Source: Bacillota bacterium (lineage in GTDB: Bacteria; Bacillota; Clostridia; Tissierellales; Tissierellaceae). Taken from it: a DNA stretch of 32,335 nucleotides. Shown piece by piece: positions 1-32,335 of the stretch. The stretch is from the NCBI GenBank assembly GCA_030602225.1, contig JAUWAD010000012.1, positions 1-32,335 of the forward strand. The letters run 5' to 3'. The translations under genes and the position numbers were made by a program. A model generated the notes under the pieces. It was not told where the DNA came from, did not search any database, and saw only the letters and a program-made list of their open reading frames with translations. Position 1 is the stretch's first letter, and the number at the start of each line of letters is the position of its first letter.

Positions 1-60
1 CTTGTTTTGTCAGTATTTCTTGGTATAATAACCTCATTTATAGTAATTTCATATTTTTAA
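1..60 (+). CDS. C-terminal end of an unknown membrane protein (partial)
   Basis: Reading frame 1 is open from the first base to a TAA at 58-60 and encodes 19 residues, nearly all hydrophobic (Leu, Val, Ile, Phe), ending in Tyr-Phe. This looks like the last transmembrane segment of a membrane protein that begins outside the window. A terminator-like hairpin follows directly, which fits a true gene end. The fragment is too short to name a family, and a chance open frame of this length cannot be excluded. Confidence 0.45.
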   Translation, partial: LVLSVFLGIITSFIVISYF

Positions 61-65
61 AAGTA

Positions 66-105
66 GAGCACTCATATATTCAAAAAATATGGGTGTTTCT
101 TTTTT
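66..105 (+). terminator. Rho-independent terminator
   Basis: The arms 69-77 and 87-95 pair over nine base pairs with one G-U. A T-rich run (96-105, one C among nine T) follows. It ends the partial gene upstream and isolates the DUF5058 operon. Confidence 0.7.
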
Positions 106-127
106 GAAAATGTTTTCTTATGATAGC

Positions 128-156
128 TTGAATTGTGCAAATATTTTCATTATTAA
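128..156 (+). promoter_or_regulatory. Weak promoter candidate for the DUF5058 operon
   Basis: TTGAAT at 128-133 and TATTAA at 151-156 are 17 bases apart, with four of six consensus matches each. The region between the terminator and the first start codon must hold the operon promoter, but in such AT-rich DNA this assignment is weak. Confidence 0.25.
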
Positions 157-207
157 TTTTTATCATACTGATATTATTAAGTTAATAATATTAAGGGAGG
201 AATACTG

Positions 208-903
208 ATGGATTATATGCAAATAGCTAATAGTGTACCAATGTGGATAGCAGCTGGAGCTGCAATTTCACTGGTAGTTGTCCAAGCACTACTATTCTTA
301 CTTAAATCACATAAAACTGGAAAAGAAATAGGACTTACTGAAATACAAATGAAGGATGCAATGAAAAGTAGTTTTATAACTTCCATAGGACCTTCAATAG
401 TCATCCTGTCAGGTCTTTTATCACTACTTGTAACAGTTGGGGGCCCAATGGCGTGGATGAGATTATCACTAATCGGATCTGTTATGTTTGAACTTATGGC
501 AGCAGGTTTTGGAACAGAAGCAGCTGGAGTAAGAATGGGAATAGACACAATGACTGATGTAGCCTTTGCCAATGCGGTATGGACTATGATTCTTGGATCC
601 ATAGGTTGGGTTTTATTTGCAACTTTGACTGCGGATAAGATGGGTAAGGTTCAGGAAAAAGCATCTAAAGGTGATAAGGGAACATTGACCATAATCTCAA
701 CATCAGCAATGCTTGGAGCTTTTGGAGCATTAGTATCACCACATGTAATGGCTATGAACAACAATTCAATTGCTGCATTGGCAGGAGGAGGGATTATGCT
801 TATAATAAATCCCCTTGCTAAGAAAAGGGATATAAAATGGCTAAAAGAATGGAGTTTGGCAATAGCTTTATTTGGTGGAATGTTAGTGGCAGCATTGGTA
901 TAA
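208..903 (+). CDS. DUF5058 family membrane protein
   Basis: The 231-residue protein is almost wholly hydrophobic, with about six to seven membrane segments. Its opening (IANSVPMWIAAG, then a hydrophobic helix and a Lys-rich loop near residue 35) resembles the DUF5058 family, which has no established biochemical function. A good ribosome site (AGGGAGGA) lies upstream of the ATG. It is the first gene of a tight operon: the next membrane gene starts 16 bases later and an AbgB-like hydrolase follows. That context suggests one half of a two-gene transporter that brings in the substrate of the hydrolase. The transporter role is inferred from context only; family recognition is from memory of the sequence pattern. 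Confidence 0.75.
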   Translation: MDYMQIANSVPMWIAAGAAISLVVVQALLFLLKSHKTGKEIGLTEIQMKDAMKSSFITSIGPSIVILSGLLSLLVTVGGPMAWMRLSLIGSVMFELMAAGFGTEAAGVRMGIDTMTDVAFANAVWTMILGSIGWVLFATLTADKMGKVQEKASKGDKGTLTIISTSAMLGAFGALVSPHVMAMNNNSIAALAGGGIMLIINPLAKKRDIKWLKEWSLAIALFGGMLVAALV

Positions 904-919
904 ATGAGGAGGGATAAAA

Positions 920-1591
920 ATGGATAAGAAGCAAATATATGAAGGTGTTTATTTACCAGAAATTATAAAGTGGGGACGAATTACTAATGTGATCGGTGTA
1001 TTACTTTCTTTTGGACCAGCTTTGGTTTTAGCTGTTTACTTTAAAATAATTCCTCCAATGAGTGCAGTTATAACAGGTTTTATATCAATTGCAGGAGCAG
1101 TTGGAGTTTTATGGTTCATTGAACCTATATCATACTTTCCAATAGTGGGAGTTGCAGGGACATATATGGCATTTTTAACAGGAAATATTTCCAATCTAAG
1201 GATACCAAGTGCGGCAATAGCACAAAGTGTAGCCAAGGTGGAACCAGGTACTGAAGAAGGAAGTATAATAGCGGTTATGGGGATGGCTATATCAGTCCTT
1301 GTAAATATCGTGGTCCTTGTTTTTGGAGTTATTGCAGGAACTACATTACTGGCAGCACTTCCTCCAAATGTTGTTAAAGCTTTAAACTATCTACTACCAG
1401 CATTGTTTGGAGCATTATTTGTCCAGTTCACATTAATCAAGCCAAAACTAGCACCAATTGCCATAGGTATAGCCCTAATAGCAACGTTCTTTGTTAGACA
1501 AGGAATTATTCCATCATACGTAACCACATTGGCATCCGTTTTTGGAACAATGTTTATAGGAATAGCACTATATAAGAGGAAGTTAATTTAG
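920..1591 (+). CDS. Small multi-pass membrane protein, partner of the DUF5058 protein
   Basis: This 223-residue hydrophobic protein has about six membrane segments. A short polar N-terminus ends with a Trp-Gly-Arg motif near residue 19. A conserved-looking loop around residues 85-110 (NISNLRIPSAAIAQ, then VEPGTEEG) sits between helices and could contribute to substrate binding. The start has a GAGGAGGGAT-type ribosome site. The gene lies 16 bases after the DUF5058 gene and 12 bases before the hydrolase gene, so the three are almost certainly co-transcribed. I do not recognise a named family beyond its habit of sitting beside DUF5058. A heteromeric permease with the upstream protein is the simplest reading. 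Confidence 0.7.
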   Translation: MDKKQIYEGVYLPEIIKWGRITNVIGVLLSFGPALVLAVYFKIIPPMSAVITGFISIAGAVGVLWFIEPISYFPIVGVAGTYMAFLTGNISNLRIPSAAIAQSVAKVEPGTEEGSIIAVMGMAISVLVNIVVLVFGVIAGTTLLAALPPNVVKALNYLLPALFGALFVQFTLIKPKLAPIAIGIALIATFFVRQGIIPSYVTTLASVFGTMFIGIALYKRKLI

Positions 1592-1603
1592 GAAGGAGTA
1601 ACT

Positions 1604-2980
1604 ATGAATAAGAATAATGTTTTGGATTATTTAAATAGTATTGAAGAAGTGGTTAATGATATAAACTTAAAGATTTGGTCAAATCCCGAAGTCTCAGGAA
1701 ATGAGGAGTATTCTGCTAATCTTTATAGAAGCGCTTTAGAAGAAAATGGATTTAAGATAGTGAACACTCCTAATATGGAGCATGCCTTCTATGGAGAATT
1801 TGGAAGTGGTTACCCAGTAATTGCTGTATTAGGAGAATTCGATGCACTTCCAGGCTTGTCTCAAAATGTTGATGTTAAGTTTAACCCAACAACAAAGAAT
1901 GGTCCTGGTCATGCTTGTGGACACAATCTTCTAGGTGCAGCACCCTTTGGAGCAGCCTTAGCAATTAAGAAGTACTTAGAGGAATCAAAACTAAGTGGGA
2001 CTATTAGATACTATGGCTGTCCAGAAGAAGAAACCTTAGTAGGCAAGGTTAAAATGATAAAGGCAGGTGCTTTCCAAGGATGTGATCTAGCACTTAGCTG
2101 GCATCCTATGACGGTTAATTCACCAATAAACAAGGCCTTCCTGTCATTGAACTCTTTGAAATTTAGATTCAAGGGAATTTCAGCCCATGCGGCACAATCT
2201 CCTGAATCTGGAAGATCAGCCCTTGATGCAGTTGAGCTGATGAATGTTGGTGCAAACTACTTGCGTGAACATATTATAGACAAGGCACGAATTCACTATA
2301 CCATCACCAATGCAGGTGGAGCGCCAAACATCATACCCAGTGATGCTGAATCATGGTATTATATAAGAGCTCCCCATAGAAGTGATGTGGAAGAAATTAC
2401 AGAAAGACTAATTAATATTGCAAAAGGTGCAGCTCTTATGACAGATACACAAATGGAAATGGAAGTCTTAGGAGGTTGCTATGAGTATTTACCTAATGAT
2501 GTATTGTTTAAGTTAACTGAAGATAATATGAGTCAAGTTCAATTGCCGGAGTTTTCAGTTGAGGAGAAGGAGTATGCATTATCTCTTCAGCAGACCATAG
2601 ACAAGAAATTAGTTAATCTGGAAAGAAGAAAGTATTTATCCGGTGAAAAGGAAGATACAGTAATTTTTGAAGGGGTACTATCAAAGGAAGAGGCATTTAA
2701 TGTTGATGTAAGTGGTTCTTCTGATAGTGGAGATGTTTCTTGGATAATGCCAATGAATCTATTTTTAACAGCCTCATGGCCATTGGGGGTTGCGAATCAT
2801 AGCTGGCAGGCCACCTCTTCTGCAGGATCAACAGTAGGGACAAAGAGTATGATGTATGCAGCTAGAATATTTACAGGGATGATGTATGATATACTAAACA
2901 ATCACTCCCTGGTGGAAGAAGCAAAGAGTGAGTTTAGGGTAAGAACTGAAAAAAACAAATATGTAAGTCCATTAAAATAA
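1604..2980 (+). CDS. M20 family metallohydrolase, AbgB-like
   Basis: This 458-residue protein matches the M20D amidohydrolase group that includes p-aminobenzoyl-glutamate hydrolase subunit B. Visible metal-site motifs are EFDALPG (about residue 80), GHACGHNLLGAA (about 105-116), the acidic CPEEET block (about 145) and a WHPM segment (about 167). A dimerisation-type insert with SAHAAQSPESGRSALDA follows near residue 196. Length fits AbgB better than the shorter 390-residue aminoacylases. The start follows a GGAAGGAG site. It shares an operon with two membrane proteins, which suggests hydrolysis of an imported N-acyl or p-aminobenzoyl amino acid in the cytoplasm. No AbgA-like subunit is adjacent. 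The exact substrate cannot be read from the sequence. Confidence 0.85.
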   Translation: MNKNNVLDYLNSIEEVVNDINLKIWSNPEVSGNEEYSANLYRSALEENGFKIVNTPNMEHAFYGEFGSGYPVIAVLGEFDALPGLSQNVDVKFNPTTKNGPGHACGHNLLGAAPFGAALAIKKYLEESKLSGTIRYYGCPEEETLVGKVKMIKAGAFQGCDLALSWHPMTVNSPINKAFLSLNSLKFRFKGISAHAAQSPESGRSALDAVELMNVGANYLREHIIDKARIHYTITNAGGAPNIIPSDAESWYYIRAPHRSDVEEITERLINIAKGAALMTDTQMEMEVLGGCYEYLPNDVLFKLTEDNMSQVQLPEFSVEEKEYALSLQQTIDKKLVNLERRKYLSGEKEDTVIFEGVLSKEEAFNVDVSGSSDSGDVSWIMPMNLFLTASWPLGVANHSWQATSSAGSTVGTKSMMYAARIFTGMMYDILNNHSLVEEAKSEFRVRTEKNKYVSPLK

Positions 2981-2986
2981 TATTAC

Positions 2987-3022
2987 ACTAAAGGAGCAGA
3001 AAATTATTTCTGCTCCTTTAGT
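2987..3022 (+). terminator. Long perfect hairpin after the AbgB-like gene
   Basis: The arms 2987-3000 and 3009-3022 are perfectly complementary over 14 base pairs, with two more A-T pairs possible inside. No long T-run follows, so it may be an imperfect terminator or a transcript-stabilising stem. A TATAAT at 3028-3033 just after it could be the -10 element of the downstream regulator gene, although no good -35 is visible. Confidence 0.55.
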
Positions 3023-3068
3023 TATGATATAATTAAACTGGGAGTAAAATCTTAGGTTAGGTGATGGT

Positions 3069-4688
3069 ATGGGATTAACAGTTAGAGAAATGCTAAATTA
3101 CAATACATTCAGTGAATTCAAGGTATTAGCTGGCCTGGGTGGATTAGATAATCAGATACAAGGGGTGGCTGTATTAGATGCCCCTGATGGTTACAAGTGG
3201 ACCAGGGGAAAGGAATTGGTTATTGGCTCAGGATACCTTCTTGCGACCCAACCAGGGCTTTTTTGGGAAATCATTAAATCTGATAGGTTTAAGTTAATGT
3301 CAGGTATGGGTATTAAGGAGAGATTCCTAAAGGAGATACCAGAAGATATATTAAGGGAGTTTGATAATAACAATATCCCTCTTATTCTGATTCCTCCTAA
3401 TATCGCATGGATGGATATGATGAATCAGTTAAATGTGATAGTAATGAATAAGAGTATCAGACAATTCAATATAGGGAGAATCAATCCTGTAAGTTATAGT
3501 GACTTGACCTATCAAGTAAGAAAAATAGAACGAATACTCTCCCAGATAGAAAAGGAAATGGGTTTTCCTGGGATGCTTTATGATTTAAATAAGAATAAGG
3601 CATATTATAGTTCCAATAAATTCTTGAAACTAGCTGACAAACTCCAAACAACTGATTTCTGGGATCCATCAATTACCGTTACAAAGGAAGTGCTTTGTGA
3701 TAACTTAAATATGATCAGATACAGATACAAGGATGAACGATATGAACTTCCCTATAGCTGGATTACAATTCCTATAACTGTTATGGGTAAAATAAAGTCA
3801 TACTTTGTACTGGTTGAAGCCACGGGTTTAATAGATTACTTTGATCAGTTTGCCATAAGAATTGGATTTTTATTACTACAATCCCTTTATGAACAGTTGC
3901 TATTTTTAGAGAGCATAGGAGATTTCGGATTTGATAAATTCGTTAATGATATAATATATGGAAATTTGGAGAATCATGATAAGATTAGCTCCAGAGCAGT
4001 GGATATAAACATTGACATGACAAAAAGCTTTTATTATATATCCATGAATCAAATAAACAAATCCATAAGTTCAGCACTATTTAAGGATGATATTAATAGA
4101 ACAATAAATAGTGTCTTTTCCTTTGAAGGTATAAGGACTAGTTTTGTTAATGAGAATAGTGTTTTGATAATGATACCAAAGGAAGAATCTGACTTGGATG
4201 GATATCAAATATCTAATATACAGGAGAATTCAATCAAGATCAGACAAAAAATTGAAAAGAATATACCAAATTCAAAATTTGTCTTTGGCATTTTTGATAA
4301 AGAGACTTCAGTTTATGACCTTAGGAAGTCCTATGAAAAAGCAAACCAGGCTGTTATGATAGGAAGTAGAATTTTTCCTGAAGAAGGTTTTATTAAGTAC
4401 TCACAGTTAGGTGTATTTGCCTGGATACATATTGATGATCAGGAACTAAGACAAATGATGGTGGACTTAGAGAAACTATTTAGTATGTCAGAGGCTGATG
4501 AACTTATAAATACTCTAAAAGTCTATTTAAACTGCAAGATGAACTACAGCACTACGGCTAAAAAACTATACGTTCACATAAATACGGTTAGAAAAAGAAT
4601 TGAGCAGATAAATGATATATTGGGCTTAGACTTAGATGACCCAATTAATAGGATTAAGGTGGAATTACTATTATTAATAGCTAAATAG
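3069..4688 (+). CDS. PucR family transcriptional regulator
   Basis: This 539-residue protein has the PucR layout. An N-terminal PucR domain (about residues 1-125, opening GLTVREMLNY, with a GSGYLLATQPG motif) is followed by a long middle segment resembling the CdaR/GGDEF-like region. A C-terminal PucR-type helix-turn-helix lies at about 475-535 (YLNCKMNYSTTAKKLYVHINTV is the recognisable part). PucR proteins usually activate purine, allantoin or amino-acid catabolic genes in response to a small ligand. Here it follows the DUF5058/hydrolase operon in the same direction, separated by a hairpin, so that operon is its likely target. The weak ribosome site (TAGGTGATGG) sits close to the ATG. A gene-specific terminator follows. 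Confidence 0.85.
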   Translation: MGLTVREMLNYNTFSEFKVLAGLGGLDNQIQGVAVLDAPDGYKWTRGKELVIGSGYLLATQPGLFWEIIKSDRFKLMSGMGIKERFLKEIPEDILREFDNNNIPLILIPPNIAWMDMMNQLNVIVMNKSIRQFNIGRINPVSYSDLTYQVRKIERILSQIEKEMGFPGMLYDLNKNKAYYSSNKFLKLADKLQTTDFWDPSITVTKEVLCDNLNMIRYRYKDERYELPYSWITIPITVMGKIKSYFVLVEATGLIDYFDQFAIRIGFLLLQSLYEQLLFLESIGDFGFDKFVNDIIYGNLENHDKISSRAVDINIDMTKSFYYISMNQINKSISSALFKDDINRTINSVFSFEGIRTSFVNENSVLIMIPKEESDLDGYQISNIQENSIKIRQKIEKNIPNSKFVFGIFDKETSVYDLRKSYEKANQAVMIGSRIFPEEGFIKYSQLGVFAWIHIDDQELRQMMVDLEKLFSMSEADELINTLKVYLNCKMNYSTTAKKLYVHINTVRKRIEQINDILGLDLDDPINRIKVELLLLIAK

Positions 4689-4696
4689 ATGTTATG

Positions 4697-4721
4697 GCAG
4701 GGCATTGGCTCTGCTTTTTTT
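4697..4721 (+). terminator. Rho-independent terminator of the PucR gene
   Basis: A seven-pair stem (4697-4703 with 4708-4714, one G-U) with a four-base loop is followed by seven T residues at 4715-4721. Confidence 0.8.
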
Positions 4722-4777
4722 AAGATTATTTTTGACATATGTTAGAAAAAAAGTTTCTTATAACAATTAAAAGGGTA

Positions 4778-4806
4778 TTGAAATTATTAATAATGAATGT
4801 TATCAT
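4778..4806 (+). promoter_or_regulatory. Promoter of the Sec peroxiredoxin gene
   Basis: TTGAAA (4778-4783) and TATCAT (4801-4806) are separated by exactly 17 bases. The expected start of transcription, about 4813, falls at the edge of the palindrome at 4816-4832. The same -10 sequence, TATCAT, occurs in the promoter of the neighbouring Fur-family gene. Confidence 0.6.
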
Positions 4807-4815
4807 ATTATTATA

Positions 4816-4832
4816 ATTGTAATCATTACAAT
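4816..4832. promoter_or_regulatory. Fur/PerR-type operator (perfect palindrome)
   Basis: ATTGTAATCATTACAAT is a perfect 8-1-8 inverted repeat centred on C4824. Its inner 7-1-7 half sites, TTGTAAT and ATTACAA, have the architecture of Fur-superfamily boxes and differ by one base per half from the Bacillus PerR box TTATAAT. It lies just downstream of the -10 element and covers the predicted start of transcription, so binding would repress. The Fur-family regulator encoded at 5702-6106 is the obvious candidate. The link is inference; the palindrome is directly visible. Confidence 0.7.
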
Positions 4833-4867
4833 AAAAGAATAATTACAAATAATGAGGGGGTGTCATC

Positions 4868-5587
4868 TTGGCAGAGGTAAAACCTGGTTGTGATAGACCA
4901 GCAATTAAAAGAAACAAGCCAGTTGTTGAAGCAGCATCTGAAATTCTAGAAGTTAAAAAGGAGGAACACACTATGGTTAAAGTAGGAAAACCAGCACCAA
5001 CTTTTGAAGCGCCAGCATTTCATAAGGGCCAATTTGTAAATGTAAATCTTGAGGATTATAAAGGTAAGTGGGTATTATTATGCTTCTACCCTGGAGACTT
5101 TACTTTTGTCTGAGCTACTGAAGTTTCAGCAGTTGCTGAAAAGTATGAAGAATTGCAAGAACTTGGAGTAGAAGTTTTATCAATGAGTGTAGATAGCCAC
5201 TTTGTACACAAAATGTGGAATGATCATGAGTTGTCAAAGATGATAGGAAAAGATATCCCATTCCCAATGTTGTCAGATCAAGATGGATACATCGGAAAAA
5301 TGTATGGTATATATGATGAAGACAGTGGTGTTGAGACTAGGGGTAGATTTATAATAGATCCAGATGGAATAATTCAAGGATTTGAAGTACTTACTCCTCC
5401 TGTTGGAAGAAATGTATCTGAGAGTATTAGACAGGTTAAAGCTTTTCAATTAGTAAGGGAGTCCAAGGGAACCAAGGCGACTCCTTCAGGATGGAAACCC
5501 GGCAAGAAAGTTTTAGAGCCAAGCCCAGATTTAGTAGGTAGGGTTTGGGAAGTATGGAGTGTTAAAGAGGCTTTTGACCAAGAGTAA
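4868..5587 (+). CDS. prxU: Selenocysteine-containing peroxiredoxin
   Basis: An in-frame TGA at 5111-5113 splits an otherwise continuous 239-codon frame. It falls where peroxiredoxins carry the peroxidatic cysteine: [13 protein letters not shown] replaces the usual FTFVCPTE. The enzyme should reduce hydrogen peroxide and organic peroxides in the cytoplasm using an external thiol donor. The typical AhpC/TSA fold motifs follow ([30 protein letters not shown]), with a C-terminal SGWKPGKK segment. The only other cysteines are Cys8 and the one in LLCFYP, so there is no classic C-terminal resolving cysteine. Two starts are plausible: TTG at 4868 behind GAGGGGGTG, giving Sec82, and ATG at 4973 behind AAAGGAGG, giving a 204-residue protein with Sec47, the usual peroxiredoxin position. 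Confidence 0.93.
4957..4975 (+). promoter_or_regulatory. Internal ribosome site and second start of prxU
   Basis: AAAGGAGG at 4957-4964 lies eight bases before an in-frame ATG at 4973. This site is at least as good as that of the upstream TTG. Initiation here yields a normal-length peroxiredoxin without the 35-residue leader that carries Cys8. Either both forms are made, or the leader frame is regulatory. Confidence 0.6.
5111..5140 (+). promoter_or_regulatory. Sec UGA codon and bacterial SECIS-like hairpin in prxU
   Basis: The TGA at 5111-5113 is followed by a perfect six-pair stem, TTCAGC (5125-5130) with GCTGAA (5135-5140). The apical loop AGTT has a G as its second base, 18 bases after the UGA. 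Position, stem and loop G agree with the known bacterial SECIS pattern read by SelB. Confidence 0.75.
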
Positions 5588-5594
5588 ACCACAG

Positions 5595-5619
5595 ACCCAC
5601 CTTGTTTAAGGTGGGTTTT
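5595..5619 (+). terminator. Rho-independent terminator of prxU
   Basis: Nine-pair stem, ACCCACCTT (5595-5603) with AAGGTGGGT (5608-5616), loop GTTT, then more T residues. It separates prxU from the Fur-family gene, which has its own promoter. Confidence 0.8.
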
Positions 5620-5644
5620 GCATTAACGAATAGATTAATATCTA

Positions 5645-5673
5645 TTGACCTCTTTGGGAATATGAGATATCAT
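5645..5673 (+). promoter_or_regulatory. Promoter of the Fur-family gene
   Basis: TTGACC (5645-5650) and TATCAT (5668-5673) are 17 bases apart. An imperfect dyad, AGATA-TCAT-TATCT, overlaps the -10 and could be an autoregulatory site, but it does not have the 7-1-7 form seen upstream of prxU. Confidence 0.6.
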
Positions 5674-5701
5674 TATCTTATTAAATATGTGAGGTAAAAA
5701 G

Positions 5702-6106
5702 ATGAAAAACTATGACCATATACTAAAAAAATTAAAAGAAAAAGGAATAAGGCCTTCTTATATAAGGGTTAGAATTTATTCTTATCTTGAGGAGTCAAGG
5801 ATTCATCCAACTGTTGATGAGATTTATGAGTTTTTAAGCAAGGAAATCTTAACCTTATCAAAAACCACGGTTTACAATACCCTTAAGTTGTTCACCGAGA
5901 AAGGACTAGCTCAGCAACTTAATATCGAGGGCAATGAACTTAGATATGAAGCTATTAGAGGTTTTCACGGGCACTTTAAGTGCGAAAAGTGCAACTCCAT
6001 ATACGATATGAAGATTTCTCAACTGGAGTTTGAGGATGATATCTCAGAGTTTGTAATAAATGAGGAGCAGGTTTTAGTAACTGGAGTTTGTCCAAAATGC
6101 AATTAA
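5702..6106 (+). CDS. Fur family transcriptional regulator, PerR-like
   Basis: This 134-residue protein has the Fur-family plan: an N-terminal winged helix (RPSYIRVRIYSYL, HPTVDEIYEFL, LSKTTVYNTLKLF) and a C-terminal metal-binding dimerisation domain. Two CxxC pairs (CEKC near residue 97, CPKC at the end) form the structural zinc site, and the HGHFKCEKC block carries the usual His ligands. Fur-family members sense iron, zinc, manganese or peroxide. Placement directly after a peroxiredoxin controlled by a Fur-type palindrome favours a PerR role. The sequence does not prove the metal or the peroxide chemistry. It has its own promoter and ends at a hairpin shared with the convergent gene. Confidence 0.88.
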   Translation: MKNYDHILKKLKEKGIRPSYIRVRIYSYLEESRIHPTVDEIYEFLSKEILTLSKTTVYNTLKLFTEKGLAQQLNIEGNELRYEAIRGFHGHFKCEKCNSIYDMKISQLEFEDDISEFVINEEQVLVTGVCPKCN

Positions 6107-6111
6107 AAAAT

Positions 6112-6137
6112 ACCTTCCTAGAATTTTCTAGGAAGGT
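6112..6137. terminator. Bidirectional terminator
   Basis: The arms 6112-6123 and 6126-6137 are perfectly complementary over 12 bases (two-base loop, or a larger loop if the inner pairs open). A-rich sequence on the left and T-rich sequence on the right supply a U-tract for each strand. The stop codon of the minus-strand gene lies inside the right arm. Confidence 0.75.
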
Positions 6138-7093
6138 TTATTTATATCATCATCATGTTTTTTAAACTTTAATTTAGGAGATACAATCTTTTTGATTCCT
6201 TTAAATCCAAAGAATGCAACCACTAGAAGAACGATAATACCTGGTAGGTTGTATATCATGAATATAACAAAGTTCTCTACACTTCTTCTAAACTGATATA
6301 AAGAGTTGTTAAATGCGTTCTTTATTCTAGTAAAGAAAGTGGTTTCAACTGTTTCAGTACTTGTTACCTTAGCTACTTCATTGATTGTAATATTAAATGT
6401 TGAGTAGTCTATCCTATCATCAAGATTAATCAGAGTTGCTTTTAGGTTTTCCTTCTCGTAAATTACTTGACTAAGCTGGTTTTCCAATGCAATTATATCC
6501 TCAATTTTTTCTGCTCTTTCCAGTAAGGATAATAATCTCTCTTCTTTGATTTCAAGAACTCCAAGTCTTGATTCGGTGTCGGTATAGTATCTTGTTACAT
6601 CCTCTTTTGATGAACTTTCACTTATTATATTTCCAATTTGTGGTATAAAAGCCTTAAACTGATTTACCTTATCCCTTGGTATTCTTATGGAGAAATTACC
6701 TGTCCTATACATTTGAGAACCGTAATAATTACCAAAGTATATATTTGAACTGGATATATATCCTTGATTTTCTTCAATAAGTTTATAAAGCTCTTCCAAA
6801 GATTTATCAAATTCTGTGGACTCAAATCCAATGCTTATGGTTGTTATGATCTTGTCTGGTTCAATAGATCCTCCACTTCCTGATCCAAATTCAGGAGCCT
6901 TAACATAATCTTCCTCAGCGGGTCTTTCTGCTGGTTCGCTGGGTACGGAAGGAGTTGGCATAGGCATTCCTTGATTTGGAGATGAAGGTTCTTCACTGAC
7001 CATATCCTTTGATTGGCTACTGCATCCTGCTACAAAAGTTAATATAAGAACTAATGTTAAAATCAAACCTAGATAACGCATCTTCCTGGACAT
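6128..7093 (-). CDS. DUF4349 domain lipoprotein
   Basis: Starting from the ATG at 7093, which follows an AAAGGAGATG site, the protein has about 321 residues. A lipoprotein signal peptide with lipobox VAGC puts the lipidated Cys at residue 24. A Ser/Pro/Glu-rich linker runs to about residue 70. The DUF4349-type domain follows: a paired beta region containing FSIRIPRDKVNQF, then a helical coiled coil with LGVLEIKEERLLSLLERA and INLDDRIDYSTFNI. A transmembrane helix near residue 285 precedes a Lys-rich tail. It should be anchored outside the membrane at its N-terminus, with a membrane helix at the C-terminus. The domain's function is not established. An upstream ATG would add 15 residues but lacks a good site. 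Confidence 0.85.
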   Translation of the reverse strand: MSRKMRYLGLILTLVLILTFVAGCSSQSKDMVSEEPSSPNQGMPMPTPSVPSEPAERPAEEDYVKAPEFGSGSGGSIEPDKIITTISIGFESTEFDKSLEELYKLIEENQGYISSSNIYFGNYYGSQMYRTGNFSIRIPRDKVNQFKAFIPQIGNIISESSSKEDVTRYYTDTESRLGVLEIKEERLLSLLERAEKIEDIIALENQLSQVIYEKENLKATLINLDDRIDYSTFNITINEVAKVTSTETVETTFFTRIKNAFNNSLYQFRRSVENFVIFMIYNLPGIIVLLVVAFFGFKGIKKIVSPKLKFKKHDDDINKPS

Positions 7094-7164
7094 AATCTCA
7101 TCTCCTTTGAAATCATTATACAATAGTGCATTAAACAATGTATCACAAATTGGTTACAATAATT

Positions 7165-8511
7165 TTACAAAATCCCTACAAGTTTCCACCAGGGAAGATA
7201 GATTAATAATGGTGATAAAACTGTAATTATAGTCATTACTAATCCAAATTTAAAAACTATCCTATCATCGAAGAACTTACTTCCTTCACCTACCACCAGT
7301 CCAACACTATGAAATGGCAACAAGTAATGAGAAAAGATTGAAATATAAACCAAAAACATCATAATCTCCAATGGTATAATCCCTTTTGTAAGTATGAAAA
7401 GTCCTGGTATAACCACTGATGTTGTGGTCACAAGGCTACCAAGAACCATGTGGATGAGCATGGTTGATAGAACTATGGCAAGGATTAGGGATAAACCCAT
7501 CTCATTCGGAAAGACTGGTTCAAGCTTCCCAAATAAGACCCCAGCAGTTCCACTACCAGACATTGTGGCGCCAATTGAAAATGTTGCGGTTAGAAATATA
7601 AGAAGTCTCCATTCTATATACTTAATGTCTTTAAATGAGATAAGACCTTTAAATAACATTAACAAAGTACCAAGGAGAATAATATAAACACCTCCAATTG
7701 GATGAAGTCCTTCTGTTGCCCATAGGATAAGTGTTACTACAAGAATACCTAAATTAATCTTATCATCCATAGTCATTGATATATCTGGCTTTCCCTCTTT
7801 AACGGGGTTGTAGCCTCTTAACTCATTCTTGAATCTTAGTAAAAATGCTGAAACTGTAACAGTGAGGAAAACCAAGGTTGGAACTGTCATATACTTCATC
7901 CATTCCAACTCAGTAATTCCTGATTCGGCTATGTTTACCAAGGCTCTGTTAAATATTATATCCCCTTTAAGAACTGTTCCATTAACGATAAAAATAATCA
8001 TAAATACAGAGAATGATAGTATTTTTCTTAAATCTTCTTTTATGTCCATGGATAGGAAATACTCCCTGAATATCATTGAGATAATGATAAGTCTTGAAAA
8101 AGGTTGAGGAATTGCAGCTATCATTATTAGTGCCAGTACTATTGTTGTAAGCATTAACTTAAGAGGCGTTGTGGCAAAAAAACCTATATAGGGTTTGAAT
8201 AGCTTATTTGCCAGCTTACTATTAACAATCCCCTGGGAAAACAGAAAGGATAGTATGATCAACCAAAAATCATTGGATAATGGAAAGAACAAAACCCTCT
8301 CATAAGGTGTATTACCAAATGTGAGAAATATGGCAAGTAGAAATATGGACACTAAAGTCTTATCAAATGCCTTATTAACCCATAGGGAAAGGGTCAGAAT
8401 AAGGGATGATAATATAATCGACTGGGATAATGTCAATCCAAAGGGTTGAATAATTAGTACCAATATAGGCACTATGAAGCTTAGTATTAAGTTTCTAGTT
8501 CTTTTTTTCAT
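7165..8511 (-). CDS. DASS/SLC13-like anion permease
   Basis: This 448-residue integral membrane protein has about 11-12 membrane segments. Its pattern fits the divalent anion:Na+ symporter superfamily (SLC13, CitT, ArsB-like fold). Features include SLWVNKAFDKTLVSIFLLA near the N-terminus, an HPIGGVYIILLGTLLML segment mid-protein, and a repeated transport core with SGSGTAGVLFG and LGSLVTTTSVVIPG. Members carry di- or tricarboxylates, sulfate or related anions; the substrate is not readable here. Eight bases separate it from the upstream membrane-anchored protein gene, so the two are co-transcribed. The start follows an AGGTGATAAC-type site. Confidence 0.75.
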   Translation of the reverse strand: MKKRTRNLILSFIVPILVLIIQPFGLTLSQSIILSSLILTLSLWVNKAFDKTLVSIFLLAIFLTFGNTPYERVLFFPLSNDFWLIILSFLFSQGIVNSKLANKLFKPYIGFFATTPLKLMLTTIVLALIMIAAIPQPFSRLIIISMIFREYFLSMDIKEDLRKILSFSVFMIIFIVNGTVLKGDIIFNRALVNIAESGITELEWMKYMTVPTLVFLTVTVSAFLLRFKNELRGYNPVKEGKPDISMTMDDKINLGILVVTLILWATEGLHPIGGVYIILLGTLLMLFKGLISFKDIKYIEWRLLIFLTATFSIGATMSGSGTAGVLFGKLEPVFPNEMGLSLILAIVLSTMLIHMVLGSLVTTTSVVIPGLFILTKGIIPLEIMMFLVYISIFSHYLLPFHSVGLVVGEGSKFFDDRIVFKFGLVMTIITVLSPLLIYLPWWKLVGIL

Positions 8512-8519
8512 GTTATCAC

Positions 8520-9413
8520 CTAGTATATTATCGTAGTATAATTTGCATTGCTTTCAATACTTTCCATGTGGCCATCAGAATTGAATCTGAAATGTTCAAA
8601 TGTCCATTTGAAGTTAAAACCCCGTGAATCTTTAGCAGTGGAGTATATTATTATTTCATCACCATTTGAAAATTCCAAAGGATGGTCGTGGAATATAAAA
8701 GTGTAAGTATCATCAATACTGGAACCAATTCTTTCCATATAATAGGAGTCTTTTAAATTACCATTTACTTTAATATTCAATTTAACATCACTTATACTGC
8801 TTTGTATCCCATTTGTAGTATCAGGCATATAATTTATTGTATACTGTCTATTTGTTGTTACCTTGCCCTGTCTCCAGGTTACTGACCCTTGACTAAAACC
8901 ATGAAATGAGTAACCAAATCTGTCTGATGGAGATAGGGTTTCAGATACTTTATGGATGTTAATGGCATTGTTGTAGGAGGATACTATATGTACCTTGTAG
9001 TCCTTACTTATGGGGATTGAGATTGAGCCTATATATCTAATATCTCCAACTTTTTCTAATATCACCATTATTGGGTACTGATCATTTTCACCCCACAGCT
9101 CAACTCTGAATAGTTCTCCATCTCTTATTTCATTTGGGATTAACTGAAATTCTACAGCAATATTTCCATTGCTGGCATCTTTAAAATTGTAACGAAAATC
9201 CGATACAAAACTATTAGCCTTTCTTAGTTCCTCCATTATTTCACTTCTTAAAATTTGGTATTCTTGACCTTGAGAATCCTTCAAATTCATTAATTGTAAG
9301 TTTAAGGTTTTAAGTTCATCATTTAAACTGGTAATTCTGTTGGTTTGATAAAGGGATAGAATCATCATTAATATAATCAAACCCAAAATTAACCTATTAT
9401 TTTTTTCAGTCAT
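8520..9413 (-). CDS. Membrane-anchored protein of unknown function with coiled coil
   Basis: From the ATG at 9413, preceded by AGAGGTGA, the product is about 297 residues. A single N-terminal membrane anchor (NRLILGLIILMMILSLYQ, about 6-23) is followed by a heptad-like coiled coil to about residue 70. A beta-rich extracellular region rich in Ser, Asn, Asp and aromatic residues follows, with two segments that look like immunoglobulin-like or carbohydrate-binding strands. No catalytic motif is seen. A longer frame begins at 9470 but has no ribosome site. It precedes the DASS permease by eight bases and may be a surface accessory of that transporter, which is inference only. Confidence 0.7.
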   Translation of the reverse strand: MTEKNNRLILGLIILMMILSLYQTNRITSLNDELKTLNLQLMNLKDSQGQEYQILRSEIMEELRKANSFVSDFRYNFKDASNGNIAVEFQLIPNEIRDGELFRVELWGENDQYPIMVILEKVGDIRYIGSISIPISKDYKVHIVSSYNNAINIHKVSETLSPSDRFGYSFHGFSQGSVTWRQGKVTTNRQYTINYMPDTTNGIQSSISDVKLNIKVNGNLKDSYYMERIGSSIDDTYTFIFHDHPLEFSNGDEIIIYSTAKDSRGFNFKWTFEHFRFNSDGHMESIESNANYTTIIY

Positions 9414-9535
9414 TTTTTCACCTCTTGGTAGTAATTTTGCCAAAGTATATGTACAATAATATAATAGCATAGTATTAAGAAGATTGGTTCATTATATGAG
9501 AATATTAGATTATTTAACTATATAAGGAGAATAAA

Positions 9536-10729
9536 ATGGAACATAGTATTAACAACAAGGGTAAAGTAGTAGTACTTTCAGCAACTTTAATTAACTTTAT
9601 GACAGGTATGATGTATGCCTGGAGCATATTATCAAGGACATTGGTGGATGAATATAATTGGACAAGCAAGGAAGCATCCCTTCCTTATACGGCTTTTACA
9701 GTAATATTTCCAATAGCCATGGTTTTCTTTGGTAAGTTCCAGGATGTTAAGGGTCCAAAGATTACTGCTATTCTAGGGTCCTGTTTTGTAGGGATGGGGT
9801 TTATTTTATCTGGTTTGATGTTAAATCCTCTGGTATTATTAATTACAATAGGAACTATAACTGGAATTGGAGTAGGAATGATATCAATTTCGACTACACC
9901 TCCTGCCATTAAGTGGTTTCATCCTTCCATGAAGGGAAAGATCACCGGGATTGTGGTAGCTGGAGTTGGAATGAGCGCTGTATTATACTCACCCTTAGCT
10001 ACATATCTATTGAGTAAAGTAAGCGTGGAAATGACATTTATAATAATGGGTACATTGGTACTACTAACATCTGTCCTGCTTTCAACAAAACTTCAGAACC
10101 CACCTGAAGGATTTAAGTTTGACTTATCAAAGGTATCCAAGGACTATATAGAATCAAAAGATATACCATGGAGAGGGATGCTTAGAACCAGTGAATTCTA
10201 TAGATTCTGGCTAATGTTAGGATTATCCTCCTCAGCGGGTTTAATGGTCATCTCCCATATAGCTAATATATCCAGGGTTCAAATTGGATGGCAGGCTGGA
10301 TTTGTTTTGGTAATGCTAGTTTCCTTATTTAACTCCTTTGGAAGAATCCTAGGGGGTAGTATCTCAGATAAAATGGGAAGACTAGAATTAATGCGATATC
10401 TTTTTATTATACAGGGAATTAATATGATCCTATTTAGAAATGCCACATCTGTTCCCCTTATGGTGGTCACAACAGCAATTACTGGTTTATGCTATGGAGC
10501 TGGTTTCTCAGTGTTTCCCGCCACCATTGGAGACTATTATGGAACAAAGTACTTTGGTCACAATTATGGAATACTATTTACTGGATGGGGTCTAGGCGGG
10601 ATTATCGGACCAATGACAGGAGCTGCAATATTTGATAAGGTTTCTAATTATCAGAGTGCATTTTTAATAAGTACAATACTACTATTTATTGCTACCTTAA
10701 TTACATTTACGTTCAAAAAGAAGGTATAG
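9536..10729 (+). CDS. MFS transporter, OFA (oxalate/formate antiporter-like) family
   Basis: The 397-residue protein has about 12 membrane segments. MFS signatures are FFGKFQDVKGPKI after helix 2, GTITGIGVGM in helix 4, and the second-half counterpart GRILGGSISDKMGRLELMRY. The opening (NFMTGMMYAWSIL) and the TPPAIKWFHPSMKGKITG stretch are characteristic of OxlT-like carboxylate carriers. Such proteins exchange or import mono- and dicarboxylates. It lies 16 bases before a secreted dipeptidase gene in the same direction. The AAGGAG site is close to the ATG. The true substrate is not evident; amino-acid-derived carboxylates are possible. Confidence 0.85.
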   Translation: MEHSINNKGKVVVLSATLINFMTGMMYAWSILSRTLVDEYNWTSKEASLPYTAFTVIFPIAMVFFGKFQDVKGPKITAILGSCFVGMGFILSGLMLNPLVLLITIGTITGIGVGMISISTTPPAIKWFHPSMKGKITGIVVAGVGMSAVLYSPLATYLLSKVSVEMTFIIMGTLVLLTSVLLSTKLQNPPEGFKFDLSKVSKDYIESKDIPWRGMLRTSEFYRFWLMLGLSSSAGLMVISHIANISRVQIGWQAGFVLVMLVSLFNSFGRILGGSISDKMGRLELMRYLFIIQGINMILFRNATSVPLMVVTTAITGLCYGAGFSVFPATIGDYYGTKYFGHNYGILFTGWGLGGIIGPMTGAAIFDKVSNYQSAFLISTILLFIATLITFTFKKKV

Positions 10730-10745
10730 AGTAAAGGAGTTTTAT

Positions 10746-12131
10746 ATGAAAAAGTATATTATCATTTCGTTGGTAAGCTTTTTACTACCTGCAGTTATAA
10801 TTAGTTCATATGCCAATACCATAAAGGAGAGGGTGCCTTTGAAATTACACATAGACTCAATAGTGGTGGATAGCCATAATGATACAATGATGAAGATAAT
10901 TGATGAAAGTACTTGGTTACCTGTGCTTGATTTAAGGAATGATACTGACCTTCATATAGATATTCCAAAACTTAGAGCTGGAAATATAAAGGTATCATAT
11001 TTTGCTGCCTATTCTTCATCTTATCATGGGAGACCTAATACAAGTGCTAGCAGGACTCTTGCCCTTATAAATGCCCTATACTATACACAAAGGAATAATA
11101 GTGATATTTTTAAGATTGTAAAATCCTATAAGGAACTGGAAAGGGCAGTTCTGGATAAGAAGATAGCAGCAGTTGCAACCATAGAAGGGGCTTACTCCAT
11201 AACAAGGGAAAACAGCACTAGCTTAGTCAATCAGTACTACGATTTAGGGATTAGGTCCATAGGATTTACATGGAACTACTCCAATGAACTGGCTGAAGGG
11301 TTGTATAGAGCATATGGAGATAGGGATGGAACAAGATCACCAAAGGGATTAACTTCATTGGGAAAAGACATGGTTAGAGAACTTAACGATCTTGGAATAA
11401 TAATAGATGTCAGTCACTTATCCCCTGATTCATTTTATGATGTAATAACCATCACCAGATCCCCAATAATAGCATCTCACTCAGGGGCAATATCAGTATT
11501 TAATCATCCCAGAAATCTAGATGACTTTCAACTTAGAAAGATACAAGAAAATAATGGGGTTGTGGGAGTTGTATACCATGAGGAATTTGTAAGTGGGGTT
11601 GGAACATCATATGTGGCTAATATAGTGGATCATATAGACCATATTGTTAATCTTATTGGAGTTGACCATGTGGGATTAGGTTCTGACTTTGATGGAGCCC
11701 ATTTGCCAAATGACCTTCAGGAGTCATCCAAGGTCTATAGGATAACTGAAGAACTCTTAAGAAGAGGATATTCAGACTCTGACATAAAAAAGATACTGGG
11801 ACTAAATCACCTTAGAGTATTTAAGGAAAATGAAAACAACAAGAAAATCCCAGGAGGGATTCAGGATCTTAATATAACCCCTCACTTTAATATGGGAGAT
11901 TCCTTTAGCAAGGATTTAAAAACTGTAACTGCAAGGGTAAGTGGTAATCTAAAGGACATTAGATTTAGGGGAATCCTAAATGGAGTTGAGAAAAAAATTG
12001 AATTAAATGAAGATAAGTTAATTCTTAGTATAGATGAGAATTTAACTGAGAGATTTTATGTGGTAAGCTTTGAAGCGGAAAATAAAGATGGAAAAATTCT
12101 AAGGGAAACAAGAATAATAAATATTAGATAG
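10746..12131 (+). CDS. Exported membrane dipeptidase (peptidase M19)
   Basis: This 461-residue protein starts with a signal peptide or anchor (Lys-Lys, then a hydrophobic stretch to about residue 23). The M19 (renal dipeptidase) zinc motifs are in order: DSHNDT (about 42), the bridging Glu in IEGAYS (about 144), DVSHLS (about 222), ASHSGA (about 243), and GSDFDG (about 315). The catalytic domain ends near residue 370. A C-terminal region of about 90 residues with beta character follows and is not part of the minimal enzyme. Activity is expected outside the membrane on dipeptides or beta-lactam-like substrates. Co-transcription with the upstream MFS transporter suggests uptake of a released product. 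It ends at a terminator shared with the convergent gntR gene. Confidence 0.88.
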   Translation: MKKYIIISLVSFLLPAVIISSYANTIKERVPLKLHIDSIVVDSHNDTMMKIIDESTWLPVLDLRNDTDLHIDIPKLRAGNIKVSYFAAYSSSYHGRPNTSASRTLALINALYYTQRNNSDIFKIVKSYKELERAVLDKKIAAVATIEGAYSITRENSTSLVNQYYDLGIRSIGFTWNYSNELAEGLYRAYGDRDGTRSPKGLTSLGKDMVRELNDLGIIIDVSHLSPDSFYDVITITRSPIIASHSGAISVFNHPRNLDDFQLRKIQENNGVVGVVYHEEFVSGVGTSYVANIVDHIDHIVNLIGVDHVGLGSDFDGAHLPNDLQESSKVYRITEELLRRGYSDSDIKKILGLNHLRVFKENENNKKIPGGIQDLNITPHFNMGDSFSKDLKTVTARVSGNLKDIRFRGILNGVEKKIELNEDKLILSIDENLTERFYVVSFEAENKDGKILRETRIINIR

Positions 12132-12135
12132 AATA

Positions 12136-12165
12136 ATAGAGACCCATTTACAAAGGGGTCTCTAT
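12136..12165. terminator. Bidirectional terminator between the M19 and GntR genes
   Basis: The arms 12136-12145 and 12156-12165 pair over ten bases (core AGAGACCC with GGGTCTCT). It is placed between the convergent stop codons. The flanks are only moderately T-rich. Confidence 0.65.
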
Positions 12166-12167
12166 AT

Positions 12168-12893
12168 TTAATCCATAACTTTTCTTATTAAACTAAAATC
12201 AAATTTATCAGATATAAAGTAACTATCAGAGTACATAACAGGTATACCCTTTGTGCAATAATGGGTTTGCTGTAGATAAAGCATAGCTTTAGACTCTTTT
12301 AGTCTCAAGGCTTTCATAAGTTTGTCATCACTTACAACAGCTTTAATGTTACAGTTGGAAAATGCCATTTTTATACCGTATTTATTCCAGAAATCAAATA
12401 ATGATTGGGTTTGCACCTTGGTATATTCCTCGTACATACCTTCTTTGTAGATCAGGTAGTCTTCAACATATATTACCGGAACCCCATCAGCGGTTCTTAT
12501 TCTTTCAATATAGAGAATATCTTCACCGGGATTGACCCCCAACTTGGAAGCAATCTCATCAGAACAGGGTCTTATATCCACATAGTTGGATAAACTTCCC
12601 GGAATATACCCATGGCTTGTTATGATCTTAGTAAAGCTATCAAGTATTGTAATATTTGAAATGATATTATTTGAGTTTCTGATTACAAATGTACCTACTC
12701 CGTGTCTTGTTGATACCACTCCATCATTTTCCAAGGTTTTAAGAGCTTCCCTAACAGTATTTCTACTAACCCCTAATCTTGCTGATAGTTCATTTTCTGA
12801 AGGAAGCTTAGTCATAACATCCAATGAATTATTTATCATTTCCAGAATTGCTTCTTTTGCTTGTGTAGTTAGTGTCTTTGACGTTAGTTTCAT
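12168..12893 (-). CDS. GntR family regulator with UTRA ligand domain
   Basis: This 241-residue protein has an N-terminal GntR winged helix (about 5-72, with LPSENELSARLGVSRNTVRE and LENDGVVSTRHGVGTFV). A UTRA-type effector domain (about 90-235) carries the ERIRTADGVPVIYVEDYL and GIPVMYSDSYFIS hallmarks. Such HutC-subfamily regulators bind sugar phosphates or other catabolites, and the ligand often relieves repression. It is transcribed divergently from the nucleoside transport and catabolism operon, whose promoter carries a GntR-consensus palindrome. It therefore probably controls that operon and may sense a pentose phosphate intermediate. It ends at a bidirectional terminator. Confidence 0.9.
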   Translation of the reverse strand: MKLTSKTLTTQAKEAILEMINNSLDVMTKLPSENELSARLGVSRNTVREALKTLENDGVVSTRHGVGTFVIRNSNNIISNITILDSFTKIITSHGYIPGSLSNYVDIRPCSDEIASKLGVNPGEDILYIERIRTADGVPVIYVEDYLIYKEGMYEEYTKVQTQSLFDFWNKYGIKMAFSNCNIKAVVSDDKLMKALRLKESKAMLYLQQTHYCTKGIPVMYSDSYFISDKFDFSLIRKVMD

Positions 12894-12922
12894 GTAATCA
12901 CCCTTTTCTTTGGCATATGTTA

Positions 12923-12951
12923 TATATACTTTTTAATTTAAACTTTGTCAA
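12923..12951 (-). promoter_or_regulatory. Promoter of the gntR gene
   Basis: On the minus strand TTGACA (12951-12946) and TATATA (12928-12923) are 17 bases apart, with a perfect -35. The start codon is about 30 bases beyond. Confidence 0.65.
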
Positions 12952-12982
12952 GTCAATGAAGTAAGTTAATGAATAAATTATA

Positions 12983-13011
12983 TTGACAGGTGACATAATA
13001 CATGTTAAATT
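12983..13011 (+). promoter_or_regulatory. Promoter of the nucleoside operon
   Basis: A perfect TTGACA at 12983-12988 is followed after 17 bases by TAAATT (13006-13011). A GntR-type palindrome begins two bases after the -10. The transcript would carry a leader of about 85 bases, which can fold: AGGACA (13018-13023) with TGTCCT (13040-13045), then a weak stem at 13043-13067. I see no known riboswitch core. Confidence 0.6.
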
Positions 13012-13012
13012 A

Positions 13013-13025
13013 GTTGTAGGACAAC
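13013..13025. promoter_or_regulatory. GntR-type operator
   Basis: GTTGT-AGG-ACAAC is a 5-3-5 perfect inverted repeat. It contains the GntR-family core GT-M-N-K-AC (here GTAGGAC). It sits where RNA polymerase starts transcription of the nucleoside operon, so it would act as a repression site. A longer imperfect dyad flanks it: 12992-13006 mirrors 13030-13042. Confidence 0.6.
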
Positions 13026-13101
13026 CAAACAACATATTATGTCCTAGTTATATTATTACTGATTAGGCAAGCGTTGTCAAATAAAATTTGGGAGGACAAA
13101 A

Positions 13102-14169
13102 ATGAGTAAAAGAATTATATCATTAGGATTAGTTTTAATTCTATCACTAGCAGTATTGGCAGGATGTGCAAGTAATGATACTCCAAGTAACACCAATGGC
13201 GATGACAAAGTAAGAGTGGCGATTATCCATGGTAACTTAGGAGATCTTGGATTTATAGACGAAGCTCATATAGGGCTAAACAAAGCAAAAGATGAATTGG
13301 GTATAGAATTCGATTATGCTGAAATCCTAGAAAATAGTGAAGTAGAAACTCAACTTAGAATGTTCTCAGATTCAGAAGAATATGATCTAATAATTGCCCT
13401 TGGAGCAAACTATATAGATCCTTTATTAGCAGTAGCAGCTGATTATCCAGATCAGCAATTCACATTGGCAGATGGAGTTGTGGAAGGATATGATAATATA
13501 AATTCAATCAGAGCATTAGATCCTGAGCAAACTTTCCTTTCAGGAGTTATAGCAGGACTAGTAACATTGGATGAAAGAATGCCACTATCCAACTCACAGA
13601 ATATTATTGGTTTCGTTGGGGGAATGGATACACCAGTATCTAGATCAGGAGCAGCAGGATTCATGGCTGGAGCAAGGTATGTAAACCCAGAGGTACAGTT
13701 TATCTATACGATAGTTGGAAACTACAGAGACCCTGGAACAGCGAAGGAAATTGCAATGACAGCTTATGGTAGAGGTGCAGATGTTATTTCCCACAATGCT
13801 GGTGGATCTGGACTGGGAGTTTTCTCCGCAGCTGAAGAGTCAGACAAGTACGTAATAGGCAGTTCCCTAGCAAGCATAGATCCTCAGAGAAGTTTAGTTA
13901 CTTCAATTAAGAGGATAGACCTATTAATATATCAGGAAATTGAAACGGTTGTAAATGGAACTTGGACACCAGGAGTAGTTCTTAAGGGAATCAGAGACGG
14001 TGTAACTGGTTATAGCAGAGAAGGTATTACAAATGAATTACCTGAAGATATATTGGCAATAGCTGAAGAAGTAAAGCAACAATATATTGATGGTAAATTC
14101 CAATTACCAGAAGATCCAAATCAAGTTGATGCTTGGACATTAGAGAATAATTACGAAGCAAATAAATAA
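13102..14169 (+). CDS. BMP family nucleoside-binding lipoprotein (ABC transporter)
   Basis: This 355-residue lipoprotein has lipobox LAGC with the lipidated Cys at residue 22. The BMP/PnrA fold is evident: IIHGNLGDLGFIDEAHIGL near the start, IIALGANYIDPLL, VGGMDTPVSRSGAAGFMAGA and IISHNAGGSG-like segments. Family members bind purine or pyrimidine nucleosides outside the membrane and hand them to an ABC permease. It is the first gene of the operon, with a GGGAGGA site, and the ATPase gene follows closely. Two phosphorylases downstream support a nucleoside ligand. Binding of another purine-like or sugar ligand cannot be excluded. Confidence 0.88.
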   Translation: MSKRIISLGLVLILSLAVLAGCASNDTPSNTNGDDKVRVAIIHGNLGDLGFIDEAHIGLNKAKDELGIEFDYAEILENSEVETQLRMFSDSEEYDLIIALGANYIDPLLAVAADYPDQQFTLADGVVEGYDNINSIRALDPEQTFLSGVIAGLVTLDERMPLSNSQNIIGFVGGMDTPVSRSGAAGFMAGARYVNPEVQFIYTIVGNYRDPGTAKEIAMTAYGRGADVISHNAGGSGLGVFSAAEESDKYVIGSSLASIDPQRSLVTSIKRIDLLIYQEIETVVNGTWTPGVVLKGIRDGVTGYSREGITNELPEDILAIAEEVKQQYIDGKFQLPEDPNQVDAWTLENNYEANK

Positions 14170-14195
14170 GGAAACTGACCTTGGAGGTTACAAGT

Positions 14196-15734
14196 ATGGA
14201 TATGCTACAAATGAAAAATATAAGCAAATCCTTCCCTGGAACCAAAGCCCTTGATTCAGTGGATTTTTATCTCAAGGAAAGAGAGATACTTTCATTATTA
14301 GGAGAAAATGGAGCCGGAAAGACAACACTTATGAAGGTGCTTTATGGTATGTTACACCCTGATACGGGAGAAATCTATTACAAAGGCGAACAAGTTCATC
14401 TAAAAAGCCCCTTAGATGCTATAAATAAAGGTATATGTATGGTGCACCAACATTTTATGTTGGTGCCTGCATTTACCGTAATGGACAATATCATTGTTGG
14501 TAATGAACCGAAAAGTGGTCTTTTTGTAGATGAAAAGAAAGCAAGGGAAGAAGTAAAGGCACTAATAAACCGATTCAACTTCAATATCAATCCTGACACC
14601 AGGGTGGAAAAATTATCTGTAGGAGAACAACAAAGGGTTGAAATACTAAAAGCACTATATAGAAAGGCGGATGTGATCATTCTCGATGAGCCTACTGCAG
14701 TGCTTACTCCCCATGAGGTTGATTCTCTTTTTGTTATCCTTAGAAAACTTAAAGAAGAAGGAAAGAGCATAGTAATCATCACCCACAAGTTAAGAGAGAC
14801 CATGGCCATAGCAGATAGAATCAATGTTCTAAGGGATGGGAAGATGATAGAAACAGACATTGATCCTAAGAAGGCAACAATACATTCCCTATCGGAGATG
14901 ATGGTTGGAAGACAAGTTGCTCTGGGAATCAAAAGACCTGCGAAAAACATAGGTGATGTAGCCTTTAAGGTTGAGCACCTGAAGGTTATAGAAGATGGAG
15001 TTGCAAAGATAAAAGGTATAGATTTTAGTATTAGAAAAGGCGAAATCCTTGGAATTGCAGGGATTGAAGGAAATGGTCAAACTCAGTTGTTAGAATCACT
15101 TACAGGACTAAATAATCCTGAAAGTATGAAGTTAACCCTAAAGGGCAAAGAAATAAAAGGCAGTGCAGATGTCTTCTTAAGAAGTGGAATAGGACATATC
15201 CCAGAAGATAGACTTACAATGGGTTTAGCTACTGAAATGACAATTAAGGATAATCTTATTCTTGGATATCATAAAAGTCCTAGTCTTCAAAGAAATGGAA
15301 TACTATCTAAAAAGAAAATAAGGGATTACTCAAATAGATGTAAAGAGGACTTTAATATTAAAACTCCTACAATAGATGTAAAGGCAAAATCCCTTTCTGG
15401 AGGAAATCAACAGAAGATTGTTATAGCTAGAACCTTCTCCCATGATCCTGAAGTTATAATTGCTGCTCATCCCACAAGAGGGGTTGATGTGGGTGCTATG
15501 GAATATATACACTCCAAACTGCTTGATTTAAGAGACGAAGGAAAGGCAGTTTTATTAATCTCAGCAGATCTTGATGAAGTAAGAAGTTTAAGTGATAGAA
15601 TTCTGGTGCTTTATGAAGGAAGGATCGTATCAGAAAGTATGCCTGGAGAGCTATCAGAAGTTCAATTAGGCTTGTTGATGACAGGAAATAGAATTGATGA
15701 GGAGGTAGAGGATGAAATCAGGGAAATTGATTAA
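14196..15734 (+). CDS. Nucleoside ABC transporter, double ATPase subunit
   Basis: About 512 residues hold two fused ATP-binding cassettes. The first has Walker A GENGAGKTT (36-44), signature LSVGEQQR and Walker B VIILDEPT. The second has a degenerate Walker A (GIEGNGQTQ, lacking the GKT), signature LSGGNQQK and the altered Walker B region IIAAHPTRGVDVGA. This asymmetry is normal for RbsA/NupO-type sugar and nucleoside importers. I prefer the ATG at 14196 because GGAGGT (14183-14188) lies seven bases upstream; the TTG at 14181 overlaps that site. It overlaps the next permease gene by 23 bases. It energises uptake of the substrate bound by the BMP lipoprotein. Confidence 0.92.
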   Translation: MDMLQMKNISKSFPGTKALDSVDFYLKEREILSLLGENGAGKTTLMKVLYGMLHPDTGEIYYKGEQVHLKSPLDAINKGICMVHQHFMLVPAFTVMDNIIVGNEPKSGLFVDEKKAREEVKALINRFNFNINPDTRVEKLSVGEQQRVEILKALYRKADVIILDEPTAVLTPHEVDSLFVILRKLKEEGKSIVIITHKLRETMAIADRINVLRDGKMIETDIDPKKATIHSLSEMMVGRQVALGIKRPAKNIGDVAFKVEHLKVIEDGVAKIKGIDFSIRKGEILGIAGIEGNGQTQLLESLTGLNNPESMKLTLKGKEIKGSADVFLRSGIGHIPEDRLTMGLATEMTIKDNLILGYHKSPSLQRNGILSKKKIRDYSNRCKEDFNIKTPTIDVKAKSLSGGNQQKIVIARTFSHDPEVIIAAHPTRGVDVGAMEYIHSKLLDLRDEGKAVLLISADLDEVRSLSDRILVLYEGRIVSESMPGELSEVQLGLLMTGNRIDEEVEDEIREID

Positions 15735-16824
15735 CAATAAATTTCTAAAGAGTGGATCTGGATCCTTTACCACTTCAGTTGTTGCTTTTTTATTGGCTAT
15801 TGTTGTGGGAGGTATACTAATAGAACTTGCAGGATTCTCATCCATTGCAACCTATGGTGCCATATTCAGAGGCTCTCTTGGATCCTCCAGGGGTCTGGTT
15901 TTATCCCTAAGTCAGGCAACTCCGTTACTATTGACAGGATTATCCTTTGCAATAGCCTTTAGAGTAAGAATAATAAATACAGGAGCTGAAGGGCAGGTAT
16001 ACATTGGTGCTATGGCAGCAGCCCTTGTGGGAGCCTATGTTAACTTCCTACCAGGAATCACCCATGTGGCAGTGGCAGTATTAGTAGGAATGATAGCAGG
16101 AGGATTGGTGGGGCTATTTATTGGATTTTTGAAGATAAAATTCGGAGCATCAGAAGTAATAGTTGGAATAATGCTTAATGAAATTCTAATCCTTATCACC
16201 GCATGGCTAAGTACAGGCCCATTGATGACTCCAGGAAGTGCTACAGCACAGACAAATCCAATCTTAGAGACGGCAAGGCTGGGAAGGCTTGTACCTAGAT
16301 CCCAATTAACCTGGGCGTTGGTACTGGCAGTTATCATAGCAGTATATTTAGAGTGGATGATAAGAAAAACCACCCTTGGATATGAAATACAGGTTATAGG
16401 TTCAAATCTAAAAGCAGCGAAAACTGCAGGTATAAATGTTCCAAAGATCTACCTACTGACAATATTCATTTCAGGAGCCATAGCTGGATTAGGTGGAGCA
16501 GCACTATCCCTGGGAATTCACTATAGGTTCATTGAAGGAATATCAACAGGATTTGGATTTGCTGGAATTCCAGTGGCTGCTTTAGCAATGTATTCTCCAG
16601 CAGGTGTAGTTGTATCATCCTTTTTATTTGGGGCATTAAGAGCAGGTGCCATGACACTTAATAGGACAACTTCAATCCCGATAGAGTTTGTAAGTGTTGT
16701 TCAGGCACTGGTGGTTGTATTCGTAGCAGCGCCAATGCTTATTGCATCCATAAAGAAGAATTTAATGAGACCATTTAGGGGAATCAAGAACAAGCGAGAG
16801 AGCTTAAAAGGAGGGGATGCATAA
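15712..16824 (+). CDS. Nucleoside ABC transporter permease 1 (NupP-like)
   Basis: The 370-residue permease has about nine to ten membrane segments. The BPD_transp_2 motif lies in the middle: INTGAEGQVYIGAMAAALVG, followed later by GYEIQVIGSNLKAAKTAGI and an ISGAIAGLGGAALSLG stretch. These are typical of RbsC/NupP-like ABC importers. The start codon lies inside the end of the ATPase gene with GGAGG 11 bases before it, so translation is coupled. The stop codon overlaps the ATG of the second permease by one base (TAATG). Confidence 0.9.
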   Translation: MKSGKLINNKFLKSGSGSFTTSVVAFLLAIVVGGILIELAGFSSIATYGAIFRGSLGSSRGLVLSLSQATPLLLTGLSFAIAFRVRIINTGAEGQVYIGAMAAALVGAYVNFLPGITHVAVAVLVGMIAGGLVGLFIGFLKIKFGASEVIVGIMLNEILILITAWLSTGPLMTPGSATAQTNPILETARLGRLVPRSQLTWALVLAVIIAVYLEWMIRKTTLGYEIQVIGSNLKAAKTAGINVPKIYLLTIFISGAIAGLGGAALSLGIHYRFIEGISTGFGFAGIPVAALAMYSPAGVVVSSFLFGALRAGAMTLNRTTSIPIEFVSVVQALVVVFVAAPMLIASIKKNLMRPFRGIKNKRESLKGGDA

Positions 16825-17744
16825 TGGGAGATTGGGCTAATATACTTTATGTAGTTGTGGTTTCTACCATTCGTATGAGCGTTCCCATGATACTAGCATC
16901 AGTAGGTGCGGCTTTCTCCGTTAGATCCGGAATCATGGCACTAGGTTGTGAAGGGATGATGATTGCAGGTGCATTCTTTGCAGTTATGGGTTCATTCTTC
17001 ACTGGTAGTCCATGGATGGGTATTCTATTTGGTATTGTATTTGGAATAATTTTCTCTCTACTACATGGAGTTTTAAATATAAGGTATAAGGTAAATCAAA
17101 CATTAAGTGGTATGAGTGTAAATCTACTGGCAGCGGCAGTGGCGCCACTTATACTTCAAATAGTATGGAAATCAAAAGGTATATCCCCGAAGGTTGCAAG
17201 TTTCAAGAAGCTTAATATTGGAATATTAGAAGAGATTCCAATAATAGGTTCAATCCTTGCTGAACAGAACATACTATTTTATATTACTCTGATTCTTGTT
17301 GTTGTAGGATATTATTATATGTTCAAGACTCCACAGGGCTTAAGAATGAGAATGGTTGGAGAAAATCCAGTGGCAGCAAATACCGTTGGAATAAATGTTG
17401 TTGGATACAAGTACTTGGGAGTAATGCTTAGTGGTGCTTTTAATGGATTAGCTGGAGCATACTTATCTCTGGCACAACTTGATATGTATATAGATGGAAT
17501 GACAGCTGGTAGAGGTTATATTGCCATGGTTATATCAACATTTGGCAAGAACAGTCCAGTTGGAGCAATGCTTGGAAGTCTATTCTTTGGATTCTTTGAT
17601 GCTTTGCAGACAATATTCCAGGGTGGAGTAATTCCAAGTCAAATAGTAAGAACACTACCATATGTCCTTACTATGTTGGTGGTTGTTTTTGGACTGAAAA
17701 GTGCAAGGAACCCAGCAGGTATGGGTAAACACCACGACGAATAA
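16824..17744 (+). CDS. Nucleoside ABC transporter permease 2 (NupQ-like)
   Basis: The 306-residue permease has about eight to nine membrane segments. It shares the family blocks with its partner: RSGIMALGCEGMMIAGAF, KTPQGLRMRMVGENPVAANTVGINV and LSGAFNGLAGAYLSLAQ. Together the two proteins form the membrane channel of the importer. The one-base overlap with the upstream permease indicates translational coupling. A new ribosome site (AAGGAGGA) after the stop serves the isomerase gene 19 bases later, so transport and catabolism share one transcript. Confidence 0.9.
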   Translation: MGDWANILYVVVVSTIRMSVPMILASVGAAFSVRSGIMALGCEGMMIAGAFFAVMGSFFTGSPWMGILFGIVFGIIFSLLHGVLNIRYKVNQTLSGMSVNLLAAAVAPLILQIVWKSKGISPKVASFKKLNIGILEEIPIIGSILAEQNILFYITLILVVVGYYYMFKTPQGLRMRMVGENPVAANTVGINVVGYKYLGVMLSGAFNGLAGAYLSLAQLDMYIDGMTAGRGYIAMVISTFGKNSPVGAMLGSLFFGFFDALQTIFQGGVIPSQIVRTLPYVLTMLVVVFGLKSARNPAGMGKHHDE

Positions 17745-17763
17745 TCATTAAGGAGGAAGTGTA

Positions 17764-18819
17764 GTGACTATTTTAAAGGATTTGAGCATAAAATGGAAAG
17801 AGGAAAATTTGATTCTTCCCATTTGGTATGAAGATGGGCGGGTTAATATAATAGATCAGATTAAACTGCCATTTAATGAAGAAGTTTATAGCCTTGATAG
17901 TGTATCACAGCTGGCAAGGGCAATTAAGGATATGACAATTAGAGGCTCTGGGGCAATTGGAATTGCGGGGGCATATGGTATACTTCTATCTGCTGTTGAG
18001 TCCAATGGTGATATAGAAAGAATAAAAGAAGGTGGATTACTGCTAAAGTCAACAAGACCAACAGCTGTTAATCTTATGAAAACCGTTGATGAAATGATAC
18101 AATATGTGGTTTCATACAGTGGGGATGATATAATCTCATACATTGAGCATATGGTAGCTGAAGTAGTAACAAGACAATTAGATTATGAGAAGAAGCTGGG
18201 AGAGTATGGTGCCAAGCTAATACAAGATGGGGATACGATTCTAACCCACTGTCACTCAGGGGCACTCGCAGGGGCAGGATTTGGAGGAAGAGCACTTTCT
18301 GTTATTAGAACTGCCCATGAAAGTGGCATGAAGATTCATGTATTCACTTCAGAAACCAGACCTTATCTTCAAGGAGCAAGAATTACCGCATACGAGTTGA
18401 TGAAGTGGGGAATCCCCCATACACTTATAACAGATGGTATGAGTGGATATTTAATGAGACTTAAAAAGATACAAAAGATTGTGGTTGGAAGTGATAGAAT
18501 AGCTGCAAATGGTGATCTGTTAAATAAGATTGGAACTTATATGCACGCATTAGCTGCAAAGGAGAATGATGTTCCATTCTATACTGCAACTTCAAGTCAT
18601 ACTATAGATTACAACCTATCCAATGGTATGGATGCAAAGGTTGAGTTTAGAAATGAAGAGGAAGTAACTACTATTAATGGCCAGAGGATTGCTTTGGAAG
18701 GAACAAGGGCATTATACCCATCCTTTGATGTTACACCAAATGAGTTAATCACTGGAATTATCACTGAAAAAGGAGTAATGACAAAACCTTTTACAGACAG
18801 TCTACTAAAAGTTAAATAG
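17764..18819 (+). CDS. mtnA: MtnA-family aldose-1-phosphate isomerase
   Basis: This 351-residue protein matches 5-methylthioribose-1-phosphate isomerase. Visible blocks are MTIRGSGAIGIAGAYG, STRPTAVNL, the catalytic-Cys motif THCHSGALAGAGFG (Cys about 161), ETRPYLQGARITAYEL, and VVGSDRIAANGD with the catalytic Asp, then NKIGTY. MtnA converts an aldose 1-phosphate to the ketose 1-phosphate. In this operon the likely substrates are ribose-1-phosphate from the two phosphorylases, or 5-deoxy/5-methylthio analogues. It starts with GTG behind AAGGAGGA. No methionine-salvage dehydratase or enolase is nearby. A ribose-1,5-bisphosphate isomerase role is less likely by motif. The family is clear; the substrate is inferred. 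Confidence 0.88.
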   Translation: MTILKDLSIKWKEENLILPIWYEDGRVNIIDQIKLPFNEEVYSLDSVSQLARAIKDMTIRGSGAIGIAGAYGILLSAVESNGDIERIKEGGLLLKSTRPTAVNLMKTVDEMIQYVVSYSGDDIISYIEHMVAEVVTRQLDYEKKLGEYGAKLIQDGDTILTHCHSGALAGAGFGGRALSVIRTAHESGMKIHVFTSETRPYLQGARITAYELMKWGIPHTLITDGMSGYLMRLKKIQKIVVGSDRIAANGDLLNKIGTYMHALAAKENDVPFYTATSSHTIDYNLSNGMDAKVEFRNEEEVTTINGQRIALEGTRALYPSFDVTPNELITGIITEKGVMTKPFTDSLLKVK

Positions 18820-18831
18820 GGAGGAATACAA

Positions 18832-19560
18832 ATGTTAAAAGTTGATATAAAGGCACCAACTCATCACATTGAAGCACAAAATGGTGAAATTGCCAAGACG
18901 GTATTAATGCCAGGGGACCCTTTAAGGGCTAAATTCATCGCTGAGACATTCCTTGATGATGTAGTTCAGGTTAATGGAGTAAGGTGTATGTATGCATATA
19001 CTGGAACTTATAAAGGAAAGAAAGTATCAGTAATGGCCAGTGGTATTGGTGCACCAACAATGGGTGTTCACGCTTGGGAATTATACCATTTATACGATGT
19101 AGAAAACATCATCAGAGTAGGAACTACAGGTGGGATCCATCCTGATTTACAAATAGGAGACCTGGTTTTTGCCATGGGAGCATGCTATAACACACCTTAT
19201 GCAGATCAGCATAAGCTTGCTGGAACCTTCTCTGCAATCGCTGACTACAAGCTTATGAGAAGAGGAATTGATTTGGCAGAAGAAAAGAATGTGAAGCATA
19301 TGGTGGGAAATGTATTCTCCAGCGATGTATTCTATCCTGAATTTGGAAGAGAAGATAATGAGAACTGGGCAAAGATGAGTGTATTATCTGTGGAAATGGA
19401 AACAGCCGCCTTATATATCGTTGCAGCAAGAGCAGGCAAAAAAGCTCTATCCATTCTAACCGTATCTGACCATGTTATGACTGGTGAAAAAGTTCCAGCT
19501 GAGGTAAGAGAGAAGAAATTTACTGATATGATGGAAATTGCACTGGAAATTGCTGAATAG
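18832..19560 (+). CDS. deoD: Purine nucleoside phosphorylase, DeoD type
   Basis: The 242-residue protein is the usual length for hexameric DeoD. Motifs include PGDPLRAKFIAE (phosphate loop, about 27), ASGIGAPTMGVHAWEL, VGTTGGIHPDLQ, VEMETAALYIVAARAG, and the catalytic Asp in TVSDH (about 206). It splits purine nucleosides with phosphate to free base and (deoxy)ribose-1-phosphate in the cytoplasm. It lies 12 bases after the isomerase gene and 12 before the aldolase gene. It may also act on 5'-deoxyadenosine or methylthioadenosine-like nucleosides, which would feed MtnA directly. DeoD enzymes favour 6-amino and 6-oxo purines. Confidence 0.93.
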   Translation: MLKVDIKAPTHHIEAQNGEIAKTVLMPGDPLRAKFIAETFLDDVVQVNGVRCMYAYTGTYKGKKVSVMASGIGAPTMGVHAWELYHLYDVENIIRVGTTGGIHPDLQIGDLVFAMGACYNTPYADQHKLAGTFSAIADYKLMRRGIDLAEEKNVKHMVGNVFSSDVFYPEFGREDNENWAKMSVLSVEMETAALYIVAARAGKKALSILTVSDHVMTGEKVPAEVREKKFTDMMEIALEIAE

Positions 19561-19572
19561 GAGGACATCTTT

Positions 19573-20154
19573 ATGGATAATTTAATGGAACTAAAAAAAG
19601 AATTGGTGGATTACTCTAGAAGATGTTATGAGAGAAATCTAATATCAGCCACAGGAGGCAATGTAAGCATTAGAGTCCCTGGAGAGAATGCAATGGTAAT
19701 AAAGGGCTCTGGAAGTGCATTTAGCGATATGACAACTGATGATGTGGTGTTAGTTGATCTTGAAGGCAATCTTTTAGAAGGAGATAAGCCAGTATCAAAA
19801 GAATGGAGATTTCATGCTGGTATATATAAGGTTAGGGAGGATGTAAATGCCGTAGTCCATATTCATCCACCTTATGCAACGGCCATTGCCAATAAGATGG
19901 ATCACCTACCATTGATTACGAATCATGCCAAGGTATATCTTAAGGATGTACCAACAATAGCAAAGGCAGCATCTGGATCTGAGGAACTTGGTGATTTTGC
20001 AATAGCGCCATTTGATGGAACTGAGAGAGTTGCCATCCTAATGGAGGAGCATGGGATAATTTCAGCCAATGTTAATGTGAGGAAGGCTTTTTTCCTAGCT
20101 GAAATGCTGGAGGATACCGCTAAGATATATCTCTTGAGTCAGCTGATAAAGTAG
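19573..20154 (+). CDS. Class II aldolase/adducin family sugar-phosphate aldolase
   Basis: The 193-residue protein has the FucA/AraD fold. Seen are ISATGGNVSIRVPG (about 23-36, phosphate-binding type), KGSGSAFSDMTTDDVV, SKEWRFHAGIYKVRED with the catalytic Glu (about 76), and the zinc ligands in VVHIHPPYATAIA (about 95-98) and EEHGIIS (about 157). Relatives cleave fuculose-1-phosphate, rhamnulose-1-phosphate, ribulose-1-phosphate or 5-deoxyribulose-1-phosphate to dihydroxyacetone phosphate plus an aldehyde. Sitting between two nucleoside phosphorylases and after MtnA, it probably acts on the isomerase product. The methylthioribulose-phosphate dehydratase MtnB belongs to the same superfamily and is the main alternative. 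Confidence 0.88.
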   Translation: MDNLMELKKELVDYSRRCYERNLISATGGNVSIRVPGENAMVIKGSGSAFSDMTTDDVVLVDLEGNLLEGDKPVSKEWRFHAGIYKVREDVNAVVHIHPPYATAIANKMDHLPLITNHAKVYLKDVPTIAKAASGSEELGDFAIAPFDGTERVAILMEEHGIISANVNVRKAFFLAEMLEDTAKIYLLSQLIK

Positions 20155-20163
20155 GAGGTTAAG

Positions 20164-21006
20164 ATGAAGGATAATAAGGATTGGAAATCCAAAGCCAACA
20201 GGCCTGAACTAGATGGAAATCTTCAATATCATATAAGATGCCGACCAGGGGATGTTGCTGATATTGTACTGTTACCAGGAGATCCTGAAAGAGTACCTAA
20301 AATATCACAGATGTGGGATTCCTATGAAGAGAAGGGAAGAAACAGAGAACATGTAACCCACACTGGAGTTTATAAGGGAGTTCCTCTTTCTGCATGTTCC
20401 ACAGGAGCAGGTGGTGGTTCCACTGCCAGTGCCATGGAAGGATTAGCCACAATAGGCGCTAAGACATTCATTCGAGTGGGGACAACTTCTGGAATTCAGG
20501 AGCATATAAGGCCAGGAGATTTGATAATCTCATCAGGAGCTGTTAGATACGATGGAACAAGTGAAAATTATGTTAACTTGAATTATCCTGCTGTGGCTGA
20601 TTATGAAGTAAATCTAGCCCTTATAGAAGCTTGTGAAATACTGGGATACAACTATCATATAGGAATAACTGCAACTACAGCTTCATTCTTCTGTGGACAA
20701 AACAGAGATGGATATGGAGGATACAGACAAAGCTGGTTTCAGGATAGGTATGAGGATTTAAGGGCTGCCAATGTGGTGAATTATGAAATGGAAGCAGCAA
20801 CAGTCCTTACACTTTCAAGTCTGTTTAGAATTAGAGCAGGAGCAATATTCACAGTTATAGGTAACAGGGTCACTGATGAATTTTCATATGAAGGTGTGGA
20901 AAAAAGCATTGAGGCAGCTAGTTTGGCTGCCACCATACTACACAATTGGGATCAGAAAAAGAAGGATAAGAACAAAAGGTACTATTTCCCTTCAATAGAT
21001 AGATAA
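20164..21006 (+). CDS. udp: Uridine phosphorylase-like nucleoside phosphorylase
   Basis: The 280-residue member of the PNP/UDP family has LLPGDPERVPKI (about 37), GAGGGSTASAMEGLATIGAKTFIRVGTTSGIQ split over about 78-108, and EMEAATVLTLSSLFRIRAGA (about 217). The last block matches the uridine-phosphorylase specificity region. It is longer than typical Udp by about 25 residues, partly an N-terminal extension and a Lys-rich tail. It would release uracil or a related base and ribose-1-phosphate. It is the last gene of the operon, nine bases after the aldolase gene, and ends at a strong terminator. It shares no close similarity with the DeoD protein beyond the fold, so the pair probably covers purines and pyrimidines. 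Confidence 0.85.
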   Translation: MKDNKDWKSKANRPELDGNLQYHIRCRPGDVADIVLLPGDPERVPKISQMWDSYEEKGRNREHVTHTGVYKGVPLSACSTGAGGGSTASAMEGLATIGAKTFIRVGTTSGIQEHIRPGDLIISSGAVRYDGTSENYVNLNYPAVADYEVNLALIEACEILGYNYHIGITATTASFFCGQNRDGYGGYRQSWFQDRYEDLRAANVVNYEMEAATVLTLSSLFRIRAGAIFTVIGNRVTDEFSYEGVEKSIEAASLAATILHNWDQKKKDKNKRYYFPSIDR

Positions 21007-21044
21007 AGAAATCACCCATGGACTTAGTCCATGGGTGATTTCTT
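21006..21044. terminator. Strong bidirectional terminator
   Basis: The arms 21006-21023 and 21027-21044 are perfectly complementary over about 18 bases with a TTA loop. The stem opens with AAGAAA and closes with TTTCTT, giving a U-tract on both strands. It separates the nucleoside operon from the convergent membrane-protein gene. Confidence 0.85.
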
Positions 21045-21437
21045 TTAGTTCAATAGATACCAAAGGGCGCTGGGATAGAATAAGTGTAGCAGAAGTAGTA
21101 AAAAGGATATAAAAGCCATCCTTTTATGCCACTGAAACAACTGCCTTTTCTTTAACTTGTAAAAGCTTCCTCCCAAAATGGCTGTTATGAAAATAGACAG
21201 GTATAATAGACTTCCTGTGTGAAGTCTTAAACTACCTAAAGCCATATAGCCATGGACTAATGCCAGAACTGCCATTATTATACCAAAGGGTTTGTGCAGT
21301 CTCCTTAAAAATTTTACAAGATTTCTAAAACCACTACTTTTAGTTTTAATAATATGTCTGTTTAAAAAGTTAAGCACAAAGGGAGCTATAATCACTCCCA
21401 GTAAGATCACATTAAGCCATCCCAATATTTTATACAT
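21045..21437 (-). CDS. Four-helix membrane protein, possibly heme-binding
   Basis: The 130-residue protein has four predicted membrane segments. His residues lie at or near helix ends: LVHGYMAL, LRLHTGSLLY, WHKRMAFI and LLHLF. This spacing resembles small cytochrome b561 or ferric-reductase-like four-helix modules that hold heme b between helices. I do not recognise a named family with confidence. It follows the cytochrome b5-like lipoprotein gene by 21 bases on the same strand with its own GGGGGTG site, so the two are co-transcribed. A quinol-to-surface electron path is possible but inferred. Confidence 0.65.
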   Translation of the reverse strand: MYKILGWLNVILLGVIIAPFVLNFLNRHIIKTKSSGFRNLVKFLRRLHKPFGIIMAVLALVHGYMALGSLRLHTGSLLYLSIFITAILGGSFYKLKKRQLFQWHKRMAFISFLLLLLHLFYPSALWYLLN

Positions 21438-21458
21438 AAAACACCCCCGATAAATTAA

Positions 21459-21797
21459 TTAGTCTTCTATAAGTCTTCCTACAATAGGCATTCTTGAAAG
21501 TACTGATACACCATGAGGAGAAGCTCCTTTAATCTCTTCAGTTAAGTCTTGGCCAGCTTCGTATCCATTATGCTCACCTTGACCCCACATATTTGAGTCA
21601 GTAAAATCATAGATTACACCATCAACTGCTACATATGCCTTTCTGCCATCTTTACCATCAAATTCTGCTAATTCCTCAAGGGTTAGTTCCATTAATTCTT
21701 CTTCTGCAGGCTCTTCTGCGGGACTATCAGTTGAACAACCTACAAGAATAAGGGATGCAATTAATATTAACAGAACCATCTTCAGATATTTGTTCAT
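21459..21797 (-). CDS. Cytochrome b5-like heme-binding lipoprotein
   Basis: The 112-residue lipoprotein has lipobox LVGC (lipidated Cys about 21) and a Glu-rich linker. A compact cytochrome b5-type domain follows (about 37-112): LTLEELAEFDGKDGRKAYVA, VIYDFTDSNMW, GEHNGYEAGQDLT, then SPHGVSVLSRMPIVGRL. The two His residues in GEHNGY and SPHG are the likely heme ligands. The domain is exported and tethered to the outer membrane face. It is co-transcribed with a small multi-helix membrane protein that may pass it electrons. Proteins of this pattern occur in anaerobic Firmicutes, but their partners and redox role are not established as far as I know. Confidence 0.85.
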   Translation of the reverse strand: MNKYLKMVLLILIASLILVGCSTDSPAEEPAEEELMELTLEELAEFDGKDGRKAYVAVDGVIYDFTDSNMWGQGEHNGYEAGQDLTEEIKGASPHGVSVLSRMPIVGRLIED

Positions 21798-21862
21798 AGA
21801 TTTTTCACTCCTTTGAATGTGCTAGTAAGGGGTTCTCTGAGTATATACCCAAAAAAATCTAT
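21796..21862 (-). repeat. Inverted repeat that can mask the start codon of the b5-like gene
   Basis: On the minus strand ATAGATTTTT (21862-21853) is perfectly complementary to AAAAATCTAT (21805-21796). The right arm includes the first two bases of the ATG and abuts the ribosome site AAAGGAGTG. Pairing would hide the start codon. The transcription start is unknown, so it is uncertain whether both arms are in the RNA, and A/T-rich stems can occur by chance. Confidence 0.4.
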
Positions 21863-22075
21863 ATCCAACAGAAAAAGTAGGAATTAAAACAAAAAGGTCA
21901 AATTCAGTGATTTTAGCTGTATTTAATACATTTATATCCATTTTACTTGGATTATCTTCAAAAATCTGTAATTGTTGAAAAATAAATAATGTATGGTTGA
22001 TTAGTTTAGGGTAAAATATAAATATAATAATTTTGAAGGGAGAAGGATTGACTTAATAGAATAGGGAGGTTTTAC

Positions 22076-22702
22076 ATGAATTCACACGTTGTTTTTATAA
22101 GAGATCCAGATTTAGATATAAATAAAGTAAATGTAAGAAGGGCATCTCCAGGGGATGAGCATGGTATCTATAGGGTAGCTGTATCAGTTAGTGATAAGAA
22201 GAAGGATTCCTACCAGGGTTTTCTAATGGATGATTATGCAAGTGATCCTGATTATTACATAGATATGTTCAGGGATAGGATAGATAATCTTAAATACTTC
22301 TATGTAGCAGAACTAGATGGAAGGATAATTGGTTTCTCATTGGCATATAAGAAGGAAATGTGGTTATTATACCATGAAGAATGGCTTGATGATATCCATT
22401 GGCATCCATCCTTTGACATGGAGATATTGGATGACTTTGTTATGATAGATAAAACTGCCATAGAGGCAGAGCATACAGGAGAAGGTATCGGTAGTCTTTT
22501 GTATAAAAGCATAATTTCTGATATGAGAGAAAATAATATCCATTATATATTATCAGAGACAATAGTAAACCCCATACCGAATTTTGCATCCTTAGCTTTT
22601 AGACAAAAGCAGGATTACATACTGGCTGGGGTTAGATTTGAAGAATACAAAGGTGATATATTTACCGATCTTATTTATTACAAGAGAATACAATTATCTT
22701 AA
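22076..22702 (+). CDS. GNAT family N-acetyltransferase
   Basis: The 208-residue protein has the GNAT layout: an N-terminal strand with VRRASPGDEHGIYRVAV (about 19-35), FYVAELDGRIIGFSLAYKK (about 76-95), and the acetyl-CoA pyrophosphate loop region AEHTGEGIGSLLYKSII (about 141-157), where the usual Q/RxxGxG/A appears as EHTGEGIG. A later FASLAFRQKQDYILAG block matches motif B. The acceptor substrate is not evident. It has its own GGGAGG site after a gap of about 280 bases from the divergent b5-like gene. Its last nine bases overlap the end of the convergent Sec glutaredoxin-like gene. Confidence 0.82.
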   Translation: MNSHVVFIRDPDLDINKVNVRRASPGDEHGIYRVAVSVSDKKKDSYQGFLMDDYASDPDYYIDMFRDRIDNLKYFYVAELDGRIIGFSLAYKKEMWLLYHEEWLDDIHWHPSFDMEILDDFVMIDKTAIEAEHTGEGIGSLLYKSIISDMRENNIHYILSETIVNPIPNFASLAFRQKQDYILAGVRFEEYKGDIFTDLIYYKRIQLS

Positions 22703-22963
22703 TTCATCAAGGTCAAGATCTGTACTTCCAACAAGGAACTTTTCACCATTACCAATCATAATTGTGGGTATGCCAACGCTGCCCCTTTTTTTTATGGGGT
22801 CAAAATAAGGATCCTTATCTCTAAAGGCTAGAAATATCTTCAGACTTCTCATGCTATCGGTTATATCAATATAGTCAAATTCTACTTTATTTTCTAAGAG
22901 ATACTCTCTCACTGGTTTACACTCTGCTCAAAGAGGACTCCCAAATACGGTTATTTTTTTCAT
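22694..22963 (-). CDS. Selenocysteine-containing glutaredoxin-like protein
   Basis: The frame runs from an ATG at 22963 through a TGA at 22930-22928 to the stop at 22694, giving 89 residues. The UGA is codon 12, in GSPL-U-AEC-KP, exactly where glutaredoxins and NrdH-like proteins carry the first Cys of CxxC; this gives a U-x-x-C redox site. A thioredoxin-fold C-terminal part with GSVGIPTIMIGNGEKF (the cis-Pro loop, about 62-77) supports the fold. An AGGAG ribosome site precedes the ATG, and a separate promoter lies upstream. It is probably a cytoplasmic thiol/selenol reductase and a plausible reductant for the Sec peroxiredoxin. Automated gene callers would miss the first 17 residues. Confidence 0.9.
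22895..22930 (-). promoter_or_regulatory. Sec UGA and bacterial SECIS-like hairpin in the glutaredoxin-like gene
   Basis: After the UGA (22930-22928) the RNA can form TGAGAGA-GTA-TCTCTTA (22911-22895), seven pairs with one G-U. The loop G lies 23 bases past the UGA. This fits the accepted bacterial SECIS spacing and the need for a G at the apical loop. Confidence 0.65.
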
Positions 22964-22994
22964 AATATCAACTCCTAGTATAGGTTATTGTATG

Positions 22995-23024
22995 ATTATA
23001 CCACTATTACTGCATATTGGACAA
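22995..23024 (-). promoter_or_regulatory. Promoter of the Sec glutaredoxin-like gene
   Basis: On the minus strand TTGTCC (23024-23019) and a perfect TATAAT (23000-22995) are 18 bases apart. A TGG just before the -10 makes it an extended -10. It lies between the terminator of the moaD/AOR operon and the start codon. Confidence 0.65.
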
Positions 23025-23030
23025 CAATCA

Positions 23031-23059
23031 AAACAGGATGTTCTTAAAACATCCTGTTT
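23031..23059 (-). terminator. Terminator of the AOR-MoaD operon
   Basis: Twelve-pair stem, AAACAGGATGTT (23031-23042) with AACATCCTGTTT (23048-23059). On the minus strand TTGATTGTTG follows. It begins at the stop codon of the MoaD-like gene. Confidence 0.7.
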
Positions 23060-23345
23060 AACCGCCACCTACAGGTGGAAATATCAAAACTACATCTTTA
23101 TCCTTTAATATAGTGTCCAATCCAGATGTGGCAAATATATTACTACCATTGACAAAGATTGCTATTCTGTTTTTTGTTGAATTAGAGTCCTTCAAAATGA
23201 CATCTTTTATTCCACTGTCATATATTGAATCCATGAGAATAATTAAATCGTAAACACTTATCTCTTCTTCCACATCTAGTGAAATCGAAGTTTTGCCACC
23301 AAAGAGTTCCTTAAAGAAATACAAAGTTTGTACATTTACTTTCAT
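23058..23345 (-). CDS. MoaD/ThiS-like small protein of the AOR operon
   Basis: This 95-residue protein has the beta-grasp pattern of MoaD (VNVQTLYFFKELFGG near the start, IAIFVNGSNI mid-protein) and ends in PPVGGG. The C-terminal Gly-Gly is needed for adenylation and sulfur loading in pterin-dithiolene synthesis. Only two bases separate it from the aldehyde oxidoreductase gene upstream in the transcript. It probably supplies sulfur for tungstopterin of that enzyme. No MoaE or MoeB lies nearby, so the partners must be elsewhere. Confidence 0.87.
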   Translation of the reverse strand: MKVNVQTLYFFKELFGGKTSISLDVEEEISVYDLIILMDSIYDSGIKDVILKDSNSTKNRIAIFVNGSNIFATSGLDTILKDKDVVLIFPPVGGG

Positions 23346-23347
23346 TA

Positions 23348-25198
23348 CTAAACCAAACCTAATTCCATTAGTTTTTCCTTTGTTGGAATACCACTTAAAT
23401 TCCAGCCTCTTTCAGTATAGTAATCATCTAGCATTTTGTCCAAATCTTCCTTTGGAATATAATGACCTTTTGATCCCCCATCCCTTAAAGGTTCATTCAT
23501 GATTCTATAAGGCATTGAATCATCATCCCTTGTCAATCCTGTGGATATATTAAACAATCTGGCTAAGTTGTTTACCCTTTCTCCTACCACCATAACATCA
23601 TCTGCATCATAGCTTACTCCTGTCAATGCTGTTAATAAATCAGCTGTATTTTGTAGCGCAATGGATGGAAGCGCCAAATCTAATAGAAACGCACACATAG
23701 TTGGGCAATCACATGTTGCTGTTCTAACATCTTGGTTCCATTTTGTTAGTTTGCCCTTACCTTCAAGTTGGAACCTATCATAGGCAGCTGGTATGGGAAT
23801 AGCAAAAATTTCCTGGAATGCATAACCCCTATTGTGATCTGCACCTGTGTAGCTGGTAGCATAGTTTAAACCATGAGCTTTAGCTCCTCTTGGATCATAT
23901 GCTGGCAGTTCAAGACCTTTGATATGCATTGCATACTTATAAGCATCCCTTCCTATTTTCTCTGAGAGTACTTTAGTTCCATCACAAAGCAACTTTCCTA
24001 TACCCTCTCTTCTATAAGCCATTTCGATAAGTGCATCATACATAGCTTCATGGTTTCCAAATCTAAAATCTAGACCTCCAACATCATCATTAGTCAGTAT
24101 ACCTTTTTCGTAAAGTTCCATTGCAAAAGCTATTGTTACACCAGCGGACATTGTATCTAATCCAAGCCGATCACAAAGATTATCTGCTGCAATAATGGCA
24201 TCATGCTCTGTCACCCCAGTAACACCACCAAAGCTGTAATAGGTTTCATACTCTGGATCTGATAAAGCACCAACATATTTTGAACTTCCTCTTGCCAACT
24301 TAATGGTTGAGCAAGAAACAGGACAACCATAGCATGGTTCGCTTCCAACTATTGACTGGGCACTTGCTTCAGCACCTATTGATTCAACGTAACTTTTTTC
24401 GCCTGTTGTACTGAAGTTTTCAGAGGGGAATATACCTAATGCACTAATTGCATCCACTATCATGGGAGTACCCATTTTAGAAAAATGTGAATATAGCAAT
24501 GGGCTTTCTTTCATGGCTCCCAGCATCCTGGTCCTTGCCTTCTTGAACTCTTCTTCATCTGCTATTTCAACGGTTTTTGTTCCTCTAACTGCTATTGCTT
24601 TTAAATTCTTGGAACCCATTATTGCACCTGTTCCCTTTCTTCCAAAAGCTCTACGTTCGTTAATTATGCAGGCTAACCTTGATAGGTTCTCACCAGCTGG
24701 TCCAATGCAAGCTACTCTTATGTTTTGATTATTCAAGGAATGCTTAATATAGTTTTGAGTATCAAATGTTTCCATTCCCCATATACCATCAGCTTTCTTA
24801 ATTTTAACTTCATCATCGTTTATGTAAATATATACTGGACTTTCAGACTTTCCTTCGATTATCAATGCATCGTAGCCTGCAAATTTAAGCTCCACGGGGA
24901 AATGGCCTCCAGATGATGACATACCCACTGCACCAGTCAGTGGAGACTTTGTTACAACTGACATCCGACTGGCACAGGGGGTACTGGTGCCTGTCAATGG
25001 CCCGTTGACGAATATTAGTTTATTATCTTCTGAAAAAGGATCTATGTCACCAGGAACTTCCTTAACAAGGTAATTAATACCAATTCCTGCACCACCAACA
25101 AAATCCTTTGCTATCTTGGGATCTAAAGATTCTTTTTTTATGTCACCAGTTGTGAGATTTACTCTTAGAACCAATCCCATATAACCACCTTTGTACAT
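23348..25198 (-). CDS. aor: Aldehyde:ferredoxin oxidoreductase, tungsten type
   Basis: The 616-residue length is normal for AOR. The N-terminal domain opens with LVLRVNLTTGDIK and contains GPLTGTSTPCASRMSVVTKSP and SSSGGHFPVELKFAGYDALI blocks that bind the bis-pterin. The [4Fe-4S] ligands form CYGCPVSC (about 292-299), with the later fourth ligand in DCPTMC (about 515). AOR oxidises aldehydes to acids, or the reverse, with ferredoxin. A downstream MoaD-like gene fits cofactor supply. The ATG at 25198, with AAGGGGTGG upstream, gives the family-like start; an ATG six codons later also has a ribosome site. Possible substrates include aldehydes from amino-acid fermentation and from the aldolase encoded nearby. 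Confidence 0.93.
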   Translation of the reverse strand: MYKGGYMGLVLRVNLTTGDIKKESLDPKIAKDFVGGAGIGINYLVKEVPGDIDPFSEDNKLIFVNGPLTGTSTPCASRMSVVTKSPLTGAVGMSSSGGHFPVELKFAGYDALIIEGKSESPVYIYINDDEVKIKKADGIWGMETFDTQNYIKHSLNNQNIRVACIGPAGENLSRLACIINERRAFGRKGTGAIMGSKNLKAIAVRGTKTVEIADEEEFKKARTRMLGAMKESPLLYSHFSKMGTPMIVDAISALGIFPSENFSTTGEKSYVESIGAEASAQSIVGSEPCYGCPVSCSTIKLARGSSKYVGALSDPEYETYYSFGGVTGVTEHDAIIAADNLCDRLGLDTMSAGVTIAFAMELYEKGILTNDDVGGLDFRFGNHEAMYDALIEMAYRREGIGKLLCDGTKVLSEKIGRDAYKYAMHIKGLELPAYDPRGAKAHGLNYATSYTGADHNRGYAFQEIFAIPIPAAYDRFQLEGKGKLTKWNQDVRTATCDCPTMCAFLLDLALPSIALQNTADLLTALTGVSYDADDVMVVGERVNNLARLFNISTGLTRDDDSMPYRIMNEPLRDGGSKGHYIPKEDLDKMLDDYYTERGWNLSGIPTKEKLMELGLV

Positions 25199-25281
25199 AA
25201 AACCACCCCTTCTTTAATTATGAACATATACTCAATAAAGATTTACCCTAATAGTCAAGAATAAATCAAAGTTAAGAATAT

Positions 25282-25311
25282 AAAAAAAGAAATGCCCATA
25301 AGGACATTTCT
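25282..25311 (-). terminator. Terminator of the AbgT-M20 operon
   Basis: On the minus strand a ten-pair stem (AGAAATGTCC with GGGCATTTCT, one G-U) encloses TTAT and is followed by seven T residues. The stop codon of the amidohydrolase overlaps the stem. Confidence 0.8.
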
Positions 25312-26491
25312 ATTTCAAATAATCTAGAGTTGCTGCGCACATGGTTTTTATACCATAGAAAATGCAGTCTTCATCAATAACCACAGTTGGATTATGCAGG
25401 GTGTTGTTATTCTTGTTCTTCTCTGAGATCATACCTACCCAGTAATATACAGAAGGTACTCTTTTGCTAATTTCAGAGAAATCCTCTCCACCAGTGGCAG
25501 GCTTATCAGGAACAACCACATTTTCTTCCCCCAGTAAATCCTTGAATAATCTTATGGTTTCATTGGCAAATTCCTTATCATTAACTGTCAAAGAATAACC
25601 CTTTATATACTCAACTTCAGCCTCACATCCCATGGCAAGGGCAATACCCTTAGCCACATTTTCAATTTTTGATGGAAGCACTTCAGCCACTTTATTGTCA
25701 AATATTCTAACTGTTCCTTCAAGGACTACCTTGTCTGAAATAACATTATATCTACTTCCGCCATTGATTTTTCCTATGGTTATTACTGCGCTATCTAAAG
25801 GATCCACATTTCTACTTATAACACTTTGAAGTCCTGTAATAACCTGAGCAGCAGCTACGATGGCATCTGCACCGCTTTGAGGTTGAGATGCATGGGCTGA
25901 TTTACCCTTTATGGTAATAAATAATCTATCGGATTGAGCCATCATTGTGCTATCCCTTAATGCTACTACTCCAACAGGAAGATTCCATACATGAAGCCCC
26001 AAGGCTCTATCTACCTTTGGATTCTCAAGAATGCCATCCTCAATCATATATCTTGCTCCACCTGTGGGGTTACTCTCTTCTGCAGGCTGAAACATGAACT
26101 TAACATTTCCCTTTAAGGAATCCTTTATACTGGATAATACCTTAGCAACACCTAGAAGAGTAGCTGTGTGCACATCATGACCACAGGCATGCATTTTACC
26201 AGGGACCTTGGATTTAAACTCCAGATCAGTTTCCTCATCCATAGGGAGAGCATCCATATCTGCCCTTAGTAGAATAGTCTTTCCTTCTTCAATACCTCTT
26301 AGAAGCCCAACTACTCCAGTGTTTCCAACATTCTCAGTGACTTCAATGCCCAGAGATCTTAGTTCATCAGCAACTAGCTTGGCTGTTTTGAATTCTTCCA
26401 TCCCCAATTCTGGATTCATGTGGATTTCTCTTCTAATGCTTATTACATCTTCTAAATTATCATTAATTAATTTATCTAAATTAGTGTTCAT
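25310..26491 (-). CDS. M20 family amidohydrolase/aminoacylase
   Basis: This 393-residue protein is a typical IAA-amino-acid or hippurate hydrolase-like M20D enzyme. Motifs are RREIHMNPELGMEEF (about 20-34), LLRADMDALPMDEE (about 72), MHACGHDVHTATLLG (about 97), MFQPAEES (about 132), SAHASQPQSGADAIVAA (about 186) and GGEDFSEI (about 347). It should cleave N-acyl amino acids or small peptides in the cytoplasm. The ATG follows the TAG of the AbgT gene with no gap, and the ribosome site GGAGGTG lies inside the end of that gene, an unusually long 14 bases away. Coupled translation with the transporter is likely. It is shorter than the AbgB-like enzyme at 1604-2980. Confidence 0.9.
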   Translation of the reverse strand: MNTNLDKLINDNLEDVISIRREIHMNPELGMEEFKTAKLVADELRSLGIEVTENVGNTGVVGLLRGIEEGKTILLRADMDALPMDEETDLEFKSKVPGKMHACGHDVHTATLLGVAKVLSSIKDSLKGNVKFMFQPAEESNPTGGARYMIEDGILENPKVDRALGLHVWNLPVGVVALRDSTMMAQSDRLFITIKGKSAHASQPQSGADAIVAAAQVITGLQSVISRNVDPLDSAVITIGKINGGSRYNVISDKVVLEGTVRIFDNKVAEVLPSKIENVAKGIALAMGCEAEVEYIKGYSLTVNDKEFANETIRLFKDLLGEENVVVPDKPATGGEDFSEISKRVPSVYYWVGMISEKNKNNNTLHNPTVVIDEDCIFYGIKTMCAATLDYLK

Positions 26492-28006
26492 CTATATAAA
26501 AATTTCACCTCCAATACCCAATGGAAGACCTGCGAAGTACCAAACAAGTGCCAGTACTACCCATGCAGCTAACATCAATAAACTATAAGGAATCATCATT
26601 GATAGAAGTGTACCAACTCCAACTTCATCTTCACTTTCATACTCATACATTACACCAAGAATAATTGGGAAGTATGGGAAAAGAGGAGATATAATGTTAG
26701 TTGAGGAGTCACCAATTCTATATAGAAGTTGAGTGAATGCTGGGTGATAGTCTAACAATGCCATCATCGGTACAAATATTGGAGCAAGAATAGCCCATTT
26801 AGCCGATCCACTACCGATAAATAGGTTTACAAAAGTTGTTAACAATATAAAGCCAATGAACAATGGAATCCCAGTGAATCCAGTGGATTCAAGAAGATTT
26901 GCTCCTGAAATTGCAAGAATCAAACCGATATTACTCCAGTTAAAGTATGCGATGAACTGACCAATTATAAACGCAAGAACAATAAATGGAGCCATATCTT
27001 TTATAGCTATTGTCATGTACTTAGGAACATCACTGCTTGATTTTATTTTACCAATGGACTTACCATATGGAATTGATATTGTTAGGAATAATAGTAAAAG
27101 TATTGGGATTATTCCTGTTAACAATGGAGATCCATTGAATAATGAACCTGTATTTGGATTTCTTAAAAAGCTTGACTGTGGGAAGGCCAATGCAATTATA
27201 ACTGCAAAGAATACTACAAGAGCTATTCCAGAAGCTCTAAGAGCTTTGTTCTCTTCTGGTGTAACTTCTTCTCTTTTGATTTCCTTCTTACCAGTATAAA
27301 CTCCCAATCTTGGTTCGATAATCTTATCGTTAACAAAAGCTCCAACCACTGTTAAAAGTAGAGTTGATACAAACATAAAGTACCAGTTTGCTGTTACTGG
27401 AATTTCAGGAGCCCCAACTATTTTGGATGCTTCATTGGTAATACCTGAAAGCAGTGCATCCGTACCAGCGATAAACATGTTGGCACTAAAACCAGCAGTG
27501 GTAGCGGCAAATCCCAAGGCAAGTCCAGCCAGTGGGTGCCTTCCTATGGAGAGGAATAACATTGCTGCAATGGCAGGTATAACAACTACAGCAGCATCTG
27601 AAGCAATATTACCGTTAATACCAATAATCATAATTGCGATTGTAATAATTTTTGGTGAAGCACCTAGAATGGTCTTTCTCATAAATGCAGACATCAATCC
27701 AACCTGTTCTGCTAAACCAATTCCCAATGCCATGGTAAGTACTAGACCTAATGGTGCAAATCCTGTGAAGTTTCTAACTGCACTGGATAATGCAAAGTTG
27801 ATACCTTCACCAGATAGCAGATTCTTTGCAACAACAACCTCATCATTTGTTGGATTTACAACAGATAGATTAGTCATTGTAGATATTAATGAAACAGCTA
27901 CGATGAATACAATCAACCATAAGAACAGTATAAATGGGTGAGGAATTTTGTTACCAACACGTTCTACCCATCCTAAAAAACCTTTGTTCTCTTTACTTCT
28001 TTCCAT
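26492..28006 (-). CDS. abgT: AbgT family transporter
   Basis: The 504-residue membrane protein has about 11-13 membrane segments. The AbgT pattern is clear: GWVERVGNKIPHPFILFLWLIV written across the N-terminus, NIASDAAVVVIPAIAAML, ATTAGFSANMFIAGTDALL near residue 170, and SGSAKWAILAPIFVPMM near residue 400. The family imports p-aminobenzoyl-glutamate, and some members export sulfonamides. Fusion of the transcript with an M20 amidohydrolase gene favours import and hydrolysis of an N-acyl amino acid here. The start follows an AAGGAGTGAT site. The gene is divergent from the FMN-binding GltB-like gene. Confidence 0.92.
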   Translation of the reverse strand: MERSKENKGFLGWVERVGNKIPHPFILFLWLIVFIVAVSLISTMTNLSVVNPTNDEVVVAKNLLSGEGINFALSSAVRNFTGFAPLGLVLTMALGIGLAEQVGLMSAFMRKTILGASPKIITIAIMIIGINGNIASDAAVVVIPAIAAMLFLSIGRHPLAGLALGFAATTAGFSANMFIAGTDALLSGITNEASKIVGAPEIPVTANWYFMFVSTLLLTVVGAFVNDKIIEPRLGVYTGKKEIKREEVTPEENKALRASGIALVVFFAVIIALAFPQSSFLRNPNTGSLFNGSPLLTGIIPILLLLFLTISIPYGKSIGKIKSSSDVPKYMTIAIKDMAPFIVLAFIIGQFIAYFNWSNIGLILAISGANLLESTGFTGIPLFIGFILLTTFVNLFIGSGSAKWAILAPIFVPMMALLDYHPAFTQLLYRIGDSSTNIISPLFPYFPIILGVMYEYESEDEVGVGTLLSMMIPYSLLMLAAWVVLALVWYFAGLPLGIGGEIFI

Positions 28007-28252
28007 GAAATCACTCCTTTTTAATAATTACTAAAAAATATTAGTTAACTCAAAATTCTAACACACTTTGCTATCACAATAAAGCAATAATTTTGCATAA
28101 AATTCAATTATTTTAGAAAATATTTTTATTTTTTTTAAAATCAATCATCATAATTAATATAATAATGGAACTAATGGAAAGTATAGTAATAACAACTGGA
28201 AAATTCAAGATTCACTTCTAGTAATTATGGAAGAGTTACTAATCTGGAGTAA

Positions 28253-28281
28253 TTGACATATGCCAATTATAGGAGTAAAAT
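28253..28281 (+). promoter_or_regulatory. Promoter of the GltB-like gene
   Basis: A perfect TTGACA (28253-28258) and TAAAAT (28276-28281) are exactly 17 bases apart. The start codon is 39 bases beyond. Short related motifs (AGTAATT at about 28220 and 28248, AGTTACT at about 28234) lie just upstream in alternating orientation and could bind a regulator. Confidence 0.65.
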
Positions 28282-28319
28282 TTACTTAATCAATTTAATC
28301 TATGAAAGGAGGAGTGAAT

Positions 28320-29870
28320 ATGACATATAGTCCTAATTTATCAAGTACAATTACAAACACAAAGCTGAGAACACCTGATAATGTATCGCCCTACTCTGGA
28401 ATGTGTTCAGTATGTTCTTCCAATTGCGTTGGGATGTGTGAAGTGGGCCTATCAGCCCTTAGGGGAAGGGAAGCAATATATCCTTATCAGACAGACAGAA
28501 ACCAATTTGCATCTGAAAAGGATTATCCTGTTGATTTTTCACATCTAAATATCAATGGTCATGTTTTTGGTACAAAAGGATGTAATGAGGATCCATATGA
28601 AGCCACATTTCCAAAGGTAAAGTTTGAAACTTCAATAGGTAAAGAGCACCCTATAAAGCTAAAGATGCCCATAGTACTACCAGCCATGGCTAAGCTTAAC
28701 TGGAGGGACTACTACGCAGGAGCTGCTCTTGCAGGGGTTTTAGTTGTAATCGGAGAAGATGTTGTAGCAAAGGATGGAGGACTGGTCCTTGAAGATGGAA
28801 AGGTAGCATCATCTCCACTAATAAAAGAGATGGTAGATTCTTTTAGAATGTATTACAGAGGCTTTGGAGATATTATACTCCAGGCAAACTATGATGATGA
28901 GTACTTGGGAGTTCTAGAATATGCCATTAAGGAAATTGGTGTAGAATCCGTTGAACTTAAATTTGCTCAAGCTGCAAAAGGTATTCAAGGAATGGGAGTT
29001 GTCAAGGATTTAGATGAAGCTTTAAGATTCAAGAAAATGGGGTACTTACTGTATCCAGATCCAGAAGATGAAATTATAGCATCTCAGTATAGAGAAGGAA
29101 AAGGCCCTCATTTTGAAAAAATTGGGAAGCTTCCCATGTGGAACGAGGATATTCTTATAAACAGGGTTAGGGAACTTAAGAAGCTTGGAGCTAAGAGAGT
29201 ATTCTTTAAAACTGGTCCATTTGATCCATTGGACCTACTTAACATACTTACAATTGCATCAAAGGCTGGAGTGGACATGGTGACATTTGATGGAGCTGGT
29301 GGAGGAAGTGGCAATAGTCCAGTGAAGATGATGAATGAGTGGGGGATGCCAACAATTGTAATGGAGAGTATTCTATTTAATATGTTGAAGGAGATGAAGG
29401 AAAAAGGATATGAACTTCCAGAAGTGGCTGTAGCTGGTGGAATCGCCATGGAAGATCAGGTATTCAAGGTATTAGCCCTTGGAGCACCATATATAAAGAT
29501 GGTTGGTATAGGTAGAGCTGCCATGACTGCAGCTATGGTGGGCAAACAGGTGGAAGATCTTTTAAAGGATGGCATAGTTCCAAAGGAGTACCAGAGATTT
29601 GGCAGCACCAAGGAAGAATTGTTTGAAGATATCAGAGAACTAAAACTATATTATGAAAGTCCTGAAAAAATATCAGGGGGGGCAATAGGACTTTTTTCCT
29701 ATCTTAGCAGGATAAAAGCAGGAACTCAACAGCTAATGGCACTTAATAGAAAGTTCGATCTAGATAGTATTGAACGCCAGGATGTAGTTCCTTTAACGGA
29801 TTGGGCAAAAAATATAACCGGTCTTAAGGACTTTAATGAGTTAATGAAAGAAGCTCTTAAGGGCCTCTAA
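28320..29870 (+). CDS. FMN-binding glutamate synthase-like protein with N-terminal Cys cluster
   Basis: From the ATG at 28320, seven bases after AAAGGAGG, the product has 516 residues. An earlier ATG at 28302 overlaps that site. The N-terminus has a CSVC-SSNC-VGMC cluster (C-x2-C-x3-C-x3-C, about 27-38), likely for an iron-sulfur centre. The rest is the GltB FMN-barrel domain: MPIVLPAMAKLNWRDYYAGA, KFAQAAKGIQGMG (about 220), VDMVTFDGAGGGSGNSP (about 320) and VAVAGGIAMEDQVFKVLALG (about 372). The glutaminase and GXGXG domains of full glutamate synthase are absent. Stand-alone proteins of this type are usually annotated as FMN-binding glutamate synthase family; their reaction is uncertain. A flavin oxidoreductase acting on an amino acid is plausible. 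Confidence 0.82.
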   Translation: MTYSPNLSSTITNTKLRTPDNVSPYSGMCSVCSSNCVGMCEVGLSALRGREAIYPYQTDRNQFASEKDYPVDFSHLNINGHVFGTKGCNEDPYEATFPKVKFETSIGKEHPIKLKMPIVLPAMAKLNWRDYYAGAALAGVLVVIGEDVVAKDGGLVLEDGKVASSPLIKEMVDSFRMYYRGFGDIILQANYDDEYLGVLEYAIKEIGVESVELKFAQAAKGIQGMGVVKDLDEALRFKKMGYLLYPDPEDEIIASQYREGKGPHFEKIGKLPMWNEDILINRVRELKKLGAKRVFFKTGPFDPLDLLNILTIASKAGVDMVTFDGAGGGSGNSPVKMMNEWGMPTIVMESILFNMLKEMKEKGYELPEVAVAGGIAMEDQVFKVLALGAPYIKMVGIGRAAMTAAMVGKQVEDLLKDGIVPKEYQRFGSTKEELFEDIRELKLYYESPEKISGGAIGLFSYLSRIKAGTQQLMALNRKFDLDSIERQDVVPLTDWAKNITGLKDFNELMKEALKGL

Positions 29871-29890
29871 TTACTGATAATAGGCCATTT
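29862..29890 (+). terminator. Weak terminator candidate after the GltB-like gene
   Basis: GGCCT (29862-29866), at the end of the coding region, pairs with AGGCC (29882-29886), and ATTTTG follows. The stem is only five pairs with a large loop, so read-through towards the rhodanese gene is possible. Confidence 0.35.
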
Positions 29891-29895
29891 TGTTA

Positions 29896-29923
29896 TTGAC
29901 ATACGTTCATATAATGATATACT
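29896..29923 (+). promoter_or_regulatory. Promoter of the rhodanese-cytochrome operon
   Basis: A perfect TTGACA (29896-29901) and TATACT (29918-29923) are separated by 16 bases. The leader to the first ATG is about 75 bases. Confidence 0.6.
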
Positions 29924-29965
29924 TTATGTAAACACATATAGCAAGTTAAAGCTATACAGAAAAAG

Positions 29966-29979
29966 GTTAATTTATTAAC
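29966..29979. promoter_or_regulatory. Rex-like palindrome in the leader of the rhodanese-cytochrome operon
   Basis: GTTAA-TTTA-TTAAC matches the core of the redox-sensing repressor Rex site (TTGTTAA-N4-TTAACAA), with outer bases only partly conserved. It lies about 40 bases after the predicted transcription start, where bound protein could block elongation or initiation. AT-rich palindromes arise by chance, so this is tentative. Confidence 0.35.
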
Positions 29980-30003
29980 TAACAATAATAAGGGGGAAAT
30001 TCT

Positions 30004-30963
30004 ATGCATAACAAAAAACGCATTTTAAGTATGCTTTTAGTTTTGATAATGATGCTTTCAATACTAACAGCATGTAGTCCAAAGGAGGAGCCAGTAACAC
30101 CTGAGCCAACTCCACCAGTTGAAGAACCAGCTGAAGAACCAACTCCAGAACCAGAGCCAGAACCAGCTCTAGTTAAGGAAGAAGTACTTAGAGAAGCAGC
30201 ATTAAACTTACTTAACAATATTCCTGATAACAATTTCATTATGGCAGCAGATGCTGCATTGGAATTATCAGAAGAAAATCCAGATGCAATTTTCTGGGTG
30301 GATTTAAGATCAGCTGAAGACTATGCTAAGGGACACATTGTAGGAGCTGTAAATATTCCATTTGCTCAACTGGGAGCTAATTTGGAAGTGCTTCCTTCAA
30401 ATAAGCAGATAATTATGCAATGCTACTCAGGACAAACATCAGCTCAAGCTGCAGCATTGGCACAAATGCTGGGATTCAATGCTGTATCCTTTAGAGGCGG
30501 GATGAACTTTGGTTGGGCTCCACTTGAATTAGGTGAAGACACACTTGAAATGGATGAAAATCCACTTCCAGCAGCAAAATCTCCATCACTAGATGAAAGA
30601 GGACAAATTGTATGGGATGCAGTAAAAGCTTACTTCCCACCAGAAAAGAACAATATTATTGCTCCTGCTGATTTACTAGCATTAGTTGAAGATAATCCAG
30701 ATGCAATAACAGTTCTTGATATTAGATCTGCAGATGATTATGCAGCAGGACATATAGAAACTGCTAAGCATATAGCATTTAAGCAAGTTGGGGCAAATAT
30801 TGATCAAGTTCCTACAAACAGACCAGTTTATGTTACATGCTACACTGGACAGACTGCAGGAATCACCATAGCTCCTATGAGAATCATGGGTTATAATGCA
30901 ATAAGTTTAAATAGAGGAATGACTGGTTGGGATGGAGCAGAACTTCCAAAAGTAACTGATTAA
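30004..30963 (+). CDS. Lipoprotein with two rhodanese domains
   Basis: The 319-residue protein has lipobox LTAC (lipidated Cys at 24) and a Pro/Glu-rich linker to about residue 56. Two rhodanese domains follow. The first (about 65-180) has WVDLRSAEDYAKGHIVGAVN and active-site loop CYSGQT with Cys at 140. The second (about 200-315) has VLDIRSADDYAAGHIETAKH and loop CYTGQT with Cys at 279. Both active-site Cys are retained, which is unusual for tandem rhodaneses, where one domain is often inactive. It is anchored outside the membrane and could carry persulfide or selenide sulfur. The multiheme cytochrome gene starts 40 bases after its stop, so the two are likely co-transcribed and work together. 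Confidence 0.9.
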   Translation: MHNKKRILSMLLVLIMMLSILTACSPKEEPVTPEPTPPVEEPAEEPTPEPEPEPALVKEEVLREAALNLLNNIPDNNFIMAADAALELSEENPDAIFWVDLRSAEDYAKGHIVGAVNIPFAQLGANLEVLPSNKQIIMQCYSGQTSAQAAALAQMLGFNAVSFRGGMNFGWAPLELGEDTLEMDENPLPAAKSPSLDERGQIVWDAVKAYFPPEKNNIIAPADLLALVEDNPDAITVLDIRSADDYAAGHIETAKHIAFKQVGANIDQVPTNRPVYVTCYTGQTAGITIAPMRIMGYNAISLNRGMTGWDGAELPKVTD

Positions 30964-31003
30964 TATACTTCCCAATGTAAGAAAACAGCAGGAGGTGAAG
31001 ACT

Positions 31004-32335
31004 ATGTCAAAACCGAAAATACTGGATAAATGGGTAGCTAGTCTGGCTGTGGTTGCTGTAATAGGTGTTGCAGCTCTTGGGATATATCATTTTGGTATAA
31101 AACCAGGATTGCCAGAAGAGACATATGCACCCATAAATGGAGGAGAAGATACACCATTTGCATTTGACTCCATTGATAGTTCTAGTTGTGTTGCCTGCCA
31201 TACAAGTGAATCAGTTATAGCAGCTTCAACATGGGGTCAGGATAAACCTGTTGCAGAAAACACAGGTGGTTGAGGGGCTCCGGGGCCACAGCTGGAAGCT
31301 GTACAAATGTTTTTAGTATCTGAAGAGTTTGTAGCATCAACACATGGTAGTCTTGGATGTATAACTTGTCACGGTGGAGAAAATTCATTTGATAAGGCAA
31401 TTGCCCATAGTGAAATGGATCCTTATCCATCAAGAAACTTCCAAGCTAACTGCGGTACCTGCCACGCCAATGTAGCAGGAGTATATGAAACATCTATACA
31501 TTACAATCTACATGGTATGGCAAATGGGTTGTTAGAGTTTACAGATTATACTCAACTATCTGATTCGCCTCATCATGAAGAAGTATTTGACAATGACTGC
31601 TTTAAGTGTCACGCCACTTGTGGTGATTGCCACGTAAGTAGACCAAAGAATTTCTCCAATGGTCTTGTTGACCAACATACATTCTTAGGAACTCCATCAA
31701 TGGAGGAAAACTGCTATGCATGCCATAACGCAAGAAATGCAGGGGAATTTATGGGTCTTGTTGGATTTGGAGGAGATGTTCACTACGAAAAGGGAATGAC
31801 ATGTATGGACTGTCACCCAACAAGTAATTTCCATGGCACAGGGGAAGTGGGATATAATATGTGGGATGAGGATCTTCCAAGCTGTATAGACTGTCATGCT
31901 GACAAAGAGCCAAGTGTTGCCACAGATGTAAACCACAGAGTTCATGGAGATGCACTATCTTGTCAGGTATGCCATGCTCAAGCTAACAACAATTGCTTTG
32001 AATGTCACCTTGATGAGAAAGCAGATGGAAGTGGTCTTGCTAGTTCTTCAGAAATGAAGATAATGTTTAGAGTTGGATACAATCCTAATCCTACAGAAGA
32101 AAGGCCATATAAGTACGTAGCATTAAGACATGTACCAGGACAGGCGAGTATGCTGGAAGTAGTTGGCGAGAATATGATGCCCAACTATGATGAAAAGACA
32201 AATTGGAAGTATTCACCTACACATAATATACAAAAGAGTACATTCCAGAACGAAAGTTGCGCTTCATGTCATGACAATACAAGAATTTGGTTGAAGATGG
32301 ATGACTTAAGAGAAACAGATAGTAAGGCAAATGAA
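31004..32335 (+). CDS. Multiheme cytochrome c with in-frame UGA (putative Sec), partial at the window end
   Basis: The frame is open for 444 codons from the ATG at 31004 (AGGAGGTG site seven bases upstream) to the last base, interrupted only by TGA at codon 90 (31271-31273). An N-terminal membrane anchor (about 9-30) exports the protein. Eleven CxxCH motifs are seen: CVACH (62) before the UGA, and CITCH (119), CGTCH, CFKCH, CGDCH, CYACH, CMDCH, CIDCH, CQVCH, CFECH and CASCH after it. The fourth and fifth nearly touch (CFKCHATCGDCH). The UGA lies in NTGG-U-GAPGPQ between hemes 1 and 2. A SECIS-like hairpin follows it. The protein probably moves electrons at the cell surface. A nonsense mutation is the alternative, but 354 intact downstream codons argue against decay. 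Confidence 0.85.
31271..31302 (+). promoter_or_regulatory. UGA and bacterial SECIS-like hairpin in the multiheme cytochrome gene
   Basis: After the TGA at 31271-31273, ACAGC (31288-31292) pairs with GCTGT (31298-31302) around the loop TGGAA, whose second base is G. The loop starts 19 bases past the UGA. This matches the geometry of the hairpin found in prxU and the accepted bacterial SECIS rule. Confidence 0.65.

Follow-up and report, generated by a model that had tools for sequence, protein, structure and literature searches.

An MtnA-family isomerase and a class II aldolase in a nucleoside operon: a proposed kinase-free route for ribose-1-phosphate

A predicted regulated operon in a 32,335-nucleotide stretch of Tissierellaceae DNA (contig JAUWAD010000012.1; hereafter the window) probably catabolises ordinary ribonucleosides through ribose-1-phosphate (R1P) and ribulose-1-phosphate (Ru1P) to dihydroxyacetone phosphate (DHAP) and glycolaldehyde, with all substrates and reactions predicted from sequence. 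Nucleosides would be taken up by a BMP-type ABC importer and split with inorganic phosphate by DeoD and a uridine phosphorylase-like (Udp-like) protein, giving the base and R1P. An isomerase belonging to a distinct RGSG subclade of the MtnA family would then open the ring and form Ru1P without a kinase. The class II aldolase would cleave Ru1P to DHAP, which would enter glycolysis, and glycolaldehyde, which would be oxidised or reduced outside the operon; the sugar would be handled without ATP cost. We also lean towards the view that the RGSG subclade is a dedicated R1P isomerase serving a kinase-free nucleoside-ribose route across Bacillota (Tissierellales, Bacillaceae, Lachnospiraceae and Moorella), beside or instead of phosphopentomutase.

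In textbook nucleoside catabolism, R1P is converted by phosphopentomutase and passes into the pentose phosphate pathway, and in some archaea bisphosphate routes serve nucleoside ribose. If our reading is correct, formation of Ru1P from R1P by one enzyme would be a third way, one that uses no ATP and yields glycolaldehyde. The MtnA-annotated proteins of at least 16 loci, including the window's, which scores above the NCBI equivalog cut-off, would then not be methionine-salvage enzymes, and the R-G-S-G and C-H motifs would offer a short residue signature for reannotating such MtnA-labelled proteins. Isomerisation of R1P by an MtnA relative was not described in any title or abstract listed by searches of open-licence PMC papers for the proposed route.

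Organization of the operon

The gene families of the operon were assigned with Pfam and NCBIfam profiles. The features of the region are as follows:

12168-12893, minus strand: divergent GntR/UTRA (HutC-type) regulator (PF00392 and PF07702)
12983-13011, plus strand: sigma-70-like promoter, TTGACA-17-TAAATT, weak alone (33 sites against 27.6 expected from shuffles)
13017-13028, no strand assigned: degenerate operator-like palindrome TAGGACAACCAA, three mismatches from the relatives' consensus TTGGACGTCCAA
13102-14169, plus strand: BMP/PnrA-type nucleoside-binding lipoprotein of the ABC importer (PF02608, E 1.7e-46)
14181-15734, plus strand: importer ATPase with two ABC domains (PF00005 in two stretches)
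15712-16824, plus strand: importer permease 1 (PF02653, BPD_transp_2)
16824-17744, plus strand: importer permease 2 (PF02653, BPD_transp_2)
17764-18819, plus strand: RGSG/CHSG-subclade member of the MtnA isomerase family, proposed R1P isomerase (TIGR00512, subclade and pocket residues, fold)
18832-19560, plus strand: DeoD-type purine nucleoside phosphorylase (TIGR00107, above cut-off)
19573-20154, plus strand: class II (FucA-like) aldolase, proposed Ru1P aldolase (PF00596, Aldolase_II)
20164-21006, plus strand: Udp-like protein (TIGR01718, slightly below cut-off)

Neighbours among the eight plus-strand genes (13102-21006) overlap by at most 23 bases or are separated by at most 19. The first-pass annotation had described a tight unit of uptake genes, DeoD, Udp-like protein, isomerase and aldolase, and the coordinates, spacing and profile families all agree with it. 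That annotation lacked the GntR/UTRA regulator, which is part of the operon unit; with this regulator and the four-gene importer, the unit spans positions 12168-21006 of the window. A GntR gene was present in 10 of the 16 loci that carry a subclade isomerase, and nine of the 15 loci other than the window's have homologues 53-63% identical to it. Because it recurs around 16 isomerase genes picked by isomerase sequence alone, the gene set is more than a chance assembly. The gene downstream of position 21006 lies on the opposite strand, and a terminator scan of 21007-21200 revealed no terminator-like site. The operon itself contains no aldehyde-handling enzyme, a point against the proposed route.

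In nine of ten related intergenic regions, the palindrome is preceded by a TTGACA-like box. The palindrome of the window is not significant alone, since 19 of 300 shuffles matched the consensus equally well. Three relatives carry a perfect copy, which none of 300 shuffles reproduced in each case, and the putative operator motif is weak in the window and clear in the relatives.

The isomerase subclade and its C5 pocket

As a whole protein, the isomerase scored 361.9 bits against the MtnA equivalog model TIGR00512 (cut-off 279), and this placement above the cut-off is a point against the R1P reading. Its modelled fold is likewise that of MtnA, with Z scores of 46.0 to 1t9k and 44.3 to 2yvk, compared to 32.4 for R15P isomerase (R15Pi). 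In the tree, for which SH-aLRT was the only branch support and in which C80, L052 and 2yrf form long branches, the subclade occupies one side of a branch with an SH-aLRT value of 97, well separated from conventional MtnA. It comprises 16 Bacillota loci, 15 of which were complete enough for the tree and alignment; L068, whose isomerase is cut, was counted among the loci and left out of the tree. Some carriers are close kin (Moorella and G580; Gudongella and Soehngenia), so that the locus counts given below do not represent independent events. Two genomes, G057 and G102, encode both isomerase types as judged by motifs, suggesting that the subclade and conventional enzymes probably have different roles. 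A search of a plasmid collection gave no match at E 1e-60.

We aligned 62 sequences, 15 from the subclade and 47 from conventional MtnA. R60, R98, C163, Q203, D244, N254 and K255 were kept in all 62 rows, C163 and D244 being catalytic; the subclade thus retains the residues with which the family carries out catalysis and binds the 1-phosphate. The two groups differed elsewhere. Positions 62-63 read S-G in 15/15 subclade members vs. A-P in 47/47 conventional sequences, and position 164 was H in 15/15 vs. N in 47/47. Subclade members carry S or A at position 277, where conventional MtnA has P, H or Y at position 279 (conventional S, T or A), and K or R at position 106, which is W in 46 of the 47 conventional rows. 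The window protein accordingly has R-G-S-G and C-H-S-G and lacks the conventional pocket letters R-G-A-P and C-N-[AT]-G. Residue 165 is Ala rather than Ser in four of the 15 subclade members (CHAG, the Gudongella type), which counts against the R1P reading.

The residues of the R15P isomerase PH0208 that correspond to 62, 63, 165, 166 and 167 are described as binding the 5-phosphate (PMC5789824), which places the pocket change where R1P, with its 5-OH, differs from MTR-1-P and 5-deoxyribose-1-P. Judged from the alignment, the C5 pocket of the subclade is shifted toward polar residues. Lysine K240 of PH0208, which holds the 5-phosphate, corresponds to T280 in the window protein and to T or N in 15/15 subclade members. 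K106, together with K278 in four members, could hold a phosphate, a point against the R1P reading.

Gene neighbourhoods of subclade and conventional isomerases

The 16 subclade loci were found by isomerase sequence alone, without regard to context. They were compared with 44 conventional loci with larger flanks, consisting of 23 of the best-scoring entries of one list and 21 of the 24 in another, weaker entries being left out; contig ends shorten several flanks. Uridine phosphorylase occurred in 12/16 subclade loci vs. 0/44 conventional loci, DeoD in 6/16 vs. 0/44, and the BMP-type importer in 8/16 vs. 3/44. The opposite was seen for SAH hydrolase (0/16 vs. 12/44) and MTAP-like phosphorylase (9/16 vs. 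36/44). An aldolase gene was present in 15 of the 16 subclade loci; in the sixteenth, the isomerase is truncated by a contig end. Together, the pocket changes and the matching split in gene context favour conversion of R1P to Ru1P and on to DHAP and glycolaldehyde. Two proposals of the first-pass annotation gain from this comparison: that nucleosides serve as food, to which the association with uridine phosphorylase, DeoD and nucleoside importers points, and the R1P-to-Ru1P route itself, with which gene linkage and the polar C5 pocket are consistent.

Aldolase and phosphorylases

In the aldolase, E77, H96 and H98 were invariant in 15 rows, as was H160 in the 14 rows that have a residue at that position. 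The protein scored 95.3 bits against the haloarchaeal Ru1P aldolase family NF053831, below the cut-off of 300, and belongs to the same superfamily only. We rejected MtnB dehydratase as its function, since its TIGR03328 score of 63.7 bits is far under the cut-off of 137.05; an MtnB-type dehydratase, which the first-pass annotation had named as an observation that would speak against its model, was not seen. DeoD exceeded the TIGR00107 cut-off (268.5 vs. 232.25 bits) and kept H11, H12, R32, R51, R95, E188-E190 and D213 in 6/6 sequences. The Udp-like protein fell just under the TIGR01718 cut-off (275.4 vs. 280.3 bits), with Q179, R181, E208-E210 and R235 invariant in 12/12.

Phosphopentomutase and pentose phosphate genes

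The isomerase and aldolase had been proposed to stand in place of phosphopentomutase and to bypass the pentose phosphate pathway. A check of the host genome for deoB, suggested at the same time, found none: TIGR01696 had no match in the draft (96.8% complete), and the sole PF01676 match lies in a GAPDH-PGK-TPI-enolase cluster. A deoB gene co-regulated elsewhere, the other observation named as speaking against the first-pass model, was thus not seen either. DeoB is also absent from the sampled genomes of the host's whole family. However, deoB was present in 6/6 carriers outside the sampled genomes of the order, indicating that the route is not needed there for ribose, a point against the R1P reading, and contradicting replacement of DeoB as a general rule. 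Neobacillus soli, a culturable carrier like [Clostridium] ultunense, has deoB as well. The host also encodes a 562-aa PGM-type mutase (PGM2-sized) that could act as a phosphopentomutase. Replacement of phosphopentomutase is therefore at best partly supported. The bypass found at most partial support: the host genome has transketolase, RpiB and DeoC (with deoC at a contig edge), so that gene loss does not force it.

Alternative explanations

The operon might instead serve a DHAP shunt fed by 5'-deoxynucleosides (5'-deoxyadenosine, methylthioadenosine), in which phosphorylases replace nucleosidase and kinase and acetaldehyde or methylthioacetaldehyde is formed beside DHAP. In favour of this, the known DHAP shunt, like drdKIA, draws on the same isomerase and aldolase families, PMC6079011 describes clusters headed by an MTAP-like phosphorylase, and some carriers own DeoB. 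The MTAP-like genes in 9 of the 16 subclade loci and the deoxyadenosine-deaminase-like amidohydrolases near 12 of the 16 isomerases, neighbours as in 5'-deoxynucleoside salvage, count by analogy against the ordinary-ribonucleoside reading. (A His in the MTAP-like proteins was considered as a 5'-OH contact and dropped, being common to conventional loci too.) We nevertheless consider such a shunt unlikely given the distribution of uridine phosphorylase and SAH hydrolase between the two sets of loci and the turn of the C5 pocket toward polar residues; moreover, the window operon has neither an MTAP-like gene nor a deaminase, and we know of no bulk source of 5'-deoxyuridine. An isomerase and aldolase of broad range, accepting R1P, 5-deoxyribose-1-P and MTR-1-P alike, would leave the adjoining phosphorylases to set the input, ribonucleosides here and deoxynucleosides in other carriers. 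The phosphorylase set does differ between loci, DrdA and the haloarchaeal Ru1P aldolase are described as accepting several aldehydes, and the M. jannaschii MtnA is reported to serve two pathways (PMC6302742). This too seems improbable, as every subclade member carries the pocket changes, which set the group apart from conventional MtnA across all 62 rows, while the two genomes holding both isomerase types suggest specialisation.

A main flow of R1P into the pentose phosphate pathway by way of ribose-5-phosphate made by the PGM-type mutase, leaving the isomerase and aldolase for a minor sugar, would draw on the mutase, transketolase, RpiB and DeoC encoded by the host; we regard it as very unlikely, since the two genes lie inside a nucleoside operon and accompany nucleoside phosphorylases in distant genomes as well. 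Least plausible, and highly improbable, is a bisphosphate route in which an unlinked kinase makes R15P and the isomerase forms RuBP for a phosphatase or RuBisCO. The RGSG...CHSG motifs resemble the RGAG...CHSK of R15P isomerases, and haloarchaea are described as combining phosphorylase, kinase, isomerase, phosphatase and aldolase (PMC9700705). Against it speak the T or N in place of the 5-phosphate lysine and the lack of a RuBisCO-family match in 15 of the 16 carrier genomes, the host included; the single match (126.9 bits) was in Neobacillus, and the carboxylating version was rejected for the host on this ground. By-eye inspection of the operons from GntR to Udp found no kinase or phosphatase gene, and the isomerase model is closer to MtnA than to R15Pi.

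Comparison with known systems

By analogy, the proposed R1P route may be seen as the haloarchaeal way through ribulose-1-phosphate without its kinase, or as a DHAP shunt for ordinary nucleosides. In the haloarchaeal non-carboxylating pentose bisphosphate pathway, as described in PMC9700705, a nucleoside phosphorylase likewise supplies R1P and a FucA-like class II aldolase cleaves Ru1P to DHAP and glycolaldehyde; the activity of that aldolase, of the same superfamily as the window enzyme but only a distant relative, is reported there as proven. The steps between differ: the same description has a kinase, R15P isomerase and phosphatase take R1P through R15P and RuBP to Ru1P, where we propose one isomerase, and the window operon contains none of those three enzymes.

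With MtnA of methionine salvage the subclade shares the whole fold, the catalytic Cys and Asp and the 1-phosphate residues, and it differs at the C5-pocket positions in 15/15 members. Like the R15P isomerases TK0185 and PH0208, it has Gly after the RG-x motif and a C-H-S motif; unlike them, it lacks the 5-phosphate lysine and, according to the model, has the N-terminal part of MtnA (model residues 14-43) that is missing in R15Pi. Conventional RGAP/CN isomerases of our sample adjoin MTAP-like and SAH-hydrolase genes.

The DHAP shunt encoded by drdKIA (PMC6079011, PMC10986504, PMC12632272) is described as using an MtnA-family isomerase and a class II aldolase to form DHAP and an aldehyde, with a phosphorylase first in some clusters, and the window operon holds this same pair of enzymes. 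The substrates described there are 5-deoxy sugars, and excerpts of these papers make no mention of uridine phosphorylase, DeoD or a BMP importer; in place of a methylthioribose-type kinase or MTAP-type phosphorylase, the window operon has DeoD and the Udp-like protein.

A nucleoside operon encoding an MtnA-family isomerase and a class II aldolase

Eight closely packed genes occupy the + strand of the window at 13102-21006, with a regulator gene on the opposite strand:

12168-12893, - strand: GntR/UTRA regulator, divergent from the operon
13102-21006, + strand: BMP-type (binding lipoprotein) nucleoside ABC importer (four genes), followed by an MtnA-family isomerase, DeoD, a class II aldolase and a uridine-phosphorylase-like protein

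We propose that nucleosides would be imported and split by phosphorolysis into base and ribose-1-phosphate (R1P), that the isomerase would convert R1P to ribulose-1-phosphate (Ru1P) via C163/D244, and that the aldolase would cleave Ru1P to dihydroxyacetone phosphate (DHAP) and glycolaldehyde; we infer every function assigned in this pathway. Judging by sequence, the active sites of both phosphorylases appear ordinary: Q179, R181, E208-E210 and R235 of the uridine phosphorylase were kept in 12/12 sequences, and H11, H12, R32, R51, R95, E188-E190 and D213 of DeoD in 6/6. These residues include the His that contacts the 5'-OH. The aldolases fell into two types (65-74% vs. 38-44% identity to the window aldolase), with E77, H96 and H98 kept in 15/15, H160 in all 14 rows with letters at that position, and E77 aligned with a Glu of FucA chain 4c25. 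An aldehyde:ferredoxin oxidoreductase (AOR) gene with a ThiS/MoaD-like neighbor lies 2 kb downstream of the operon (23058-25198, - strand) and might, at a guess, serve to oxidize glycolaldehyde. AOR is also close to the copy in sampled genome G102, and an aldehyde dehydrogenase is close to the Bacillus copy.

GntR-divergent regions contain an operator-like palindrome, TTGGACGTCCAA, 3' of a TTGACA box. Its window copy (13017-13028) is degenerate, and perfect copies occur at three related loci (L059:5537, L060:7324, L067:7271). A PucR-type purine-catabolism regulator is encoded in the window 8 kb upstream of the operon (3069-4688).

The isomerase has an MtnA fold with an altered C5 pocket

We aligned 62 isomerase rows (15 from the subclade containing the window isomerase, 47 conventional MtnA) with two ribose-1,5-bisphosphate (R15P) isomerases, taking contact positions from PH0208, whose ligand contacts are described in excerpts of PMC5789824. 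R60, R98, C163, Q203, D244, N254 and K255, representing 1-phosphate, sugar and catalytic positions, were invariant in 62/62 rows. The groups part at the 5-phosphate positions and their neighbors:

Isomerase positions separating the groups (subclade; conventional)
62-63: S-G in 15/15; A-P in 47/47
106: K or R; W in 46/47
164: H in 15/15; N in 47/47
165: S (11) or A (4); A (33) or T (14)
277: S (14) or A (1); P (47)
279: H (11) or Y (4); S/T/A
Column of R15P isomerase K240: T or N in the subclade

A model of the window isomerase (pLDDT 90.1, 12-sequence alignment) matched MtnA-fold structures 1t9k (Z 46.0, rmsd 1.9, 334 aligned) and 2yvk (Z 44.3), and R15P isomerase 5yfj (Z 32.4). By these scores and the group-specific residues, the enzyme is an MtnA by fold whose C5 pocket is altered. 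Since C5 is where R1P, 5-deoxyribose-1-phosphate, methylthioribose-1-phosphate and R15P differ, we infer that the altered pocket would mean an R1P substrate.

Matches at about 30-36% identity turn up often in the order. Contig C80 of the window genome (L047:8927-10817) encodes another MtnA-like protein, strongly diverged at 30% identity, whose gene follows those of a PunA-type PNP and of an iron alcohol dehydrogenase; its RG-motif arginine is lost (Q-S-A-G), with Cys and Asp kept. L052:3892-11051 encodes an R15P-isomerase-like 325-aa protein with Ser (S-Y-S) in the catalytic Cys column, and genes for a BMP importer and a GntR protein lie beside it.

Distribution and gene neighborhoods of the subclade

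Close loci were collected by isomerase sequence alone (n = 16): the window, seven full-length loci and one cut locus (L068, genome G115) from 199 genomes of the order, six from 13 named records (the other seven duplicate order genomes), and one (G580) from a phylum-wide set of 398 genomes. Among the named carriers are Tissierella sp. P1, [Clostridium] ultunense, Bacillus sp. Marseille-Q3570, Neobacillus soli, Moorella stamsii, [Clostridium] citroniae and a Lachnospiraceae MAG. In a quick tree without bootstrap, all 15 sufficiently complete subclade isomerases fell on one side of a branch (SH-aLRT 97), opposite the 47 conventional rows, which comprise 44 loci and the chains of T. maritima, A. 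fulgidus and B. subtilis. Lachnospiraceae and Bacillaceae members fell among the Tissierellales ones, which suggests transfer. G057 and G102 each carry one subclade and one conventional isomerase, and three further carriers (G140, G094, G055) have a second match of 43-45% identity. In the Tissierella P1 copy, two frames cover permease 1 and the Udp gene has a short frame, so this copy may be damaged or misassembled.

Neighbors up to about 8 kb from the isomerase, with shorter flanks where contigs end (16 subclade loci, not independent of one another; 44 conventional loci)
Aldolase: 15/16; 25/44
Uridine phosphorylase: 12/16; 0/44
Amidohydrolase: 12/16; 22/44
GntR: 10/16; 5/44
MTAP-like (methylthioadenosine-type) phosphorylase: 9/16; 36/44
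BMP: 8/16; 3/44
DeoD: 6/16; 0/44
Adenosine deaminase: 4/16 (subclade)
SAH hydrolase: 0/16; 12/44

Given these counts, the subclade loci look like nucleoside use and the conventional loci like SAM-byproduct salvage. Given the MTAP-like and amidohydrolase neighbors, 5'-deoxynucleosides may be substrates in part of the subclade.

At 6/16 subclade loci (L042:5071-7686, L059, L063, L067, L068, L069), a 393-423 aa FucI-like protein without a Pfam match and an SsnA/deoxyadenosine-deaminase-like amidohydrolase are encoded divergently next to GntR. IlvD/Edd dehydratase and AOR or aldehyde dehydrogenase genes adjoin subclade loci at L046:12012-17091, L058:2-4174 and L061:8-4092, with a Lar_N protein (Pfam) in L046 and LarA-like proteins (by eye) in L058 and L061; together these genes are perhaps a sugar-acid branch.

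Phosphopentomutase and pentose phosphate genes

The first-pass annotation placed the isomerase and aldolase "in place of phosphopentomutase" (DeoB). Its absence held in the window genome, a draft of 2.08 Mb in 138 contigs (96.8% complete, the window being contig C1), where TIGR01696 had no match and the sole PF01676 match lies in a glycolytic cluster. Replacement fared less well: over-cut-off DeoB occurred in 54/199 genomes of the order, in 0/9 subclade carriers and in no genome of the window's family, so its absence is a lineage trait and no proof of replacement. DeoB was present in 6/13 named carriers, exactly the six outside the order's sampled genomes. The window genome has transketolase, RpiB, DeoC (at a contig edge), a 562-aa PGM-type mutase and five PNP_UDP_1 proteins, with no RuBisCO-family match. 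Its contig C57 (L049) carries a further BMP-type ABC importer and a Udp-like gene without isomerase or aldolase.

Comparison with known systems

According to PMC9700705, haloarchaea arrive at Ru1P through a kinase, an isomerase and a phosphatase, and their Ru1P aldolase is proven; PMC12628685 restates this route. The drdKIA and DHAP shunt systems (PMC6079011, PMC10986504, PMC12632272) act on 5-deoxy sugars with an isomerase and an aldolase from the families seen in the window operon, and clusters in which an MTAP-like phosphorylase comes first are mentioned; "ribose-1-phosphate" is absent from both E. coli papers (PMC10986504, PMC12632272). In the open-licence PMC literature, we found no title or abstract describing the R1P-to-Ru1P step proposed here.

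Follow-up and report, generated by a model that had tools for sequence, protein, structure and literature searches.

A predicted selenocysteine-containing eleven-heme cytochrome c encoded beside a secreted rhodanese in Bacillota

Multiheme c-type cytochromes with selenocysteine (Sec) are a described kind of protein, contrary to the earlier note on the DNA analyzed here, which knew of none. ExtKL of Geobacter and its relatives was found in silico in 2007 (PMC1914089) and has been tied to selenite reduction (PMC5877670). It is a multiheme c-type cytochrome with a predicted Sec and a rhodanese in its gene cluster; five hemes lie in its N-terminal part and the Sec lies outside that cytochrome domain (PMC1914089, PMC5877670). 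A Sec version, with a GenBank member, has also been listed for octaheme tetrathionate reductase, one of the multiheme enzymes that reduce sulfur or nitrogen compounds outside the cytoplasm (PMC13188914). A solved structure exists for MccSep, a ‘multiheme cytochrome c selenoprotein’ with Sec at U325 and a U325A mutant entry (PDB 9wt9, 9wtc). MccSep is perhaps of the ExtKL type, and a literature search on MccSep and on cytochromes that contain Sec or are ligated by it brought up no relevant work. In Methanosarcina, Rnf feeds MmcA, an extracytoplasmic cytochrome with seven hemes whose gene lies together with rnf genes. MmcA is OTR-related; its description as cited here mentions neither Sec nor rhodanese, and has MmcA missing from bacteria in which Rnf works between ferredoxin and NAD (PMC11024163).

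The window, a stretch of 32,335 nucleotides that forms one entire contig of a 2.08-Mb Bacillota genome in 138 contigs, ends in a gene that joins several of these ingredients. The relevant features are the following.

21045-21437 (-): small membrane protein, weakly ferric-reductase-transmembrane-like (PF01794, 1.6e-4, below the curated cut-off); synteny with L008 and L064
21459-21797 (-): cytochrome b5-like heme lipoprotein (PF00173, 8.6e-07); synteny with L008 and L064
28302-29870 (+): FMN glutamate-synthase-domain protein (PF01645, 3e-11); an upstream neighbor also in Gudongella L008
30004-30963 (+): secreted lipoprotein with two rhodanese domains (PF00581, 1.8e-29), 40 nt upstream of the cytochrome gene
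31004-32335 (+): predicted Sec-containing undecaheme c-type cytochrome, residues 1-444 of 456
31271-31273 (+): TGA codon predicted to be read as Sec, NTGG-U-GAPGPQ; same column TGA in 21 genomes, tRNA-Sec and SelB in the genome
31288-31302 (+): SECIS-like hairpin, ACAGCU-GGA-AGCUGU; present in 20 of 21 homologs, better than synonymous recoding, with compensatory changes

The cytochrome gene is a single open frame interrupted once, by the TGA at residue 90. It starts with the ATG at 31004, with AGGAGG at about 30990, and encodes an N-terminal membrane anchor at roughly residues 5-30; some family members have a lipobox. The contig end interrupts the gene, and the remaining 12 codons and stop are located on contig C45, whose first 141 bases match the last 141 of the window exactly, giving a full product of 456 residues. 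One CxxCH motif lies upstream of the TGA and ten lie downstream, which agrees with the earlier count of at least 11 on both sides of a single TGA. The protein matches PF14522 above its cut-off. Its 11 CxxCH motifs, its N-terminal anchor and the ResB and CcsB genes downstream identify it as a multiheme c-type cytochrome. The earlier note was silent on the rhodanese neighbor, on these cytochrome-maturation genes and on the continuation past the contig end.

Sec lies between hemes 1 and 2 of 11 in the window cytochrome, unlike the arrangement in ExtKL, and the ExtKL model (NF040886, cut-off 250 bits) has no match in the entire genome at E 0.001. Octaheme tetrathionate reductase differs in having eight hemes, and its model (TIGR04315) matched none of the ten members tested at E 0.01. 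In MccSep, Sec is residue 325 of a 450-residue chain, as opposed to 90 of 456 here; a profile search gave only a 23-residue match to MccSep (E 0.093) and a fold search gave nothing. The best curated family match is ExtM (NF040943), a 12-heme protein of the ext cluster that is not among the selenoproteins of a 2026 table. The score of 41 bits is far under the 800-bit cut-off and speaks against membership, although ExtM is a plausible distant relative. The family is absent from that table, which covers 119 prokaryotic selenoprotein families, and from NCBIfam. It thus appears to be a new family within a known kind, the Sec multiheme cytochromes, and to differ by model from ExtKL and octaheme tetrathionate reductase; it could already be described in literature beyond that searched. 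If expressed, it would add a selenoprotein family spread over many families of Bacillota. Automatic annotation can be expected to break the gene in two or cut it short at the TGA, so that protein and trait alike would escape notice.

Homologs were drawn from relatives, from a species-wide genome collection and from a profile search of 398 Bacillota genomes. The Gly/Pro-rich loop, flanked by hemes 1 and 2, was found in 22 distinct genomes, 21 of which have TGA at the identical column, while one has Ser (TCA). Selenocysteine is supported because this column holds TGA in 21 genomes against a single Ser and no other residue; the homolog alignment proposed together with the Sec reading of the TGA at 31271 thus came out in its favor. 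The TGA form occurs in 12 of the 398 Bacillota genomes (~3% of this broad sample) and in many families, the nearest named relatives being Gudongella and other Tissierellia. Anoxynatronum buryatiense, which is in culture, is among the carriers of the gene (L012). The column is kept down to ~33% identity to the window protein, and the surrounding loop varies from GGUGVPGPQL to EGUAGPPPP around a constant U. Wherever dS could be estimated, dN/dS was ~0.01-0.2 on both sides of the TGA, which indicates purifying selection. No Cys version was found among the homologs searched, all of them from Bacillota, in keeping with the earlier remark that this Sec is not a Cys replacement within a heme motif; Cys homologs outside Bacillota are conceivable.

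The only relative with Ser (L077) comes from a metagenome-assembled genome (G639) that is 72% complete. Because its SECIS-like hairpin is intact and SelB is encoded in its genome, the Ser is likely a recent change, with loss of Sec, or a read error. The rhodanese is kept there as well.

The arms of the window hairpin (31288-31293 and 31297-31302) begin 14 nt past the TGA, so the structure earlier placed at the right distance is real. Its significance was assessed against synonymous recoding using the codon usage of each gene. The window hairpin alone is weakly significant (p 0.09), and a hairpin of ~5-8 pairs starting ~8-14 nt after the TGA occurs in 20 of 21 homologs, the exception being L072. 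Over the 21 homologs the combined Fisher p is 5e-10, an optimistic value since the sequences are related. The hairpin register shifts by 3 nt between lineages, so that a single consensus alignment fails and two groups were counted apart. Both contain compensatory changes; the events are few and the alignments small. At pair 17-25, L067 and L068 have G-C where L014 and L069 have U-A, a swap that alters one residue (Ala/Glu) and, silently, the wobble base of a Pro codon. Pair 21-27 alternates between C-G and U-A within the Gudongella group. The folding energy of the whole 45 nt did not differ significantly from synonymous recoding (mean z -0.57), and Rfam gave no family match at the hairpin and no SECIS match. 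The genome carries the Sec machinery: selD, selA, selB and tRNA-Sec are clustered on contig C54, selA and selD being recognized by inspection of the frames beside selB, and selD itself has an in-frame TGA. SelB was found in all genomes tested. Together, these sequence data predict a genuine selenoprotein, with Sec almost certainly inserted at residue 90.

The Sec loop behaves as a feature of one clade. The heme pattern is kept in four homologs at greater distance (L078, L079, L052 and L053), which miss the entire Gly/Pro loop and lack Sec. In a maximum-likelihood tree, the predicted Sec proteins and the Ser protein cluster together (support 90/83) and the Sec-less four fall outside; confidence in this grouping is moderate, several branches being long. 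Structure prediction reached a pLDDT of 46 with 18 sequences and a mean pLDDT of 64 with 26, the Sec loop staying below 50. Because of this modest quality, Sec-heme distances cannot be read from the model, and Foldseek and VIA-align searches with it yielded nothing usable.

A rhodanese gene adjoins 18 of the 20 testable Sec-cytochrome genes and none of the four Sec-less homologs. Testable loci are those with enough flank; L009 was left out, as its contig starts too close. In the window, both rhodanese domains contain a catalytic Cys loop (CYSGQTS and CYTGQTA), and the lipobox LTAC indicates export. The rhodanese gene precedes that of the cytochrome in the lineages closest to the window and follows it in the others. 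The Sec cytochrome probably works together with the rhodanese. Two Sec loci have no rhodanese nearby (L014 and L015), and in L074-L076 the Cys is kept in one of the two rhodanese domains only; both facts count against the functional reading favored below.

Other neighbors bear on maturation and electron input. ResB and CcsB, which attach heme to c-type cytochromes, are encoded immediately downstream in the nearest lineages. No other multi-CxxCH cytochrome gene was found in the window’s genome by pattern or profile, and for this reason the pair may serve the Sec cytochrome alone. In one genus only (L010 and L011), rnfC, D, G and E follow straight after the rhodanese, cytochrome, ResB and CcsB genes, possibly an Rnf-fed multiheme cytochrome in bacteria; this arrangement resembles that of MmcA. 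An FeS protein and a cytochrome b561 adjoin the module in L069. In L072 its neighbors are a cytochrome b561, a cytochrome with six hemes and a YeeE-type Sulf_transp protein split into a pair. In L071, the cytochrome has NrfC/NrfD-like genes nearby, together with a molybdoenzyme that is matched best by the model for thiosulfate reductase PhsA, though below its cut-off. Within the window, the FMN glutamate-synthase-domain protein is possibly associated with the cytochrome. The b5-like lipoprotein and the ferric-reductase-like membrane protein are possible electron partners; in two further genomes of Gudongella (L008 and L064), this pair (21045-21797, -) is also found close to the Sec-cytochrome operon.

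The best explanation, to which we give a probability of roughly 55%, is that of a membrane-anchored, extracytoplasmic 11-heme Sec reductase paired with the secreted rhodanese. The substrate, with similar confidence, would be a sulfane-sulfur or other chalcogen compound; the cytochrome most likely reduces sulfur or selenium compounds. The Sec codon, the hairpin, the Sec machinery, the clade-specific loop, the heme count and the exported rhodanese are sequence-based, and it is from these that we infer a transfer followed by a reduction. The retention of Sec with no Cys version found suggests chemistry beyond the reach of Cys, and the rhodanese pairing points to sulfur or selenium being passed to a selenol that is connected to a chain of hemes. 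In such a mechanism, the rhodanese would draw sulfane sulfur from thiosulfate, polysulfide or a similar compound and carry it as persulfide on its Cys, or would take up selenium derived from selenite. Sulfur would be handed to the Sec selenolate, giving Se-S(H). Electrons supplied by Rnf in some lineages and by a b-type cytochrome in others would pass along the heme chain and reduce the Sec-bound chalcogen, with release of sulfide or of elemental selenium or selenide. Related bacteria of the genus Soehngenia, which may or may not carry the gene, form H2S from sulfur and thiosulfate (PMC7763609). The Geobacter ext cluster offers a precedent for a rhodanese with a Sec cytochrome, tied to selenite and tellurite reduction (PMC5877670). 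Sulfur genes adjoin just two of the 21 loci, which counts against this explanation.

A closer parallel to that cluster would make the protein an Ext-type selenite or tellurite reductase, with a selenium or tellurium oxyanion as main substrate, the rhodanese handling the reduced chalcogen and Sec acting as catalytic selenol. The ingredients are the same: rhodanese ExtH, Sec cytochrome ExtKL, cytochromes ExtM/ExtN, FeS protein ExtO and cytochrome b ExtP. When ExtI is lost, the reduction of selenite and tellurite is impaired (PMC5877670). The ExtM, ExtN and ExtO models match most members weakly. However, no Ext model reaches its cut-off, the window’s genome lacks an ExtKL homolog, and the genes adjoining two loci are sulfur rather than selenium genes, so that this narrower assignment is tentative and rather unlikely.

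A different role for Sec would be that of an axial ligand that tunes or opens one heme, the heme rather than the selenol being the catalytic site. The histidine count lends itself to this: there are 11 CxxCH motifs against nine further invariant His in an 18-member alignment, and L048 and L049 have nine other His in total. At least two of their hemes are therefore not bis-His, and one His-poor heme may be an open catalytic heme or be bound by Sec. In the Sec-less homologs, however, hemes likewise outnumber the conserved further His, and a His-poor heme therefore does not need Sec. A flexible Gly/Pro loop and the rhodanese tie fit a reactive selenol better, and the predicted structure is too weak to place Sec relative to any heme; a purely ligating Sec is unlikely. 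A combined form, in which Sec 90 is the axial selenolate of one of the two or more hemes without distal His and the rhodanese delivers sulfane sulfur or selenium to it there, would bring transfer and multi-electron reduction together and is a more speculative idea still. A natural bond between selenium and heme would, to our knowledge, be without precedent.

The cytochrome might instead be an outward electron conduit that serves to reduce metals or humic substances or to transfer electrons directly, with Sec protective or metal-binding. It is multiheme, membrane-anchored and outside the cell, with a lipobox in some members and Rnf adjacent in one genus, yet a conduit leaves the nearly constant rhodanese and the absence of any change from Sec to Cys unexplained, and this role is doubtful.

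That the TGA is a genuine stop codon, an error of sequencing or the mark of a pseudogene, as the TCA of L077 might hint, is scarcely credible in view of its presence in each of 21 separate assemblies, which represent many families, the purifying selection on either side, the hairpin conserved with compensation, and the source of L077 itself, an incomplete genome with hairpin and SelB kept. Translation restart at Met102 was rejected: this Met is not conserved and the product would be without the membrane anchor.

The preferred reading, a Sec reductase paired with a rhodanese, concerns a genome in which UGA appears to be read as Sec in other genes as well. Two such genes had been noted in the window, and inspection bears them out. 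An AhpC-like peroxiredoxin frame (4853-5587) with TGA at 5111, ...PGDFTFV-U-ATEV, is a Sec peroxiredoxin of a known kind. A small glutaredoxin-like U-x-x-C frame at 22697-22984 (-), MKKITVFGSPL-U-AECKP, resembles the UXX-star selenoproteins and, because of its TGA, is missed by an ordinary ORF caller. Nearby, 23058-25198 (-) looks like a tungsten aldehyde ferredoxin oxidoreductase; a MoaD/ThiS-like protein ending in ...PPVGGG lies beside it, and it is flanked by genes that are neighbors in related Gudongella.
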